A DNA stretch of 64,000 bases. It comes from Aquimarina sp. BL5 (lineage in GTDB: Bacteria > Bacteroidota > Bacteroidia > Flavobacteriales > Flavobacteriaceae). The position numbers and the translations under genes were made by a program. Where the stretch lies: assembly GCF_003443675.1 (NCBI RefSeq), contig NZ_CP031963.1:2255501-2319500 (forward strand). The letters are read 5' to 3'. The notes beneath the pieces are model-generated. The model was not told where the DNA came from. It saw only the letters and a list, made by a program, of their open reading frames with translations, and made no database searches. Below, one piece after another: positions 1 through 64,000 of the stretch. Every line of letters starts with the position of its first letter. The first letter of the stretch is position 1.

Positions 1-258
1 ATTGTGATTTATGATTTATACCTAAAGAATTTTAGATTGTAATATCTGGTATAAAGTATTATAATTATTTACAAATGATTAGTTTTATAGATAAAGAGAA
101 TATATGATTACTTTCGGTAATTAGATAAAACATCTAGGAACGTGATGTATAAAATCAGAGCAAATTTTAATATCGGTTCTAAAGATCATTTCCTTTTTTT
201 CCAGTAGCTTTAAATCTTATAAATTAAATAAGAAATAAATAATCTACAGATAATTAAC
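1..258. other. Intergenic, window edge
   Basis: AT-rich sequence before the first gene. I see no ORF, RNA gene or clear promoter in it. Confidence 0.5.
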
Positions 259-1248
259 ATGAGTTCCGTTTTCCTCGATATAATGAAAAGCAAATCTGAT
301 TCTGAGTTAGTAACTATACAAGAGCATTATAAGCAATATACTTTGGATGCATTAAATGCTTATTTGATTGAAGTAAAAAAACGAAACTTAAAAATTAATA
401 ATAATGAAATAGAAAAATGGGTTAAAGAACTTGAACTTCAAAAGTTCAAAGATGATTTATCAATAGCACCTAAGTTTGACTGGGACAGTCTTTCTGTGAA
501 AAATGAAATTATAGGTATAAGCAAGTTTTTGAGGCTTGAAATTTTTCTAAGAATAAGAGTTCATAGTATAACTCCTAAACCAATAATTTCTAAACCCTTT
601 TCCGAATTTCCAGCTTTATGTTTATTAAGTAAAAAAGAGCTCCCTAAGGGCTTAAAATCGGTTATAAATGATGATGAATGGCTAGAAATAGCGAGCGAAA
701 TGCTTATTGTAACTATTTACAATTTACAAAGTTTAGGTATCATATCAGTTACGGCATTTCAAGATAGATTCTCTTATTTTGGACTTATTCAATTTTATAG
801 AGAATTTCTTTCAATCAAGTTAATTAAGAATAGTAAAACAGGTGATGTTTTATCTGACTTTGTTATTAGTGTTTTAGAAACTATTGACATCAATCAGAAG
901 ACAAGCCTTTATTTTGATAATATTTTGAAGCTTTTAGTAGACAATATTATAGGAAAGGAAAAAGTTAATTTACCAGAAAAGGAATTTGTTATTAATATTC
1001 TAACGATCTATTCTGAAAGTAATGAGTTTATTGATTTATCCTTTTCTAAAAGTAACTTGGGATTAATAACTAATTACTCGTTAATAATTGACGAAAAACA
1101 AAAAGTTACTTTACAATCTCAATACCAGGATAGTAAGAATATGGAAATAGTATCCAGAGAAGCAAACGATATAGATATTTTCATATTTTCTAGGATTAAA
1201 AAGTACATATCTGATGAATTTTTCAGTCATCAAATAGATACAGGTTAA
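259..1248 (+). CDS. Hypothetical protein, 329 aa
   Basis: I do not recognise the main body. Residues 1 to about 50 (SDSELVTIQ ... IEVKKRNL) resemble the short helical segment found at the N-terminus of many Bacteroidota proteins, where a residue-rich helix is followed by a KKRNL-like turn. No signal peptide, lipobox or membrane helix is visible, so a cytoplasmic protein is likely. It is lysine-, isoleucine- and asparagine-rich, in keeping with the low G+C of this first 5 kb. It stands alone, 99 bases before the AraC-type regulator start, with no clear operon partner. The start chosen is the first ATG of the open frame. Confidence 0.6.
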   Translation: MSSVFLDIMKSKSDSELVTIQEHYKQYTLDALNAYLIEVKKRNLKINNNEIEKWVKELELQKFKDDLSIAPKFDWDSLSVKNEIIGISKFLRLEIFLRIRVHSITPKPIISKPFSEFPALCLLSKKELPKGLKSVINDDEWLEIASEMLIVTIYNLQSLGIISVTAFQDRFSYFGLIQFYREFLSIKLIKNSKTGDVLSDFVISVLETIDINQKTSLYFDNILKLLVDNIIGKEKVNLPEKEFVINILTIYSESNEFIDLSFSKSNLGLITNYSLIIDEKQKVTLQSQYQDSKNMEIVSREANDIDIFIFSRIKKYISDEFFSHQIDTG

Positions 1249-1347
1249 AAAAACCTAACACAATATAACAAAACATAATTACCCCATAAATTGGCAACGT
1301 TTGTTATATTAAATATTATAATCCATTCAGAAAAACCAAGATTTAAA

Positions 1348-2163
1348 ATGAATCATAAAATATTTGAACCACAACCGAATTTAGCAGAATGGGTTAAATG
1401 TTATTGGACATTAGAAAGCTCTTTTGAAAACACCCCTTTAAAGAATACTATTATTCCTGATGGAACAATGAAATTGATTTTTCATTATGGAGATACTTAC
1501 AAACATCACCCAGAAGGTAAAGAGAGTATAATTTTGCCAAAATGTTTTTTAATAGGACAGTTAACACGTCCATATGTTGTAGAGCCGCTTGGAGTTACTG
1601 GTTCTTTCGTTGTTCGATTTCAACCTAACGGTTTTTTACCTTTTGCGAATATATCCATAAAAGAAATTCAAAACACAGCTGTACCATTAGATAAACTCTT
1701 TGGAAAAGATGGGGGAGAAATTGGAGAAAAAATTTTAACCGCAGATGCTACTTCTAAGAGAATAGAATTAATAGAAACATTTTTACTAAACCGATTAATT
1801 GACAGAAAAAATATTGACAATATCGTCAAATCAACAGTGGAAATAATTTTAAATGGGAATGGTCAATTTTCAGTAAATGAACTTTCAAAGCAAAACAATA
1901 TTAATCGGAGACAGTTAACTCGCAAATTTTCGTCAACAATTGGTTTAAGTCCCAAACAGCTTTCAAAAACTGTAAGAATTCAAAATACACTAAAAACATT
2001 ATTAAATAAAGAAGTTACAAGCCTTACGGATTTGGCTTATGAAAATGAATATTTTGACCAAGCGCATTTCATAAAAGATTTCAAAGAATTTACAGGATTG
2101 ACACCTAAAGAGTTTTATGGAGACAATTTAAAGATGTCTTTGATTTTTGACACCAAAGACTAA
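1348..2163 (+). CDS. AraC-family transcriptional regulator
   Basis: This 271-aa protein has an N-terminal sensor half (about residues 1-150, beginning EPQPNLAEWVKCYW and containing IIPDGTMKLIFHYGD, the DUF6597 type found in flavobacterial AraC proteins). A C-terminal double helix-turn-helix follows (about 160-260), with the AraC signatures GLSPKQL and a second helix pair ending FKEFTGLTPKEFYG. The open frame extends upstream to a TTG at 1291, but the ATG at 1348 fits the domain boundary and is preferred. The neighbouring VOC gene begins 85 bases downstream on the same strand, so it may be a target or partner. That pairing is common around AraC regulators but is only inferred here. Confidence 0.85.
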   Translation: MNHKIFEPQPNLAEWVKCYWTLESSFENTPLKNTIIPDGTMKLIFHYGDTYKHHPEGKESIILPKCFLIGQLTRPYVVEPLGVTGSFVVRFQPNGFLPFANISIKEIQNTAVPLDKLFGKDGGEIGEKILTADATSKRIELIETFLLNRLIDRKNIDNIVKSTVEIILNGNGQFSVNELSKQNNINRRQLTRKFSSTIGLSPKQLSKTVRIQNTLKTLLNKEVTSLTDLAYENEYFDQAHFIKDFKEFTGLTPKEFYGDNLKMSLIFDTKD

Positions 2164-2248
2164 GCGTGTCCCATTTTTACAATTTTATATTTTAAAGACA
2201 TAGCATATTTGTAATGCAATAACGCAACAAAATATAAAAGAAAACAAA

Positions 2249-2623
2249 ATGAAAAATGTAAATCCTGTAAACTGGTTTGACATAAATGTATCGAACTTAA
2301 ACAATGCTAAAGAATTCTATGAAACTGTTTTTAATATAAAACTTGTTGATTTCCCTATCGAATTTGGGAAACAATCTGGTTTTCCATTTGATCCAAAAGG
2401 TCTAAATATTACCGGAGCATTAGTAGAAAAAGAAGATTTTGTACCAAATAGCAATAACACCATTATTTACTTTGAATCACTAGACTGCACAACTGAAGAA
2501 AATTTAGTAGAAAAGGCCGGAGGAAAAATCATACGCCCAAAAATGTCAATAGGAGAATTTGGTTTTGTATCTATCTTAATGGATATAGATGGAAATACCA
2601 TTGGTCTGCACTCAAGAAAATGA
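2249..2623 (+). CDS. VOC (glyoxalase/bleomycin-resistance) family protein
   Basis: At 124 aa this is the usual length for a one-module-pair VOC protein. It opens with NWFDINVSNLNNAKEFYETVF, the first beta-alpha unit of the fold, and ends with a D-x-D-GN-x-IGLHS motif carrying the last strand and a likely metal-ligand position. These small Bacteroidota proteins usually have no assigned substrate, and none can be deduced here. A hairpin terminator follows within 50 bases, so the gene closes the AraC-VOC unit. Confidence 0.85.
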   Translation: MKNVNPVNWFDINVSNLNNAKEFYETVFNIKLVDFPIEFGKQSGFPFDPKGLNITGALVEKEDFVPNSNNTIIYFESLDCTTEENLVEKAGGKIIRPKMSIGEFGFVSILMDIDGNTIGLHSRK

Positions 2624-2666
2624 TTAAAGGGAAACACTAATGTACAATATTGTATAAAAGTAATAG

Positions 2667-2695
2667 CGGTTTGGGTATTAGCCTAAGCCGTTTTT
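2667..2695 (+). terminator. Rho-independent terminator after VOC gene
   Basis: CGGTTTGGG (2667-2675) pairs over 9 bp, including two G-T wobbles, with CCTAAGCCG (2682-2690) around a 6-base loop, followed by TTTTT. Confidence 0.75.
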
Positions 2696-2780
2696 GTATT
2701 TAATTAAGTATCTTCATTTACGAAAAGCATGGTAACATTGTAACCTGCTATGACACATATATTAAAGGCTATAATATATA

Positions 2781-3296
2781 ATGGAACAAACGCTAAATAA
2801 AAAGAAAGTAAATTATCTGATTTTAGTAATTAAATTATTAATTCTACTATTCTTTATTTTTGTTTCCGTTAAAGGTTATCAAGAAACTATTTTTGAATTG
2901 GATATGCATCATAGTAATCGATATAAGGTAACTGATTTCATTCGATTAATGACAAGACGAACGTATTTTAGACCTTCACTCCTTCTATTATTACCACTTA
3001 TTGGCATTTTTGCAAATAAAAAAATTGGTTGGATTTTTATCACATCATATTTTTATTTTTTACTGACTAGGCTAGTATTCTCTACTATATCCAATGGTCT
3101 AAATTATAATGAAGAAATAATGTTTTTTGCCATTGCATTGATACTAATATTACTATTCATTTGGATAATGAATCGAAAAAAAATATTTGAGAAAGTTTAC
3201 AGTCTTAAAAAGAACGAAGTTTTGATTACCAATATAAAAGCTTTTTCTCTTGGAATTTTCTTAACCTTATATCTTGCATGGACACAAATGATTTAA
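2781..3296 (+). CDS. Integral membrane protein, unknown family
   Basis: The 171-aa product shows about five hydrophobic helices, near residues 12-31, 58-75, 80-100, 112-131 and 151-168, with lysine-rich loops between them. There is no recognisable catalytic motif. Its last 19 bases overlap the next gene, which suggests translational coupling of the two. Family and role unknown. Confidence 0.6.
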   Translation: MEQTLNKKKVNYLILVIKLLILLFFIFVSVKGYQETIFELDMHHSNRYKVTDFIRLMTRRTYFRPSLLLLLPLIGIFANKKIGWIFITSYFYFLLTRLVFSTISNGLNYNEEIMFFAIALILILLFIWIMNRKKIFEKVYSLKKNEVLITNIKAFSLGIFLTLYLAWTQMI

Positions 3297-3781
3297 ACAT
3301 TAGCATACATTATAATATGAATAGAGAGGAATTTTACAATAATCTAATCAAAGCTACCAATATTGTATACCCTTTTACCAGTGAAATGGTCCTTAACGAA
3401 CTCCCAGATGACTTTAAGTATATTGTAAAAATATATTCAAGTTTCAGGGAGGGACTGGAAGAAGGTGAAATGACTTTTCCTGATGTTGAAAAACTTAATC
3501 AAACAACGGAACCAATTGAAGCTAAAGAAGTAATTGAGATGCTATGGATGGATCACGCAATTCCAGAATGGATAAATATTCAAGTTGAAGATTATGATGA
3601 AAATTACACCTATTTTTCTTTGGAATGCTGCGGAAGATATTCAAAACTGAAAAAACATCTATATCACATACAAGAAGGCTATCCTCCATTTCATTCTTTA
3701 AGCCCACCACTTCCATACCATTCGATGAATAAAGACGGCAAGACAATTGCAAAATTTGATATAAACCGGAATAAAAAATAA
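3278..3781 (+). CDS. Hypothetical protein, 167 aa
   Basis: A soluble-looking acidic protein with no signal peptide or membrane helix. The first ATG (3278) lies inside the end of the membrane-protein gene. A second in-frame ATG at 3317 would give 154 aa and remove the overlap, so the true start is uncertain. There are two cysteines in a row (LECCGRY) near residue 115 and a proline-rich segment near the C-terminus. No family is recognised. Probably co-expressed with the preceding membrane protein. Confidence 0.55.
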   Translation: MDTNDLNISIHYNMNREEFYNNLIKATNIVYPFTSEMVLNELPDDFKYIVKIYSSFREGLEEGEMTFPDVEKLNQTTEPIEAKEVIEMLWMDHAIPEWINIQVEDYDENYTYFSLECCGRYSKLKKHLYHIQEGYPPFHSLSPPLPYHSMNKDGKTIAKFDINRNKK

Positions 3782-3897
3782 TCTATATACAACAATGCAT
3801 AACAAATCATAGCCACATATCGGCAGCTATCACTTACTAACTGTAACAACTACTGAAATATCGAATCTTTAGAATTGAATACATAAATCTAAAAACA

Positions 3898-5430
3898 ATG
3901 AGAATAACAACCTTGGTAGTATTCATATTTTTCCAAATATGCTCAATACACGGACAGACTTCGATAAAGCAAATGAACCTAAATCGTGGAAAGTATAAAG
4001 TAGGATTCAAACATTATACAATAGTTGATAGCACAAGAACTTATCAAATTAAAAATGAGTTTAATAATCAATTAATAAATAGACCAATTCCTATCAGTAT
4101 TTGGCATCCAGCAAAAACTAAAAATAATATTTCTAAACAATTAACTGTTTTAGATTATTTAGAAGTTCTAAAAGAAGAAGAAGAATGGAAAAACTTACCG
4201 AATGAGTTTTTATTAGATTGGTTTCCTTACTTATGGAATACACCACAAAATAAGGCACATCTAACTGAAAAAGTAGTTGCTTTTTCTGACTCCTTTTTTT
4301 TAGAAGAGAAATTCCCTGTTGTAGTTTATTCTGCAAGTTATCAAGCCTCATCAATTGAGAATTTTGTTTTATTTGAATATTTAGCAAGTAATGGTTTTAT
4401 AGTGATATCAAGCCCTTCAAGAGGAACAAACACAAGATGGTTAGAAGGAGGAACTATAAAAGATATAGAAACACAATCTCGAGATGTGGAATTTATCTTA
4501 AAGGAAATTCGTAAATATGAAAATATCGATTTCGATAAAATAGCACTTATGGGCTTCAGTTTTGGCGGACTATCCAATGCTATAACAGTTATGAAAAATA
4601 AGAATATAAGTGCAATAGTAAGTTTAGATGGGACGGAAAGATACAATTACTCTGTCTTAGAAAAATCACCTTACTTTAATTTAGATAAGTTTAATATTCC
4701 TTACATCCATTTTGCACAAAAAGATATTCCCAAAGAAGTACTTGTTAATGATAAAATTCCTGTGGAGTTGAATTATAAATTCCAACTTTATGACTCTTTA
4801 AAGTATAGTAATGTCAGTAGTTATAAGTTTCACGACCTCTCACATTCGTATTTTAGTTCCTTCGGAGTTTTATTTACCAATAGAGATAAAAGACAAGACA
4901 AAAGCGATGATAAAATTATGGCTTCGTATAAACTACTTTCTGAACATACTTTACAGTTTTTAAACGCAACTCTAAAAAATGAACAGAAAGCAAAGTTATT
5001 CATTGAAAATAGCCCTTATAGTAATAGCTTTTCAGAAAGTCTGATCTCAAAAAAAATGAAAAAATCTATTGAGATAGAATTTGATTATAAAGATTTTAAT
5101 GATTTAGCGCACTCTCAGAATTATCAAGACTTGATCTCATTGTACAAAAAAGTCCTAACAATGCATCCAAAACTTCAACTAAAAGAAGGTATGTTAAATA
5201 CACTAGGATTAAGACTATCATTCCATCCCTTAAAGATTGAACAGGGCATAAATGTATTCTTGTTAGCTTTGCATATTTATCCAAAATCGGCAAATTTATA
5301 CGATAGTTTGGCCGAAGCATATCTATATAAAAAGGATTTTAAAAACGCTATTGCTAACTTTAAGAAGTCATTAGAATTAAATCCCAAAAATCAGAATGCA
5401 ATTGATAAACTTAAAAAATTGGAGAAATAA
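3898..5430 (+). CDS. Secreted alpha/beta hydrolase with C-terminal TPR repeats
   Basis: The 510-aa product starts with a signal peptide (residues 1 to about 20, ending SIHGQT). The middle is an alpha/beta-hydrolase of the dienelactone hydrolase/platelet-activating-factor acetylhydrolase kind: the nucleophile elbow GFSFGG is near residues 218-223, an Asp follows in SLDGTERY near 243, and a candidate His is in HDLSHSYF near 312. The last ~70 residues contain a TPR pair (NLYDSLAEAYLYKKDFKNA then FKKSLELNPKNQNA). This fusion of a periplasmic hydrolase with TPRs recurs in Bacteroidota. The substrate cannot be told. Single-gene unit. Confidence 0.75.
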   Translation: MRITTLVVFIFFQICSIHGQTSIKQMNLNRGKYKVGFKHYTIVDSTRTYQIKNEFNNQLINRPIPISIWHPAKTKNNISKQLTVLDYLEVLKEEEEWKNLPNEFLLDWFPYLWNTPQNKAHLTEKVVAFSDSFFLEEKFPVVVYSASYQASSIENFVLFEYLASNGFIVISSPSRGTNTRWLEGGTIKDIETQSRDVEFILKEIRKYENIDFDKIALMGFSFGGLSNAITVMKNKNISAIVSLDGTERYNYSVLEKSPYFNLDKFNIPYIHFAQKDIPKEVLVNDKIPVELNYKFQLYDSLKYSNVSSYKFHDLSHSYFSSFGVLFTNRDKRQDKSDDKIMASYKLLSEHTLQFLNATLKNEQKAKLFIENSPYSNSFSESLISKKMKKSIEIEFDYKDFNDLAHSQNYQDLISLYKKVLTMHPKLQLKEGMLNTLGLRLSFHPLKIEQGINVFLLALHIYPKSANLYDSLAEAYLYKKDFKNAIANFKKSLELNPKNQNAIDKLKKLEK

Positions 5431-5897
5431 GGTAGAGAAAGTATGAATGCATTTATCAATTAATTAAAAAAAGATTCTTTTTATGAAGAGGTATTCTCCA
5501 CTATCAAAAAAAAGAAACCTTCGAAAAAATCTTCATAAATATCCATAAACTATATCTAGATGAATTTTTCAGGCATTTTTTTCGTTTTGAAAACAATCAT
5601 TTTTTTGGTTATCTGATTATTATTTTAACCTACGAATAAGCTTAAATCAAACTAATAAAGGAACATATTGATATATAATTATCCTCTTCCCTATTATTTA
5701 CTTGTTTTGATAAAAAAATCAAAACAATAATAAACACAAACAATCTAAAAAAATGCCCTTTGAGTATAAAAAGCACCTCAAAACAGCTGAATTTTAGTTA
5801 AAAAGTGTTAAAATAGTACCTTTTTATACATAGTACTGTAACAAAACACAACCCTCTGCGTCTAGTAAGTATATAACAATCTAAAACAATAGAAATT
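5431..5897. other. Intergenic region upstream of the peptide array
   Basis: 467 AT-rich bases with no convincing ORF. Bases 5785-5797 (AGCTGAATTTTAG) match the left arm of the terminator that closes the array at 6660-6672. No good TAnnTTTG promoter was found, though the array promoter should lie here. Confidence 0.45.
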
Positions 5898-5984
5898 ATG
5901 AGAACATTAGACAACAATCAAATCACTAAAAAATTAAACAAGACAAACGGAAATATCTGGAACGCTAAAAGACGCTTTAGATAG
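5898..5984 (+). CDS. Array peptide copy 1, 28 aa
   Basis: First of four near-identical 28-codon ORFs. It begins MRTLDNNQITKKLN and ends NAKRRFR with a TAG stop, carrying K at residue 15 and N at 19. The peptide is strongly basic, with a KRRFR tail, and has no signal or membrane segment. Differences from copy 2 are mostly synonymous (codons 3, 9, 16 and 26), which argues that the protein sequence is what is conserved. Family unknown. Confidence 0.65.
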   Translation: MRTLDNNQITKKLNKTNGNIWNAKRRFR

Positions 5985-6046
5985 TCCAACAATAAAATCA
6001 TCAATCAACTTATTCACCTCTGGTGGATCAAAAAACAATCAACATC

Positions 6047-6133
6047 ATGAGAACTTTAGACAACAATCAAATTACTAAAAAATTAAACGACACTAACGGA
6101 AGTATCTGGAACGCTAAAAGACGTTTTAGATAG
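6047..6133 (+). CDS. Array peptide copy 2, 28 aa
   Basis: Same 28-residue design as copy 1, with D at residue 15 and S at 19. The start lies 149 bases after the start of copy 1. A small hairpin (6014-6026) sits about 20 bases before the ATG, followed by an A-rich TCAAAAAACAATCA tract. Function unknown. Confidence 0.65.
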   Translation: MRTLDNNQITKKLNDTNGSIWNAKRRFR

Positions 6134-6201
6134 TAGTCCAACAAAAAAATATTCATCAATCAACCTATCCGCCTTAGGTGGATCAAAAAACAATCAATAT
6201 C

Positions 6202-6288
6202 ATGAGAACTTTAGACAACAATCAAATTACTAAAAAATTAAACAACACTAACGGAAGTATATGGAACGCTAAAAGACGTTTTAGATAG
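6202..6288 (+). CDS. Array peptide copy 3, 28 aa
   Basis: Same design, with N at residue 15 and S at 19. Its start is exactly 155 bases after that of copy 2. It is preceded by the second hairpin type (6168-6182). The spacer sequence is conserved together with the ORF, so the duplicated unit is ORF plus spacer. Confidence 0.65.
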   Translation: MRTLDNNQITKKLNNTNGSIWNAKRRFR

Positions 6289-6356
6289 TAGTCCAACAAA
6301 AAAATATTCATCAATCAACTTATTCACCTCTGGTGGATCAAAAAACAATCAATATC

Positions 6357-6443
6357 ATGAGAACTTTAGACAACAATCAAATTACTAAAAAACTAAACAA
6401 CACTAACGGAAGTATCTGGAACTCAAAAAGACGTTTTAGATAG
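6357..6443 (+). CDS. Array peptide copy 4, 28 aa
   Basis: Same design, with N at 15, S at 19 and S replacing A at 23. Its start is 155 bases after that of copy 3. Leucine codon 13 is CTA instead of TTA and isoleucine 20 is ATC instead of ATA, both silent changes. Preceded by the first hairpin type (6324-6336). Confidence 0.65.
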   Translation: MRTLDNNQITKKLNNTNGSIWNSKRRFR

Positions 6444-6502
6444 TCTAGTAAAAAAGTATTCATCAACCTCTCCGCCTTAGGTGGGTCAAAAAACTAATCA
6501 TC

Positions 6503-6652
6503 ATGAGAACATTACAAAACATAAGGAATATATCGCGAAACAGCGCTACTCCACAATATAATAGGTTCGTAAATTACATCACACAATTCTACGATTATGA
6601 AGGAAACATTATTACAGGAAATAAAAGATACACTTACCAAGTTGAACGATAA
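6503..6652 (+). CDS. Array-terminal related peptide, 49 aa
   Basis: This ORF closes the array. It starts 146 bases after copy 4 and shares the MRTL-x-N start and the upstream hairpin/A-rich spacer, but then diverges to a tyrosine- and asparagine-rich sequence ending YTYQVER. It is basic and has no signal or membrane segment. It ends just before the terminator, so all five ORFs probably share one transcript. It may be a partner, a diverged copy, or the real effector of the system; nothing in it tells which. Confidence 0.55.
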   Translation: MRTLQNIRNISRNSATPQYNRFVNYITQFYDYEGNIITGNKRYTYQVER

Positions 6653-6656
6653 AACA

Positions 6657-6696
6657 AAAAGCTGAATTTTAGAACAAACTCTAAAATTCAGCTTTT
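6657..6696. terminator. Bidirectional terminator closing the peptide array
   Basis: GCTGAATTTTAGA (6661-6673) and TCTAAAATTCAGC (6680-6692) form a perfect 13-bp stem with a 6-base loop. Flanking AAAA/TTTT extends it to 17 bp. It sits between the rightward array and the leftward pdxH-like gene and can serve both. Confidence 0.9.
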
Positions 6697-6701
6697 ATAT
6701 A

Positions 6702-7316
6702 TTAAAACATACAACTTTTACGATTTTTCATTCCCTTATACCAACGAAAATCAAATCCAAGGTTATAAGTAACAATATAGGTAACCGCCATTGCAGGATC
6801 CTGTTCTACAAACTCTATGTGAGAAGGTTTGATCATATATCCACCCCAATATGCTGGTTTAGGAATCGTTTTATTTCGAAAACGAACTTTATATTCTTTC
6901 AAACGATCTTCTAATATTTTGCGGGAAGTAATCACTTCACTTTGATTAGAAACCCAGGCACTTAATTTACTTCCTTCAGGTCGAGACTCGAAATATCCTT
7001 CTGATAAATTTTCTGGAAGCTTTTCTGCCTTACCAGAAATAAAGACTTCTCGTTTAGATTTTTTCCAGTTAAACAAGACGGAAACATTATTATCTTTAGC
7101 AATTGCCCTTCCCTTCTCACTGTTATAATTGGTAAAGAACACAAAACCTTCCCAAGTAAAACGTTTCAGTAATACGATTCTACTTTTAGGAAAGCCATCT
7201 ACACCTTTAGTTGATAATAACATAGCGTTTGCTTCATCTTCCGGATGCGCTTTATCCACTTCATGAAACCATTTCTGAAAATGTTCTATTGGATTATGAT
7301 CATCAACCGTATTCAT
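6702..7316 (-). CDS. Pyridoxamine 5'-phosphate oxidase-like protein, atypical C-terminus
   Basis: The first ~175 of 204 residues follow PdxH closely: MELFQKWF-like start, LLSTKGVDGFPKSRIVLLK, FFTNYNSEKGRAI, SRPEGSKLSAWVSNQSEVI and PAYWGGYMIKPSHIEF. PdxH oxidises PNP/PMP to PLP with FMN. Here the tail departs: the family's EFWQGR-x-RLHDR segment, which binds substrate phosphate and pyridine, is absent and replaced by EFVEQDPAMAVTY, and the family Gln of R-Q-V is Glu. No frameshift restores it in either other frame. The ATG at 7316 is preferred because it overlaps the ATPase stop as ATGA. Either a diverged paralogue with another role or an inactive copy. Confidence 0.7.
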   Translation of the reverse strand: MNTVDDHNPIEHFQKWFHEVDKAHPEDEANAMLLSTKGVDGFPKSRIVLLKRFTWEGFVFFTNYNSEKGRAIAKDNNVSVLFNWKKSKREVFISGKAEKLPENLSEGYFESRPEGSKLSAWVSNQSEVITSRKILEDRLKEYKVRFRNKTIPKPAYWGGYMIKPSHIEFVEQDPAMAVTYIVTYNLGFDFRWYKGMKNRKSCMF

Positions 7317-9715
7317 GATTCCTGAAGTTTTATTTTTCTTCCATTCCAATTGGTTAATATCGTAACATAAACAACTACAGAAATGGAACTTAATGGCATC
7401 AATATAGCGGCTATAATTGGAGATAATTGTCCTGTAACGGCATAATACAAACCTATACTATTGTATAGGAATGACAAGACAAAACTTGATTTAATAATCT
7501 TAATTGCCTTTTTAGAAATCTTAAGATACTTAGGGATTTTGTCAAATTGAGAAGCATCTAAAATTGCATCACAAGCAGGAGAAAATACATTTACATTTTC
7601 TGAAACCGCTATACCGACATTGCTTTGAGCTAAAGCACCTGCATCATTCAATCCGTCGCCAATCATAATTACTTTTTGTGTTGACTCCTGCAATGATTTG
7701 ATATAATTCAGTTTTTGATCTGGTTTTTGGTTAAATAGCAAAGAAGTGCCTTCTGGAAGTAATTGTTTCAAGTGCTTTTTTTCTCCTTCATTATCACCGG
7801 ATAATATAGATAATTTATAGGCTTTGGTTAAAGTATTAAAAACATCCTTTACGTTCTTTCTATATTGATTATGAAAAACATATCGCCCTTTGTATTCATT
7901 ATTTGCACTTATATGAACATTTGTATTTTGTATTGCTGAAAGTTCTTTATTTCCTACAAAATTTGAAGAACCTATTTTTATAGTACTTTCTGCTAATTTT
8001 GCTTTAATTCCTTTTCCGACATACTCCTCGTATTCATCAAGTGTATATATCTCTTGATCTTCTAAAATATTATATAACGCTCTGCTAAGTGGATGATTGG
8101 ATGCTCTCAATGTGCTTTTGAGCAATGATTCCTCTTCCGAAGTTAGTTCCATCCCTTCGTATTCTATATTACTAGTAGTATTGGTCGTTATGGTTCCTGT
8201 TTTATCAAAAATTATACTATCCGTTTGAGCCAACTGTTCGATAACATCTGCATTTTTAAGATAGAATTTATTTTTTCCAAAAATTCGGAGCATATTTCCC
8301 AAGGCGAAAGGTCTAGCCAATGCTAATGCACAAGGACACGCAATAATTAATACAGCAGTGAGAACATTAATAGCTTTTCCGGCATCAATAAACAACCAAA
8401 AAGTTGTAGCGATGACCGCTATACTTAAAATAATGATCGTGAAATATTTACTAATTGTATCTGTAAGATTGGTAAAAGATGCAGATTTATCCTTGTTAAA
8501 CACATCATTACTCCATAAACGGGTAAGGTAACTTTGTTCTACGGTTTTTATAGCTTCAATTTCTATAGCTCCATATAATTGCTTGCCTCCTGCAAAGAGT
8601 TTGTCACCAGATCTTTTAGGAACTGATTCGCTTTCTCCGGTTACAAAACTATAATCGATTCTTGCCTCTCCTGTAATTAATATAGCATCTACTGGTATTA
8701 ATTCTCCATTGCGTATAAGCAATCTATTCCCTTCTTCAATATCATACACCTGAATGCTCTCTTCTTTATTTTTTTTATCTTTTTTGTCAAAAACTAATCG
8801 AGTTACCGCAATCGGGAAATAGGATTTATAATCTCTTTCAAAAGATAAAAAAGAATATGTTTTCTGTTGAAAAAATTTACCCAATAATAGGAAAAACACC
8901 AATCCCGTAAGGCTATCAAAAAAACCAGTTCCCCAATCAAATATGATCTCGGTAGTACTTCTAAGAAAAAGCACTACGATTCCAAGAGCAATGGGCACAT
9001 CTATGTTCAATATTCTGGATCTTAACCCTTTAAATGCGGATATAAAATAATCTTGTGCAGCATACAATACAACTGGCAAAGAAAACACAAACATCAGCCA
9101 GCGAAACACGTACTTATATTGTTCCAACCAGTATTCTGACACTTCAAAATATTCAGGAAATGACAAGAACATTACGTTACCAAAAGCAAATCCAGCAATC
9201 CCCAATTTGTAAATCAAACTCCTGTTAATATGCTTTTCTCCTTCAGAATAATCATCTAGACTTATATAAGGTTCATAACCAATTGAATTAAGTAACATCA
9301 CTACTTTTTTCAGAGATGTTTTTTCATTATTAAAAGTAATTCGAACGGTTTTCTTCGGGAAGTCAACTTGAGAATTTGTAATTGAAGGTTCGAGCTTATG
9401 TAAATTTTCTAATATCCAGATACATGAACTACAATGTATATGAGGAATGTATAATGTAATAATCTCTGTAGTATCATCACTAAACTCGATTAGTTTTTCA
9501 GCAATAGCAGGAGTATCGAGATAATCGTATTTTCTTTCAATTTCTTTAGGAATGGCTCCAGGAGCAGATTGTAAGTCATAATAACAGGATAAATCATTAC
9601 TCGAAAAAATATCATATACAGTTTTACACCCATTACAGCAGAATGTTTTTTGATCAAAAGTAATGGCCAACGCATCACAATCATTACCACAGTGATAACA
9701 TGTGGATTCTATCAT
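7313..9715 (-). CDS. ccoI: CcoI/FixI-type copper-translocating P-type ATPase
   Basis: An 800-aa P1B ATPase. The N-terminal Cys-rich domain typical of CcoI/FixI has CYHCGNDC at residues 6-13 and C26, C27, C30 and C44. A heavy-metal-associated domain follows with CSSC at 95-98. Later come a TGES actuator motif, the membrane CPC motif (ACPCALALARP, near 459), the phosphorylation motif DKTGTIT near 505 and GDGLNDAG near 688. This type supplies copper for cbb3 oxidase assembly. No ccoNOPS genes lie in the window, so that role is inferred from type. It overlaps the pdxH-like gene by ATGA and is divergent from a usp gene across a shared Fnr-like site. Confidence 0.85.
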   Translation of the reverse strand: MIESTCYHCGNDCDALAITFDQKTFCCNGCKTVYDIFSSNDLSCYYDLQSAPGAIPKEIERKYDYLDTPAIAEKLIEFSDDTTEIITLYIPHIHCSSCIWILENLHKLEPSITNSQVDFPKKTVRITFNNEKTSLKKVVMLLNSIGYEPYISLDDYSEGEKHINRSLIYKLGIAGFAFGNVMFLSFPEYFEVSEYWLEQYKYVFRWLMFVFSLPVVLYAAQDYFISAFKGLRSRILNIDVPIALGIVVLFLRSTTEIIFDWGTGFFDSLTGLVFFLLLGKFFQQKTYSFLSFERDYKSYFPIAVTRLVFDKKDKKNKEESIQVYDIEEGNRLLIRNGELIPVDAILITGEARIDYSFVTGESESVPKRSGDKLFAGGKQLYGAIEIEAIKTVEQSYLTRLWSNDVFNKDKSASFTNLTDTISKYFTIIILSIAVIATTFWLFIDAGKAINVLTAVLIIACPCALALARPFALGNMLRIFGKNKFYLKNADVIEQLAQTDSIIFDKTGTITTNTTSNIEYEGMELTSEEESLLKSTLRASNHPLSRALYNILEDQEIYTLDEYEEYVGKGIKAKLAESTIKIGSSNFVGNKELSAIQNTNVHISANNEYKGRYVFHNQYRKNVKDVFNTLTKAYKLSILSGDNEGEKKHLKQLLPEGTSLLFNQKPDQKLNYIKSLQESTQKVIMIGDGLNDAGALAQSNVGIAVSENVNVFSPACDAILDASQFDKIPKYLKISKKAIKIIKSSFVLSFLYNSIGLYYAVTGQLSPIIAAILMPLSSISVVVYVTILTNWNGRKIKLQES

Positions 9716-9758
9716 AAGTATCTAATTTGAGATACAAAAATCAAAAAGACAAGGAGTA

Positions 9759-9808
9759 TATCATATGATAAAAGTCATAGTTTTAGGTCTAGTAAAGATT
9801 TAGTTTTG
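9759..9808. promoter_or_regulatory. Fnr/Crp-like box and -7 element between ccoI and usp
   Basis: TGATAAAAGTCATAG at 9766-9780 is followed, 29.5 bases from the dyad centre, by TAGTTTTG at 9801-9808 for the rightward usp. On the other strand TGACTTTTATCATAT (9776-9762) overlaps it and is followed by GATTTTTG (9742-9735, 19-base gap), so ccoI may share the site. Confidence 0.7.
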
Positions 9809-9830
9809 GCATATCACCATAACACTACTG

Positions 9831-10745
9831 ATGATGAAAAAGATTTTGTTACCTACTGATTTTTCAGATAACTCCTGGAATGCTATTGATTATGCTACGG
9901 AACTTTTTAAAGAAGAAGCCTGTACTTTTTTCCTTTTAAATGTATATAGTAAGATCATTTATGAATCTGTACATCTTTCTGATATACCCTCTGAGCGTAG
10001 TATTGAAAATACTGTAAAAGCGAATGCAGTAACAAATCTGGAGCATCTAAAAAAGACCATAATACATACAAGTCCTAATCAGAAGCATACATTCGAAATA
10101 ATTGCTGCTTTGGGCTCTCTAACAGAGGTAACAAAAGAAGTTGTGAAATCTGAAAAAATAGATCTCATAATTATCGGAACCAAAGGTGCCACAGGAACAA
10201 AAGAAGTATTCATGGGCAGCAATACGGTGCGTATTATTAATACTATAAAAAAATGTCCTGTTTTAGCAGTGCCGGATGGTTTTACTTTTACTTCCAAGCC
10301 TTCCGAAATTACTTTCGCAACAGATTTTACACATTTTTATAGTAAAGAGGAGTTAAGACCTCTATTAGATCTTGCGAAATCCTTTAACGCAACTATTAGA
10401 ATCGTTTATGTCCAGCAAGAAGAAGGATCCTTAACCGAAGAACAGAAATTTAACTTAGGAATGTTACAAAAATATTTTAAAGACATAAAGCATTATCAGC
10501 ATACCTTAATTAAAAGTGATTCGGTTTCAAAATCACTTAAAGTATTCGCTGAAGAACTTGACATTTACCTATTGGCAATGCTAAACTATTCTCATAGTTT
10601 TGTGGATAGACTTACTAGAGAACCTGTAATAAAAACCGTTTCATTCCATACCCAAATACCGCTATTGATACTACCTGAACTGGGCATGAGTGCTTCTTTC
10701 TCCAAAGAAACTCGAAAAAATTCGAAATTAGAAGAAACACCATAA
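9831..10745 (+). CDS. Universal stress protein, two Usp domains (copy 1)
   Basis: The 304-aa protein holds two fused Usp folds, about 4-145 and 155-285, with a 20-residue polar tail. Domain 1 has the start KKILLPTDFSDNSWNAIDYA and the nucleotide-binding loop GTKGATG-x8-GSNT; domain 2 lacks a clear loop, as is usual in flavobacterial tandem Usps. The role is general stress or low-oxygen survival in the cytoplasm; the mechanism is unknown for this family. First of six usp genes on this strand. Its promoter carries an Fnr-like box. An ATG three bases later is also possible. Confidence 0.9.
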   Translation: MMKKILLPTDFSDNSWNAIDYATELFKEEACTFFLLNVYSKIIYESVHLSDIPSERSIENTVKANAVTNLEHLKKTIIHTSPNQKHTFEIIAALGSLTEVTKEVVKSEKIDLIIIGTKGATGTKEVFMGSNTVRIINTIKKCPVLAVPDGFTFTSKPSEITFATDFTHFYSKEELRPLLDLAKSFNATIRIVYVQQEEGSLTEEQKFNLGMLQKYFKDIKHYQHTLIKSDSVSKSLKVFAEELDIYLLAMLNYSHSFVDRLTREPVIKTVSFHTQIPLLILPELGMSASFSKETRKNSKLEETP

Positions 10746-10773
10746 AAACGATTTACCCATTCATGATTATGAA

Positions 10774-11001
10774 TTAATCTTGATCTTTAGCTACTGGTCG
10801 ATCTTCATACAAATCGTCAAAAGTTTTATTCGTTTTATACGTATCGGTAAGGACTGCATATACCATCAGAATAACCAGCACCTGACCAAAACAAGTAAGA
10901 TAAAACACCCAACTAAATTCGATATCCATTAGTACCATTATCGTAATAAATAATAATAGTATCGTAGTAATAACAACCATTACCATCCCAGAAATTCTCA
11001 T
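10774..11001 (-). CDS. Small two-helix membrane protein, 75 aa
   Basis: Two transmembrane helices (about 5-25 and 30-52) are followed by an acidic cytoplasmic tail (TFDDLYEDRPVAKDQD). Similar short proteins, including the TDTYKTNKTFDDLYED-like tail, are familiar from flavobacterial stress clusters but have no assigned function. It lies opposite to the usp genes, so it is either read from the 11.0-11.15 kb gap or independently expressed. The conserved-looking tail and the position argue for a real gene. Confidence 0.65.
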   Translation of the reverse strand: MRISGMVMVVITTILLLFITIMVLMDIEFSWVFYLTCFGQVLVILMVYAVLTDTYKTNKTFDDLYEDRPVAKDQD

Positions 11002-11076
11002 ATTTTGTTTTTCTTAAAATTAAAAAAAATCAATAAGAAATACTCTTAACTGTTAGCTAAAACATAATTAGTTAGC

Positions 11077-11119
11077 TGACAAAAATCATAGTTTCTAAGC
11101 TTGTTGTTATCTAGTTTTG
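11077..11119 (+). promoter_or_regulatory. Fnr/Crp-like box and -7 element of usp copy 2
   Basis: TGACAAAAATCATAG (11077-11091), then TAGTTTTG (11112-11119). The centre-to--7 distance is 29.5 bases. The ATG is 26 bases further on. Confidence 0.75.
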
Positions 11120-11145
11120 GATAAAAACTTAATAATAGCTGAATA

Positions 11146-11994
11146 ATGAGAAAAATATTGATTCCCACAGATTTTTCAGAAAATGCGATGAATGCAATTC
11201 GATATGCAGTAGAGCTATTTAAATATGAAAAGAGTGAATTTTTAATCTTTCATGCCTATGCAGACGAAGTATACAATCATAACACCTTAGTCTCGCGTTT
11301 AATTTTTGAAGAATTGAAAAAAGAGATTCATCAGAACTCTGACGAAGAGCTAGCAAAAATACTATCAGTTCTGCATAAGGTTTCTCCAAATCCAAGACAC
11401 GAATACAAAACCTTGTCGATTTTTGGAACACTCGTAGATGAAGCGAATGATCTGGTGGATCAGGAAAATATTGATACCCTAATTATGGCTACCAGAGGCA
11501 AAACAGATGACCGTAAAATCACCTTTGGAAGCAACACTTTACAAGTACTTAAATACATAAAAAGCCCGGTGTTAGCAATACCTGAAGATTGTAGTTACAA
11601 TCCCCCAAAAAACATTCTTTTCCCTACTGATTATATGTTACCATACAAAAGGCGAGAATTAAAATTACTGAGTACATTGACTAAAAGCTTTAGATCTTCT
11701 ATTAACTTTTTACATATTTCTAAATATAAAAAACTGTCGCTACGGCAGGAAGACAACAAAACCTTTTTAAAAGGGTGTTTACCCGATGCAGACTTATCTT
11801 TTCATACTATAGATGAAACGGATATTACGACTGCTATTAACCTATATATCGAAAAAAATGATATTGACATGTTAGTGATGATAAACTCCAGACACTCATA
11901 TCTGGAATGTGTATTGTATCAATCCACTATCGATAAGATTGGATTACATATCAAAATACCATTTCTAACAATGCAAAACTTACAACGAAATTAA
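11146..11994 (+). CDS. Universal stress protein, two Usp domains (copy 2)
   Basis: A 282-aa tandem Usp with the start RKILIPTDFSENAMNAIRYA. The loop of domain 1 is changed: ATRGKTDDRKITFGSNT in place of GTKGATG, so nucleotide binding may differ from the siblings. The second domain begins near residue 155 (ILFPTDYMLPY). Only 12 bases separate it from the next usp, so they form one transcript. Confidence 0.88.
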   Translation: MRKILIPTDFSENAMNAIRYAVELFKYEKSEFLIFHAYADEVYNHNTLVSRLIFEELKKEIHQNSDEELAKILSVLHKVSPNPRHEYKTLSIFGTLVDEANDLVDQENIDTLIMATRGKTDDRKITFGSNTLQVLKYIKSPVLAIPEDCSYNPPKNILFPTDYMLPYKRRELKLLSTLTKSFRSSINFLHISKYKKLSLRQEDNKTFLKGCLPDADLSFHTIDETDITTAINLYIEKNDIDMLVMINSRHSYLECVLYQSTIDKIGLHIKIPFLTMQNLQRN

Positions 11995-12006
11995 AACAAT
12001 ATAATT

Positions 12007-12924
12007 ATGAAACGGATCTTATTACCCACTGATTTTTCTGACAATGCATTTAATGCTATACGGTATGCTATGCAATTTTTTAAGAATGAAGAATGTACAT
12101 TTTATCTCCTTCATACATTTACGCCAGTCTCTTATAACGTAGGATATCTTATAGAGAATCCAGTGCCTTATGGAATTGAAGATATCGTTATGATGAATTC
12201 GAAAAGAGATATTGAAAGTACTGAAGAAAAAATAAAAAATGAGTTTAATAACCCAAAGCATAGTTTTGTGAGGATTTCAGCCTTTAATATGCTAATTAAT
12301 GAAATCAAAGATACCGTAGATCGCTACAACATTGATCTGATAGTTATGGGTACCAAAGGAGCTACAGGAGCAAAAGAAATCTTTATCGGAACGCATACTA
12401 TGTATACTATTAAAAAAGCAAAATGTCCGGTTCTAGCAATTCCTTCTGACTTTGAATATGAGGAACCTAAAGAGATATTATTTCCAACAGATTATTATCT
12501 TAGTACGTCTAATAAGTATCTACCTTTAATTAAAGACATTTGTACCAGACATACATCAAGGCTTCATATGCTTAATGCCTATTATGGCATTCCTTTAGAT
12601 CAAAATCAAAAAGAAATAAAAGATTTTATGGATACTTACTTTGATAAAAATGCTCATATTTTTCACATAGCAGATGGTATGGATGTAATTGAAGCAGTAG
12701 AAGATTTTCAAAAAATGAATATCATAAACTTGCTAGTTATGGTTCATAATAAACACTCATTTTTTGAGAATTTGTTATTCAAACCGGTAATAAACGAAGT
12801 AGCATATCACACCAACATCCCATTTTTAGTAATACCATCAGAAAAACGAATAGGATCGAATCCCAAAGAAGATCGAGCCGATGAAAAAAGAAAAGAAAAA
12901 GAGGACGAAGGTTTAGCTGTTTAA
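12007..12924 (+). CDS. Universal stress protein, two Usp domains (copy 3)
   Basis: A 305-aa tandem Usp: start KRILLPTDFSDNAFNAIRYA, loop GTKGATGAKEIFIGTHT (GTHT where siblings have GSNT), second domain from about residue 155. The C-terminus is a highly charged tail of ~25 residues (EDRADEKRKEKEDE). It follows copy 2 by 12 bases with no promoter of its own in the gap. It probably belongs to the copy 2 transcript. Confidence 0.88.
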   Translation: MKRILLPTDFSDNAFNAIRYAMQFFKNEECTFYLLHTFTPVSYNVGYLIENPVPYGIEDIVMMNSKRDIESTEEKIKNEFNNPKHSFVRISAFNMLINEIKDTVDRYNIDLIVMGTKGATGAKEIFIGTHTMYTIKKAKCPVLAIPSDFEYEEPKEILFPTDYYLSTSNKYLPLIKDICTRHTSRLHMLNAYYGIPLDQNQKEIKDFMDTYFDKNAHIFHIADGMDVIEAVEDFQKMNIINLLVMVHNKHSFFENLLFKPVINEVAYHTNIPFLVIPSEKRIGSNPKEDRADEKRKEKEDEGLAV

Positions 12925-12968
12925 CGATAATTCGCATAGCTCCAACCTTTACAAATACCATTTAAAAG

Positions 12969-13820
12969 ATGAAAAAGATACTGGTAACAACAGATTTTTC
13001 TGACAGAGCCTGGAATGCATTTGTATATGCAATCGATTTATACCGTGATAGCCCCTGCGAATTTCATATACTTAATACATATGATCTTAATTCTGTGCGG
13101 TTAGCTACTACATTAAGCTCTCAAAGAGTAGGATATTTTTACGAATCTATTAAAATAGAATCCGAACAGGGATTAAAAATGACTTTGGAGGATATCAAGA
13201 ATTCTCAGCCTGCTGAACATCATACTTTCAAAACCGTTTCAAAATCTGGTATTTTGACAAAGATTTTGCAGCAAATGACTGAAAAGAATCAATTTGATCT
13301 GATTGTAATGAGTTCTAAAGGAACTACAGGATCAAAACATATTTTTCTGGGAAGTAGTGTAAAGAGAGTATTAGAAAATAATTTTTATTGTCCTATTCTT
13401 ATTATCCCAGAAGATGCTTATTTCGAAAGAATTAAAAATATTGCTTTCGCTACAGATTTCGAACGAATATACCATAAATCAGAGATTAAACCCATCATAG
13501 ATCTGGCAAAAAACAATGACGCTACAGTGAGAATGATCCATGTCTATGATGGTCCAAAATTAAGTCTCACACAAAATTATAACTCTACAACCTTAGAAAA
13601 CTTTTTTAAAAATGTAAGATTTGATTTCCATGTAATGCCAGAATTTTCAACTATAGAGAAAGGAATACAAACCTTCATAGAAGAACTGGAAATAGATCTG
13701 TTATCAATGATCAAATATGAGCATAGTTTTATTGAACGGTTAACAAGAGAAGCTATCATAGAGAAAATCACATTCAACACTAAAATTCCTTTCTTGATTA
13801 TTCCGGCAGATCACATTTAA
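12969..13820 (+). CDS. Universal stress protein, two Usp domains (copy 4)
   Basis: A 283-aa tandem Usp: start KKILVTTDFSDRAWNAFVYA, loop SSKGTTGSKHIFLGSSV in domain 1, second domain from about residue 152 (IAFATDF). The 44-base gap from copy 3 holds only a degenerate Fnr-like sequence (12925-12939, 12 of 15 matches) with poor -7 spacing, so read-through from copy 3 is more likely than a separate promoter. Confidence 0.88.
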   Translation: MKKILVTTDFSDRAWNAFVYAIDLYRDSPCEFHILNTYDLNSVRLATTLSSQRVGYFYESIKIESEQGLKMTLEDIKNSQPAEHHTFKTVSKSGILTKILQQMTEKNQFDLIVMSSKGTTGSKHIFLGSSVKRVLENNFYCPILIIPEDAYFERIKNIAFATDFERIYHKSEIKPIIDLAKNNDATVRMIHVYDGPKLSLTQNYNSTTLENFFKNVRFDFHVMPEFSTIEKGIQTFIEELEIDLLSMIKYEHSFIERLTREAIIEKITFNTKIPFLIIPADHI

Positions 13821-13877
13821 AAAAATAATTGTTATTAAATAAAAAACCTATAGTATTCTACAAGTCTCCCATTCATA

Positions 13878-13920
13878 TGAGCATTGTCATAGTATTCCTG
13901 ATTTTTTGGAAATAGTTTTA
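13878..13920 (+). promoter_or_regulatory. Fnr/Crp-like box and -7 element of usp copy 5
   Basis: TGAGCATTGTCATAG (13878-13892) and TAGTTTTA (13913-13920), with a centre-to--7 distance of 29.5 bases. Confidence 0.65.
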
Positions 13921-13947
13921 TGATATAATTTCTAAAACTTAAAAACG

Positions 13948-14796
13948 ATGAAAAGAATACTTGTTCCCACAGATTTTTCCGATAATGCATATGGTGCTCT
14001 TTTTTATGCTACCCGATTATTTCAGAATTATGAATGTCAATTTTATATTTTGAATGCTTTCGAAGTTCATACCCCTGTATTAACGGGCAGAATTGATACG
14101 AACAAAGGAGATTTGCTATATCGAAAACTTAGTGCTGAGTCTAAAGATGGATTAACACAAACATTTCACTCAATTATTAGAGATACCGATGATCTTAACC
14201 ATACCTTTGAAACTATCTCCGTTTCTAAAGACCTGACAGAGACTATAAATAAAACCATTAAAAAGAAACATATTGATTTGGTGGTTATGGGTACCAAAGG
14301 AGCTTCTGGAGCTGCCGCTCTTTTTATGGGCAGTAATACGGTGAAGGTAGTTCAAAAAATCTATAATTGCCCTGTTTTGGTAGTACCGGATGAGTATGAT
14401 TTCCAAAAACCTACGGAAATTGCTTTCCCAACAGATTTCAAACGATTTTATATAGCCGAAGAATTAAAACCATTAATCGATATTGCTTCTTTATTTGGTT
14501 CTAGTATAAGAATTTTCCATATCCATGAAGAAGAAAAATTAGATGATATACAGCAGCATAATTACAATTCGCTAAAAAATCATTTAACCAATTTTACAAA
14601 TAGTATTCATTGGATATCAAAAGAAGGACAAAAAGCAAGGTTAATTAATGATTTTATTGATGAATTAGATATTGATTTATTAGTAATGGTGAATTATCGA
14701 CATAGCTTAATGGAAAACATAACGCACGAACCTGTCATCAAAAAAATTGGATTTCATCCATCTGTTCCATTTCTGGTTATACCCGATGCTAGCTGA
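13948..14796 (+). CDS. Universal stress protein, two Usp domains (copy 5)
   Basis: A 282-aa tandem Usp: start KRILVPTDFSDNAYGALFYA, complete loop GTKGASG-x8-GSNT, second domain from about residue 152 (IAFPTDFKRFY). It has its own promoter with an Fnr-like box. It is most similar by eye to copies 1 and 4 in the second domain (ITHEPVIKKIGFH). Confidence 0.9.
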   Translation: MKRILVPTDFSDNAYGALFYATRLFQNYECQFYILNAFEVHTPVLTGRIDTNKGDLLYRKLSAESKDGLTQTFHSIIRDTDDLNHTFETISVSKDLTETINKTIKKKHIDLVVMGTKGASGAAALFMGSNTVKVVQKIYNCPVLVVPDEYDFQKPTEIAFPTDFKRFYIAEELKPLIDIASLFGSSIRIFHIHEEEKLDDIQQHNYNSLKNHLTNFTNSIHWISKEGQKARLINDFIDELDIDLLVMVNYRHSLMENITHEPVIKKIGFHPSVPFLVIPDAS

Positions 14797-14836
14797 TAAT
14801 TATCATAGTTTTCAGTTAATAAAGCTATTACATTTA
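14794..14836 (+). promoter_or_regulatory. Fnr/Crp-like box and -7 element of usp copy 6
   Basis: TGATAATTATCATAG (14794-14808) contains a perfect TGAT-N4-ATCA dyad. TACATTTA follows at 14829-14836, 29.5 bases from the dyad centre. The box begins inside the last codons of usp copy 5. Confidence 0.75.
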
Positions 14837-14864
14837 AACTATTAATCTTTAAAACCTTATTCTA

Positions 14865-15716
14865 ATGAAAAAGAAGATCTTATTACCGACTGATTTTTCC
14901 AAAAATGCTTGGAACGCTATAAGTTATGCTATTGAGCTTTATAAAAATGAGGAATGTGATTTTTACATACTTAATGTTTTTAATGCTACTGGTTATGCTT
15001 TAGAAAGTATGATGATTCCGGAACCAGGAGAAAAAAAATATGACGAAGCCAAAGAGAAGTCAGAAAAAGGGCTTAGTAAAATTTTAGAACGGCTTTCGTT
15101 TAGAGATAAATATCCAAATCATAAATTTATTATGGTCTCTCAGTTTAACAGTATACTGGAAGGAATTAAGGATATTGTTGATAAACAAGACGTAGAAATG
15201 GTTATTATGGGAACAAAAGGCACCACTAATGCTGGGGATGTCATCTATGGCAGTAATACTGTTTTGGTTATGGAAAAAGTAAGAAACTGCCCCGTAATGG
15301 CAATTCCAGAAAATGTAATCTACACAGAACCCAAAGAAATTGTGTTTCCAACCGATTACAAAACGCAGATTAAGCGCAGAGAGTTACAATATCTGATTGA
15401 AATTGCAAAAATCAGTAATGCAGTTGTATGCTTTTTATACGTTTCTAATGACGACACCTTAGATGACCAGCAGGTAAATAATCAAAAATTATTAAAAGAA
15501 TATTTTGAAACAATACCTCATACATTTCACACCTTACACAATGTCGATGTAAAAGGAGGGCTCAGTGCTTTTGTAGAAAGTAGAAATAGCGATATGATCA
15601 CTTTTATAAATAGGAAGCATAGTTTCTTTGGGAGTATATTTTCGAGACCAATGGTTAAGGACCTTGGATATCACTCTAAAGTACCGGTATTGGCGCTCCA
15701 CGATATTAAAAATTAA
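14865..15716 (+). CDS. Universal stress protein, two Usp domains (copy 6)
   Basis: A 283-aa tandem Usp: start KKKILLPTDFSKNAWNAISYA, loop GTKGTTNAGDVIYGSNT, second domain from about residue 157 (IVFPTDYKTQI). Followed 11 bases later by the eRF1-like gene, so the two are co-transcribed. Confidence 0.9.
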   Translation: MKKKILLPTDFSKNAWNAISYAIELYKNEECDFYILNVFNATGYALESMMIPEPGEKKYDEAKEKSEKGLSKILERLSFRDKYPNHKFIMVSQFNSILEGIKDIVDKQDVEMVIMGTKGTTNAGDVIYGSNTVLVMEKVRNCPVMAIPENVIYTEPKEIVFPTDYKTQIKRRELQYLIEIAKISNAVVCFLYVSNDDTLDDQQVNNQKLLKEYFETIPHTFHTLHNVDVKGGLSAFVESRNSDMITFINRKHSFFGSIFSRPMVKDLGYHSKVPVLALHDIKN

Positions 15717-15727
15717 ATCTACTAGTT

Positions 15728-16150
15728 ATGAAAAATACAGGAATATGGATGGATAAGGAAAAAGCCTATATCATCGACATAAAAGAAAATAACGAAGACA
15801 TGATCACTATTTTTTCGGAAATAGAGGATTATCGTATTCACGGAGGCTCGGGAACTCGCTTTAAAGGAGGGCCGCAAGATGTAGTTCAGGATAGTAAATA
15901 TCTGGAACGAGAAAAGAATCAATTTAAAGCATATTTTAAAAAAATAATCCCTCATATCGAAAATGCTGATATGATTGTAATTTATGGTCCCGCAGAAGCT
16001 GGTAAAAAATTCAATAAGGAATTAGCAGAAAATTATAAGGATATTGGTAATAAGGTTAAAGCTGTCCTCAAAGCTGATAGTATGACCGAGAACCAAATAA
16101 AAGCTTTGATCCGAGATTATTTTAAAAACCAGGAACAACAAATCATTTAA
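15728..16150 (+). CDS. Bacterial eRF1-like (baeRF-type) domain protein, 140 aa
   Basis: A short soluble protein with an alternating alpha/beta pattern. Features include GIWMDKEKAYII at the start, the central GSGTRFKGGPQDVVQDSKYL and IVIYGPAEAGKKFNKEL. These match the small Bacteroidota proteins related to the bacterial eRF1/host-attachment-like domain, a proposed ribosome-associated fold. Its place right behind usp copy 6 (11 bases) points to a stress role, possibly at the ribosome. Family assignment is from memory of the motif pattern and is moderate. Confidence 0.6.
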   Translation: MKNTGIWMDKEKAYIIDIKENNEDMITIFSEIEDYRIHGGSGTRFKGGPQDVVQDSKYLEREKNQFKAYFKKIIPHIENADMIVIYGPAEAGKKFNKELAENYKDIGNKVKAVLKADSMTENQIKALIRDYFKNQEQQII

Positions 16151-16254
16151 AGACTAATTACTACTATTTATTTTCTGATAAGTTTACGAATTATATGCCT
16201 TATCAAACTAATAATGACATCCTCCTTTCTAGATTTTAAAAAATAGTAAACAAC

Positions 16255-16297
16255 TGATAATTATCATTTTTTTTAGCGCAATTAGCAACTACTTTTA
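16255..16297 (+). promoter_or_regulatory. Fnr/Crp-like box and -7 element of hsp20
   Basis: TGATAATTATCATTT (16255-16269) includes a perfect TGAT-N4-ATCA dyad. TACTTTTA lies at 16290-16297, 29.5 bases from the centre. Confidence 0.75.
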
Positions 16298-16338
16298 AGA
16301 TACTTAAACAGAATACTAATAATTAAAACCTAAACATT

Positions 16339-16779
16339 ATGTCTATAATTAAATTTAACAGAAACAGATTTCCTTGGTTCAATGATACCATCTCTAATTG
16401 GATGGATACTGATAATTTCTTTGCAGATGACTTTTTTATTAAAGACAAAAATTTACCAGCAATGAATGTAAAAGAACACGAGGATGATTTTGAAATTGAA
16501 CTTGCAGTTCCAGGGTTTTCAAAAAAAGATATCGAAGTTACCATGGAAGATGATGTATTGCACATCCGTGCGGAGAAAAGTAAAGAAGAAGTAGAAGACG
16601 ATGATTACACTCGCAGAGAATTTAACTATAGTTCTTTTGACAGAAAGATACAATTACCCACAAGTGTAGATCAAAATGAAGCAGTTAAAGCAACATATAA
16701 AAATGGGGTTCTTACACTTAATCTATTAAAAAAAGAAGAAGCGAAAGAGCAACCCAAAAAAGTAATTGAGATAGAGTAA
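16339..16779 (+). CDS. Small heat shock protein, Hsp20/alpha-crystallin family
   Basis: A 146-aa ATP-independent holdase. The N-terminal ~40 residues are aromatic-rich (FPWFNDTISNWM, DNFFADDFF) as in other sHsps. The alpha-crystallin domain covers about 45-135, from NVKEHEDDFEIELAVPGFSKKDIEV to the conserved NGVLTLNLLK. A short charged tail follows. It has its own Fnr-like promoter and a strong terminator, so it is a single-gene unit of the same stress regulon. Confidence 0.93.
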   Translation: MSIIKFNRNRFPWFNDTISNWMDTDNFFADDFFIKDKNLPAMNVKEHEDDFEIELAVPGFSKKDIEVTMEDDVLHIRAEKSKEEVEDDDYTRREFNYSSFDRKIQLPTSVDQNEAVKATYKNGVLTLNLLKKEEAKEQPKKVIEIE

Positions 16780-16791
16780 TCTCAGTTTATT

Positions 16792-16826
16792 GGCAGAAAA
16801 TAATTTTGGGAAAGTTATTTTCTGCC
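16792..16826 (+). terminator. Terminator after hsp20
   Basis: GGCAGAAAATAA (16792-16803) and TTATTTTCTGCC (16815-16826) form a perfect 12-bp stem around an 11-base loop. A weak T-rich run follows. Confidence 0.8.
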
Positions 16827-16948
16827 TTATTTCATATGTGTTTATAATAATTCTATACATAGATAAATACGGCAATATTTCTAACAACCACCATAGTGAT
16901 CTATATCGTCTTTTGACTGATTATCAATAAACTATAAAATATAAACAG

Positions 16949-17392
16949 ATGAAATCGAAAAAACCCAATATCAAATATATAGAGTGGAAAAGTGCAGAAG
17001 AATTGCACGAAGTTTCTCTTAATTGGATCTCTGAGTTAAAGTTCATCAAAGATGAGCAACATTTTTTAGATGAACTAATAGAAAATTACACTGTACTACT
17101 GATATCAGAAAAGACTTTTGAAAAAAGCAGTGAAATAATCAATGAACTAAATCAAAGTAGAAAAGACATTAATCCTTTGCTAAAAAAAGTAGTCAGACAC
17201 TGTAATCAGCTTACAATACTTATAGATGGTATTGATCAACCAGAAGAAGAAAAAAAGTATAAAGAATATCACGGAAAATTATTGATAGAAGTAAGCATAT
17301 ATTTTGACAGCTATAAGCAAACAAAAAGAAACATTTTTGATCTTATCAAAGATATTATTAAGAAAGGGAAACAAAAACGGCTATTAAACTAA
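16949..17392 (+). CDS. Hypothetical helical protein, 147 aa
   Basis: Mostly alpha-helical and charged, with coiled-coil tendency (about residues 45-85 and 100-140) and a basic C-terminus (KKGKQKRLLN). No signal peptide or membrane helix. The family is not recognised. It is the first gene of a tight run (16949-19565) leading to D-lactate dehydrogenase, so it may be part of the anaerobic response. Confidence 0.6.
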   Translation: MKSKKPNIKYIEWKSAEELHEVSLNWISELKFIKDEQHFLDELIENYTVLLISEKTFEKSSEIINELNQSRKDINPLLKKVVRHCNQLTILIDGIDQPEEEKKYKEYHGKLLIEVSIYFDSYKQTKRNIFDLIKDIIKKGKQKRLLN

Positions 17393-17403
17393 CTATAATC
17401 CTT

Positions 17404-17916
17404 TTGATAAGAATATTAAAAAAAACAGTGTTAGTTATTGTAGTTCTCTTTATCGGGTTCTGGGCTTGGTATGAATATACATATTCAATGGATACTGTAA
17501 TTCCATTTGAAGTAAATAATCCCAGGGCTAAAACAAAAGTTCTAATAGCTTCTCAAGGCAGCAAGTTTAAGGATTCTGTGGTACAAGGAATTTTAAGAAA
17601 ATATGAAAAAGACACCATTTATTTTAAGGTAATAGATGTATATACATTATTCACTGTAAATCTTGAAAAGTGGGATGCTTTAATACTTATTAACTCTTGG
17701 GAATATGGAAATCCACCAAGAAACGTAAAAAAATTTATAAAAAATTATCCTGAACAATTAGATAAACTAATCATTTTATCCACTGTTGGTAGTAGCAATA
17801 TTACTCTAAAAGATGTTGATGTGATTTCTGGAGAATCTATTATCGAAAAAACATCTCAATACACAGATACTGTAGCAAATAGACTAAATCAAATAATAAA
17901 AAGAAATAATGAATAA
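17404..17916 (+). CDS. Membrane-anchored flavodoxin-like protein, 170 aa
   Basis: One N-terminal membrane helix (about residues 7-24) is followed by a Rossmann/flavodoxin-like fold: TKVLIASQGSKFKDSVVQGI (strand, loop, helix), WDALILINSWEYGNPP and DKLIILSTVGSSN. The loop after the first strand is where FMN phosphate sits in flavodoxins, but the classic T-x-T-G-x-T is not present, so FMN binding is uncertain. The start is TTG at 17404; the next ATG would delete the helix. Its end overlaps the following lipoprotein gene by 8 bases. Confidence 0.6.
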   Translation: MIRILKKTVLVIVVLFIGFWAWYEYTYSMDTVIPFEVNNPRAKTKVLIASQGSKFKDSVVQGILRKYEKDTIYFKVIDVYTLFTVNLEKWDALILINSWEYGNPPRNVKKFIKNYPEQLDKLIILSTVGSSNITLKDVDVISGESIIEKTSQYTDTVANRLNQIIKRNNE

Positions 17917-18580
17917 ACTAAACACATATATCATCTTAATCGTTGCAGGATTGTTAATGAGTTGTTCATCTAGTGAGCTTGTCGAGGTATGGACAAATCC
18001 TGATATCGATACTTTTGAAGCTAATAAAGTACTGGTAATAGGAATGACTGCCGACACTGATGGAAGAAAAGTATTTGAGAAAAAACTTACTGCTGCACTT
18101 AAAAAAAATGGAGTAAAATCAGAAAGAAGCCTCGATTTTTTCGAAAAATCATTTACCAAATCACCAAAAACTGAAGAAGAGTTGCTTGCCATGGAAGGCA
18201 AACTTTTAGAGGCCGGTTTTGATGCCATTCTATTATCTAAAGTCCTTGCTGTAGAAGACAAAATTACTGTTGTAAAAGCGTATCGAAATCTGGATAAAAA
18301 TTTCAAGAGTTTTAAAGATGATTATTACCAGAATCAAGATATTTATTACGAAGATGGTTATTATTCAGCGTATGAAATCTATCACGCAGAAACATCTTTA
18401 TACTGCATATGCCCGGACAAAGAAAGAGAATTAATCTGGAAAGGGTCTATTGACATTACAGAGCCTGAAAATGTAAAAAAAGCCGTAGGAGATTATATAA
18501 AAGTACTAATTTGGGCATTAAAAGGACAAAAACTCTTAATCATTGAAGAAGAACTGAACAATGAAGATATTGATATATAG
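17909..18580 (+). CDS. Lipoprotein, 223 aa, unknown function
   Basis: The lipobox LLMSC places the lipidated Cys at residue 19. Residues 40-125 look like a Rossmann-like or DUF4136-like unit (KVLVIGMTADTDGRKVFEKKLTAALKKNG). The rest has two Tyr-rich strands. It overlaps the genes on both sides (8 bases upstream, 20 bases with ldhA), implying tight co-translation with the fermentative dehydrogenase. Confidence 0.65.
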   Translation: MNKLNTYIILIVAGLLMSCSSSELVEVWTNPDIDTFEANKVLVIGMTADTDGRKVFEKKLTAALKKNGVKSERSLDFFEKSFTKSPKTEEELLAMEGKLLEAGFDAILLSKVLAVEDKITVVKAYRNLDKNFKSFKDDYYQNQDIYYEDGYYSAYEIYHAETSLYCICPDKERELIWKGSIDITEPENVKKAVGDYIKVLIWALKGQKLLIIEEELNNEDIDI

Positions 18581-19565
18581 TACAAAAGATTTTGAGATCC
18601 CTTTTCTTGAAAAAGCAAATAGTGATGTATATCATATCAAATACATTTCTGAAAGACTTACTTCTAAAACAGCAATACTCGCTTTGGGATTTGATGCAAT
18701 CTCTATTTTTTCAGCAGACGACGCCTCATCTAAGGTATTAGAATTATTATATGATTTTGGTGTCAAGTATATCACATTGCGTTCTGCAGGTTATGATAAT
18801 ATACATATAAAAACTGCAAAAAAACTAGGGATTAAAGTTGCACATACACCAGAATATTCACCTAATGCTATTGCAGAACATGCGGTAGCCCTATTATTAG
18901 CATTGAATCGTAAACTTATCATATCTCAGCAGCAAGTAACTCATTATAACTTTTCTCTAAGTAATCTTGTAGGATTTGATCTTCATAATAAAACTGTTGG
19001 AGTCATAGGAACCGGAAGGATTGGAAAAGTGATTGCTAAAATCATGAACGGATTCGGATGCAAAATAATAGCTCACGATATTAATGAAGATCAAGGTTTT
19101 ACAAAACAATACGATATTGAATATTTAACATTATCAGATTTGTGTAAGCAATCGGACATTATCATGCTTAGTGTACCTCTTAATTCGGAAACTCATTATA
19201 TGATTGATGCAGACCTTATTCTATTAATGAAACGAGATGTCTATATCATCAATATTGCCAGAGGAGCTGTGGTAAATACTTCGGAAATAGTAGAAGCTTT
19301 AAAATGGAATAGAATTGCAGCTTACGGATCTGATGTTTATGAATATGAAGATAATGTGTTTTTCTACGATCGTTCTGAGACAAAGCCAAATGATAAATTA
19401 TTACTGCAACTAATCGATTTACCAAATGTACTCATAACACCTCATCAGGCTTTTGCTACTAAAGAAGCCTTAACAAACATTGCGGAAACAACATTTTATA
19501 ATATCACTTGCTGGCAACAAAATAAAACTCCAGCCAATGAACTCACGATAGAATTAGTGCGGTAA
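18561..19565 (+). CDS. ldhA: D-lactate dehydrogenase (2-hydroxyacid dehydrogenase family)
   Basis: This 334-aa NAD-dependent enzyme, which reduces pyruvate to D-lactate, has the usual family length. The NAD-binding motif GVIGTGRIGK is near residue 150. The catalytic Arg is in NIARGAVVN (near 234), the acid in DVYEYED (near 261) and the catalytic His in TPHQAF (H295). The SEPNAIAEHAVAL-like helix typical of fermentative LdhA is present as SPNAIAEHAVALLL. Last gene of the 16.9-19.6 kb run. Its 3' end overlaps the convergent YeeE gene by 12 bases. Confidence 0.88.
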   Translation: MKILIYSTKDFEIPFLEKANSDVYHIKYISERLTSKTAILALGFDAISIFSADDASSKVLELLYDFGVKYITLRSAGYDNIHIKTAKKLGIKVAHTPEYSPNAIAEHAVALLLALNRKLIISQQQVTHYNFSLSNLVGFDLHNKTVGVIGTGRIGKVIAKIMNGFGCKIIAHDINEDQGFTKQYDIEYLTLSDLCKQSDIIMLSVPLNSETHYMIDADLILLMKRDVYIINIARGAVVNTSEIVEALKWNRIAAYGSDVYEYEDNVFFYDRSETKPNDKLLLQLIDLPNVLITPHQAFATKEALTNIAETTFYNITCWQQNKTPANELTIELVR

Positions 19566-19967
19566 TTTATCTTTTAATAAACCGTATAAAAAAGTACCTA
19601 AGATTGAAGCTCCGATTACAATAAGTATTGGAAAATATCCTGCACCTGCCAAAACAAACATAGGACCAGGACATGCTCCAGCCAATGCCCAACCTAATCC
19701 GAAAATAATTCCTCCGAGAATATATCTACTAAAACTTCTTTCCTTTGGAGCTATATTTATTTTCTCTCCATAAATAGATTTTACACGAAATCTCTTAATT
19801 AATTGAACTATTATAATACCAAGCCCGACTGCAGAACCTATAATGCCATACATATGAAACGATCCAAATTGAAACATTTCATAAATCCTGAACCACGAAG
19901 CAGCTTCGGATTTAAATAAAACAATTCCGAAGAATATACCAATAACTAAATATATAATTGTACGCAT
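19554..19967 (-). CDS. YeeE/YedE family membrane protein, second half (DUF6691 type)
   Basis: A 137-aa protein with about four membrane helices and the conserved GACPGPMFVLAGAG loop, which carries the functional Cys of the YeeE/YedE fold. YeeE/YedE proteins move sulfur species such as thiosulfate across the inner membrane, with Cys residues lining the path. Here, as often in Bacteroidota, the long transporter is encoded as two adjacent half-length genes; its partner lies 4 bases upstream. Confidence 0.85.
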   Translation of the reverse strand: MRTIIYLVIGIFFGIVLFKSEAASWFRIYEMFQFGSFHMYGIIGSAVGLGIIIVQLIKRFRVKSIYGEKINIAPKERSFSRYILGGIIFGLGWALAGACPGPMFVLAGAGYFPILIVIGASILGTFLYGLLKDKLPH

Positions 19968-19971
19968 TTTT

Positions 19972-20529
19972 TTAGAATATTAAAGGGAATATTAAATGAA
20001 TCATTACCAAACCTCCTATAAAAAAACCAATTACAGCAATAAGTGAAGGTACTTGTAAATTACTTAAACCGGAGATCGCATGACCAGAGGTACAACCTCC
20101 TGCATAACGTGCACCAAAACCGACCAGTAACCCACCAATGATAAGAATTGCTAAGCCTTTTGGATCTGTAAAAACATCATTAGAAAATAACATATCTGGC
20201 AGGTAGGCTTGACTTGTATCAGTAAACCCTTTAGATTGCAGATCTTTAACTACTGTTGGATTTAAAGTAACGGCAGTATCAACAGATAAATAATTTTTCG
20301 CAATATAACTTCCGATAATTACGCCTAAAACTACAACAAGATTCCAACGCTGTTCTCTCCAGTCAAACTTAAAAAAACCTACTGTTTTACCTGCTCCACA
20401 AATCGTACACATAGTTCTAAGGTTAGATGACATACCTAACTTTTTGCCGATCATTAACAACAAAAACATCACTAAACTTATTAATGGTCCTGAAACGTAC
20501 CAAGGCCAAGGTTCATATATCCAATTCAT
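19972..20529 (-). CDS. YeeE/YedE family membrane protein, first half
   Basis: A 185-aa protein with about four to five membrane helices. It carries the YeeE/YedE hallmark GGCTSGHAISG near residues 144-155 and a further Cys pair in MCTICGAG near 40. It works with the downstream half, 4 bases away, as a sulfur-compound importer. The promoter carries a GTAAC-N4-GTTAC dyad, placing it with the persulfide/rhodanese genes. Confidence 0.87.
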   Translation of the reverse strand: MNWIYEPWPWYVSGPLISLVMFLLLMIGKKLGMSSNLRTMCTICGAGKTVGFFKFDWREQRWNLVVVLGVIIGSYIAKNYLSVDTAVTLNPTVVKDLQSKGFTDTSQAYLPDMLFSNDVFTDPKGLAILIIGGLLVGFGARYAGGCTSGHAISGLSNLQVPSLIAVIGFFIGGLVMIHLIFPLIF

Positions 20530-20547
20530 CTACTTTTTAATTTCCTA

Positions 20548-20591
20548 CAAATAACCTGTATTTTCTAGTAGAAGTAAGTAACTTATGTTAC
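20548..20591 (-). promoter_or_regulatory. GTAAC-N4-GTTAC operator and -7 of the yeeE pair
   Basis: GTAACTTATGTTAC (20578-20591). On the minus strand the dyad centre lies 29.5 bases before GTTATTTG (20555-20548), which keeps TTTG but not TA of the -7 consensus. Confidence 0.65.
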
Positions 20592-20647
20592 ACTCAGCAT
20601 ATTATTCTACATAAAAAATGTAATTACAAATGGTAATGTTAAAAAAC

Positions 20648-20851
20648 CTATTTAACCTTACAGGTATTTAGCCCAACAATGGAATACAAAGGGCAAAAAC
20701 TAACAAAACTGGTAAGTACAAATATCGCAGAAAGCCCTAATAGGACATATCCCAAAGTACCTTGTATAACTCCAGTGAAGTACAATATCCCAATCACAAT
20801 AGCCGCTAGTATTCTTACAATGCGGTCCAAGCCGCCCATATTCTTTTTCAT
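20648..20851 (-). CDS. DUF2892 (YgaP-TM-like) inner membrane protein
   Basis: A 67-aa two-helix protein beginning KKNMGGLDRIVRI and ending FVSFCPLYSIVGLNTCKVK, which is the DUF2892 pattern (conserved D-R near the start, FCPLY-x-GLNTC at the end). In YgaP this segment is fused to a rhodanese; here the rhodaneses are separate genes nearby. It probably belongs to the same sulfur-handling regulon. Confidence 0.85.
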   Translation of the reverse strand: MKKNMGGLDRIVRILAAIVIGILYFTGVIQGTLGYVLLGLSAIFVLTSFVSFCPLYSIVGLNTCKVK

Positions 20852-20869
20852 ATTCTCATATATTTTATG

Positions 20870-20962
20870 TTAAAAAAATTCAATAATCAGCACTACTCCT
20901 GCTACAATACTCGAACATATAACACAAACAATTAGTAATTTAAATCCCTTATGCATCCGCAT
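20870..20962 (-). CDS. Predicted 30-aa single-helix membrane peptide
   Basis: An ORF beginning MRMHKGFKLL, with one hydrophobic helix and ending IIEFF, 18 bases before DUF2892 on the same strand. It lies inside the transcript predicted from the 21.1 kb operator. A basic start and a single helix are typical of real membrane peptides, but no homology was tested. Confidence 0.4.
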   Translation of the reverse strand: MRMHKGFKLLIVCVICSSIVAGVVLIIEFF

Positions 20963-21075
20963 ACACTATCTTGTTTTTAGGTTTTATTCATCAACAGATA
21001 TCAAATGGCTAACAAATAAGTATCTTGAAATAAATTATTTGAGTATTGTTTTAATTTTCTCAAATTAGCGTGAAA

Positions 21076-21119
21076 CAAATTTATTTAAGAAAATCAGTAA
21101 AAGATGTGACAATTGTTAC
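21076..21119 (-). promoter_or_regulatory. GTGAC-N4-GTTAC operator and -7, leftward
   Basis: GTGACAATTGTTAC (21106-21119). On the minus strand TAAATTTG (21083-21076) starts 29.5 bases from the dyad centre, so it should drive the 30-aa ORF and DUF2892. Its rightward counterpart position would fall inside the methyltransferase gene. Confidence 0.7.
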
Positions 21120-21134
21120 AACTAAGATTGTTTT

Positions 21135-21740
21135 ATGAAGCATACAGAGAAACTAAGAAAATCAATAGGAAATATAGATGTCTACTTATTAGATCAAATA
21201 TTAAAAGATCGTTATTCACAAAACGATAAGATCCTTGATGCTGGTTGTGGAAGTGGTAGAAATATGCATTGGTTTTATAAAAATAGGTTTACCATATATG
21301 CTGTAGATAAAGAAATTGAGCAGATCGAATACCTAAAACTTATCTATCCCGACTGGAGCGATCAGTTTAGCAGTGCTTCATTAGAAGAATTGCCTTATCG
21401 CGATGATTTTTTTGATCATATCATCTGTAGTGCAGTGCTACATTTTGCAGTGAGTACTGATCATTTTAAAACTATGTTTTCAGAACTCTTACGTGTATTA
21501 AAACCTTCGGGAAGCTTATTTATACGAATGACGTCTGATATTGGAATTGAAAATAAAGGAACTCATATAGGAGAAGGTGTTTATAGACTAGGTGATGAGT
21601 CTTATCGATTTTTACTTACTAAAGAGTTATTATCGTTACTAATGGAAGAGCATCAATTATCATTTTTGGAACCTTTAAAATCTACAAATGTTCATGACCT
21701 TAGGTCTATATCTACTTTAGTACTTCAGAAAAATGCTTAA
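21135..21740 (+). CDS. Class I SAM-dependent methyltransferase
   Basis: A 201-aa protein with motif I ILDAGCGSGRN near residues 35-45, an acidic motif II (YAVDKEIEQIEYL) near 62, and motif IV/V (DDFFDHIICSAVLHFA) near 98. It resembles the small Bacteroidota proteins acting on small molecules or tellurite/thiol compounds, but the substrate cannot be read. It starts 15 bases from the leftward operator, so expression may be affected by the bound regulator. Confidence 0.82.
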   Translation: MKHTEKLRKSIGNIDVYLLDQILKDRYSQNDKILDAGCGSGRNMHWFYKNRFTIYAVDKEIEQIEYLKLIYPDWSDQFSSASLEELPYRDDFFDHIICSAVLHFAVSTDHFKTMFSELLRVLKPSGSLFIRMTSDIGIENKGTHIGEGVYRLGDESYRFLLTKELLSLLMEEHQLSFLEPLKSTNVHDLRSISTLVLQKNA

Positions 21741-21746
21741 ATAAAA

Positions 21747-22391
21747 TTAACCTTTATCAATCAGTTCTATCGCACCTTGTTTTAAAAGTATAAAACCTTC
21801 TTGTTCTAGTTTTTTTAGTAATCTGGATATCACTTCTCTAGAAGAGCCTAAATCATAGGCGATATGCTGGTGTGTAGTATTTAGCGTATTACGACCTTTT
21901 AGCTTTGCTTCTTTTTTTAGATATTCTAATAATCTGGTATCCTTGTTAGAAAATGTCAGTATTTCTATAACATTTAATAGTTCTTCGAATTTAAGATTGA
22001 AAAGGTCATAAATAAACTCATTCCACTTGGGATACTTTTTTGCTATGGCAAGTGCTTTATCTGCCGGAATAATTACCACTTCAGAATCTTCTTCGATAAC
22101 CGCTTTTACTTTGCTTGTTCCATTTTTAATCAAAGTAGTTACTGACATCACGCAACTTTCTCCAGGTTTTATGTAATACAGTAATACTTCATTTCCGTGA
22201 GCTTGTTCTTCCTTAAAGACCTTAGCCAAACCAGAAATAAGTAATGGAATTATCTTTATATACGATCCTTGCCTTAAAATTACGGTTCCAGCATCAAAGG
22301 TATGAATGCTGCTAATTGCTACAAGTTCCGCTTTTAATTCTGGCATTGTTGCCAACTTTGGGAAATACGTATCTAGTACTTTTGAGATCAA
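21747..22391 (-). CDS. Crp/Fnr family transcriptional regulator (A)
   Basis: A 214-aa regulator: a cyclic-nucleotide-binding-like domain (about 15-135, with DAGTVILRQGSYIK and ELLYYIKPGESC-like VLLYYIKPGESCVM) and a winged HTH (about 150-210). The recognition helix reads SSREVISRLLKKLE, keeping the R-E pair of Crp. The four-Cys FNR cluster is not visible. Last gene of the MBL-rhodanese operon, whose promoter carries GTAAC-N4-GTTAC. It may therefore act on that motif. Confidence 0.88.
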   Translation of the reverse strand: MISKVLDTYFPKLATMPELKAELVAISSIHTFDAGTVILRQGSYIKIIPLLISGLAKVFKEEQAHGNEVLLYYIKPGESCVMSVTTLIKNGTSKVKAVIEEDSEVVIIPADKALAIAKKYPKWNEFIYDLFNLKFEELLNVIEILTFSNKDTRLLEYLKKEAKLKGRNTLNTTHQHIAYDLGSSREVISRLLKKLEQEGFILLKQGAIELIDKG

Positions 22392-22441
22392 TAGGAACTA
22401 TTTTTTACTAATTTAATCAATAATTTATTCTCTATATAATA

Positions 22442-22885
22442 CTATCTTTTGGGATGTTCACTCCAGACTTTATATCCGCCTTTAAAATCATATATTTTAT
22501 TAAAGCCTAAAGAGACTAACAACTTAGCAGCCCTATTGCTTCTCCAGCCAGAATAACAATAAATATAAACAGGTTGTTCTTTATTCAGTTTTTCGAACGC
22601 TGCAATAAATTTTTCTTTATCCGCAATACTAATATTGATTGCATCATCAATATATCCATCGTTATACTCTTTAGGAGTACGAATATCCACAAACTGAACA
22701 TCTTTATCTATTACTTTTTCTTTTATTGTATTGATATCTACAATGATGATTTTTTCGTTCTCTATTGTAGTATCGGGTTTTGTATTTCTGAAAACTTCTT
22801 GCGAAAAAACAGTCGAAACGCTAAATAACAACAGAGTCAAACACAAACTAAGTTTTATTGATTTGAAATTCACCAGGTAGATCAT
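22442..22885 (-). CDS. Periplasmic single-domain rhodanese
   Basis: A 147-aa protein with a signal peptide (about residues 1-28, ending FSQEV) and one rhodanese domain (about 50-145). The active-site Cys lies in YIYCYSGWRSNRAA, a C-x-x-GWRS loop. Rhodaneses pass sulfane sulfur to thiols or cyanide. It sits 3 bases after the MBL-rhodanese gene and upstream of regulator A. Confidence 0.88.
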   Translation of the reverse strand: MIYLVNFKSIKLSLCLTLLLFSVSTVFSQEVFRNTKPDTTIENEKIIIVDINTIKEKVIDKDVQFVDIRTPKEYNDGYIDDAINISIADKEKFIAAFEKLNKEQPVYIYCYSGWRSNRAAKLLVSLGFNKIYDFKGGYKVWSEHPKR

Positions 22886-22888
22886 CAG

Positions 22889-24301
22889 TTATTTTAGCGT
22901 ACTTGGACATACATATGCTGTCGTTTCTATGCCAGCTTCCTTCATTGCAGAAAAGCCTCCAGCCACATCAATAAGATTATGTATACCTCTACTTTTTAAT
23001 ATAGACGCAGCAATTACTGATCTATATCCACCAGCACAGTGTATATAGAATGATTTATCTTCTGGAAAATCGTTCAGATAATCATTTATAACATCCAATG
23101 GTGAATTATTAGCCTTATCCAAATGCTCAGCAACAAATTCAGTTTCTTTTCTCACATCAAAAACTACTGTATCTTCTATTTTCAATTTATTTTTAAGTTC
23201 CTCGGCGGTTATCGATGATATGGTGTCATACTCTTTTCCTGCTTTTTTCCAGGCTTCTATTCCTCCTTCCAGATATCCTAGTGTTTTATCAAACCCTACA
23301 CGAGATAATCGGGTAATGGTTTCTTCTTCCTTACCTTCTGGAGTTACTAATAAAATAGGTTGCGCTACATCAGCAATTAGCGCTCCTACCCAAGGAGCAA
23401 ACCCCCCTTGGATTCCAATAAATATAGATCTCGGAATATGACCTTTTATATATTCTTTTTGATGTCTTACATCCAATATAATAGCGCCTGTTTCATTAGC
23501 CAACATTTCGAATTCTTCTGGTGATAATGGTTTGGTTCCTCTTTCCAGAACTTCGTCTATATCTTCATATCCCTCTTTATTCATCTTCACATTTAAAGGA
23601 AAATATTGTGGGGGTGGTAACAAACCATCAGTTACTTCTTTTACAAATTCTTCTTTGGTCATATCCGCACGTAAGGCATAATTCATTTGTTTCTGATTCC
23701 CTAAAGTGTCCACCGTTTCTTTCATCATATTTTTACCACAAGCAGAGCCTGCTCCATGAGCGGGATATACGATTACATCATCAGCCAAAGGCATTATTTT
23801 ATTTCGTAAGCTGTCGAACAATGTTTCTGCCAGTTCTTCCTGAGTCATATGAGCAGCTTTTTGTGCTAAATCAGGACGGCCTACATCTCCTAAAAACAAC
23901 GTATCACCACTAAAAATAGCGTGATCTTTACCGTTTTTATCTCTCAACAAATACGTGGTACTTTCCATTGTATGTCCTGGAGTATGTAATGCTATTATTG
24001 TAAGATTTCCTAAAATAAACTCCTGTCCATCCGTTGCAATAGTGGCCTCGAAAGACGGATTAGCATTTGGTCCATAAATAATCTCTGCTCCAGTTTCTTT
24101 AGCCAAAGTTACATGCCCACTCACAAAATCAGCGTGAAAATGCGTTTCGAAAATATATTTGATTTTCGCTCCATCATTCTTTGTCCTTTCTATATATGGC
24201 TTTACTTCTCTAAGTGGGTCTATAATCGCCACCTCTCCTTCACTCTCTATATAATAAGCGCCTTGTGCAAGACATCCTGTATATATTTGTTCTATCTTCA
24301 T
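22889..24301 (-). CDS. Persulfide dioxygenase-like MBL protein fused to two rhodanese domains
   Basis: 470 aa. The MBL domain (1 to about 245) has THFHADFVSGH, GHTMEST and SGDTLFLGDVGRPD, the mononuclear-iron ETHE1/persulfide dioxygenase pattern. The first rhodanese domain (about 265-360) lacks the active Cys, having VTPEGKEEE in its place. The second (about 370-465) has YIHCAGGYRS with the Cys. The enzyme type oxidises glutathione or protein persulfide to sulfite, and the rhodanese can feed it. A TauE/SafE exporter nearby could remove sulfite. First gene of an operon with the rhodanese and regulator A. Confidence 0.88.
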   Translation of the reverse strand: MKIEQIYTGCLAQGAYYIESEGEVAIIDPLREVKPYIERTKNDGAKIKYIFETHFHADFVSGHVTLAKETGAEIIYGPNANPSFEATIATDGQEFILGNLTIIALHTPGHTMESTTYLLRDKNGKDHAIFSGDTLFLGDVGRPDLAQKAAHMTQEELAETLFDSLRNKIMPLADDVIVYPAHGAGSACGKNMMKETVDTLGNQKQMNYALRADMTKEEFVKEVTDGLLPPPQYFPLNVKMNKEGYEDIDEVLERGTKPLSPEEFEMLANETGAIILDVRHQKEYIKGHIPRSIFIGIQGGFAPWVGALIADVAQPILLVTPEGKEEETITRLSRVGFDKTLGYLEGGIEAWKKAGKEYDTISSITAEELKNKLKIEDTVVFDVRKETEFVAEHLDKANNSPLDVINDYLNDFPEDKSFYIHCAGGYRSVIAASILKSRGIHNLIDVAGGFSAMKEAGIETTAYVCPSTLK

Positions 24302-24360
24302 CTCTTCTATTTTATATTGTACTTCGTAAATCGAAGGCTACTATTCCTATTATTTAGTTT

Positions 24361-24404
24361 CAAAAATACGACTCCTATTATCTTTTTACAGTAACAATTG
24401 TTAC
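24361..24404 (-). promoter_or_regulatory. GTAAC-N4-GTTAC operator and -7 of the MBL-rhodanese operon
   Basis: GTAACAATTGTTAC (24391-24404) is a perfect dyad. TATTTTTG (24368-24361, minus strand) matches TAnnTTTG and starts 29.5 bases from the centre. Confidence 0.8.
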
Positions 24405-24427
24405 AAAATACAAAATCGAAATTAAGG

Positions 24428-25228
24428 TTAAGTCAATTCTTTGATAAGTATATAAACCCCCATCACTAAAACAAACCAACCAAATCCTTTTTTTAGTTTT
24501 TCGCCTTCTATAAAATTCGATAAATACATCCCTACAAAAATTCCAATTATAGAAATACCTGTAAATACAATTAGAAAACTCCATTCAATAACTAAATTTT
24601 CTACATCTCCCAAAAATCCTATAAGCGACTTAATTGCTATAATTAATAATGATGTCGCAACCGCTTTTTTCATGGGTAATCTTGCAAACAAAACCAATGC
24701 CGGAATTATTAAGAAACCTCCTCCTGCTCCGACGATTCCGGTTAAGGTTCCCACTACTATTCCTTCTATCACAATCAATGGATAGTTGTAGGATACTGTC
24801 TCTTCTTTTTCTGGTGCTTCTTTTCTATTTTTTATCATAGAAATAGAAGCCGCTAACATGATCATTGCAAAAAATACCATGATCCCAGTATCTTTGGTAA
24901 TGACGAAGTCAACCATCATAAAAAGTTCCTCGGGTATTGCCGGAACCAAAAATTTTCTGGTCAAGTACACGGCGATAAACGCAGGAATAGAAAATACAAT
25001 GGCAGTTCTGAAACTAACCAATCCTTTTCTTAGGTTTTTAACGGCTCCTACTAAAGCGGAAAATCCAACAACAAATAATGAATATGCAGTAGCAGTTACA
25101 GGATTTATATCCATCAAGTATACAAAAACCGGTACCGTCAGTATAGAACCTCCTCCACCAATCAAACCTAACACAACTCCAATGATCAATGCTCCAATGT
25201 ATCCCAGAACTTCTATTACTTCCATCAA
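24428..25228 (-). CDS. Sulfite exporter TauE/SafE family protein
   Basis: A 266-aa membrane protein with eight likely helices in two repeats, each opening with a Gly-rich segment (IGVVLGLIGGGGSILTVPV and GTLTGIVGAGGGFLIIPAL), the TauE/SafE signature. The family exports sulfite or sulfonate-derived anions. Together with the persulfide dioxygenase it would complete a detoxification route. Own promoter with a GTAAC-N4-GTTAC site. Confidence 0.9.
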   Translation of the reverse strand: MMEVIEVLGYIGALIIGVVLGLIGGGGSILTVPVFVYLMDINPVTATAYSLFVVGFSALVGAVKNLRKGLVSFRTAIVFSIPAFIAVYLTRKFLVPAIPEELFMMVDFVITKDTGIMVFFAMIMLAASISMIKNRKEAPEKEETVSYNYPLIVIEGIVVGTLTGIVGAGGGFLIIPALVLFARLPMKKAVATSLLIIAIKSLIGFLGDVENLVIEWSFLIVFTGISIIGIFVGMYLSNFIEGEKLKKGFGWFVLVMGVYILIKELT

Positions 25229-25238
25229 TTATTTTTGG

Positions 25239-25282
25239 TAAAAATAATATCAGGTGAAGGCGATCACAGTAACATTAGTTAC
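25239..25282 (-). promoter_or_regulatory. GTAAC-N4-GTTAC operator and -7 of the tauE-like gene
   Basis: GTAACATTAGTTAC (25269-25282). On the minus strand TATTTTTA (25246-25239) starts 29.5 bases from the centre, and the ATG is 10 bases further. Confidence 0.75.
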
Positions 25283-25289
25283 ATAGCAT

Positions 25290-25922
25290 TTAAAGGCTTA
25301 TAATTTTAATGCTGTTGCGGTTTAATAGTATCTTTCCTTCTACTTCTAGTTTTTTCAGTAATCTGGATATTACCACGCGAGAAGTGTGCAGGTCGTAGGC
25401 AATTTCCTGATGAGTATTATGCACTATAGTATCGTTATTGACTTTAGTTTTGTCTTTTAGGTACTTTAGCAATCGTTCGTCCATATTAAGAAAAGCAATA
25501 CTGTCAATCGTTTCTATAGCCTCCATAAGTCTTTTATGATAGCTTTCGAAAACAAAACTCCTCCAAGATTTATACTTTGCAGTCCATTCTTCCATTTTTC
25601 CGATAGGAACCATAATCAGTTTAGAGTCTGTTTCTGCAATTGCTTTGATCTCGCTTTTATGATGACCGATACAGCAGGATAATGTCATCGCACAAGTATC
25701 TCCTCTTTCCAGAAAATAGAGCAACAGTTCATCTCCATCCTGGTCTTCTCTTAATATTTTAATCGCACCACTAATAATTAATGGCATTGATTTTATATAA
25801 CTTCCAGGTTTTATGAGTTCAACACCTTCAGAAACTTCTTTAAAAGTCGCTACACTATTAATCTCTTCTAATAGCTCATTTTCAAAAAGATGTCCGTAAT
25901 TATTTTTAAGTTCCTGAATCAT
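25290..25922 (-). CDS. Crp/Fnr family transcriptional regulator (B)
   Basis: A 210-aa regulator: effector domain about 15-135 and winged HTH about 145-205. It contains a Cys cluster GDTCAMTLSCCIGHH near residue 80, familiar in Bacteroidota Crp/Fnr proteins. The recognition helix TSRVVISRLLKKLE has V where regulator A has E, so the two should read different half-sites. Last gene of the usp-cls-patatin-crp operon, whose promoter carries TGAT-N4-ATCA, so it may autoregulate through that box. Confidence 0.88.
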   Translation of the reverse strand: MIQELKNNYGHLFENELLEEINSVATFKEVSEGVELIKPGSYIKSMPLIISGAIKILREDQDGDELLLYFLERGDTCAMTLSCCIGHHKSEIKAIAETDSKLIMVPIGKMEEWTAKYKSWRSFVFESYHKRLMEAIETIDSIAFLNMDERLLKYLKDKTKVNNDTIVHNTHQEIAYDLHTSRVVISRLLKKLEVEGKILLNRNSIKIISL

Positions 25923-25933
25923 TATCCCTATTA

Positions 25934-26710
25934 TTATTTTTGATTCTTGAAATATACTGCTAATTGTTTCTTTGCTTCCTGATATCCAACATCAAATATT
26001 TTATCCAGATTTCCGCTGCTAAAAACCCCGTGGTTTATCAGTTCTCTTGGTTGAATTATAAGATCACAGTGCTTAAATTTTGTTTCAGAATTAGGCATTG
26101 CACGTAAGTAGTATGCGCGTTGCATAACATTATAGGAATGTTTAAAATCTGAAATTTTCAGCTTTTTTATAGGTGTAACATCGATACCAATAATCATCTC
26201 ACATTGTTTCTGCAAAGGTTCTATAGGAAAATTATCCAAAATCCCTCCATCAGAATATAATTCATCTTCGATTTTTACCGGAGAAAACATTCCTGGAAAA
26301 GCTGCAGAAGCCAATATCGGTCTAATAAGTTTTCCAGTACTAAAAACCATAGCCGTCCCTTCTACAAGGTTGGTAGCAGTTACAAAAAGTTTTTTCTCCA
26401 GACTTTCAAAAGTGTTTTTAGGAAAATATGTTATCAGATCATCAAAAAACTTTTCAGAATCTAAAAACCCTGCTTTTTTTCTAGTAAACCTATTCAATTT
26501 AAACAAAGGTGTTTTATTAAAAAACTCTTTAATCTCTTCTATAGCATAACCACCAGCGTATAAAGCGCCTACAATTGCTCCGGCACTTGTTCCAGAAACG
26601 AAATTGGGATATATTCCTGCTTCCTCTAGTGCTTTTATGGCTCCTAAATGTGCTACTCCTTTAAATCCTCCTCCGGAGAGTACCAAGCCTATATTTTTTA
26701 ATGCTTCCAT
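25934..26710 (-). CDS. Patatin-like phospholipase (RssA type)
   Basis: 258 aa, with the patatin fold motifs: oxyanion hole SGGGFKGVAHLG near residue 12, nucleophile GTSAGAIVG near 40 and catalytic Asp in SDGGILDNFP near 155. It hydrolyses acyl ester bonds, probably of membrane lipids. It sits between cardiolipin synthase (12 bases) and regulator B (11 bases), suggesting membrane-lipid remodelling under stress. Confidence 0.92.
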   Translation of the reverse strand: MEALKNIGLVLSGGGFKGVAHLGAIKALEEAGIYPNFVSGTSAGAIVGALYAGGYAIEEIKEFFNKTPLFKLNRFTRKKAGFLDSEKFFDDLITYFPKNTFESLEKKLFVTATNLVEGTAMVFSTGKLIRPILASAAFPGMFSPVKIEDELYSDGGILDNFPIEPLQKQCEMIIGIDVTPIKKLKISDFKHSYNVMQRAYYLRAMPNSETKFKHCDLIIQPRELINHGVFSSGNLDKIFDVGYQEAKKQLAVYFKNQK

Positions 26711-26722
26711 TATACACTTTTT

Positions 26723-28144
26723 CTATAAAACTGGACTGAAAATTTTAGCCACTCCTTCTTTTATTTTTTCATGCCAAGGTCTATTTACAAAAGTAGTATA
26801 GTCTAACTGAATACTCCGTTCACAATCCGCTAAAAAATCATTTTTTAATTCGATTGCAAAAGCATCATCATATATCGCCACATTTACTTCATAATTTTGC
26901 TCAAAACTTCTGATATCCAAATTGGCGGTACCTAAAGAAGAAACTGTATCATCCGCAACAATGATTTTGCTATGCACAAAACCACTAGAAAACAAATAAA
27001 TTTTAACACCAGCTTCTAACAATCTCTCAAAATAAGACCGTACACACCATCGTACAATTTTACTATCAGATATATCAGAAAGTAAGAGTCTTACCTCTAC
27101 ACCACTTAACGCAGCTACTTTTAATGCTTCCAAAATTGCTTCACCAGGAATGATATATGGATTAGCGATATACACATAGTCTTTAGCTTCATTGATCAAA
27201 GAAAAATATAATTGCCTGGTAGCCGAGAAATCTTCGTCCGGACCACTATGCACCGTTTGGGCAGTCATATTTCCCACTTTTTTATAGGTCGTAAAATAGG
27301 ATGGACTTAAAACATCATCCTGATTACTAATTAGATACCAATCCATTACGAAAATTGCCTGTAAACTATGTACGACAGGACCTTCTAACTGTAGATGTAT
27401 ATCATGCCAGATTCCTAAATTAGGATCTCCTTTTACATATTTATCAGAAACATTAATACCACCAGTAAAAGCTATTTTATTATCTATCACAATAATCTTG
27501 CGATGATTTCTGTAATTTATGGACGATAAAAACTTACCAAACTTAACGGGTAAAAAACTATATACCTCCACTCCTGCTTTCTGAAGTTTCCGGATATACT
27601 TTTTGCTTAAGGAACGACTTCCTATTCCATCATAGAGAATCCGTATCTGAACACCTTCTTTTACTTTTTCCGCAAAAAGATCGAACAGCCCTTCCGCCAA
27701 ATGTCCATCTTCAAAAATATAATACTGTAAGTGGATAAAGTGTTCTGCTTTTTGTAAGCTTTCGAATATTGCACGAAATGTAGCACCTCCATTTTTAAGA
27801 AGCTTAAGTTGGTTACCCGTGCTAGGTGCAAAACCACAATTCATCGTAATAAGTTTCATCAGTTTCTGATGTTCTTGGTACTCTTCCTCGGTGACCGACT
27901 CATAATGGCTTTCTGCTTTTTCTAGATAGGAAATGATTTCATCTGTTCGTTTTAATTGAAATAGCTTATTTTTTCTTCGGTTTCTACCTAATAGAAGATA
28001 AAACAGCATTCCACCCACAGGAATTGTAAAAATAGCAAGCATCCAAGCCAAGGTTTTGGTTGGACGCATACCATATAATATAAGTTTAATGACAATTACG
28101 ATTCCTGCCAAAAAGTATAGGATAAGAAAAGCAACATACATCAT
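26723..28144 (-). CDS. cls: Cardiolipin synthase
   Basis: 473 aa, with two N-terminal membrane helices (about 1-22 and 33-52) and two phospholipase D HKD motifs: HRKIIVIDNKIAFTGG near 212 and HSKIIVADDTVSSLGTANLD near 395. It condenses two phosphatidylglycerols into cardiolipin at the inner membrane. Second gene of the usp-cls-patatin-crp operon, 23 bases behind the usp. Confidence 0.93.
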   Translation of the reverse strand: MMYVAFLILYFLAGIVIVIKLILYGMRPTKTLAWMLAIFTIPVGGMLFYLLLGRNRRKNKLFQLKRTDEIISYLEKAESHYESVTEEEYQEHQKLMKLITMNCGFAPSTGNQLKLLKNGGATFRAIFESLQKAEHFIHLQYYIFEDGHLAEGLFDLFAEKVKEGVQIRILYDGIGSRSLSKKYIRKLQKAGVEVYSFLPVKFGKFLSSINYRNHRKIIVIDNKIAFTGGINVSDKYVKGDPNLGIWHDIHLQLEGPVVHSLQAIFVMDWYLISNQDDVLSPSYFTTYKKVGNMTAQTVHSGPDEDFSATRQLYFSLINEAKDYVYIANPYIIPGEAILEALKVAALSGVEVRLLLSDISDSKIVRWCVRSYFERLLEAGVKIYLFSSGFVHSKIIVADDTVSSLGTANLDIRSFEQNYEVNVAIYDDAFAIELKNDFLADCERSIQLDYTTFVNRPWHEKIKEGVAKIFSPVL

Positions 28145-28167
28145 CTTATGATCGATTTTTTACTACA

Positions 28168-29004
28168 TCAATTATGCATAACAAGTAACGGAACTCTGGT
28201 GCCATAACTTATTTTGGGAGTCTCTGAACCGCGAAAGAAACGTTCCAGAAAGGTTTCTCTGTGAATAAACATCGCATTCATATCTACATCCATAATCTGC
28301 ACAAAACTATCGATCGCTACAGGAGTAGGCACGTTCGTAATAGAATGAAAAGTATGATTGATGTCTTTAAAAAAATCTTTTAAATGTTTCTTATCATCAA
28401 ATTCTGCTATGGTTACTGTATCGTCTTCTTTAATCTTAAGAATCCTTAAAGAAGCTTTGTATTTATGCAAGGTGTCTACTAATGGTTCTATGTTTTCTGT
28501 AGTGAAATGATCGTTATAATCAATGGTATACAATATCGTTTTTAGTCCCTCAAAAACATAACCTTTGGGAATTACGAGTACCGGACAATCAACCTTACGT
28601 ATCACATTAAGGGTATTGCTCCCAAAAACAACTTCTCTGGCACTGGTTGCTCCATTAGTTCCCATAACAATGAGATCGATATTTTTTGACTTTACAGCTT
28701 GTTGAATTGCATCCGTAAAAATATCATAATCAGTTAGAGCGTGAAAGGTATAGTTTTCATGGGTTATTTCTTCTTTCAATTCTTTTAGCAGCGTACTCAA
28801 TTTTTCCTTAGATCCCTGTACAACGGATTGATGGATGGATGTATTGGCTGGTGCAGCCATGAGATCATCCATCATATAATTAGAAGCTTTTTGTACGTTT
28901 AGTATATGAAATGCGCAGAGCTCATTCTTAAAGAATTCCATTGCATAATCAATCGCATTTCTTGCATTTTCTGAAAAGTCGGTAGGAAGCAGGATGTTTT
29001 TCAT
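28168..29004 (-). CDS. Universal stress protein, two Usp domains (copy 7)
   Basis: A 278-aa tandem Usp: start MKNILLPTDFSENARNAIDYA, loop GTNGATSAREVVFGSNT, second domain from about 150 (ILYTIDYNDHF). The frame continues upstream to an ATG at 29025, but that codon lies in the -7 element of the promoter, so the ATG at 29004 is chosen. First gene of the four-gene operon ending with regulator B. Confidence 0.9.
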   Translation of the reverse strand: MKNILLPTDFSENARNAIDYAMEFFKNELCAFHILNVQKASNYMMDDLMAAPANTSIHQSVVQGSKEKLSTLLKELKEEITHENYTFHALTDYDIFTDAIQQAVKSKNIDLIVMGTNGATSAREVVFGSNTLNVIRKVDCPVLVIPKGYVFEGLKTILYTIDYNDHFTTENIEPLVDTLHKYKASLRILKIKEDDTVTIAEFDDKKHLKDFFKDINHTFHSITNVPTPVAIDSFVQIMDVDMNAMFIHRETFLERFFRGSETPKISYGTRVPLLVMHN

Positions 29005-29024
29005 GGTCTGATGATTTAATATCA

Positions 29025-29067
29025 TAAAAGTACTATAGCAGCTGCGGTGGAACTATGATATTTATCA
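29025..29067 (-). promoter_or_regulatory. Fnr/Crp-like box and -7 element of the usp-cls-patatin-crp operon
   Basis: On the minus strand TGATAAATATCATAG (29067-29053), then TACTTTTA (29032-29025), with a centre-to--7 distance of 29.5 bases. Confidence 0.75.
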
Positions 29068-29288
29068 GCTTAGTTGGTAAATATGGTTGGAAGCGTAGGT
29101 TTGTGAGTAGCTACTCGAAATTAGTAACTTAGATGTGTTAAGTTTTATTAGTAATTATACTTTATATTTATCAAATAAGATTACTAAAGTTAAAAAATAG
29201 TAATTAAAATTCAATAAGCAAATTTCAGATAACGCGTGATTTATAATCCGTTCGGAATAGTTATTTAAGACTTCAAAAAAACATTAAA

Positions 29289-29645
29289 ATGCTAAAACAC
29301 ATTCATCCTAAGTTACCAATGCGTGATAAAACGATTACCAAGAACTTCTATTTAAACGAACTAAATTTTCAACCATTAGGAAGTGTGGATTATGATGGTT
29401 ATCTGATGCTAAAAAAAGACGATATTGAGATTCACTTTTTTGAATTCAAAGCGCTGGATCCAAAAGAAAATTATGGGCAAGTGTATATACGAGTAGAGGA
29501 AATTGAAAAGTTTTATCAAGTACTGCTGGATAACGAAACAAAAATCCATCCCAACGGAAGTCTGGAGATAAAACCTTGGGGGCAAAAGGAATTTTCTATT
29601 CTTGATCCTGACAATAATTTGCTAACTTTCGGAGAGCATATTTAA
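29289..29645 (+). CDS. VOC family protein (bleomycin-resistance-like), 118 aa
   Basis: A small VOC protein with the paired beta-alpha modules: LPMRDKTITKNFYLNELNFQ at the start, a central VYIRVEEIEKFY and the end FSILDPDNNLLTFGE. Proteins of this shape include bleomycin-binding and dioxygenase-like members; resistance is not implied. Monocistronic or paired with the SnoaL-like gene 34 bases on. Confidence 0.85.
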   Translation: MLKHIHPKLPMRDKTITKNFYLNELNFQPLGSVDYDGYLMLKKDDIEIHFFEFKALDPKENYGQVYIRVEEIEKFYQVLLDNETKIHPNGSLEIKPWGQKEFSILDPDNNLLTFGEHI

Positions 29646-29679
29646 AATAGTTGTTTTCAATTTCTGAATAAACGATATT

Positions 29680-30126
29680 ATGAAAAATTCAAAACTGTTA
29701 TGTATAGGAGTATTAATATTGTTTCCAATATTGGCATTCTCTCAGGAAATATCAAAAATGGATAGGGCAAAAAATATAGTTGCAGCAGTAAATCAAAAAG
29801 ATGCAAAGCTATATATTGAGAATTTCACCAAAGATGTAAAAATCTATATGTACGGCGAGGACGGGACCTTCGATCTAAAGGTTGATGGCATAGAGGCATT
29901 ATATAAAAACCGAGCAGCACATCTTAAGAAACATCCTGATGTTCGTAATGAAATTCAGCATTTAGCAGAAATAGACAACAGGATTGTTATGCACGATAAA
30001 ATATGGCTCACCCCAAAACATAAAGAACCTAGTAATATCGTGGAGATTTTTACATTCGACAAATCTGGCAAAATTTCACGAGTAGATGTATTACAGCAAA
30101 GCAATCTGTTTAGTCAAGAGCAATAG
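29680..30126 (+). CDS. Secreted SnoaL/NTF2-like protein
   Basis: 148 aa, with a signal peptide (residues 1 to about 21, ending LAFSQE) and an NTF2-like fold: an N-terminal helix (DRAKNIVAAVNQKDAKLYIENF) and strands ending VEIFTFDKSGKISRVDV. Likely a periplasmic ligand-binding or isomerase-like domain. No catalytic residues can be assigned. Confidence 0.72.
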   Translation: MKNSKLLCIGVLILFPILAFSQEISKMDRAKNIVAAVNQKDAKLYIENFTKDVKIYMYGEDGTFDLKVDGIEALYKNRAAHLKKHPDVRNEIQHLAEIDNRIVMHDKIWLTPKHKEPSNIVEIFTFDKSGKISRVDVLQQSNLFSQEQ

Positions 30127-30149
30127 AAATCATAGAGACTAAATAACTG

Positions 30150-30407
30150 ATGAACCAAAATATTAGAAACCTACTTGGGTTTTGTTTAGGTATTATACTA
30201 GCAATTACATTGCTAGTGATAGGTGTTTTATTAACTAATGTATTAGAACATGGATTTTGGGCTTTGTTATCCGTTATTTTAATCCCAGTTTCTGGATTAA
30301 TATTTTTCCTTTCAAAGAAAAAATATATAGGATTTGGCCTTTTCTTTTCTGCCATTCCAATAGTAATACTAACTTTTTTATTTATTCAAATAAGTAAATT
30401 ACATTAA
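30150..30407 (+). CDS. Small membrane protein, 85 aa
   Basis: Three hydrophobic segments, about residues 8-28, 33-50 and 58-80, with a KKKY turn between the last two. Family not recognised. It begins 23 bases after the SnoaL-like gene and may be co-transcribed with it. Confidence 0.55.
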   Translation: MNQNIRNLLGFCLGIILAITLLVIGVLLTNVLEHGFWALLSVILIPVSGLIFFLSKKKYIGFGLFFSAIPIVILTFLFIQISKLH

Positions 30408-30515
30408 AAGTTTAATAAAAGGATAATTCATTTTTGTAAACAAAAGAATAATGTTGTAAGCAGAAACCAGACTTATCTCAGTTCTAGTAGTATATTGCGT
30501 TCATAAACTATTATT

Positions 30516-30740
30516 ATGAAATTAAACTTATTGTCTTGTGATGCTCAGAGACCAGATAAAAGAGCAATAGTCAAATGTATTGCAGAGATTTCATCTAACA
30601 TTAATGAATCTCTGGCGAGTGAGATTACGGATATACTCTTAGAAGGAGATGCTGTAGATATTGAGATGGAAGATAAAAACGCTGGTTCTGGTTTAAGAGC
30701 TTTGCGAAAATTAAGTATTGACTACGAAATTGTAGAGTAA
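30516..30740 (+). CDS. Hypothetical protein, 74 aa, with an L7/L12 C-domain-like pattern
   Basis: The sequence KRAIVKCIAEISSNINESLASEITDILLEG ... ALRKLSIDYEIVE has the alpha-alpha-beta layout and spacing of the ribosomal L7/L12 C-terminal domain (residues KIAVIKVIR ... in the real protein). This is a weak resemblance only. No signal peptide. It stands first in the run of small genes that share junction sequences. Confidence 0.5.
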   Translation: MKLNLLSCDAQRPDKRAIVKCIAEISSNINESLASEITDILLEGDAVDIEMEDKNAGSGLRALRKLSIDYEIVE

Positions 30741-30851
30741 ATAAACATGATAACACGCATTTGTAATAAATACGATAATTAGAAGGTTTTTAGATTCTTA
30801 ATTATAGTGTTTTTGATATATTATGTATTAAAAATAAAATTCAATAAACTG

Positions 30852-30977
30852 ATGCTTGAAGCGCTACTTAATTTGATTGCGGAGTATATTAAAGGGAATA
30901 AAAGGCTAGGGATAACACTTGGAATTCTTATAATACTTTTCTTTATAGGCTTTTCAATTTACCTTAAAGTTCAATAA
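30852..30977 (+). CDS. Predicted 41-aa single-helix membrane protein
   Basis: It starts MLEALLNLIAEYIKGNKR and has one strong membrane helix (about residues 20-37) ending KVQ. The stop lies in the TTCAATAA junction and the next gene starts 4 bases later, so it looks like a real coupled gene. Confidence 0.5.
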   Translation: MLEALLNLIAEYIKGNKRLGITLGILIILFFIGFSIYLKVQ

Positions 30978-30981
30978 GCCG

Positions 30982-31227
30982 ATGCGGGAATTTAGGATCA
31001 GAGGAATCATTTTTGGTAGTTTGAAGCCCAAAACAATAACTATTCATGTAGGATATGATTATGGAATGAATGATGGCGGAGGACTCAAAGAGGTTACTAT
31101 AAATATTGTACCAGAAGACTGCAGAATTCCTAATACTTATGTTTGGGTAACTTTAGATGATGGTTTAATAATCAAGGTTGAAAAAATGAGTATTAAAGAA
31201 ACTCAGGAAAACTTAAAAATGCAATAA
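30982..31227 (+). CDS. Hypothetical protein, 81 aa
   Basis: Beta-rich and soluble, with a Gly/Asp-rich loop (GYDYGMNDGGGLKEV) near residue 30. No recognisable family. Starts 4 bases after the 41-aa ORF, and its own stop lies in a similar CAATAA junction. Confidence 0.5.
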   Translation: MREFRIRGIIFGSLKPKTITIHVGYDYGMNDGGGLKEVTINIVPEDCRIPNTYVWVTLDDGLIIKVEKMSIKETQENLKMQ

Positions 31228-31254
31228 TCTGATGGAATACAGATTATAAATAAA

Positions 31255-31707
31255 ATGAACCAATTGATAATTAAATGGAATAGCTATAAGGTTAAGTTTC
31301 TTATTGAACTCAAATATTTGAATTATAAGTTGAGAGAAGTACTGGGTTTAAAAACAATTGGTTATAATAAATATAATACTTTAGTGCTTTTTAAATTGTT
31401 GAAGAAATATGAACTTCCTTTTTATAGTATGCATGTTGTTACAACTAATCAAGATTTAAGAACCGCCAATCTTGAAGAGATTCACGATTATGGCTTAAGA
31501 CTTGAAAAAGAAGAGTATCTATCAATTATTACTAACATGCAAGATGAACAGGTAAGAATTGTAGTCGGGGAAAACATGAGTAGTTTGATAAATGATTTTC
31601 AAAAATCAGAAATAGAAAATCTAGTACAAAAAAGAGTTAGCGATGGAGAAATACTCGCCGGATTGGAAGAAGGAATGAAGCAAGTGTATTTTTACATATC
31701 AGATTAA
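31255..31707 (+). CDS. TPM-domain-like protein fragment, 150 aa
   Basis: The C-terminal half, QVRIVVGENMSSLIND ... EILAGLEEGMKQV, follows the second half of the TPM domain (RIxVGxGLEGxLxD ... Y-x-x-GL-x-x-GV). The N-terminal half lacks the usual signal peptide, first strand and membrane anchors. It could be a cytoplasmic offshoot or a truncated copy. Weak assignment by eye. Confidence 0.45.
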   Translation: MNQLIIKWNSYKVKFLIELKYLNYKLREVLGLKTIGYNKYNTLVLFKLLKKYELPFYSMHVVTTNQDLRTANLEEIHDYGLRLEKEEYLSIITNMQDEQVRIVVGENMSSLINDFQKSEIENLVQKRVSDGEILAGLEEGMKQVYFYISD

Positions 31708-31767
31708 TTATTGTAACAAAAGTTCAATAAAATGATAGTAAAATGAAAACTAAATTCTAAATAAGCG

Positions 31768-32175
31768 ATGGGCACATTAACGGTGAAAAGAAAATCCAAC
31801 TTCATATTAATGGGGAGGAAATTCAAAATTTATATTGATGATCATTTAGTTGACTCCATCAGTAATGGAGAAGTAAAAAGAATAAATATCCCCTTAAATT
31901 CAAAAGAATTAACAGTAAAGGTTATGAACTATAAATCAAAACCAATAACCTTAGATTCCCTAGAATTTGAAACGTACGTAATACGACAAAATTTAATAGC
32001 ATCCATAACGACATATGTAGTAGGGTTATTCGTGGCTCTATTCTTTCTGTCCAAATTTGTATTAGAACAAGAACAACTTATTTTTCTGTATATCGCAGCA
32101 CCATTTCTATTAATCTCGATCTATTATTCAACTATCGGTCGAAGAAATATTATTCAATTAAAAAAGACACATTAA
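31768..32175 (+). CDS. Hypothetical membrane protein, 135 aa
   Basis: Residues 1-72 are a beta-rich domain (TLTVKRKSNFILMGRKFKIYIDDHLVDSISNGEVKRI), resembling the small PEGA/DUF2846-like sandwich. Two membrane helices follow (about 75-97 and 102-121) and a basic end. The ATG lies in a GCGATGG start context shared with the neighbouring small genes. Confidence 0.5.
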   Translation: MGTLTVKRKSNFILMGRKFKIYIDDHLVDSISNGEVKRINIPLNSKELTVKVMNYKSKPITLDSLEFETYVIRQNLIASITTYVVGLFVALFFLSKFVLEQEQLIFLYIAAPFLLISIYYSTIGRRNIIQLKKTH

Positions 32176-32214
32176 AAACATTAAATAGTCATTTAGTTTC
32201 TATATGTCAACATA

Positions 32215-32559
32215 TTATGGACTTAAGAGAACGAAAACAGGAATAATCCCAAAAAACATGATCAAATAAATCTTTACGACAGTAGATTGAGTTAAGAAAA
32301 TTTCTTTTTTTAGATCTCCTATATTTTTACTGTTCTTTTTATTAATCAGCATTAAAAATAGTACTGAAAATAGGATAAGAATTGCGTGACCGTACAAAAT
32401 AATATCCCAAAGAGATTCATATTCTTTTACAGCTAATCTAAATGCTCTTTCCGAGAATCTATCCGCAAGTAATAAACTCTGAATAATAGTAAAGGCAGTA
32501 ATCGCATTTGATTTCTTTTCTAGATTTCCGAATACAAATAGTTCTTTTTCATTCATCAT
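32215..32559 (-). CDS. Hypothetical membrane protein, 114 aa
   Basis: About three hydrophobic segments (residues ~15-32, 52-72 and 93-113), with a basic loop KKNSKNIGDLKKE between the last two. Family unknown. It points towards the converging small-gene run. Confidence 0.5.
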   Translation of the reverse strand: MMNEKELFVFGNLEKKSNAITAFTIIQSLLLADRFSERAFRLAVKEYESLWDIILYGHAILILFSVLFLMLINKKNSKNIGDLKKEIFLTQSTVVKIYLIMFFGIIPVFVLLSP

Positions 32560-32873
32560 AATATAAAAGATTTATCGATATATCACCTAATAATTATCCT
32601 GAACGGTAGGCAAACTTGTATTTGGATCAGCAACAAATATCATTATAAATATCTAAAAAACAACAGTATAAAAAAAGAGGTAAATACCCCTTTTTTTTAT
32701 AGTATTAAAGAATCTAAGGAAATTGAGATAGCTCAATTCATCGGTTTGTTAGTGTATTATTCTAATAAATATAACGACTGTTATAGAAATACACTATTCC
32801 ACAATAGTTAATTTTGTTTAAACATTTTAAAAATAAATTAAACATTTCATATCTTTATATAAAATTAGAAGAT

Positions 32874-33095
32874 ATGGAACTTATTGAAAAAGCTTTAGAG
32901 TTTGAAAATAGAAAGATGAGTAATATGACTACCAGTGATCGTGTAGCTGCTTCTAGAGAAGCAAAATCACTTGTTCTTGCTATAAATGAAATCTATAAAA
33001 AGACAAAAGAGTCTAAACTTATGGATATAATGAAGCGACTTACAGCCAAGAAAAGAAAAATAGAAAAACGTCTTAGAGGAGTACCAACGATATAA
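32874..33095 (+). CDS. Hypothetical basic helical protein, 73 aa
   Basis: Helical and Lys/Arg-rich (MDIMKRLTAKKRKIEKRLRG at the end). The open frame begins at a TTG (32814), but the ATG at 32874 is taken because the extra residues look like translated leader. Small KKRKIEKRLRG tails occur in several Bacteroidota unknowns. No function assigned. Confidence 0.55.
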   Translation: MELIEKALEFENRKMSNMTTSDRVAASREAKSLVLAINEIYKKTKESKLMDIMKRLTAKKRKIEKRLRGVPTI

Positions 33096-33129
33096 TTCAT
33101 TATTACTTCTTAATCAAGAATTCTTAATT

Positions 33130-33561
33130 ATGATATTAGACACCACATATTCAAACAAAAAAAATAAAAAATTGATCAACGATATGGTTGGAAAACCCTT
33201 TTCGTTGATCAGTTCAATTAAGATGAATGGTATCGGTTCTAAACGTATGATTATAGAAAATGTAAGCCCTAATCTGAAAAAAATTCTAAATACTGTTTCG
33301 GATGTAAATTATGGCAGCATTGAATTAAGACCTGGTGGGATTTTAATAGCTATGAATAGAGGGTTGCAAAACTTTACTTGGGTTGTCCCGTACTATCAAT
33401 TTTATCTTTACAAAACGAATGGTATTAGTATCCACGCACAAGGTCGATTTGTTCATTTTAGAAATAATCGTACGCACCAAGAGAATGCTCCTTTTTTTAA
33501 GAAATTGACACGTTTAAAGACTGAGTACGACCTAAGATTCCCGCATGTAGATTCTATTTAA
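33130..33561 (+). CDS. Hypothetical protein, 143 aa
   Basis: A soluble alpha/beta protein with two beta-rich segments (YGSIELRPGGILIAMNRGLQNFTWVVPYYQF and ISIHAQGRFVHFRNN). Similar unnamed flavobacterial proteins come to mind, but no domain name. It begins 34 bases after the basic protein and ends 21 bases before DUF2237. Confidence 0.6.
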   Translation: MILDTTYSNKKNKKLINDMVGKPFSLISSIKMNGIGSKRMIIENVSPNLKKILNTVSDVNYGSIELRPGGILIAMNRGLQNFTWVVPYYQFYLYKTNGISIHAQGRFVHFRNNRTHQENAPFFKKLTRLKTEYDLRFPHVDSI

Positions 33562-33582
33562 TACAAGATTTTAAACTAAAAA

Positions 33583-33951
33583 ATGACCACAGAATTAAAC
33601 GTGCTGGGAACTCCGCTGCAGCCTTGCTGTTATGAACCAATGACAGGATATTATAGAGATGGACTTTGTAGAACGAATACAGAAGATACGGGTACTCATA
33701 TAATTTGTGCGGTGGTAACCTCAGCTTTTTTAGCATATACTAAATCCAAAGGAAATGATCTTTCTACTCCGCTGCCCTATTGGAATTTTCCTGGTTTGAA
33801 ACCGGGAGACAAGTGGTGCCTATGCATATCTAGATGGTTACAAGCTCAAGAAGCTGGAAATGCACCTCTAATTGTGTTAGAAAGCTGCCACCAAAAAGCC
33901 TTAGAGTACACGGATATTGAAACACTATTAGCTTACAAACACACTTTGTAA
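33583..33951 (+). CDS. DUF2237 family protein
   Basis: A 122-aa protein with the DUF2237 pattern: NVLGTPLQPCCYEPMTGYYRDGLC, then EDTGTHIICAVVTSAFLAYTKSKGNDLSTP and PGDKWCLCISRW. Several conserved Cys and the GTHxxCAxVT motif are present. The family is widespread, of known structure but unknown role. Confidence 0.88.
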   Translation: MTTELNVLGTPLQPCCYEPMTGYYRDGLCRTNTEDTGTHIICAVVTSAFLAYTKSKGNDLSTPLPYWNFPGLKPGDKWCLCISRWLQAQEAGNAPLIVLESCHQKALEYTDIETLLAYKHTL

Positions 33952-33960
33952 CAGCTTTTT

Positions 33961-35241
33961 TTAATTAAACTCAGAAGTAAACTCCTCTACAATAAGACCA
34001 TCTTCTAAGGTTTTTATGATTCCTAAAGCTGCACGCTCTCCGGATATCATTGCTGCGTTTAGCGAACCATTAAGCAATTGATCGCCGGCTAAAAATATCG
34101 TATTTGTTAATTTAGTTTCTGTAGCCGAAATTTCATATTGTAAATTTTCAAGCTTAGGAAGTGCATTTTTGATATGATAATGCTTCATAAATTTACACCC
34201 AGAAATACCACAAAACTGATCCAAATCTTCCATTACTTTTTGTTTTAATTCTTTCCCATTCAGTTGGTGGTTTTTAACAACAGTAACTGATAAAAGTTCT
34301 TTTCTGGCATTTGCAGATGTTTTTAAACTCGTATGGTAAAAAATATTATTTATCAAAGCATCATTATCTACGATAAGACCAATGAGCGGTTTCTTAATTA
34401 CTCGATCATTGACTTCAAAATATAGGGTATCACAGGATCTCCATTCCGTCTCTTGATTATTAAGATTGGTAATAAGCTGGTGAGCTTGCGCGGCAACTAT
34501 CGTAAAATTACTTTTTAGTTCTTCTCCATTATCTAAGAATACACTGCCATCAACAACTTGTTTTACAGAAGTGTTATACAAGAATTTTGTTTTCTCTAAT
34601 TTTGAAACTAATTGAGTTATAATTCCCTCAATACCGTCTTTTGGTAATGCCGCGAACCCTTCACCAAACATTTTGTATACAAACTGGAACATACGGCTAG
34701 AGGTCTCCAGATTAGGTTCTAAGAAAATTCCACTAAAAAAAGGTCTAAAAAAATTATTAATCATTTCTTCAGAAAAACCATAATTCTGTAAATACGTTAA
34801 TGTGCTAATCTCATCATCTTTGAAAATATCTGTGATGGACTTTTTCTTCAACATCATATTTAGCCGTAACACTTTTATTTTATCTGAAAACTTACCAATA
34901 TTTGACAATAACGTAGGAATCAGAAGTGATGGATTACGCATTGGGTCACCAAGAGTTTTCTCCTTTCCATTAATAAAAATAGAGGCTCCAGATAAAAACT
35001 TTTGAAGTGATAACTTCTCAAAGTCCAGATATTTCTGAGCTGCTGGATATGCAGTTAGTAATACCTGAAAACCATAATCTAATTGATATCCTTCTACCAT
35101 ATCTGTCTTAACACGACCACCAGCACGGTCCGTAGCTTCTATAATTACAGGAGAATATCCGTAGTTTTCTAGTACCTGGGCTGCAATTAATCCACTTACT
35201 CCAGCACCAATAATATGGATTTTATATCCTTCTTTTTTCAT
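33961..35241 (-). CDS. FAD-dependent amine oxidase/protoporphyrinogen oxidase-like
   Basis: A 426-aa flavoprotein. The N-terminal dinucleotide motif IHIIGAGVSGLIAAQVL is followed by the acidic end and GGRV (ATDRAGGRVK), the amine-oxidase family signature. The C-terminal FAD motif is FLAGDQLLNGSLNAAMISGERAA. The DYGFQVLLTAYP-like segment is shared with HemG/phytoene desaturase relatives, but the substrate is unknown. Alone on its strand. Confidence 0.85.
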   Translation of the reverse strand: MKKEGYKIHIIGAGVSGLIAAQVLENYGYSPVIIEATDRAGGRVKTDMVEGYQLDYGFQVLLTAYPAAQKYLDFEKLSLQKFLSGASIFINGKEKTLGDPMRNPSLLIPTLLSNIGKFSDKIKVLRLNMMLKKKSITDIFKDDEISTLTYLQNYGFSEEMINNFFRPFFSGIFLEPNLETSSRMFQFVYKMFGEGFAALPKDGIEGIITQLVSKLEKTKFLYNTSVKQVVDGSVFLDNGEELKSNFTIVAAQAHQLITNLNNQETEWRSCDTLYFEVNDRVIKKPLIGLIVDNDALINNIFYHTSLKTSANARKELLSVTVVKNHQLNGKELKQKVMEDLDQFCGISGCKFMKHYHIKNALPKLENLQYEISATETKLTNTIFLAGDQLLNGSLNAAMISGERAALGIIKTLEDGLIVEEFTSEFN

Positions 35242-35782
35242 ACACTATGCGTTTCGATATCTATAATAAAATTATTCTGCCTGCTATATAGTCTTAAAGG
35301 TCTAAAGGGTTTCAAATTACTATGAATAGTATTTTTCTAATTTTTGTTTAGTTTTAAAATGAAGGCGTCAAACGTTTCACAAAAAACGTAGTAAATACCT
35401 CATAAAAGACTATTGGGTCTATAAATTTCATACCTTGTATAAAATTTGATTGAAAACAATTAAAAACTTTTAGAGCACATATTTTATGGACTTTATTAGT
35501 TATTTTACAGTATAATCCCCAGAGAATGACTATAATCAATAGATAAACAAAATTTATTATGGCAAGTCAGTCCGTATAGTCCGGAATTTACAACTGTGCC
35601 TTTGGGGATTTTTATTTTCTTAGTTAAAATACTATCATAATTTCTACTAAAAACCTGTCTTTCCGAAAAGAAGGATACCAAACGAATAGGCGATTCGTAT
35701 TACCGTTGTTACTATTCTTCAAAGATCTGAAGCTTTTGGTTTCAGAAATAATCAATCAATTCGAAAGAATATTTTTTGATTA
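35242..35782. other. Intergenic region
   Basis: About 540 bases with only a weak 61-codon ORF on the minus strand (not accepted). Apart from the paired small membrane genes that begin at 35783, I see no RNA gene or clear repeat. Confidence 0.5.
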
Positions 35783-35890
35783 CTAATCATTCTTTTGATT
35801 ATAATTCTTATTGTAAGAACGTATTACAAAAACAATCCAAACCAAAAAAATAGTAGTAACTATTATAGAATATAAAATTACCGGATCCAT
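35783..35890 (-). CDS. Predicted 35-aa single-helix membrane protein
   Basis: It begins MDPVILYSIIVTT, with one helix (about residues 4-25) and a polar Asn/Lys-rich tail. Its ATG shares one base with the stop of the 62-aa gene (TAATG), a strong sign of translational coupling. Confidence 0.55.
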   Translation of the reverse strand: MDPVILYSIIVTTIFLVWIVFVIRSYNKNYNQKND

Positions 35891-36078
35891 TATAAGTTGT
35901 TTTTAAAGTAATTAAGGAAACCCAAAATTGTAGGCGCCCATAAACCTATAAAAATGGCTTCAAGGTGCCTTCCCCTAATAAAGGAGTAATGTGATAAACA
36001 AATAACACCAATAACTGTTAGTAGCATAATGACATTCATTAGACCAACTTTCTTTATAAAGTTTTTAATCATGTTCAA
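35890..36078 (-). CDS. Small two-helix membrane protein, 62 aa
   Basis: Two helices (about residues 12-30 and 38-55) and basic ends (KNFIKKVG at the start, NYFKNNL at the end). Coupled by TAATG overlap to the 35-aa membrane ORF. Family unknown. Confidence 0.55.
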   Translation of the reverse strand: MNMIKNFIKKVGLMNVIMLLTVIGVICLSHYSFIRGRHLEAIFIGLWAPTILGFLNYFKNNL

Positions 36079-36243
36079 GATAGTGAATTTAATTTTGCTT
36101 GATTTTTAGTTTTGTTTAAACTATTGTTAAAAACATTAAACAAATATACAACATGCTTTAACTTTACAAAAATTTAAAACCGAAAATAACTCGGAACATT
36201 TTTTCATTACAATATATAATGATGTACAAAATATAAATAAGAT

Positions 36244-36681
36244 ATGAATGACAAGGTAGAAGATTCCTTAAATAGAAAAGTAGCCATTACCAGAAGAGAA
36301 CATTTTAATGCCGCCCATAGATTACATAATCCTGATTGGACTGAAGAAAAAAATAAAAAAGTTTTTGGCAAATGTAATAACCCTAATTACCACGGTCATA
36401 ATTATGAGCTTGAAGTTAAAGTTATTGGTTATGTCCAACCAGAAACCGGATATGTTATAGATACAAAGATCCTATCTGATGTAATTAAAGATCAAATAAC
36501 CGGTCGTTTTGATCATAAAAACCTAAATCTGGATGTAGCGGAATTTAAAAATTTAAACCCTACCGCAGAAAATATAGCAATGGTAACCTATGATATCTTA
36601 AGAGAACATTTGGATCAAAAACTAGAGCTAAAAATAAAGCTTTATGAAACACCAAGAAATTATGTTGAATTCCCACTATAA
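36244..36681 (+). CDS. 6-carboxytetrahydropterin synthase / PTPS family protein
   Basis: 145 aa. FNAAHRLHNPDW and YHGHNYELEV carry the zinc His, GKCNNPNYHGH carries the catalytic Cys, and GRFDHKNLN carries the family Asp-His. These are the QueD/6-pyruvoyl-tetrahydropterin synthase hallmarks. It uses 7,8-dihydroneopterin triphosphate, the product of GTP cyclohydrolase I, for queuosine or pterin synthesis. No queC/E/F neighbours, so the branch is open. Confidence 0.88.
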   Translation: MNDKVEDSLNRKVAITRREHFNAAHRLHNPDWTEEKNKKVFGKCNNPNYHGHNYELEVKVIGYVQPETGYVIDTKILSDVIKDQITGRFDHKNLNLDVAEFKNLNPTAENIAMVTYDILREHLDQKLELKIKLYETPRNYVEFPL

Positions 36682-36736
36682 ATAATAATCGCAAGTTAAT
36701 ATGGATTATGATATAGTATTAATTAAACTTTAGCTC

Positions 36737-37273
36737 ATGAAAATGATTAATAAAATTAAGACAGCACCAAAAAAATCCGACAGTACAACAATCAAATCGG
36801 CTGAATCTATTTACGATATCAAAATCAACAGTATAGAGGGGAAAGATATTGACTTAGAAAGCTTTAAAGGAAAAAAGATATTGTTTGTTAATGTAGCTTC
36901 TAAATGCGGTTTTACTGGTCAATACAAGGATTTACAAAAACTATATAATATCTACCAAGATAGTCTTATGATCATTGGATCCCCTTGTAATCAATTTGGT
37001 AAACAAGAACCAGGAAGCACCTCTGAAATTCAATCTTTTTGTGAACGTAATTACGGTGTAACATTCTTAATAACTGAAAAGATTGATGTTAAAGGAAATA
37101 GTCAACATCCACTATATGATTGGCTAACTAGTAAACAAAAAAACGGTAAGAAAAATTCAAGTGTAAAGTGGAATTTTCAAAAATACTTGATTGACGAACA
37201 AGGTCAACTTATTGATTATTATTTTTCGACAACTAGCCCGATGAGTTTAAAAATAAAAAAGCATCTCAACTAA
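36737..37273 (+). CDS. Glutathione peroxidase family protein (Cys type)
   Basis: 178 aa. The peroxidatic Cys57 is in NVASKCGFTGQYKDLQ, Gln is in CNQFGKQEPG and Trp-Asn in KWNFQKYLID: the Cys-Gln-Trp-Asn tetrad. Bacterial members mostly use thioredoxin rather than glutathione. It carries a ~28-residue basic N-terminal extension without a clear cleavage site, so the location is uncertain. Confidence 0.9.
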   Translation: MKMINKIKTAPKKSDSTTIKSAESIYDIKINSIEGKDIDLESFKGKKILFVNVASKCGFTGQYKDLQKLYNIYQDSLMIIGSPCNQFGKQEPGSTSEIQSFCERNYGVTFLITEKIDVKGNSQHPLYDWLTSKQKNGKKNSSVKWNFQKYLIDEQGQLIDYYFSTTSPMSLKIKKHLN

Positions 37274-37380
37274 ATATTTTTCACTTTGTCACAGCCCTAA
37301 GTATCTTATTATTACTATTAGTAATGCTATAATTGTTTTTGTTTTCATATACTTTACCTTATAAATTACACTTTGCGTAT

Positions 37381-37432
37381 AGTAACCCGTTGTGCATTTT
37401 GATTTTTTTATTCAAAATGCACAATAGGTTAT
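37381..37432. terminator. Long hairpin between convergent genes
   Basis: A perfect 13-bp stem TTGTGCATTTTGA (37390-37402) with TCAAAATGCACAA (37412-37424), extended by TAACC/GGTTA. The loop contains T7 but there is no T-run after it, so termination in either direction is only likely. Confidence 0.55.
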
Positions 37433-37449
37433 AGTACTTGCTTTGTTTA

Positions 37450-37779
37450 TTAAACGTGACTTTTATTTTCGTGATCTTGACTTCTAAGCGATAAAGCAAA
37501 TTGCATGAGATCAAGATCAGCGTGTACCCCGTAATTACTACTTAGACAACCTTTTACTCCATCAAAACAAGCAATTAAGAACAAAATGGAAGCATCACTA
37601 GGATCACTTAATCCTTCATGTCTACAATATTCTATCAAAACACAATCGCGTTTACCATACCCTTTATTTGTTTTACGATCATATATCATATCGTCTTTGA
37701 ACAAAAAATCTACTGTAAATCCCTGTTTCTTTACATTCTGGATATCTTCCAGAAGTGTTTTGTGTGATAATAATATCAT
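37450..37779 (-). CDS. Small Bacteroidota family annotated as phosphoribosylpyrophosphate synthetase-like, 109 aa
   Basis: The sequence LLEDIQNVKKQGFTVDF ... EGLSDPSDASILFLIACFDGVKGCLSSNYGVHAD matches the ~100-aa family often labelled phosphoribosylpyrophosphate synthetase, although it lacks every Prs catalytic motif; the label is almost certainly not a function. Soluble. Confidence 0.72.
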   Translation of the reverse strand: MILLSHKTLLEDIQNVKKQGFTVDFLFKDDMIYDRKTNKGYGKRDCVLIEYCRHEGLSDPSDASILFLIACFDGVKGCLSSNYGVHADLDLMQFALSLRSQDHENKSHV

Positions 37780-37920
37780 AGTATTTTGTTTTTTAATTAA
37801 TGTTTATAAATTCTAAGTAGTAATTAGGTATTGTTTTAACACCCATTTTATACTTGAGTTAAATCAAAATTTTCGTGACATAGAACGGGTATTAAAGATT
37901 GAGGCAACTGAATTATTTAA

Positions 37921-38712
37921 CTATCTAAAGATGATTGAAGCACAGGTTTCGGCATTTATTTTTTGAATAAGTAATTGGACCATTTGTTTTGGAGTTTTTA
38001 CAACTCCTAATTCTTCCTTATTCAAAATCAATTTATTACTATTGTTTTCCCAAACAAAGATTTTCCCGCCGGATTTTACGATCCTATTTTCTTCATTGGA
38101 TGTTATTCGAAAAGCTTCAAATTTATGATCATATTTAACACCTGCAGGGTAATATAACTCTGTCACAAATTGGGTGCTACCTTTCTCAAAAATATGGCAA
38201 ACACAATCTCCAATATCTTTTAATTCAGAAACCCGAACCATATTATTCTGAATAATTTTCCACTGTCCTTTTTGTTGTACAGCCACAATATTCATAAGAA
38301 TAGTACCTTTTTCTGCAATTTTATCATCTATAATAGACTCAAAATCCAGTAATACAGAAACGGTTCCCGAAGTTTCTTTTTGGGTACTATATAAAATTTT
38401 GTTCAGCTTTATCTTAAGACTGTAATTACCATCCTGAATGATATCATTAAGTTGAAATCTAATGTTCTCTTTTGTGTAGTTTTTCTTAACGATCGCTCCG
38501 GACAGTTTTACATAGGTTGTGTTCCCAGAATACTGTTCGCTATATAGTTCTAATACCTTGGTAACCGAATTGTCTTTCTCTATAGAATTCATGAGCTTTA
38601 TATAAGATTCTAAGATTTCGATAACAGGATCGACATTTTCTATTTTATTCGCAGATGCGGTTGTACATAACAAAGAGAGTATACAACATAGTAGGATATA
38701 GTACTTTTTCAT
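37921..38712 (-). CDS. Secreted hypothetical protein, 263 aa
   Basis: Signal peptide, residues 1 to about 21 (ending TTASA). The body has an NTF2-like or beta-rich look (about 28-155), with GQWKIIQNNMVRV, and a C-terminal domain with Cys in IGDCVCHIF. Not recognised beyond that. A short gap separates it from YitT on the same strand. Confidence 0.6.
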   Translation of the reverse strand: MKKYYILLCCILSLLCTTASANKIENVDPVIEILESYIKLMNSIEKDNSVTKVLELYSEQYSGNTTYVKLSGAIVKKNYTKENIRFQLNDIIQDGNYSLKIKLNKILYSTQKETSGTVSVLLDFESIIDDKIAEKGTILMNIVAVQQKGQWKIIQNNMVRVSELKDIGDCVCHIFEKGSTQFVTELYYPAGVKYDHKFEAFRITSNEENRIVKSGGKIFVWENNSNKLILNKEELGVVKTPKQMVQLLIQKINAETCASIIFR

Positions 38713-38743
38713 AATATCAACCTTTTAAAATTTCAAAATATAT

Positions 38744-39631
38744 TTATTTCTTTTTAGAAAGATACCTTCTTAAAATGCCTCCTTTTATATGATTCACATC
38801 ATATTCGATTACAAAAGCATTAGGATCGATCTGATCAATAATTTTATTTACTTTGCCAATTTCAATTCGATTTATAATAGTGTGAATTACTTCAAAGTTT
38901 TCAGTCTTTCCTTGATTTCCATATCCATGAACTCCATTAAACACAGTCATCCCAGACCCTAATTTGGTTGTAATTGCTTCTCTAATCTGATCATATCTTT
39001 TTGATACAATCATTAATCCAATAAAATTCTCAAATCCTTCTATTGTGAGGTCTGTTATTTTTGCAGTTACTAAAAACGCTAGAATAGAATACATAGCAGT
39101 TTCCTTAGAAATAATGATTGCCGTAATAGCAAAGAGTATAAAATTAAAAACTAAGGTTACTTTTCCAATACTTATTCCAAAATGCCTATTGAGATATATT
39201 CCTAAAATTTCAGATCCATCTAAAACAGCACCATTTTTTATGGTAATACCTATCCCTAAGCCTAGTAAAAGCCCTCCGAAAATTGAAGTCAATAGTTTAT
39301 CACTAGTAACTACTTCAAAATTTTCGAAATGCAGAAAAACTGCAAAACTGATAATACTAACCAAAGATTTAAAAACCATATATCTAGAGATGGTGAAATA
39401 CGCCAAAATCAAAAACGGAATGCTAAGAACTATTAATACAATTGATATATTAATATTAAACAGACTGTTTAATAAAATTGCAATTCCTGTGACACCACCA
39501 TCTAAAAATCCATTGGGTAGCAAAAAAGCTTTTAGACCAATGCTCGCTAACAATACTCCCAAAGCAATTTGTATGTACTCATAAGCACCTCTTATCATCT
39601 GGTTTTTATATATCGAGGTATATTGGGTCAT
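38744..39631 (-). CDS. YitT family membrane protein (DUF161 + DUF2179)
   Basis: 295 aa. Five membrane helices in the first ~205 residues (LGVLLASIGLKAFLLPNGFLDGGVTGIAILLN is the DUF161 start). A cytoplasmic DUF2179 domain fills the C-terminus with GMTVFNGVHGYGNQGKTENFEVIHT. Widespread; function not settled. Confidence 0.92.
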   Translation of the reverse strand: MTQYTSIYKNQMIRGAYEYIQIALGVLLASIGLKAFLLPNGFLDGGVTGIAILLNSLFNINISIVLIVLSIPFLILAYFTISRYMVFKSLVSIISFAVFLHFENFEVVTSDKLLTSIFGGLLLGLGIGITIKNGAVLDGSEILGIYLNRHFGISIGKVTLVFNFILFAITAIIISKETAMYSILAFLVTAKITDLTIEGFENFIGLMIVSKRYDQIREAITTKLGSGMTVFNGVHGYGNQGKTENFEVIHTIINRIEIGKVNKIIDQIDPNAFVIEYDVNHIKGGILRRYLSKKK

Positions 39632-39709
39632 ATCGATTTCTATTTAATAAGACGTAGGAATGTAATCCGCAACAGTAAGAAACTATTGCGGATCCATATG
39701 TACGATTGG

Positions 39710-40546
39710 TTAAGATTTATAATAAGGCATCTCAGAATTTTCTGCTCTTAAAATTGAGGATAATTCTTCTATTGGTATTTCCAAAAAATAATTTCCTGCA
39801 TACGTAGGACATACAGTACAATCATCAAAATAGAATTTTATATGATTGGCATCGACAACAAAATTGTTCTTGAAAACTTCAAAGGTATCTTTAGTAAACT
39901 CCCAGCAATCATTAAAAGAGTCTTGACCAGCAATACGTGCTTGTAACTCTTGGTTTAGTTTAAACAATAAGAATTTCTCACTATTATCCTCAAACAAATC
40001 ATCGTATGTAATAAACGTCCCTGTTTTTATATTATAATTCAGCCCTTTGAACATAAAAGAATTATGGCGATCGTGATCGTAATAATTAGTTTTGTATAAT
40101 AGAACACTTAAGAACTGATTATTTTTAGTATATACCTTATAATCCAGATTTCTTCTCTTCCTTTCGGCATCTTTGAATAAAGGATCACAGGATAAATATT
40201 CATTATCAAGTACTTGCTGAATTGATGTTTCTGTCTTTAAATAATTCCTCTCTATGTAGGAATTGAAACTGTTAAACAAAGGGTTGAACTCTTCATCTAA
40301 ATGAGGATATTTATAATCGAGAATTAAGGAATTTTCCTTTTTGTAAAAGCTTTTAGTGCTAACAAAATCGTTAAGTAAAGCCTTTTGATTTTTATTTACC
40401 CAATAATTTGATTTCTCTTTAGATAAATTATGAGACATTAAGCTCGTTTTACCATCTTGTTCTATCAATTTATGATTCGAACCATCCGTGATAGTGTTAC
40501 AAGAGATAAATATTGTAACGAAGGAAATATAAATTAGATTTTTCAT
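39710..40546 (-). CDS. DUF3298/RsiV-like lipoprotein
   Basis: 278 aa. The lipobox FISC gives Cys near residue 16. The C-terminal half carries the DUF3298 pattern (GLNYNIKTGTFITYDDLFED then a helix and HIKFYFDDCTVCPTYAGNYFLEIPIEEL). Homologous domains occur in RsiV-like anti-sigma factors that bind lysozyme; this protein has no sigma-binding part. The Cys pair in DDCTVC is unusual. Confidence 0.7.
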   Translation of the reverse strand: MKNLIYISFVTIFISCNTITDGSNHKLIEQDGKTSLMSHNLSKEKSNYWVNKNQKALLNDFVSTKSFYKKENSLILDYKYPHLDEEFNPLFNSFNSYIERNYLKTETSIQQVLDNEYLSCDPLFKDAERKRRNLDYKVYTKNNQFLSVLLYKTNYYDHDRHNSFMFKGLNYNIKTGTFITYDDLFEDNSEKFLLFKLNQELQARIAGQDSFNDCWEFTKDTFEVFKNNFVVDANHIKFYFDDCTVCPTYAGNYFLEIPIEELSSILRAENSEMPYYKS

Positions 40547-41003
40547 CTTTTAAGGTGATTTAGTATCATTAGTATTTGATACAAATCTCCACAAATAGTT
40601 TCATATATTTTTATTTATATTTATAATAATTTGTATAAAATAATTTTATAAAAACAATTTTAAAATGATGTGAATAAGCAAATACAGGAATTAAGTAATT
40701 TCGAAAATATGAGCTGTTAAAAAATGCTAATCGAAAATAAGTAATCGGCGTGAAAAAATGATTCACTCCCCAAAGAACAACAGTCTACCTTTATCTTAAA
40801 ACCCTAAAAACAAGAAAATTAAATACATTCACGTTATTTTATAATCGCCCGAAGCTTCTTTAAGTAATTATCTTTCCCTCCTTTTCTAAAGAAAAAATGT
40901 AATTACTGAAATGAATATTACATAATTTTTATTTATGTAAATTATTATAAATATAAATAAAAACATATGAAAAAATACATACATCTTTGCAAAAACAAAA
41001 CTA
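40547..41003. other. AT-rich intergenic region
   Basis: 457 bases between divergent genes. A weak -7 (CATCTTTG) lies just before the 41.0 kb gene. No ORF, RNA or strong palindrome was recognised. Confidence 0.5.
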
Positions 41004-41243
41004 ATGAGAGATTTGAATTCAAAGAAAAACCAATCCGAAAAAGTAAAAGTTATTTCGTCAAATAGTAACGAAAAAGTAACATCACTAACAAACTTTAGTC
41101 TAATTACAATCATCGTCCTCTTTTCTACTTTTATTACACTTTCTATAGGAAATAACAACCTTTTCCTAACAGAAATACTACTTTCTGGAGTGATAATATG
41201 TTTACTAAGTCTGCAAAACTTCGCATCTAAAACAAAGAGGTAA
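41004..41243 (+). CDS. Small two-helix membrane protein, 79 aa
   Basis: A polar basic N-terminus (residues 1-28) is followed by two helices (about 30-48 and 53-71). It lies 53 bases before the bicarbonate permease on the same strand. It could be an accessory of the transporter, but there is no SbtB likeness. Confidence 0.5.
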   Translation: MRDLNSKKNQSEKVKVISSNSNEKVTSLTNFSLITIIVLFSTFITLSIGNNNLFLTEILLSGVIICLLSLQNFASKTKR

Positions 41244-41296
41244 ACATCTTAAATTTTTCAGATAAATAGCTATTATAAAATCACAGTAACAACTAT

Positions 41297-42262
41297 ATGG
41301 ATTTACACTTACTTATAGATAACCTGACAAACCCTGCGTTACTTTTTTTCTTCCTAGGAATTATCGCAGTTCAACTTAAAAGTGACCTTAATATTCCCGA
41401 AAATTCCTCAAAATTTATTTCACTTTACCTTTTACTTTCAATTGGTTTTAAGGGTGGCCAAGAGCTTTCGCATAGTACATTTAATGCAGAAATACTATGG
41501 TCATTACTTTTTGGAATATTTCTAGCCATTTTCATTCCTGTGTATACCTATTTTATATTACGAAGAAAATTTAGTCTCGAAAATGCCGGAGCTATTGCAG
41601 CATCTTATGGTTCTGTAAGTGCTGTAACCTTTGTAACCACCATATCTTTTTTAGAAATAGAGAATATTGCTTTTAGCGGTCATATGGTAGCAGTAATGGC
41701 GTTAATGGAGGCACCTTCCATAATGGTGGGGTTACTCTTAGTCACAATCTTCAAAAAAAATAAGAACGAAGATAAGATTCCTATGAAAACGGTAGTACAT
41801 CACGCATTAACCAATGGCAGTGTGCTGCTCATAATAGGTAGTTTGATTGTAGGGTTGTTTGCAAGTGAAGCGCAAGCCGAAGGAATCAAACCTTTTACCA
41901 CAGACATATTCAAAGGATTTTTAGCTGTATTTCTTTTGGATATGGGAATTACTAGTGGTCGTAAACTTTCTGATTTTATTAAAAAGGGATGGTTTGCATT
42001 TCTGTTCGCCATTATCATACCTGTCATAAACGGTTGTGTTGTTGCGGTAGTAAGTGGTCTTTTTAGTTCTGGAGAAGGAAATAGATTGTTATTTGCTATA
42101 CTCGCAGCTAGCGCATCCTATATCGCGGTACCTGCAGCTATGAAATTAGCACTTCCAAAAGCAAACCCTAGTCTTTATATTCCGATGGCTTTGGCAATCA
42201 CTTTTCCCTTTAATATAACATTGGGAATGCCTCTATATCTGTGTATTATCCAGGTTACATAA
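41297..42262 (+). CDS. Sodium-dependent bicarbonate transport family permease (SbtA type)
   Basis: A 321-aa membrane protein with about ten helices. The first block, NLTNPALLFFFLGIIAVQLKSDLNIPE, and LLLSIGFKGGQELS are the SbtA/DUF897 signature, with the second block at GITSGRKLSDF and PAAMKLALPKANPS. SbtA-type carriers import bicarbonate with sodium. No SbtB (PII-like) gene is adjacent; the 103-aa gene that follows is not PII-like. Confidence 0.9.
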   Translation: MDLHLLIDNLTNPALLFFFLGIIAVQLKSDLNIPENSSKFISLYLLLSIGFKGGQELSHSTFNAEILWSLLFGIFLAIFIPVYTYFILRRKFSLENAGAIAASYGSVSAVTFVTTISFLEIENIAFSGHMVAVMALMEAPSIMVGLLLVTIFKKNKNEDKIPMKTVVHHALTNGSVLLIIGSLIVGLFASEAQAEGIKPFTTDIFKGFLAVFLLDMGITSGRKLSDFIKKGWFAFLFAIIIPVINGCVVAVVSGLFSSGEGNRLLFAILAASASYIAVPAAMKLALPKANPSLYIPMALAITFPFNITLGMPLYLCIIQVT

Positions 42263-42359
42263 TAATAATTAATGATTATAATAAATTATATAAATAAAAA
42301 TATATAACATATTAATTCGACCTTTGTATTAATAATAGAAATAAATTTAATAACAAATT

Positions 42360-42671
42360 ATGGAAGCTATAGAAACAGCAACAATGGAAGTAAAAACAGA
42401 TCAAAAAATAAATTTAATTGATGGTCACTTTACAGCATCAGAAGCAGCAGACATTATTAACGCTGTACTTAATGTTAAGATCAACTTTCATAAACTGCAC
42501 CGATTATCAATAACAGAAGGAAATGCTGGTGATGAGTGTGAATATGATAGTGGAAGAATAGATGAATTATTACAAGAACAAATTATTGCGAAAGAATTTT
42601 TTGCTCAGGCAAGACTAAACGGAAAAAAATTAAAAATGAGTAGTATTATTAATATTTCTGTCGAAGACTAG
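42360..42671 (+). CDS. Hypothetical protein, 103 aa
   Basis: An acidic helical protein with a core FTASEAADIINAVLNVKINFHKLHRLSITEGNAGDECEYD, which I remember as a common flavobacterial unknown. No PII-like T-loop or signal peptide. Ends at a strong terminator. Confidence 0.7.
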   Translation: MEAIETATMEVKTDQKINLIDGHFTASEAADIINAVLNVKINFHKLHRLSITEGNAGDECEYDSGRIDELLQEQIIAKEFFAQARLNGKKLKMSSIINISVED

Positions 42672-42740
42672 ACGTTATTATTAGTCTGATAATAGAACAT
42701 TAATACTTTTTGTTCAGTCTAGTTAATAAACTTAATGTAA

Positions 42741-42780
42741 AAGAAGAGAGTTTCTTATTGCAAGGGACTCTCTTCTTTTA
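42741..42780 (+). terminator. Terminator after the 103-aa gene
   Basis: AAGAAGAGAGT (42741-42751) pairs with ACTCTCTTCTT (42767-42777), an 11-bp stem, followed by TTTTA. Confidence 0.85.
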
Positions 42781-42910
42781 TATAATTACTAACTCAACCA
42801 ATAATATCATTCATTTATTCTTTATTTTTTGAAGATACTGAAGTAAGTATTCTGAGTATTATACATTTTAATAACCTAAACAGAAATTATTATATATATT
42901 CCCACATAGT

Positions 42911-42918
42911 TATCTTTG
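42911..42918 (+). promoter_or_regulatory. -7 element directly before the aspartoacylase-like gene
   Basis: TATCTTTG matches TAnnTTTG and ends only five bases before the ATG at 42924, implying a very short leader. Confidence 0.5.
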
Positions 42919-42923
42919 TTTTT

Positions 42924-43970
42924 ATGATAAAGACTAGAACATTTTTATTTACATTTCTACTTGCTTCAACTTTTGCAACAGCTCAAAAACCTTTTATTTT
43001 CCAAAATAAGTCCGTTACATCTGGTAACAAACATCATTTTAAGATACCAGTAATCAGTAAAAAGGATAGTACGTTTATTCCTGTTACAATATTTCATGGT
43101 TCAAAACCAGGACCAGTTCTAGGTATTACAGCCGGAATTCATGGGTATGAATATCCTCCGATCCTAGCGGCTCAACAATTAAATCAAAAAATTAACCCTA
43201 AACAATTATCAGGCACCATTATTTTGGTTCAAATAGCCAATATTCCTGCTTTTTTAGGCAGAAGTCCATTTTTAAACCCATTGGATAACAAGAACTTAAA
43301 TCGCTCTTTTCCGGGAGCCCCCACAGGTTCAATAACCGAGCGCATAGCGCATACAATAACGACACAAGTAATTGCCAAATCTGATTTTTTTGTAGATATG
43401 CATGCCGGAGATGCGCCAGAAGATTTGCGTTCGTATAATGCTTGGTATCAAAGCAAGGCACTTCCTGAAGTTTCTAAAAAAGGTAGAGAAATGGCATTGG
43501 CTATGGGGTTTGATTACTCTATTATTTTTAATATTCCTGAAGAAAGACTCAAAGAACCTAGCTTATATTGTTCTCAAGAAGCTTTCCATCGTAAAATACC
43601 TTCAGTGGATATTGAGTGTGGAAGTCTAGGTATTCCCAGTAAAGCCAAAACGGATAGAATTGTCAATGGGATGTTTTCTTTATTCGAACATCTACAAATG
43701 TTAGATATTAGTACTAAATCTACTAAAACCAAACCAACAATTATAGCCAAGAGATTTACAATCAAAAGTAAATCAACCGGTCTTTTTTACACTACGAAAA
43801 AAGCCGGTGATCTTATTAAAAAGGGAGAATCTGTTGGTTATATTACCGATTTTTTCGGAAATATATTAGAAAATATCGAGGCACCACAAAGTGGAATGAT
43901 CCTATATATGATTGGTACTCCCCCTATTAATAAGAATGACACTATTATGAATATAGGTATTCTACCCTAA
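42924..43970 (+). CDS. Succinylglutamate desuccinylase/aspartoacylase family, secreted
   Basis: 348 aa. Signal peptide about 1-20 (FLLASTFATAQ). Zinc carboxypeptidase (M14-like) motifs: GITAGIHGYEYPPILAAQ (H-x-x-E), NLNRSFPGAPTGS (substrate Arg) and DMHAGDAPED (third zinc His). A C-terminal beta domain follows, typical of the family. A periplasmic deacylase of unknown substrate. Confidence 0.85.
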   Translation: MIKTRTFLFTFLLASTFATAQKPFIFQNKSVTSGNKHHFKIPVISKKDSTFIPVTIFHGSKPGPVLGITAGIHGYEYPPILAAQQLNQKINPKQLSGTIILVQIANIPAFLGRSPFLNPLDNKNLNRSFPGAPTGSITERIAHTITTQVIAKSDFFVDMHAGDAPEDLRSYNAWYQSKALPEVSKKGREMALAMGFDYSIIFNIPEERLKEPSLYCSQEAFHRKIPSVDIECGSLGIPSKAKTDRIVNGMFSLFEHLQMLDISTKSTKTKPTIIAKRFTIKSKSTGLFYTTKKAGDLIKKGESVGYITDFFGNILENIEAPQSGMILYMIGTPPINKNDTIMNIGILP

Positions 43971-43977
43971 GTTCTTA

Positions 43978-45324
43978 TTATAATCGTTTTATCATTGGTA
44001 TCGAAAATAGTATCATAACAATTGAAGCTATCATAAGTGGTGCAATAGCTTTTGTTGGTTTCAAAGTTGTTTTTGCCTTATAATATTCCGGTACCAATTG
44101 ATTCCAATCTATAGTATTAGCAAGCTTACCTTCGAATATTTTTGGATAGAAAAACAACCTTAACTTTTCATGAAATGCATCGGTTGCATTTAGATATTCT
44201 AATTGCTGACTCATACTCGTTCCTGCCAATTGATTAAAAGCTAATTGCAGATGCATATTTGGGATTATAGATGCAATTTGATTGCTTTTGTTCTCACGTA
44301 ATGTAATCTTCTTATTAAAAGCGTCTTGCTGTTTTTTTGAATCATCATCACCCATCTGCTGCATAGCGTAATACCATAACCAGTTGAATCCATCAGTAGG
44401 ATATCCATACTTTTTAAATTGTGGATAGTGCTGATAAAACTTCTCAATAGTAGCTCGTTTATCAGTATCCCATTTAACATGATAGCCATCCCTTTGCGCT
44501 ATTGCAGTACTCAAAGCCTCTGGCATAGGGTATTTTGAGGTAACATACGCATTGATTCCAGCCGGTAAAAGAATAATTAACACCAACCAAACCGATAAAA
44601 GTAGTAATGCATTAAAACCAGAAGATTTTTTAAAACTTATGATAAAAAAACTAACTGTAAACCAGAAAAGTATGTAAAGCATAGACAATCCAAATACCCA
44701 AAAAAACTGAACATCCATAGATAAGTTCAAGACTAATTTTGCAATAAAAAAAAGAAAAATCAATATGGTGTATAATAATATCAGTCGTACCAAAAGTTTG
44801 GAGATGATAAATCTAAGTTTAGATTTTGATTGAATAGCTACCAGCCTCCAGGTACCCGTCTCTGTTTCTTCGGAAACCGCATTAAAAGTTAATACAATCA
44901 CCAATAATGGAAAGAGATAAATGATCACAAAAGAAAGGTCGAGATTACCAGACTGTAAGTTCATCGGGTTTACCAAATCGGTATCATACTTTTGGGCTTC
45001 AAAGGTTTTAATTGTGATTCTTTTTACTGTTGGATGTACATCTGACTGACCAATTGATAATCCAGCTAGTGGATTTAAGGTATTGATATAAGCGAATTTC
45101 GCATAATACAACAATAACCCTAAATCATCATTATGCAGTGATACTTGTCGGTCGAAATGTTGCTCTTGATACGTTTTCACTTCAGCAATTGCATCTTGTT
45201 GTCTTTGTAGATGTTTATTGCCAATAACAATTCCTACTATACCCAATAATGTTATTAACACAAGGCTTATCCATACTTCTTTGGATCGAATACATTGTTG
45301 TAAAAATAATTTATATAACATCAT
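43978..45324 (-). CDS. ABC-2 type permease, DUF3526 family (B)
   Basis: 448 aa with N-terminal and C-terminal membrane helices around a large periplasmic loop (about residues 30-150), the DUF3526 layout. The first ATG in frame (45381) lies within the upstream gene; the ATG at 45324, overlapping the upstream TGA as ATGA, is chosen. Works with the sister permease and the ATPase at 49.3 kb. Confidence 0.78.
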   Translation of the reverse strand: MMLYKLFLQQCIRSKEVWISLVLITLLGIVGIVIGNKHLQRQQDAIAEVKTYQEQHFDRQVSLHNDDLGLLLYYAKFAYINTLNPLAGLSIGQSDVHPTVKRITIKTFEAQKYDTDLVNPMNLQSGNLDLSFVIIYLFPLLVIVLTFNAVSEETETGTWRLVAIQSKSKLRFIISKLLVRLILLYTILIFLFFIAKLVLNLSMDVQFFWVFGLSMLYILFWFTVSFFIISFKKSSGFNALLLLSVWLVLIILLPAGINAYVTSKYPMPEALSTAIAQRDGYHVKWDTDKRATIEKFYQHYPQFKKYGYPTDGFNWLWYYAMQQMGDDDSKKQQDAFNKKITLRENKSNQIASIIPNMHLQLAFNQLAGTSMSQQLEYLNATDAFHEKLRLFFYPKIFEGKLANTIDWNQLVPEYYKAKTTLKPTKAIAPLMIASIVMILFSIPMIKRL

Positions 45325-46772
45325 ATTGCTTTTGCTCTTTTTGAAATGAATAGTAATAATCCTATCGTACCCATTGCCCAAAACAAGATAGATAGTAATG
45401 CAGGAAAAGCTTGTTTCATAGAATTAGTAAATGCTATGGGTTCATGTTTAAAATCCTGAAAATCTTCCCAATGTTCATGCCCAACAACATGGGCTTTTCC
45501 TTCAGAACCACTTTCTTTTTTTGGACTGATATATTCCATTTGTAATTCATTCATGGCTTGCGATAATTGATATCGATAATCATCTGTTTTATCCTGAAAA
45601 TCGATATAAGATGAAAAATCGGTACCAGACATAGTCATTGATACTAATTTTATTGCGGTAAAAGGATTGATAAATGATGAAAATCGAGTTACATCGTTTT
45701 GGTTTTTATAAATATCCACCAACTTAGCGTGATGTTTTCTGTACAAAGCCGAGGTTATTTTCTCACCTTCGCGCATTACAAAACCCGAATAGTTAAATGG
45801 TAGGTCGGTTACCTTAGTTACATTATGAACTGCGAATACAGAATCTCTTAAGTGGTTATAATGTGGATCATTAGGGTTATGACTATCACCTTTTTGGATC
45901 TCTTCTTTTTCGATAGCAGATTGAAAGGCCAATTTACTAGGAGTAGGAAACCAATAGTTGCCCATCGCTTGTGCAGATTTTGGTAATAGGATTACTAACA
46001 AAAGCCAAATTCCTAATAATCGTAATAAAGCATTTTTTGGCGCATTACTAATCGCCGATACTATCACAGTAATAGAAGATATCATAAAAAGGAATATCAA
46101 ATAACTTGTGCCAATTATAAATAAACGTAACCATCTAAAGTCGTTTATTTCTGGATTTTCAAATAGTAAGAGTGTAATAATTACTACTAAAAGAATAGGT
46201 ATAAAAAACAATAAAGAAATTGCAAAAAGGCCAATAGATTTACCAAATAACAACTCTCTCCAAGTAGCACCTTGGGATAAAAGTATTTTTAAAGTTCCAT
46301 TCTGTTTATCTCTCGCAACGCTAGAAAAACCCGTAAAAAACAGTATCAAAGGCAATACCAGTTGTAGTAATAATGCTAAACTTAATTCTCCAAATCGTAG
46401 CATGCCTGTAGAAAATGTGGCTTCAGAAAAGTTTACGCTATTTTGTCGATGTGCTTCTAAAAAAACTGTACTTCCTGTAAAGCTTTCTAATCCGTAATCA
46501 AATATCCCCAAAGTAGGTTGTATTCGAAATGCAAATGTCCCAAAATGAGCCATTCGATGCGGGTGTTTATCAGGATTTGCTTCCCAACTTTGTCTTGCCT
46601 TAACCTGGTGTTCTTGTCGAATATTATTTTGTGTAATATGATTTTTTATACCGCTAACAGCCGAATAGGCTGTTAACAGTATAAAAATTAATAATAATAG
46701 ATAAAAACTTTTTAGTGCTGTCGCATTACGCCAAAAGTGACCTGCGAATAATCGAATATTTGCCCATTGCAT
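45321..46772 (-). CDS. ABC-2 type permease, DUF3526 family (A)
   Basis: 483 aa; same architecture as permease B, with helices near 20-40, 150-260 and 450-475 and the loop in between containing EARQNSVN-like and HVVGHEHWEDFQDF segments. The GFSSVARDKQNGTLKILLSQGATW segment is typical of ABC-2 permeases. Starts 4 bases after the TonB gene. Confidence 0.8.
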   Translation of the reverse strand: MQWANIRLFAGHFWRNATALKSFYLLLLIFILLTAYSAVSGIKNHITQNNIRQEHQVKARQSWEANPDKHPHRMAHFGTFAFRIQPTLGIFDYGLESFTGSTVFLEAHRQNSVNFSEATFSTGMLRFGELSLALLLQLVLPLILFFTGFSSVARDKQNGTLKILLSQGATWRELLFGKSIGLFAISLLFFIPILLVVIITLLLFENPEINDFRWLRLFIIGTSYLIFLFMISSITVIVSAISNAPKNALLRLLGIWLLLVILLPKSAQAMGNYWFPTPSKLAFQSAIEKEEIQKGDSHNPNDPHYNHLRDSVFAVHNVTKVTDLPFNYSGFVMREGEKITSALYRKHHAKLVDIYKNQNDVTRFSSFINPFTAIKLVSMTMSGTDFSSYIDFQDKTDDYRYQLSQAMNELQMEYISPKKESGSEGKAHVVGHEHWEDFQDFKHEPIAFTNSMKQAFPALLSILFWAMGTIGLLLFISKRAKAI

Positions 46773-46776
46773 CTTT

Positions 46777-49263
46777 TTAGAATTTATAAGTTGTAGTTAG
46801 CAATACATTTCTGGGAGCACCTGGAAATAATCTGGTTGCATTTAATGCACCATTCCAATATGTTTCATCAAATAAATTATTAAGCTTTAAAGCAATCTGC
46901 ATATCGATACCTGTTGGGCGATAATACAAAGCTGCATCAAATACCGTGTAAGATGGCAACTCTATGCGATCTCCATACCAGGACAAACGATCTCCACGAT
47001 ATACCATACCTAAACCTACTCCAATATTTTTTAAAGCTCCGTTGGTGAAATCATATCGCCCCCAAAAATTAGCACTATGTTCAGGTGCTCCTCCAATGCG
47101 CTCACCAATTAATGCCGGATCGTCGTCTTCTACAATTTCTGCATCGATAAATGCGTAAGAAGCACTTAACTGAAAATTAGGTAACACATAACCATTTACA
47201 TCTATTTCAAAACCTCTACTGCGTTGTTCTCCTCGTTCAGTTAATACGGATTCATCATTCGGATCTTGTTGTAATAGATTTTTTTGAGTTATTTGATATA
47301 ATGCAGCATTCACGGTCAATTTTCCACCTAAAAATTCTCCTTTACTACCAAATTCTATGTTATTACTTTCTAAAGGGTCAAAACTAGCAGGAGAATCTGC
47401 CCAGAAAAAGGTTTCTGTTGCTGGAGAAAGTGTCACAGTATTAGATTGTGGTTGAAATCCTTCTACATAAGAAGCATATACACTAATTGCATCTGTAGCT
47501 TCATATGTTAATCCTATTCTAGGAATAAAAGCTTCGTTTTTATATGATTGCTCATTATTTGATTTGTAATTGAATATATCTTCATACCAGTCATAACGAA
47601 GGTTCAGAAGAGCAGAAAATTTACCTATTTTAAATTGGTTTTGAATATATATACCATTTGAAGTAGTAAGATTTGCCGGAATTGCAAATTCTGAAGTGAT
47701 ATAACCAGAGGTTTCTCTTGCTGTATTATTAGGATTGGCAAGATCAAAATGAGCAACATTAGGCCTTGGAGCAGTTACACCATCAATATCTATAGTTTCA
47801 AATTGATCTGCTTCTGCAGGATCGAATGACGTCGCTGTACCATTTAATCTTCGGTAGCGACGAGCACCATTAGAAGCTCCACCAACAGTTCTTTCCCATC
47901 TACTGCCATCATATCCAACTAAAAGCTTATTGGTAAAAGTATCATTTTCAAGATCAAAATTAATATATGCGGTGTAGTTATCCGTTATCCAAAACTGCTG
48001 TCTCTCTGTATAACGCAGTTCAGCAAGTGTTGGAATGGCATTTCCATCTATATCCACAGCAGCGGAACCTGCAACACGGTGTTCTGCAAGATCTTCTTTC
48101 CAAGTTTGTTTCATATAGGAAGCATTAAATCCTATATCATCGGTAAACTGTTTACTAAAATTGCTAATCACCATAAACTCTTTTGAAGCATAAAAGTCAT
48201 TCGCAGCAGCCACATTAGTAGTAATATCCGTACTATTTAGATCAAACTGACCATTGATAGCTCCAAAAAGCGGTTGACCACGATCAAGGTTTCCTACTCC
48301 ATTACTATATATCATTTCTACATTAAGAGCAGTAGTATTATTAGGTAAGAAAGTGATAGAAGGTGCTATTAAAAATTGATTGTTTTCTACCAAATCTCGA
48401 AAAGATCTAGCTTCTTGGACAGCAGTATTAAAACGATATAGTAAAGTTCCTGAATCATTTAATGGTCCAGTAAAATCTGCAGTTGCTCTCAATGTTCCAA
48501 AACTTCCAACTGTGGCACTTACTTCATTTCTTTTTTCTTTTAAAGGTTTTTTGGTTACTAAATTAACAGATCCTCCAGGATCCACACTTGAAAAAGTTAC
48601 TGAAGATGGACCTTTAATAACTTCTGCTCTTTCTATATGAGAAGTAATTGGTTGAAGAAAATAATATTGACGCGTTCTCATACCATTAATAAGCTGACCA
48701 TCTTCTGCTTGAATAATACCACGAATGTTAAAGTGATTGTAGAATCCTGTATGTGTAACACTACTAGCGGTTTTTATAGCATCTGCTATCTGAAATGCTT
48801 GCCGATCATTAATTAATTCTTTTGTGATTGTGGAAACTGCTTGAGGCAGCTCTTTATTCTTAATCGCTATTTTGGTAGATGAAAAAGAGTAGTCACTGTT
48901 GTAATCCGTTCGAGGACGACCAACGATTTCGACGCTTTGAAGCTGCTCTGTACCTTCTTCTAGCTGAATAATTTTTATATCATATGTAGCACTATTGCCA
49001 GTTTCTATAGTACTTTTATAAGGCTGAAAACCTAAATAGCGTATTTCGATAGTATAAGTTCCTGAAGGAACATCTATTTCAAATTGTCCTGAGTTATCTG
49101 TAAGTTTTCCAAAAGTGTTGGCTTTACTTTTTAACGAAATTGAAGCTCCCACAATAGGGATGTTTTGAGTATCGACGATGGTTCCTGTTACCTGTACTTG
49201 TGCGAAAGTAGCGTAACTAAATAATAGAAATAAAAGTTTGGGTACTAATTTAAAAAGTTTCAT
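46777..49263 (-). CDS. TonB-dependent siderophore-type receptor
   Basis: 828 aa. Signal peptide 1 to about 21; carboxypeptidase-regulatory-like domain (about 24-110); plug (about 130-245, with NIRGI and VEVIKGPSSVTFSSVDPGGSVNLVTKKP-like sequence); 22-strand barrel to a terminal Phe (LLTTTYKF). The layout matches the siderophore receptor subfamily. Partners are the ABC genes on both sides: 24 bases from the ATPase and 4 from permease A. The ligand is probably a metal chelate, but which metal is not readable. Confidence 0.88.
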   Translation of the reverse strand: MKLFKLVPKLLFLLFSYATFAQVQVTGTIVDTQNIPIVGASISLKSKANTFGKLTDNSGQFEIDVPSGTYTIEIRYLGFQPYKSTIETGNSATYDIKIIQLEEGTEQLQSVEIVGRPRTDYNSDYSFSSTKIAIKNKELPQAVSTITKELINDRQAFQIADAIKTASSVTHTGFYNHFNIRGIIQAEDGQLINGMRTRQYYFLQPITSHIERAEVIKGPSSVTFSSVDPGGSVNLVTKKPLKEKRNEVSATVGSFGTLRATADFTGPLNDSGTLLYRFNTAVQEARSFRDLVENNQFLIAPSITFLPNNTTALNVEMIYSNGVGNLDRGQPLFGAINGQFDLNSTDITTNVAAANDFYASKEFMVISNFSKQFTDDIGFNASYMKQTWKEDLAEHRVAGSAAVDIDGNAIPTLAELRYTERQQFWITDNYTAYINFDLENDTFTNKLLVGYDGSRWERTVGGASNGARRYRRLNGTATSFDPAEADQFETIDIDGVTAPRPNVAHFDLANPNNTARETSGYITSEFAIPANLTTSNGIYIQNQFKIGKFSALLNLRYDWYEDIFNYKSNNEQSYKNEAFIPRIGLTYEATDAISVYASYVEGFQPQSNTVTLSPATETFFWADSPASFDPLESNNIEFGSKGEFLGGKLTVNAALYQITQKNLLQQDPNDESVLTERGEQRSRGFEIDVNGYVLPNFQLSASYAFIDAEIVEDDDPALIGERIGGAPEHSANFWGRYDFTNGALKNIGVGLGMVYRGDRLSWYGDRIELPSYTVFDAALYYRPTGIDMQIALKLNNLFDETYWNGALNATRLFPGAPRNVLLTTTYKF

Positions 49264-49287
49264 TGTGTTAATTGATTTGTTGTACGT

Positions 49288-49983
49288 TTAGATAGTTTTT
49301 AAGTATAAATCTTGCAATTGGGTTGCATTGATAGCATCTGTGCTTGAGGTGTGAACTAATTGACCTTCTTTCATGATACCTATTTTAGTACCTACGTTTA
49401 CTGCATTAAAGATATCGTGAGTAGCCATGAAAATAGCTTTCCCTTCATTGCTAAGTTCTTTGCATATTTTAGTAAACTCTAATGTTGCTTTGGGGTCGAG
49501 GCCAGAAATAGGCTCATCCATAAAAATGTAATCCGCATTTTTAGAAAGTGCGATGGCTATACCAACTTTTTGCCGCATTCCTTTGGAATAAGAAGATAGT
49601 TTGTTTTGATGGGCAGTTTCTTGAAGACCTGCTTTTGATAAAAAGTTAGATAACTCTGAGCTATTATATTTAAACCCAGCTAACCTGCTAAAGAAATTAA
49701 GGTTTTCAACACCTGAAAGATTACCATATAGCTGAACAACTTCAGGGATATATGCTATCATTTTAGTGGTCTTATTATTGTTTGATCTAACAGTAATTCC
49801 ATTTACCGAAGCTTCACCACTAGAAGGTTCTATTAGTCCTAAAAACAGATTGATTGTTGTTGTTTTACCAGCACCATTCTGACCTAGTAAACAAAAGATT
49901 TCCCCTTTGTCAACTGATAAATTCAATTGACTAAGTGCTTGGTGCTTACCGTATGTTTTGGTAAGATTGATTGCTTTTAGCAT
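49288..49983 (-). CDS. ABC transporter ATP-binding protein
   Basis: 231 aa. Walker A GQNGAGKTT near 35, signature YSKGMRQKVG near 132, Walker B YIFMDEPISGLD near 150, D/H-loop ATHDI. This is the ABC-2 exporter/gldA-like class. First gene of the ATPase-TonB-permease A-permease B operon. Confidence 0.9.
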   Translation of the reverse strand: MLKAINLTKTYGKHQALSQLNLSVDKGEIFCLLGQNGAGKTTTINLFLGLIEPSSGEASVNGITVRSNNNKTTKMIAYIPEVVQLYGNLSGVENLNFFSRLAGFKYNSSELSNFLSKAGLQETAHQNKLSSYSKGMRQKVGIAIALSKNADYIFMDEPISGLDPKATLEFTKICKELSNEGKAIFMATHDIFNAVNVGTKIGIMKEGQLVHTSSTDAINATQLQDLYLKTI

Positions 49984-50026
49984 ATGTATTATGTAAAAAT
50001 GAGTTTGACGATTCGTGTTTGTAAAT

Positions 50027-50112
50027 TCGGTTGGAACCGATAATAATTCGGATATAAAGAGAGGAATACTTAATTCGAATGTGCAATACGTTTTATGAAT
50101 AGTATAAAACGT
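50027..50112. repeat. Two inverted repeats upstream of the ABC-TonB operon
   Basis: TCGGTT-GG-AACCGA (50027-50040) and ACGTTTTAT (50088-50096) with ATAAAACGT (50104-50112), flanked by near-matching TTCGAAT arms. These may be operators or an mRNA hairpin. No known regulator motif is matched. Confidence 0.45.
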
Positions 50113-50212
50113 TATTCTATAGTTCGAATAATAAATAAAAATACTTAAAACTTATGATGCAAAATAAACTGTCATCATTCTTAAAACTTTATAAACAATT
50201 GCTATATCCCCT

Positions 50213-50518
50213 TTACACAAAAGGTGGAGGCTTGTTATAAATAAAAGTTGGAGAAACAATCTTTTCTTGTGGAGTATTGTATTGAGGTACGACAACAAAT
50301 GTACTTGGTATATTTTGTTGTTCACTTTCTAAATAAGAATTGTTATCATTGACTAAATCAAGCTGATGAGCATCAACTATAAGGTCACAAAGTTCACAAG
50401 AAATAGAAGCATCATCATCCGATAAATGACTTAAAGCATGCAAGTTAGCTATTCTCGGAACTAGGAATGCCGCTGTAAATAATAGCGTAATGATATGTGT
50501 AAGTACACGTCTGTGCAT
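50213..50518 (-). CDS. Small secreted protein, 101 aa
   Basis: An N-terminal hydrophobic segment (about 8-24) acts as signal or anchor. A C-x-x-C pair (SCELCDLIVDAHQ) sits near residues 40-45, followed by a Pro-rich tail. The layout resembles DUF2946-like proteins found beside metal-related TonB receptors. It lies 229 bases upstream of the ABC-TonB operon on the same strand. Metal link is inferred. Confidence 0.55.
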   Translation of the reverse strand: MHRRVLTHIITLLFTAAFLVPRIANLHALSHLSDDDASISCELCDLIVDAHQLDLVNDNNSYLESEQQNIPSTFVVVPQYNTPQEKIVSPTFIYNKPPPFV

Positions 50519-50748
50519 TCACGCAATTTCAGAAATAATAAAATAGAATCTCTTGTTTTAACAAAACTTTAAACTATTCGTTAGGTTTTATCTAAACAAT
50601 TCTGTTTGGTGTATTCGATCTCATTAAGAGAGTTTAAAACTTACCAATTACCCAATATTTATTAGTATTAGAAAGAATATTTTATGAAAAAACCGAGAGA
50701 AAGTGGCAGAACCAAAGTAAGATCAAAGATATATAGTTGTACTAAATA

Positions 50749-50783
50749 AAAAATCCTTGAAATATACTATTTCAAGGATTTTT
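50749..50783 (-). terminator. Terminator after the His-rich lipoprotein gene
   Basis: A perfect 16-bp stem (50749-50764 with 50768-50783) around a 3-base loop, with a T-run on the minus strand. Confidence 0.85.
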
Positions 50784-50800
50784 CTGATGTGATTAAAGTT

Positions 50801-51307
50801 TTATTGGTCAGAATTTTCTTTTGCCGCTTTCTCTTTATCTTCCTTAATCATTTTTTGATCTTCTTCTGTAATTCGTTTATGCTCTGCTGTGATACTCTTA
50901 TGCTCTTTCTCCATATTTTCATGTTCAGCTTTCATAGACTCATGTTCCTTTGTCATTTGTTCTAGTGTAATCTCACCAGCAGTATGCTTTGTTTCTAATT
51001 CGGCATGTTTTTTCATCAATGCATCATGTGCAGTAATAAGTTCATTATGTTTAGATAATAAAGCTTTATGATTCTTTTCTGTTAATAGATGAATAGAGTC
51101 GTTTTCAATAGTTTTATGAGCAGCTTCCATTTGTTGATGATCATCTTTCATAGCATTGTGTTCTGCTTCCATTTTATTATGAGACTCTTCCATTACAGAA
51201 TGTTCAGACACCATTGCTTTATGTTCCGGAGCTTCGGCAGGATTTTGTTTACAGGATACAAATAAAAGAACTGTTGCGATTACTGTTAATTTACTAAATG
51301 TTTTCAT
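50801..51307 (-). CDS. His-rich heptad-repeat lipoprotein, 168 aa
   Basis: The lipobox FVSC places the lipidated Cys at residue 19. The rest is one long charged helix/coiled coil in which a His falls at the same heptad position over and over (EH-x5-EH-x5-SH), about 16 His in all, often with Met four residues before. Such regular His/Met ladders can bind metals such as copper or zinc. It is alone, next to the TonB/ABC metal-type operon and a Fur-family gene. Function unknown. Confidence 0.7.
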   Translation of the reverse strand: MKTFSKLTVIATVLLFVSCKQNPAEAPEHKAMVSEHSVMEESHNKMEAEHNAMKDDHQQMEAAHKTIENDSIHLLTEKNHKALLSKHNELITAHDALMKKHAELETKHTAGEITLEQMTKEHESMKAEHENMEKEHKSITAEHKRITEEDQKMIKEDKEKAAKENSDQ

Positions 51308-51569
51308 GATTTTTGGTTAATTGGTTTATGATTTAAATCACATATAAAACTATTATTTTGTGAAATTATTTCAATATCTTTTTTTAAAAATTAAAAAAAC
51401 TCTACCTCCCTAACAATCAAATTCATAAAGATTATCACTTTCTTAAAAAATAAATTCATTGAAAAACAAAGTATTAATGGATCACTTTTCTTCAATTTCA
51501 TAGAAAAAAATCTCTAATGACTAAAAAATTACTACTTTAGATAAAGTAAAGGAGTTTGAATATTGTGTC

Positions 51570-51953
51570 ATGGAAATCAAAAAATCAAGAAACACTGAAA
51601 AACAAAACTTGGTAAAAGATATTTTATCCAAAGCGGAACATACTTTAGCGGCAGAGGATATTATGGAAGCGATGCCTATAAAAGTTAACAAAACAACTAT
51701 ATATAGGATTTTAGATCGTTTTGCAGAGAAAGGAGAGGTTCATTTCGTAACTGGTAAAAATGGTAAAGCGTATTACGCACTTTGTGATAGTTGTGGAACA
51801 TCTCATAAGATTCATAATCACATACATTTTGAATGCCAAATGTGTAAAGAGGTAACTTGTCAACCTAATACGCTACATATCCCTAACTTAGAAGGCTTTA
51901 CTATTCAGGAAACCCAATTCCTAGTAATAGGTATTTGTAATAAATGTAAATAA
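51570..51953 (+). CDS. Fur-family transcriptional regulator, candidate Zur
   Basis: 127 aa, with winged-helix DNA-binding half 1-75 (NKTTIYRILDRFAEKGEVHF) and a metal half with a Cys/His set: YALCDSCGTSHKIHNHIHFECQMCKEV and CNKCK at the end. The two C-x-x-C pairs build the structural zinc site. Fur, Zur and PerR cannot be separated by eye; Zur is inferred from the GCAACAAwGTTGC boxes on the genes that follow. Confidence 0.8.
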   Translation: MEIKKSRNTEKQNLVKDILSKAEHTLAAEDIMEAMPIKVNKTTIYRILDRFAEKGEVHFVTGKNGKAYYALCDSCGTSHKIHNHIHFECQMCKEVTCQPNTLHIPNLEGFTIQETQFLVIGICNKCK

Positions 51954-52039
51954 AAAAGTGAAACCACCCGCTCTCCAGCTGATGGTTTCGTAACTACACG
52001 TCCCAACTTATAAACAAAGACAAGACTAAGACTATGGTC

Positions 52040-53308
52040 TTATCTTACAGCTATGGGATAGTTTTCTCCTCTGTTACTTACAGTACCAGATGTTCTAGGT
52101 CCGTTTCCTCTAGCGTGCATAATTCCTGCTACGTGAGGCGATGCCATTGAAGTTCCGCTTAATGTAGCGTAACCTCCATTAAGATATGTGCTTCTTACAC
52201 TACTACCCGTAGCGATTACATCGACAGGATTCATATTAAAATTCGAGAAAGATGAAAATCCTCTATTACAAGTCATTGAAGCTACAGTAAAGATGTTTGT
52301 TCCATTTACACAAGCTGGCTGATAATTTGCAGAATTCGCACTACTATTCCCTGCTGCAATTGCAACTCTAGTTCCTCCGTTTGCTAAAGCCAGTAATGCA
52401 CTTCTGTATGAAGAATTACTTGCACACCCAGATCCAAAGAATCCTCCAAGACTTAAATTAGCAACATCTCCAGCTAAATCATATTGTCCAACATGATTAA
52501 TTCCTGATAATATTGTAGCAGTACTACTACCACCACTACATCCAAAAACTCTTACAGGTACTACACTTGCTCCTGCAGAAACTCCTACAACACCAATACT
52601 GTTATTAACAGCTGCTGCTGTTCCAGCTACGTGAGTTCCGTGTCCGTTACAATCATTAGGAGATCCTCCTACAAAAGATCTTGCATAAGTACTATTCGTA
52701 ACTACATTTAGATCTGGATGGTCTAAATCAATACCACTATCGATTACCCAAATCCACTCGTCTTTACCTGCACCATTTGCAGCTCCTCCGGCTCTTGTGA
52801 TACCACAAGGAGTTTGTTGAGCCATTTTTTGGGACATTTTCCCATTGATAACCTCTTCTATTTCGAACTTTGGCAATTCTACAACTCGATTATACTCGAT
52901 TGCAGCGATACTAGGGTCTTTAGATAATTTTTGGAATTCATTATCTCCAAGTTTGATAGCCACCCCAGAAATTTTGGTTGTATAATAACTAAGTACTTTG
53001 GATTGATCCAAATCATTTTCTGATAAAATCGTATTCATTTTTTTAATAGATACTTCAGAAATGTCTCGAACCGATTTTGATTTTTCTTCTCTACTCGTAA
53101 AAGATCGTTTTTCTAAAGCTTTCGATGCCGGAACAATGTTAGAATCTTTAAATACTACGATGTACTCACCAGGAATTATTTTCCCCTCTGTACTAGTAGG
53201 TTCTACAATCGATTCTACCGCTCCATCAGAGAGCTTTTCATTTTGACACGAAGTCATGACTAGTGCTGAGAGTAGTGTGCCCACAGCTAGTTTACCTAAA
53301 TTTTTCAT
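52040..53308 (-). CDS. Subtilisin-like S8 serine peptidase, lipoprotein-type export
   Basis: 422 aa. A lipobox-like VMTSC gives Cys near 21. An I9 propeptide/inhibitor domain (about 45-140, PGEYIVVFKDSN) precedes the S8 catalytic domain: Asp in WVIDSGIDLDHPD, His in GHGTHVAGTAA, Asn in AAGNSS and Ser in GTSMASPHVAG. Secreted or surface-attached protease; it probably autoprocesses. A GCAACAATGTTGC box lies 133 bases upstream, but no matching -7 is found. Confidence 0.92.
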   Translation of the reverse strand: MKNLGKLAVGTLLSALVMTSCQNEKLSDGAVESIVEPTSTEGKIIPGEYIVVFKDSNIVPASKALEKRSFTSREEKSKSVRDISEVSIKKMNTILSENDLDQSKVLSYYTTKISGVAIKLGDNEFQKLSKDPSIAAIEYNRVVELPKFEIEEVINGKMSQKMAQQTPCGITRAGGAANGAGKDEWIWVIDSGIDLDHPDLNVVTNSTYARSFVGGSPNDCNGHGTHVAGTAAAVNNSIGVVGVSAGASVVPVRVFGCSGGSSTATILSGINHVGQYDLAGDVANLSLGGFFGSGCASNSSYRSALLALANGGTRVAIAAGNSSANSANYQPACVNGTNIFTVASMTCNRGFSSFSNFNMNPVDVIATGSSVRSTYLNGGYATLSGTSMASPHVAGIMHARGNGPRTSGTVSNRGENYPIAVR

Positions 53309-53440
53309 ATTGAGTTTAAATTTGTGTTAGATGCCAAATGTATAAATTCAAATGAAAAACTCATTATGGCAAAACCACAAGCTAAGTGACTGAAAAACAA
53401 AAATTAAGAAGGAATTTATATAAAACCAAAAAACATTATT

Positions 53441-53453
53441 GCAACAATGTTGC
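53441..53453. promoter_or_regulatory. Zur-like box, orphan
   Basis: GCAACAATGTTGC, same sequence as the box at 53677, but no TAnnTTTG at the expected distance on either strand. Confidence 0.5.
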
Positions 53454-53676
53454 TTTAATAAAAACAACGTATTACAAAGTATTTAACCAGAAAAATCCTT
53501 CAAGGCAAATTTGTAAGAAATTTCCATTATCAAACAATTAAAACATTAACATTATTTAACTTAAATTAACTATTATTTAACATTAAATGCAATTATTTGA
53601 CTTGTACTAATCGCGATCAACTTTATCCGCACAAGTAATCTATCTGATCTTGGACTTCATTCTAGTTTTAACTAAA

Positions 53677-53714
53677 GCAACAATGTTGCATTTGATAAAA
53701 TAATACTATATTTG
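53677..53714 (+). promoter_or_regulatory. Zur-like box overlapping the -33 element
   Basis: GCAACAATGTTGC (53677-53689). The TTG at 53686-53688 lies 18 bases before TATATTTG (53707-53714). The regulator would cover the -33. Confidence 0.75.
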
Positions 53715-53716
53715 TT

Positions 53717-53905
53717 ATGATTAAAAACTTATTTCCTTGGGTGTATCCAACATACATAGGAGAAACTAGAACATTAATCATGAGAGATTACTTCTTGATC
53801 AATACAAATGGAATCAAAACTAAAGTGGCATATTCATATGGATGTCATAAACAAATCCAGTGGAGAAGCAAAGATAAATATGTCTCATTTAGCACTTTGT
53901 TTTAA
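53717..53905 (+). CDS. Doubtful 62-aa ORF
   Basis: The ATG lies only two bases after the -7 element, so a transcript may start inside or just before the ORF. Translation from its later ATG (residue 22) is possible. No hydrophobic segment or motif. Confidence 0.3.
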   Translation: MIKNLFPWVYPTYIGETRTLIMRDYFLINTNGIKTKVAYSYGCHKQIQWRSKDKYVSFSTLF

Positions 53906-53920
53906 TGTAGCAAAAAATGT

Positions 53921-54454
53921 ATGATTTCTAATAAACTAAAATCCGACAATTGTTTGTTTATGATTTGTCCAACGGATAATATAGAAAGTGTTTTAAGAAA
54001 AACTGATAGTAAAGCATTTTTCTATTCCGCTCTTGGAGCTAATTTTAGGTGGGATACTGATACGCAGGAAAGTCTTATCACCTTAATTGAAAATCAAAAA
54101 ATTACTCAAGTTATTTTTATAACAAAATACACGAATCTTTTCTATAGAGAAGTACTTGAACCAGAAATTGAACCATTTTTTAATGTTAATGAAACATTAC
54201 TACAAATGGATAAAACATTGCCTGATTGTTTGCTAAATCAAAGTGATCCAATTTTAAGAGTGATGCTTTTTGCGTCTCGTCATTTACAAAGACAGCAAAA
54301 GCGCATATTAAAAACTTCGATACTTGGAAAAGCTCTAAAACAACGTACAATCACAACACAAAGTTTTATATACCACCCCAATAATCAAATTTTTTACCCT
54401 CCAAAAATGATTGAAAAAAAAGTGTTGTTATATGGTCAATTATCTCCTAACTAA
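53921..54454 (+). CDS. Hypothetical protein of the zinc operon, 177 aa
   Basis: Begins MISNKLKSDNCLFMICPTDNIE. The alternating strand/helix pattern with FYSALGANFRWDTDTQESL and ITQVIFITKYTNLFY reminds me of unnamed Bacteroidota proteins with a beta-carbonic-anhydrase-like or Rossmann core, seen in zinc-responsive clusters. No zinc-ligand motif can be assigned. Leads the run 53921-58752. Confidence 0.6.
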   Translation: MISNKLKSDNCLFMICPTDNIESVLRKTDSKAFFYSALGANFRWDTDTQESLITLIENQKITQVIFITKYTNLFYREVLEPEIEPFFNVNETLLQMDKTLPDCLLNQSDPILRVMLFASRHLQRQQKRILKTSILGKALKQRTITTQSFIYHPNNQIFYPPKMIEKKVLLYGQLSPN

Positions 54455-54517
54455 ACGTGAATATTATTATCTCTTATCTCAAACAAATATTATCAAAATA
54501 ATTAAAACACCGTCGAT

Positions 54518-55036
54518 ATGAAATCCCACCAGATATTACTTCTTGGATGTTTATTACTTTTTTCAACATCATTTAGCAGTTCGCATCCCATAAAATTAAC
54601 CTCATCATTAATTCAATCTTTTCCGGAAAGTAATAGTTTAGGAGTAGAGTGCAGAGTGTTTATTGATGATTTTACTTTTAGTATGAACGATACATTTACC
54701 AAAAATTTTAATGCATCAGACTTATCCAAAGAAGATATTGAAGGAATTGAAAATTATTTTAAAAAGTATTATAAAATAATCATTAATGATAAAATATATA
54801 CCCTTACATATATTTCATCAGAAGTTTTTGAAAAGCATAATGTTTTATCAATTAAGTTTTCCAAAAAGATTCCGGTGATAAAAGAGGGAGATCAAATTTG
54901 TATCGAAAACACACTTTTTTTTCAAGAATTTGATTTTTTACAATCAAATAGAATGACTGTTCGTATACCTCCTTTTATTTCAGAAGATTACTTCGAAGTT
55001 ACATCACTAGACAAACCTATCACCCTTAATTTATAA
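54518..55036 (+). CDS. DUF6702-like secreted protein
   Basis: 172 aa. A signal peptide (about 1-20, ending STSFSSSHP) is followed by SSHPIKLTSSLI, the DUF6702 start. The rest is beta-rich, with two short helices. DUF6702 proteins usually precede HupE/UreJ-like genes, as here (13 bases). Confidence 0.72.
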   Translation: MKSHQILLLGCLLLFSTSFSSSHPIKLTSSLIQSFPESNSLGVECRVFIDDFTFSMNDTFTKNFNASDLSKEDIEGIENYFKKYYKIIINDKIYTLTYISSEVFEKHNVLSIKFSKKIPVIKEGDQICIENTLFFQEFDFLQSNRMTVRIPPFISEDYFEVTSLDKPITLNL

Positions 55037-55049
55037 TACCCTAATCCTA

Positions 55050-55637
55050 ATGGATAATTTAAGTTCTTTTTTTATTAATGGATGGGATCATATCGTAGAT
55101 ATTAATGCGTACGACCATTTATTATTTGTAATGACATTATGTGCCGCTTTTAAACTAGAGCAATGGAAACAAATATTAGTTATTATTACGGCCTTTACTA
55201 TTGGACATAGCGGAACTCTCATATTAAGTGCTTTGGATATAATTCCAGCCAATTCTAAACTTATAGATATGCTAATCCCTTTTACCATTATGATAACAGC
55301 ATTAGCAAACATTATTAATTATAATAAAGAGGGTAAATTTTCAGATACTAAATTAAAGTATGGTATTGCATTAGTTTTTGGTTTAATTCATGGATTAGCG
55401 TTTGCTAGTAATTTTAAATTTATGCTATTTAGTGATAGTATCGTTATGCCCCTATTGGCATTTAACATTGGAATTGAGGTTGGACAATTATTTATTGTAC
55501 TACTTTTTATGATATCACTATGGGTATATACTAAATTTATTAAAGGAGCGCATTTTAAATGGAACTTGTTTATTTCGGGAGCGGGTTTTGGAATTGCTGC
55601 AACTATTTTGTTGAATGCAGTTCATGGTGGACAGTAA
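55050..55637 (+). CDS. HupE/UreJ family membrane protein
   Basis: 195 aa, about six helices. A HupE-like start, NGWDHIVDINAYDHLLFVMTLCAAF, has the His/Asp residues of the family; ALVFGLIHGLAFA and FNIGIEVGQL follow. Members of this family carry nickel, cobalt or, in such contexts, probably zinc. The Zur-like box upstream of the operon favours zinc. Confidence 0.85.
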   Translation: MDNLSSFFINGWDHIVDINAYDHLLFVMTLCAAFKLEQWKQILVIITAFTIGHSGTLILSALDIIPANSKLIDMLIPFTIMITALANIINYNKEGKFSDTKLKYGIALVFGLIHGLAFASNFKFMLFSDSIVMPLLAFNIGIEVGQLFIVLLFMISLWVYTKFIKGAHFKWNLFISGAGFGIAATILLNAVHGGQ

Positions 55638-55704
55638 AAAGAACCAATACCACTCAAGAAAAAACAAATTATTAGCGAGAACTATTTCTTAATACAATTT
55701 TAAT

Positions 55705-56658
55705 ATGTTGGATCGTATCCTTTTATCTATTTTATGTTGCTTTATTTTTATTTCTTGCCAGAAGAAAACACAAGAGCTAGAAGAACCTTCTGTTATCGAT
55801 CGAAAAAAGATTGATGCAGCTTTTGGTAACGACGTATCCAAATTATTATTAGATCATTTATATATCGTTGTGGACAGCGTTACTTATGAGAAATTACTAA
55901 AGCATAATCACTGGAAAAACACATATGCTTCTCTAGATTTGGGGTTACCAGATTTTGCTCCCATACATGAGAAAGCATCTACGTGCTATTTACGAGGGCA
56001 TCATCATTATATTGAAATTCTAGGTCCAGAAAATTCATATAACGAACCTGTTGGAAAAAGCGGTATCGGTTTCTCTCTAAAAAATAACAATGAACGTTTC
56101 CATTTAGGAGTCAAACCAAAATTAAAAGAAATTGAAGACTCGTTTCTTTACGCTACTGAAATTGTAAAAATGCCTTTAGAAGGCCATAAACACACTTGGT
56201 TTAAAGCTTTTTACACACCTAGTCCTAGTACAGCTTTGCATACCTGGTATGGTTTTTATAATCCAGCTTTCTTAGATAGTCTTTATGGAAAAAAACACGT
56301 AACGTATTCGCGAGAAGCATTTCTGAAACCCGCTTACACAGACCAAAAACTTTTTAACGGAATTAAAAAAATTCATCTAAGCTGTACCCCAAATGATTAC
56401 CGCCGTATTGCCAAAGAGCTAGGATACTTAAAATGTAAACTCTTAGAAAAAAATGGTGAAATACTTACTATAGCCAGTGGTGATGTCACAATCAAAATAG
56501 AACCTTCAGACGAAGTTACCTATAGTAGAATTACTAAGATAATTTGTCGATTAAATAATGAGGATAATAGTATTACACAATTAGGTAACATTACTGTCAC
56601 CAATCAAGGTGCCGAATCTACATGGAATTTTGATGAATTACATAAAAATAACCTTTGA
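55705..56658 (+). CDS. DUF5829-like lipoprotein
   Basis: 317 aa. The lipobox FISC gives Cys near 18. The body, from LLDHLYIVVDSVTYEKLL to HYIEILGPE and HTWFKAFYTP, resembles a VOC-type fold as in DUF5829 (conserved HLY, HYIE). Envelope protein. Fourth gene of the zinc-type operon. Role unknown. Confidence 0.65.
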   Translation: MLDRILLSILCCFIFISCQKKTQELEEPSVIDRKKIDAAFGNDVSKLLLDHLYIVVDSVTYEKLLKHNHWKNTYASLDLGLPDFAPIHEKASTCYLRGHHHYIEILGPENSYNEPVGKSGIGFSLKNNNERFHLGVKPKLKEIEDSFLYATEIVKMPLEGHKHTWFKAFYTPSPSTALHTWYGFYNPAFLDSLYGKKHVTYSREAFLKPAYTDQKLFNGIKKIHLSCTPNDYRRIAKELGYLKCKLLEKNGEILTIASGDVTIKIEPSDEVTYSRITKIICRLNNEDNSITQLGNITVTNQGAESTWNFDELHKNNL

Positions 56659-56691
56659 AAAAGATTTAATATTAATTAAAACTAAAACAAA

Positions 56692-57513
56692 ATGAATAAA
56701 TACACACATCATCTGGCTTTTGCTTTATCTCTACTATTTTTAATCACTTCAGCCTGTAAACAACAAAAAAAAGTTCCTGAGACTATTGATAGTGTTGATA
56801 CTGAAATTACTGAAGAGGTAGTAGAACCAGAAATTATATTAGAAAAGTTAAAAGGTTCTCCTGCATATGCTGATGCAACACTTATTTTGGATAGTTCTGA
56901 AGAAATAGTTGCTAAAAAATCTGGAGAAATGGATTTTTCTTTTAAAGTTGAAAATTACGAATTAGGTGCTCAAACTTCAGGTGCAAATGCACAAAAGTTA
57001 GCAAATTCGGGAAAAGGCCAGCATATTCATTTTATTCTAAATAATCAACCCTACTCTGCTCATTATGAAGCTATTTTCAAAAAAGAAATCCCTGACGGCA
57101 TTCATCATTTGGTTGCTTTTTTAAGCCGTTCATTTCATGAATCTGTAAAAAATGAAAATTCTGTAGTGGTTCGTAAACTGATAGTAGGAGAAAACCCTGA
57201 GGATAAGCTAAATCTTACTATGAAAACACCAGCTCTTATTTATAGCAGACCTAAAGGCGAATACAAAGGAAAAGATACAGAACAAATTTTATTGGATTTC
57301 TTTGTTTTAAACACCACACTTTCTGAAGAAGGAAATAAAGTTCGAGCTAAAATTAATAATAAAGAATTTATAATTACCGAATGGGTTCCTCACATTATCA
57401 AAGGGCTTCCTATGGGAGAAGTTACTATTCAATTAGAATTAGTTGATGCATCGGGAAATTTGATTCCAGGACCATTTAACAAAGTAACTCGTACTGTAAC
57501 ACTAAAAGAATAG
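56692..57513 (+). CDS. Lipoprotein, 273 aa, unknown family
   Basis: The lipobox SAC gives Cys22. An acidic linker (about 30-52) precedes a beta-sandwich region with HIHFILNNQPY and GIHHLVAFLSRS, then a second strand-rich part. A His-rich surface (GQHIHF, HYEAIF, IHHL) could bind metal. 27 bases before the GTPase. Confidence 0.6.
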   Translation: MNKYTHHLAFALSLLFLITSACKQQKKVPETIDSVDTEITEEVVEPEIILEKLKGSPAYADATLILDSSEEIVAKKSGEMDFSFKVENYELGAQTSGANAQKLANSGKGQHIHFILNNQPYSAHYEAIFKKEIPDGIHHLVAFLSRSFHESVKNENSVVVRKLIVGENPEDKLNLTMKTPALIYSRPKGEYKGKDTEQILLDFFVLNTTLSEEGNKVRAKINNKEFIITEWVPHIIKGLPMGEVTIQLELVDASGNLIPGPFNKVTRTVTLKE

Positions 57514-57540
57514 ATTCTCAAACCAAAAAAAATCAAATCA

Positions 57541-58752
57541 ATGAAAAAACTACCTGTAACTGTATTGAGCGGCTTTCTTGGCGCAGGAAAAACAACACTT
57601 TTAAATCATATTTTACACAACAAAGAAGGATTAAAAGTTGCCGTTATTGTCAATGACATGAGTGAAATCAATATTGATGCGCAACTTGTAGAAAACGAAA
57701 ATACGCTTTCTAGAACTGAAGAAAAGCTTGTGGAAATGTCCAATGGATGTATCTGCTGTACCTTACGAGAAGATCTAATGGTAGAAGTAGAAAAACTAGC
57801 CAAAGAGCAACGGTTTGATTATCTAATTATAGAAAGTACTGGAATTTCTGAACCTATTCCGGTAGCGCAAACTTTTAGTTTCGCCAGTGAAGATGGGCAA
57901 CTGGATTTAAGTAGATTTAGCTATGTAGATACCATGGTTACTGTTGTGGATGGTTATAATTTTCTAAAGGATTTTTCCAGCCCGCAATATTTGACGGATA
58001 GAAATCTCACCAATATTGAAGGTGACGACCGCACCATTGTAAACCTACTTACAGACCAAGTAGAGTTTGCAAATGTAATTTTGCTGAATAAAGTTGATTT
58101 GATAACAGAATCAGAATTAAGGAATTTATACGATATTATCCATAAGTTAAATCCAAATGCTCGTATCATCCCTACTCAAAATTCCCAAGTTTCTTTTAAA
58201 GAAGTAATTGACACAGGTTTATTTGACTTTGAAGAAGCAGAAACATCTGCAGGATGGATTCAAGAGCTTGAGAATGAACATGTGCCCGAAACCGAAGAAT
58301 ATGGGATTGGTTCTTTTGTTTATAGAAAGCGTAAACCTTTTCATCCAGAGCGATTTTTAGATTTTGCAACGGATCACTTTCCATCAAACATTATTCGAAG
58401 TAAAGGATTATTTTGGCTTGCCTCTCGCCCCGATCAAGCTCTTATTTGGGGCTCAGCAGGTGGATCATTAAAAACAGACCCAGCCGGAGTCTGGTGGGCT
58501 TCTATGGATTTTAGTGAAAGAATCAGTTATGCCTCATTCATAGACAATCAAAAGATGATTGAATCAGATTGGGACGTTTCTTTTGGTGACCGTAAAATTG
58601 AATTGGTATTCATCGGTCAAAATATCGATGTAAATCTTGTAACTAAAGAACTTGATAACTGTTTGCTCACAGAATCAGAGCTTGATCAATGGAAAAGTGG
58701 AACATTTTCAACAAATGATCATTGGCCTATTCCTAATTACCAAGAATCATAA
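57541..58752 (+). CDS. COG0523 (CobW/ZigA-type) GTPase, candidate zinc chaperone
   Basis: 403 aa. Walker [12 protein letters not shown] near 12; metal motif CICCTLRED near 74 (C-x-C-C); NLLT/LLNKVDL G-motif near 185; CobW C-terminal domain (about 270-395). In the zinc-regulated branch this GTPase loads zinc onto client enzymes during scarcity. Last gene of the Zur-box operon. Confidence 0.9.
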
Positions 58753-58779
58753 ATACAACAGATATAAATAAAAGATTCG

Positions 58780-58823
58780 AAAGGAACAGCCCGGTTTGCG
58801 CATCATCTTACTGGGCCTGTTTC
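58780..58823. terminator. Imperfect terminator hairpin between convergent operons
   Basis: GGAACAGCCCGGT and ACTGGGCCTGTTTC can pair with one bulge and one mismatch around a ~14-base loop. Confidence 0.6.
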
Positions 58824-58877
58824 TTTGCAATTATAAAAACATGAGTTCCAAAACTATTAGTAATAAATGAAGTTCAT

Positions 58878-59792
58878 CTATACTGTAATCGTGCTTGCTT
58901 TAGAGACCTTACTTTTTTCGCTGTCAAAATAGAAATCTATTCTTCCTAAATATAAGCCATAACAACCAACCTGGTTGACAAGTACATCTTTATCCTTCCT
59001 GTTTTTTACTACTGTTGGTTCCTTAAGAAAGGTATGTGTATGTCCCCCAATGATAAGATCAATGTTCTCTGTAGCTTTAGCCAGACTCAGATCACTAACC
59101 TTATTTGGTTCGTTTTTATAATCATATCCTAAATGAGATAAACATATAACTAAATCACATTTTTCCTCATTTTTTAGTTTGGCACTCATATCCTGAGCAA
59201 TATCTATAGGATTAAGATATTTAGTTTCTTTATATAGATCTTTCATTACTAACCCTTCCAGTGCTACCCCCAAACCAAATATTCCTATCTTGATAGTATC
59301 TTTTATTATTATTTCATAAGGTTTAACAAACGTATCCATTACCGTATTAGAAAAATCATAATTGGCAGAAACAAATTTAAATCCAGCATACGGCATTTGG
59401 GCATGCAATCCTTCAATACCATTATCAAAATCATGATTGCCTATAGTGGCGACATCATATTTAAGCATACTCATTAACTTGAACTCTAGTTCACCTCCAT
59501 AAAAATTAAAATAAGGGGTTCCTTGAAAAATATCACCTGCGTCTAACAGCAAGGTATTTGGGTTCTCTTTTCTAATACTTTCAATAATGGTTGCTCTTCG
59601 TGCAACGCCTCCTTTATTTGAATTCCTGCCTTCTTCAGGACCAAATGGATCTATATGACTATGCACGTCATTTGTATGTAAAATCGTTATTTTTTTTGCT
59701 TGGCTAGCAGAAAATGATGTTAAACCAACTCCACCAATAGTCATCAAACCTGTAGTTAAAGCGGTATGTTTTACAAATTCTCTTCGTTTCAT
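58878..59792 (-). CDS. 5'-nucleotidase metallophosphatase half, Tat-exported
   Basis: 304 aa. A Tat-like signal KRREFVKHTALTTGLM is followed by the calcineurin-like metal motifs HTNDVHSHIDPF, LLDAGDIFQGTPYFN, GNHDFDNG and GGHTHTF. It corresponds to the N-terminal catalytic half of UshA-type enzymes; the C-half is the separate gene 11 bases upstream. Uses two metal ions and is outside the inner membrane. Confidence 0.9.
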   Translation of the reverse strand: MKRREFVKHTALTTGLMTIGGVGLTSFSASQAKKITILHTNDVHSHIDPFGPEEGRNSNKGGVARRATIIESIRKENPNTLLLDAGDIFQGTPYFNFYGGELEFKLMSMLKYDVATIGNHDFDNGIEGLHAQMPYAGFKFVSANYDFSNTVMDTFVKPYEIIIKDTIKIGIFGLGVALEGLVMKDLYKETKYLNPIDIAQDMSAKLKNEEKCDLVICLSHLGYDYKNEPNKVSDLSLAKATENIDLIIGGHTHTFLKEPTVVKNRKDKDVLVNQVGCYGLYLGRIDFYFDSEKSKVSKASTITV

Positions 59793-59803
59793 TTCTTTAT
59801 TTA

Positions 59804-60589
59804 TTAATTAATTTGTAAAAATCTATCATCTATTATTGGTGAGATCGTATCTACCTTTGTAAAATAATCGATCATGGCATTTCGTATTTTGTAATTTAAC
59901 TTATGCGTTCTCTCAGCAAGCTCAAAAAAATACATCTCATCTCCCCCATTATATAAATAATCATTAGTGGCTACAAAGTAAATCTCTTCATCGTTAATTT
60001 CCGTATTATTGATCAATGCACTCACAATATTAAAATCTTTATCAACAGTTAATTTTAACCCAGAAATAGGATGCGCTTTTCTAGCTTTTTGTAAATATTC
60101 AATCAATTTTCTGATATGGATACCTTTCATTTCAGCAACTATAATACTGTTCTCAAATGGCATCACTTGATATGCTGTGCGCGCTGTGATATTTCCTTTC
60201 GGTATTGATGCTCGTATTCCACCGTGGTTTAACAGTACCATATCGATTGCATTTTTAGTCTTCGACATAAAAAAAGGATTGGATTGTTCTAAAACAATAT
60301 CTGCCATTAAGTTACCTATTGCGGTATTCAAGATTCCATCCCTTTTGGAATATGCCTCTGGTGCATAAGCCAAAACACTATCTAAGGTCTTATTTACGTG
60401 TGATCTATATGGCTTAATAAAAGCCTCTATATCTAAGTTATTAGGAATAGTATCGTTGATTTCAATTCGTATTCCTTCTACTTGTACTAGATGTTCCTTT
60501 TTTTGGCAAGATGAGAGTACTATTATAACTGTAAGTAAAAAGAAATTTTTATAAATTATATTTTTTAGAAGGTAATTATGATGTGTCAT
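59804..60589 (-). CDS. 5'-nucleotidase C-terminal domain protein
   Basis: 261 aa. The hydrophobic start with SSC acts as a lipobox. The 5'-nucleotidase C-terminal domain (about 60-250) has GNLMADIVLEQ, LNHGGIRASIPKG and YLYNGGDEMYFF, the nucleoside-binding half. It is normally fused to the catalytic half, so the two gene products should associate. Confidence 0.88.
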   Translation of the reverse strand: MTHHNYLLKNIIYKNFFLLTVIIVLSSCQKKEHLVQVEGIRIEINDTIPNNLDIEAFIKPYRSHVNKTLDSVLAYAPEAYSKRDGILNTAIGNLMADIVLEQSNPFFMSKTKNAIDMVLLNHGGIRASIPKGNITARTAYQVMPFENSIIVAEMKGIHIRKLIEYLQKARKAHPISGLKLTVDKDFNIVSALINNTEINDEEIYFVATNDYLYNGGDEMYFFELAERTHKLNYKIRNAMIDYFTKVDTISPIIDDRFLQIN

Positions 60590-60656
60590 TTTATCTATGT
60601 ATTCTAAAATTTGATGAATTCTTTTCCTAACAACTAAGGTATAATTTTAATTCAAT

Positions 60657-61094
60657 TTATTGTACCAATTTCGCTGTTGCTTCTTTTAATATATAATTAC
60701 AATGATCTACATCTTCTACATTTAGTTCCAGTATTCCGGTAACTTCTATTACCTGATCTGTTTTATAGTTTTGTTTATTTCTAAAAATAACTTCTATAAT
60801 AGTTTCAGGACCTGCACCTCCACAGAAAAAACAGGAAGACATAGGGTTTCTGGATACCATATGAAATTCTTCTTCATAAGAAAAATCTAAAAAATAACCT
60901 CTGATAGTAATTTTATCTCCTTCATATGATTTTATAATGGGGCCAAATGTTGGTTTCAGAAAATAGTCATCATAATGTACGTTATAAATATTATGAAAAC
61001 TAACTTCTTCTAAATCCTCCCAAGATAATTTTTGCTGAGCAAAAAGATGAAACGAAATACTTATGAAAATAAGTGATAAAAATACTTTAGGCAT
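60657..61094 (-). CDS. Secreted DUF3299-like protein, 145 aa
   Basis: Signal peptide about 1-19 (ending LFAQQ). The motif MSSCFFCGGAGPETIIEV near residue 92 and an OB-like strand set mark it as the small exported family found with MacB-type ABC genes. It overlaps the permease gene by 8 bases. Confidence 0.75.
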   Translation of the reverse strand: MPKVFLSLIFISISFHLFAQQKLSWEDLEEVSFHNIYNVHYDDYFLKPTFGPIIKSYEGDKITIRGYFLDFSYEEEFHMVSRNPMSSCFFCGGAGPETIIEVIFRNKQNYKTDQVIEVTGILELNVEDVDHCNYILKEATAKLVQ

Positions 61095-62274
61095 CGGTTA
61101 AAATTTTTGAAACATTTAATTTAAATAAAGAATAAGACGCTAAAATCGAAGCAAGTATCGTCATGAAAATCACTATAAGTAACATAATAAACTCCTGCAT
61201 ATCAGGTGCATTGATCTCTAAATGATATTTATATGCATCCGAGGCTAAATTAGAAAACAAAAGAATGCTTACTCTTCCTAGAAACCATCCAAAGACAAAT
61301 CCAATCAATGACAAAAAAAGTGCTTCAAGAAAAACCAATGTTAATAATTGAAATGTAGTAGCCCCATACGTTCTTAATAAAGCTAATTCGTGTTTTCTTT
61401 CTTTTACTGTTTTTATAAGACTAATAAAAACACTTAAACCAGCCACTAGCAGTATTGCCATAGCGATGCCGTTTATTGCCTTAAAACCAATACCCAAAAA
61501 TTTCAATAATCGGTCAATTTCCAATTTTGGAAGTGCTGCTTGTAACGAAGTATTTTTATTAATAGATCTAGAAAGTTGTAACGCTCCAATAGGATTCCTA
61601 AAATTCAGTAATAAAGCTGTAATCTCTTTGTGCTCATCATGATGTTCTATATGTTCATCCCCATGCTCATGAACTTCCCAAACACTTTCAAGATTTGTGA
61701 TAATAAGGTGATCTACCACTGTACCAGTAGGTCTTAAAACACCGGTCATTACAAAAGGTTTTTCATCGTGAGCTTCTATTTCATTTTGTATTAATCCATG
61801 CGAACTAACAAAAGAGCTTCCTACACTAAGCTTTAGTTTTTTGGCTACTTCAGCACCAAATATTGCTTCAAAATTTTTGGTGTTTAATTTTCCCTCTTTT
61901 AAGGTTGCACCATATTTACGTACATATTCATTTGATGTTCCTAGAATCCGGTAACCCCTATAATTATCACCATAAGAAACTGGTATAACTTCTCTTACCA
62001 TAGGGTTTTTACGTATTCTTAAAACTTCATCTAGAGATATATTACCAGTGGGGTTGTCTATATGTAGGATAGCAGATAATACTAGCTGAAGCGCACTTCC
62101 TTTAGCACCAATTACCATATCAAATGGTTTGCTGTTTTTCTCTAAATGATGATTAAGTTGTTTGCTTATTTGTAAAACAAAGGTAGCTAACAAAATGCTT
62201 AGCGTTAAAAGCAAGATACTAAGCAACGTATTCAAAGGCTTAGAAATTATATTCTTGAAAGCTAGGTATAACAA
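61087..62274 (-). CDS. MacB/FtsX-type ABC permease with His-rich loop
   Basis: 395 aa. One N-terminal helix, a large periplasmic domain (about 45-270) and three C-terminal helices with the FtsX motif (LALLRTYGATTFQLL). A His/Glu-rich loop with nine His within ~15 residues (EHGDEHIEHHDEH) lies at about 200-217 and could bind zinc. With the ATPase 2 bases upstream it makes a mechanotransmitter-type system rather than a classic importer. Confidence 0.85.
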   Translation of the reverse strand: MLYLAFKNIISKPLNTLLSILLLTLSILLATFVLQISKQLNHHLEKNSKPFDMVIGAKGSALQLVLSAILHIDNPTGNISLDEVLRIRKNPMVREVIPVSYGDNYRGYRILGTSNEYVRKYGATLKEGKLNTKNFEAIFGAEVAKKLKLSVGSSFVSSHGLIQNEIEAHDEKPFVMTGVLRPTGTVVDHLIITNLESVWEVHEHGDEHIEHHDEHKEITALLLNFRNPIGALQLSRSINKNTSLQAALPKLEIDRLLKFLGIGFKAINGIAMAILLVAGLSVFISLIKTVKERKHELALLRTYGATTFQLLTLVFLEALFLSLIGFVFGWFLGRVSILLFSNLASDAYKYHLEINAPDMQEFIMLLIVIFMTILASILASYSLFKLNVSKILTDA

Positions 62275-62276
62275 TT

Positions 62277-62909
62277 TTATAGAATTATATGTTTATTGAA
62301 ATGTAATTTAACTCTTTGATCATGGGTTATAATGACCAAATTACTTTTACAAATCTCCGCCTCTTTTTTCAATAGGGAAACGACTTTTTCACAATTATTA
62401 TCGTCTAAATTAGAGGTAGGTTCATCCGCTAATATGACCTTTGGTTTGTGGATAACCCCAAGAGCAATAGAAAGTCGTTGTCGCTGGCCTTCGCTTAATT
62501 CATAAACTTTCTTATTCCTAACTTCTGTTAATTCTAATTGTTCAAGTAATTGTCTTCTTCTGTTTTGATCTGTTGCTTTTTTGGATAGCTTCTCTCGTAT
62601 CTTCAGGTTTTCTAATAAGGTTAAAGACTTCATAAAATATCCTCTTTGAAGAATTATTCCAATATGTTTTCCTCTGAAATTATTTAATTGATTTCTTGTG
62701 AGTTGTTGTACACAAGTATTGCCAATAAAAACATTTCCTTTTTCAGGAATTAAGAGACCCGCCATAAGGTGCAATAAAGTGGTTTTTCCAACACCAGAAG
62801 GGCCCAGAATTAACGCGTTCTGTTCAAATGATAAATCTATGTCAGGAAAATAAAAAGTATGCGTTTTTGTATTCTGATATGTAAACCTTAGCGATGTCGT
62901 TCGGATCAT
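62277..62909 (-). CDS. ABC transporter ATP-binding protein (LolD/MacB class)
   Basis: 210 aa. Walker A GPSGVGKTT near 35, signature LSEGQRQRLSIA near 137, Walker B VILADEPTSNLD near 157. The frame continues upstream to an ATG at 62960, but that lies inside the Zur-like box; the ATG at 62909 is chosen. First gene of the leftward operon ending with the split 5'-nucleotidase. Confidence 0.9.
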   Translation of the reverse strand: MIRTTSLRFTYQNTKTHTFYFPDIDLSFEQNALILGPSGVGKTTLLHLMAGLLIPEKGNVFIGNTCVQQLTRNQLNNFRGKHIGIILQRGYFMKSLTLLENLKIREKLSKKATDQNRRRQLLEQLELTEVRNKKVYELSEGQRQRLSIALGVIHKPKVILADEPTSNLDDNNCEKVVSLLKKEAEICKSNLVIITHDQRVKLHFNKHIIL

Positions 62910-62945
62910 AAAATCATTTTGACAAAAATAAATAATTTTATTAAC

Positions 62946-62983
62946 GCAACAAAGTTGCATTTACTAAATATATATTATCTTTG
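62946..62983 (+). promoter_or_regulatory. Zur-like box overlapping the -33 element of merC-folE
   Basis: GCAACAAAGTTGC (62946-62958). The TTG at 62955-62957 lies 18 bases before TATCTTTG (62976-62983), as at 53.7 kb. The box also lies just upstream of the leftward ABC operon. Confidence 0.75.
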
Positions 62984-63011
62984 CCCTCATTAAAATACAT
63001 ACATTTTTATT

Positions 63012-63416
63012 TTGAACATTTTACACATACGCAGTAACTCCGATACATTAGGTATCATAGTCAGTAGTCTATGTTTAGTACATTGCTTAGCGACTCCTTT
63101 TTTATTTTTAGCTAACACGGAATTTATACTATCCGAAGGTGAACACCCTTTTTGGTGGAAATCTTTAGATTTTATTTTTCTAGGACTATCTTTTATAGCC
63201 GTATATAAAACTACACAGACCACTTCTAATCAAAAACTAAAGTATGCTTTTTGGATATGCTGGTCTCTTCTATTTGCAATTGTACTTAATGAAAAACTGC
63301 ATCTAGTACATTTAGTTGAAGAGATTATATATGTGGTTGCTATTCTATTAGTTAGTCTACATTTCTACAATCAAAAGTATTGTAGATGTAACAATAAAAA
63401 ATGCTGTACAAATTAA
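63012..63416 (+). CDS. MerC domain-containing membrane protein
   Basis: 134 aa, four helices. DTLGIIVSSLCLVHCLATPFLF is the MerC signature with its Cys pair, and a Cys-rich C-terminus (KYCRCNNKKCC) probably binds metal. The start is TTG (63012); there is no nearby ATG. MerC homologues in Bacteroidota Zur regulons may handle zinc. Six bases before folE. Confidence 0.8.
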   Translation: MNILHIRSNSDTLGIIVSSLCLVHCLATPFLFLANTEFILSEGEHPFWWKSLDFIFLGLSFIAVYKTTQTTSNQKLKYAFWICWSLLFAIVLNEKLHLVHLVEEIIYVVAILLVSLHFYNQKYCRCNNKKCCTN

Positions 63417-63422
63417 TTTATC

Positions 63423-64000
63423 ATGAGCACTAGAAATGAAATAGAAATAGAATCCATTGGAGATGCACATATTTCCAATTCGACAGAAACGCCCTTACGA
63501 GCAGATGCTTTTGATACATCTGATGATGATAAGATTAAAAATATACAGCATCATTTTGCTGAAATCATGAAAGAGCTAGGACTTGATCTGACGGATGATA
63601 GCCTTTCTGGAACTCCTTATAGAGTAGCTAAAATGTATGTAAAAGAACTCTTTTATGGTTTAAATCCTAAAAACCGTCCAAAAACTTCCATTTTTGAGAA
63701 CAAATATCAATACGACAAGATGTTAGTGGAGCAAAACATCAATATTGATTCTTCTTGTGAGCACCATTTTCTACCCATTGTAGGTACTGCACATGTAGGG
63801 TATATTCCTAAAGGAAAAGTAATTGGGCTATCTAAGATAAATAGGTTGGTAGATTATTATGCACATCGTCCTCAGGTACAAGAGAGGCTTTGTTTACAGA
63901 TTCTAAAAGATTTGCAACAAACCTTAGGAACCGAAGATGTTATTGTAGTAATACAGGCTAAACACCTTTGTGTTTCCTCCAGAGGAATTAAAGATAAAAG
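63423..64000 (+). CDS. folE: GTP cyclohydrolase I, partial at the window end
   Basis: 192 codons are visible; the end lies beyond the window. Zinc ligands are Cys112 and His115 (SSCEHHFLP) and Cys183 (KHLCVSSRG), all present, plus the catalytic His. It converts GTP to 7,8-dihydroneopterin triphosphate. Co-transcribed with merC from the Zur-box promoter, so it may be a zinc-limitation paralogue of a housekeeping FolE. Confidence 0.9.
   Translation, partial: MSTRNEIEIESIGDAHISNSTETPLRADAFDTSDDDKIKNIQHHFAEIMKELGLDLTDDSLSGTPYRVAKMYVKELFYGLNPKNRPKTSIFENKYQYDKMLVEQNINIDSSCEHHFLPIVGTAHVGYIPKGKVIGLSKINRLVDYYAHRPQVQERLCLQILKDLQQTLGTEDVIVVIQAKHLCVSSRGIKDK

Follow-up and report, generated by a model that had tools for sequence, protein, structure and literature searches.

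Operons in which several short, leaderless cationic peptides are encoded in tandem on one transcript are known from the phenol-soluble modulin alpha operon and from leaderless bacteriocins such as aureocin A70; phenol-soluble modulins and leaderless bacteriocins are amphipathic, hydrophobic and exported, and have linked exporter or immunity genes. The array that we describe here from the genome of Aquimarina sp. BL5 resembles these systems in its layout, with several short leaderless cationic open reading frames (ORFs) per unit, but its peptides are near-identical and hydrophilic and have a near-invariant WNxKRR end. RMF, a stress-induced small ribosome-binding protein, is like the 28-residue array peptide (28-mer) in being small, basic and, for the 28-mer presumably, linked to stress, but it is longer and present in single copy, and the 28-mer has no convincing sequence match in the PDB.

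On the regulatory side, the operon of the GFO_1088/PG0214-type ECF sigma factor (NF058625; NF058626/DUF4252) has the -35 element and most of the -10 element in common with the arrays, and is likely to provide their regulator rather than to be their relative. For Flavobacterium psychrophilum, PMC9723704 describes the SM6 promoters as ECF-type and low-nutrient-induced, with an ABC ATPase and a sigma/anti-sigma pair as targets; these promoters resemble that of the arrays in carrying CGT within the -10 box, but the SM6 selection tabulated there holds a putative RNA, Rfp11, and no microprotein array.

Neither operons of short peptides in tandem nor control by ECF factors is new in itself. The protein family and its iterated-gene design appear, by contrast, to be new, since it showed none of the features that define known kinds of peptide and RNA, as far as these could be tested; a search of the open-access literature by title and beginning of the abstract yielded no description of such arrays, which does not establish their absence from print. 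We propose, with a probability of about 0.48, that the arrays encode ECF-controlled, cytoplasmic basic microproteins that act on RNA or the ribosome as stress effectors, the repeated ORFs serving to raise their dosage.

Architecture of the array

The window, by which we mean the whole 64-kb stretch of DNA that was analysed, carries on its + strand at 5898-6652 a cluster of four 28-aa ORFs and one 49-aa ORF. All five begin with MRTL, the four 28-mers end in KRRFR, and the start-to-start distances are 149, 155, 155 and then 146 nt. The ORF coordinates thus bear out the initial annotation, made from the sequence alone, which had described four near-identical 28-mers with a related 49-residue ORF at a regular spacing of about 150 bases; its view that they form one apparent unit closed by a terminator agrees with the hairpin found at the end of the array. 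The features are the following:

5797-5812, + strand: two GTTAAA repeats (conserved columns in 84 distinct upstream sequences)
5817-5835, + strand: position of an operator-like palindrome, degenerate in the window (pairing compared with shuffles)
5837-5843, + strand: TGTAACA, ECF-type -35 element (conserved before arrays and the ECF sigma gene)
5859-5863, + strand: CGTCT, ECF-type -10 element, 15 nt past the -35 element (conserved before arrays)
5898-5984, + strand: 28-aa microprotein, copy 1 (ORF and homology search)
6012-6028, + strand: 7-bp hairpin in spacer 1, lineage-specific (folding, z -2.0)
6047-6133, + strand: 28-aa microprotein, copy 2 (ORF and homology search)
6167-6183, + strand: 7-bp hairpin in spacer 2 (folding, z -3.5)
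6202-6288, + strand: 28-aa microprotein, copy 3 (ORF and homology search)
6322-6338, + strand: 7-bp hairpin in spacer 3 (folding, z -2.0)
6357-6443, + strand: 28-aa microprotein, copy 4 (ORF and homology search)
6503-6652, + strand: 49-aa basic terminal microprotein (ORF; terminal small ORFs also in other arrays)
6657-6696, no strand assigned: terminator-like hairpin, with the array on one side and the convergent ORF 6702-7349 on the other (inverted repeat and folding)

The last hairpin is a perfect 17-bp inverted repeat with a folding energy of -20.9 kcal/mol (z -9.7); a scan for consensus terminators scored it on the - strand only, and it may terminate both the array and the convergent ORF. 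The inter-copy hairpins were dropped as a conserved feature, as they are lineage-specific and, by eye, missing in most of the species shown. Copies 2-4 allow an alternative 36-aa reading from an in-frame upstream GTG; the ATG is preferred because length and start context are conserved. Within the host genome, a single contig of 6.0 Mb, the 28-mer matches only the array of the window, four times (E ≤ 10).

Two side observations concern the surrounding DNA. A 17-nt stretch upstream of the promoter (5781-5797) is 94% identical to the hairpin arm at 6656-6672, which may be a trace of recombination or chance. Farther along, at 9831-15716, stands a tandem run of six ORFs of 282-305 aa; those that were clustered form one family, which we take to resemble universal stress proteins, and an adjoining 800-aa ORF is presumably copper-ATPase-like.

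Distribution and copy number

A search with a single 28-mer sequence recovered tandem copies in 23 of 33 Aquimarina genomes, that of the host included, and in none of 23 genomes from other families of the Flavobacteriales, a distribution that lifts the array beyond chance; three weak matches with E values between 0.24 and 0.99 were treated as chance. An alignment-based search at E ≤ 0.1 gave matches in 167 of 397 genomes and 123 of 237 genera of the family; by hand count, 39 of the 167 have a best E above 0.001, so that about 128 genomes, from about 87 genera, remain. A relative is encoded in 263 of the 310 stretches that bear the pattern in the named collection. The best 80 of these 263, some of them from MAGs, were carried forward and include Aquimarina, Bizionia, Hyunsoonleella, Lacinutrix, Algibacter and Formosa, as well as Hanstruepera, Ulvibacter, Altibacter, Marixanthomonas and others; together with the window and 29 loci from the alignment-based search they make up a working set of 110 loci, which contains some repeats and corresponds to 101 distinct array starts.

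The homologue search that the initial annotation had proposed therefore places arrays across many Flavobacteriaceae genera, with one to six copies found per locus: one in 19 loci, two in 53, three in 15, four in 14, five in eight and six in one, some of these counts being too low on account of contig ends, masked stretches and the E cut. Degenerate copies occur as well, one truncated to 13 aa (L067) and one match with an internal TAA (G015). Nucleotide identity between copies is 0.882 within arrays versus 0.710 across loci, which fits duplication and exchange inside the arrays.

Its proposal to look for nearby partners brought up no regular neighbour gene in 81 loci. The next ORF of at least 80 aa lies on the opposite strand in 49 of them and on the same strand in 27, five loci contain none, and a same-strand ORF follows within 150 nt of the array in five; among the neighbours are what we take to be cytochrome/nitrate-reductase-type genes, a methyltransferase/sterol-desaturase-type pair, or an ExbD-type gene. 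At three loci (L063, L077, L091) the 28-mer gene is followed after 37-128 nt by a pair of genes, the first for an ABC ATPase and the second for a product of about 1184 aa that has ABC-2 and M1-peptidase matches in the pair scanned (L063). The 28-mer genes of these three loci have no ECF-type promoter, and a functional link with the ABC pair is possible.

Selection on the peptide and start regions of the copies

Among 265 copies that start with M and have no masked bases, 250 are exactly 28 aa and 11 are 29 aa long. In 182 distinct 28-mers, W21, R25 and R26 are invariant (182/182) and N22 (181), T3 (180), K24 (179), N7 (178) and R2 (175) nearly so; the middle is freer, and the C-terminal W-N-x-K-R-R-[YF]-[RKH] is nearly invariant. 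The claim that changes between copies are mostly synonymous and the peptide consequently under selection was upheld: in the six pairwise comparisons of the four window copies, third codon positions account for 21 of the 33 sites that differ (pS 0.231, pN 0.029, in-frame pN/pS 0.126). When the proposed substitution test was extended to all arrays, in-frame pN/pS within arrays was 0.208 (245 pairs), compared with 0.81 and 1.86 in the other frames; between loci it was 0.375 (4743 pairs, with high synonymous divergence), and the two other frames gave 0.81-1.86 over all three sets, the pairs not being independent of one another. By this comparison selection on the peptide is established, and the array ORFs are very probably real, translated and selected genes.

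The regions ahead of the copies have their own pattern, established in the same comparative way. In 194 distinct upstream sequences, A is present at -3 in 93% and at -6 in 61%, and at -11, -12 and -13 in 92, 96 and 91%, versus 37-52% at positions -20 to -15. Ribosome profiling in F. johnsoniae (PMC6847099) indicates that A at -3, -6, -12 and -13 favours initiation. With an A-rich start region before it, each copy looks like a gene of its own that is independently started. A multi-copy peptide precursor, one of the roles that had been considered for the array, is hard to reconcile with copies that are separate ORFs, most of them with their own A-rich start context.

The 28-mers carry a net charge of +4 to +8 (mean +6.2) and have a mean GRAVY of -1.44; the helical moment of the window peptide is 0.45. 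These properties bear on the possibility that tandem genes provide secreted leaderless antimicrobial or surfactant peptides of the aureocin A70 or phenol-soluble modulin kind. Short cationic leaderless ORFs on one transcript, a conserved Trp and the ABC genes of the wider regulon (see below) would suit such peptides, but the 28-mers are hydrophilic, their C-terminus is near-invariant across genera, and the 81 loci have no dedicated transporter or immunity gene as a regular neighbour, so that we consider this explanation improbable.

The terminal ORF

A small ORF begins at most 160 nt past the last 28-mer in 99 of the 110 loci; it is missing in seven, and four lie too close to a contig end. Eighty-nine of the 99 terminal ORFs are 43-59 aa long with a net charge of +2 to +10, at least one of which (L096) looks spurious, and the other ten are shorter. 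The motif [KRN][RH][YFH] occurs near the C-terminus in 54 of the 99, and many share with the 28-mer an M[KR]T start and a basic, aromatic end, which suggests that the terminal ORF is homologous to the 28-mer. The 49-aa ORF has 11 relatives in the protein collection, all called 'hypothetical' or 'uncharacterized' or without a name. Two kinds of small ORF in one unit would suit a toxin-antitoxin unit, another role that had been considered, with the 28-mers and the terminal ORF as partners. We regard this as very improbable: the terminal ORFs resemble the 28-mers in being basic (89 of the 99 are so, at 43-59 aa), the 28-mers are hydrophilic, and the tested 28-mers and 49-aa ORF matched neither a PADLOC entry nor any toxin or antitoxin family.

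Searches against known families

Searches of Pfam, NCBIfam, PHROGs and PADLOC produced isolated weak matches only (E 0.06-0.22), the PHROGs and PADLOC queries being three 28-mers and the 49-aa ORF. Comparison with PDB chains, ribosomal proteins included, gave best E values of 0.45 and 0.3, to unrelated proteins, and Rfam held no family at gathering score and chance-level matches below it. The statement of the initial annotation that no family is recognisable stands, as none of these six collections contains a convincing match.

The Rfam result also concerns the idea that the locus makes a regulatory RNA or a leader-peptide attenuator, with translation incidental. A strong terminator-like hairpin and small inter-ORF hairpins are present in the window, and in F. 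psychrophilum the Rfp11 RNA stands behind a promoter of ECF type (PMC9723704). Selection on the array is nevertheless frame-specific, no Rfam family reaches gathering score, 153 intact spacers vary between 28 and 84 nt, the hairpins are missing in most species shown, and an attenuator would have a close same-strand downstream gene to act on in five of 81 loci only; we therefore give this explanation even less credence than secretion.

Promoter and palindrome

Comparison of the upstream regions establishes a conserved promoter, and the array is very probably under ECF-type control; this promoter and the wide distribution of the arrays had both been overlooked by the first reading. The relaxed pattern [TG]GTAAC[AG]-N15-[CT]GTCT is present at 94 of 110 array loci, in 72 of these 94 at 57-64 nt ahead of the first ATG. 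Of the 16 non-matching loci, nine are one change off by eye and two are truncated by contig ends; five array loci have no ECF-type promoter (L056, L063, L077, L091, L123). When one genome per genus was searched across the family (149 genomes), 66 carried the upstream element with at most two mismatches, against 0 in the control throughout. A search of the order found it in 11 of 296 genomes; the 11 belong to the 50 genomes from the own family, the 246 others gave no match, and one of the 11 (G669, two mismatches) looks like chance; in genus g147, possibly Flavobacterium, the array element is absent from all 25 genomes, barring one two-mismatch match. A search of ten array-less Aquimarina genomes for the array promoter, two mismatches being allowed, yielded 49 matches (a single mismatch in one of them, two in 48) versus 30 in the control; 20 of the 49 made loci, five of these have an exact TGTAACA-N15-CGTCT, and in none does an array follow.

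Just before the -35 element, a 19-nt palindrome is near-perfect outside the Aquimarina type, pairing at 7.14 of 9 positions in 22 distinct sequences versus 2.92 in shuffled ones; the four Aquimarina-type sequences pair at 5.0 of 9, which is within the range of their shuffles (mean 2.94, maximum 5.5). In several genera, an operon for a membrane-type protein of about 201-204 aa and a winged-helix protein has next to it a palindrome of like form, TACTTTG-N5-CAAAGTA. By Pfam, one such operon (L260) encodes an HTH_34 winged-helix protein and CreD, and a CreD-type protein is also present at L261; two sites in the own genome (L263 and L276; G000:C1:2046746, 2048305) have a similar gene order with a winged-helix-type protein, and an intragenic match (L259) is probably chance. 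By analogy, our guess is that the HTH_34 protein binds the array promoter.

The peptide behind the promoter and palindrome is not always the same. Of 30 element loci that were read, 21 have family copies of 28 or 29 aa; at five (L158, L159, L168, L175, L176), between one and three ORFs encode another basic sequence, 33-37 aa long, in which S24, K25, W29 and R33 are invariant (ten aligned); three (L166, L167, L174) have single basic ORFs of 30-47 aa; and L157 has two promoter sites, each ahead of a 188-aa protein, and no array. The genomes of the five 33-37-aa loci gave no 28-mer match at E ≤ 0.01 in the alignment-based search (G161, 0.039). Both the 28-29-aa and the 33-37-aa type have a conserved Trp and an Arg/Lys cluster. 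Since a second peptide type stands behind the same element, the promoter, more than a single peptide sequence, appears to define the class.

The candidate sigma factor

An exact TGTAACA-N15-CGTCT occurs at six sites in the own genome and at none in the control. The array lies behind one of the six, and behind another lies an operon that encodes an ECF sigma factor of NF058625 (E 6.5e-67; 224.5 bits against a cut-off of 130), an unmatched 160-aa protein and a DUF4252 protein. The promoter elements held in common with the sigma gene are a feature well established by comparison: TGTAACA-N15-CGTC precedes 45 of 46 NF058625 sigma genes, with T as the final base in 28, A in one and G in 16. In 30 sigma loci (28 from Aquimarina and two from other families), 28 have the exact CGTCT motif 36-211 nt upstream, one has CGTCA (L205) and one has none (L208); in 16 further genera, hand-picked and mostly seen before to bear the array or the element, all 16 sigma genes have TGTAACA-N15-CGTCG and none CGTCT. 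Outside Aquimarina, the last base of the -10 element is thus T at arrays and G at the 16 sigma genes, a difference that weakens the reading of one sigma factor for both.

Co-occurrence partly points the other way. Within Aquimarina, arrays are present in 23 of 28 sigma-bearing and in none of five sigma-less genomes (Fisher p 0.001; ancestry ignored), three of the five being incomplete; across the family, the upstream element is found in 64 of 132 sigma-bearing versus two of 17 sigma-less genomes (p 0.004; ancestry ignored). The two exceptions are G086 and G134, and in the sigma-less Aquimarina genome G005 the exact motif TGTAACA-N15-CGTCT precedes a different gene (L227). Because these three genomes carry such sites without NF058625, another sigma factor may read them; for F. 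psychrophilum, too, PMC9723704 cautions that such sites may be common to several ECF factors. The array itself is dispensable, since five Aquimarina genomes with the sigma factor have no 28-mer array. Taking these sequence patterns together, we consider it probable that the NF058625 sigma factor is the switch for the arrays.

The putative wider regulon

In six further genomes, 37 exact TGTAACA-N15-CGTCT sites were found versus three in the reversed-pattern control; 30 of the 37 made loci, and some exact sites are probably chance. Adding sites from the own genome (L142, L143, L146) and from the search of array-less genomes (L210, L225), the genes behind the motif include, besides arrays and the sigma gene, the following kinds among others. 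MacB-type ABC genes follow at L233 and L245 (Pfam), at L234, which is 84% identical to L245, and, judged by sequence, at L225; an ABC ATPase follows in three Aquimarina genomes (L143, L249, L210), that of L143 having a lantibiotic-protection ABC as its best NCBIfam name, under the cut-off. A conserved 84-85-aa protein stands behind the motif in three genera (L232, L235, L246; no Pfam match for that of L235), as does a small ankyrin protein in three (L241 by Pfam, with L238 and L240 related to it). CarboxypepD_reg proteins are encoded at L146 (Pfam) and, by their likeness, at L236/L242, which is one gene with two promoter sites, and L256, and an M61 peptidase at L142. From these targets we infer an envelope-stress regulon.

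Two further kinds of site were noticed. In three Aquimarina genomes (L144, L255, L214) the TGTAACA-N15-CGTCT site has similar surroundings and no close same-strand downstream ORF was seen; that of L144 stands before a terminator-like hairpin, and the three are possibly a small RNA of the same regulon. At L248, a 63-aa ORF about 355 nt past the site has a leader like a glycine-type export leader and is a possible secreted peptide.

The composition of the regulon lends some weight to an effector at the inner membrane or envelope, in which the basic peptides would bind acidic lipids or an ABC transporter and so aid the envelope stress response that this promoter seems to govern: MacB-type ABC genes and an ABC ATPase stand behind further sites of the promoter, and at L063, L077 and L091 an ABC ATPase gene follows 37-128 nt after that of the 28-mer. 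The 28-mers are, however, very hydrophilic (mean GRAVY -1.44; window-peptide helical moment 0.45), and the adjacency to ABC genes is confined to three of 81 loci, those without the ECF promoter; we judge an envelope effector rather unlikely, though less so than a secreted peptide.

A proposed mechanism and its meaning

The preferred reading, ECF-controlled cytoplasmic microproteins in raised dosage, may be put as follows. The repeated microprotein genes would be transcribed together as one unit. When the cell meets stress of the envelope or nutrient type, the array would be read from TGTAACA-N15-CGTCT with an ECF sigma factor, for which NF058625 (GFO_1088/PG0214 type) is the likeliest candidate; the palindrome immediately ahead of the promoter may be the site of a second factor, which is perhaps a winged-helix protein. 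Translation would start anew at every ORF, each A-rich start region serving its own copy, so that repetition multiplies the yield of 28-aa protein per transcript; the longer basic protein would come last. The 28-mer would remain in the cytoplasm and act through its C-terminal W-N-x-K-R-R-[YF]-[RKH], most likely on RNA or the ribosome, a role that the initial annotation had also raised, as a stress effector; this target and location we hold only tentatively. A bolder version, which we regard as doubtful, would see an unrecognised, Flavobacteriaceae-specific class of stress microproteins, made in stoichiometric amounts so as to bind RNA or ribosomes and readjust translation when the cell is under stress of the envelope or nutrient type; the number of ORF copies would then have evolved as a dial for dosage.

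If the preferred reading is right, about one third of the sampled genera of the Flavobacteriaceae, a major family of marine bacteria, (about 87 of 237, by hand count) possess a protein family that has gone largely unnamed, its products being very short. The arrays would then offer a natural series in which the number of ORF repeats per transcript may set dosage, and, with a promoter, its candidate sigma factor and a product of 28 residues to hand, the function of the family could be tested directly.
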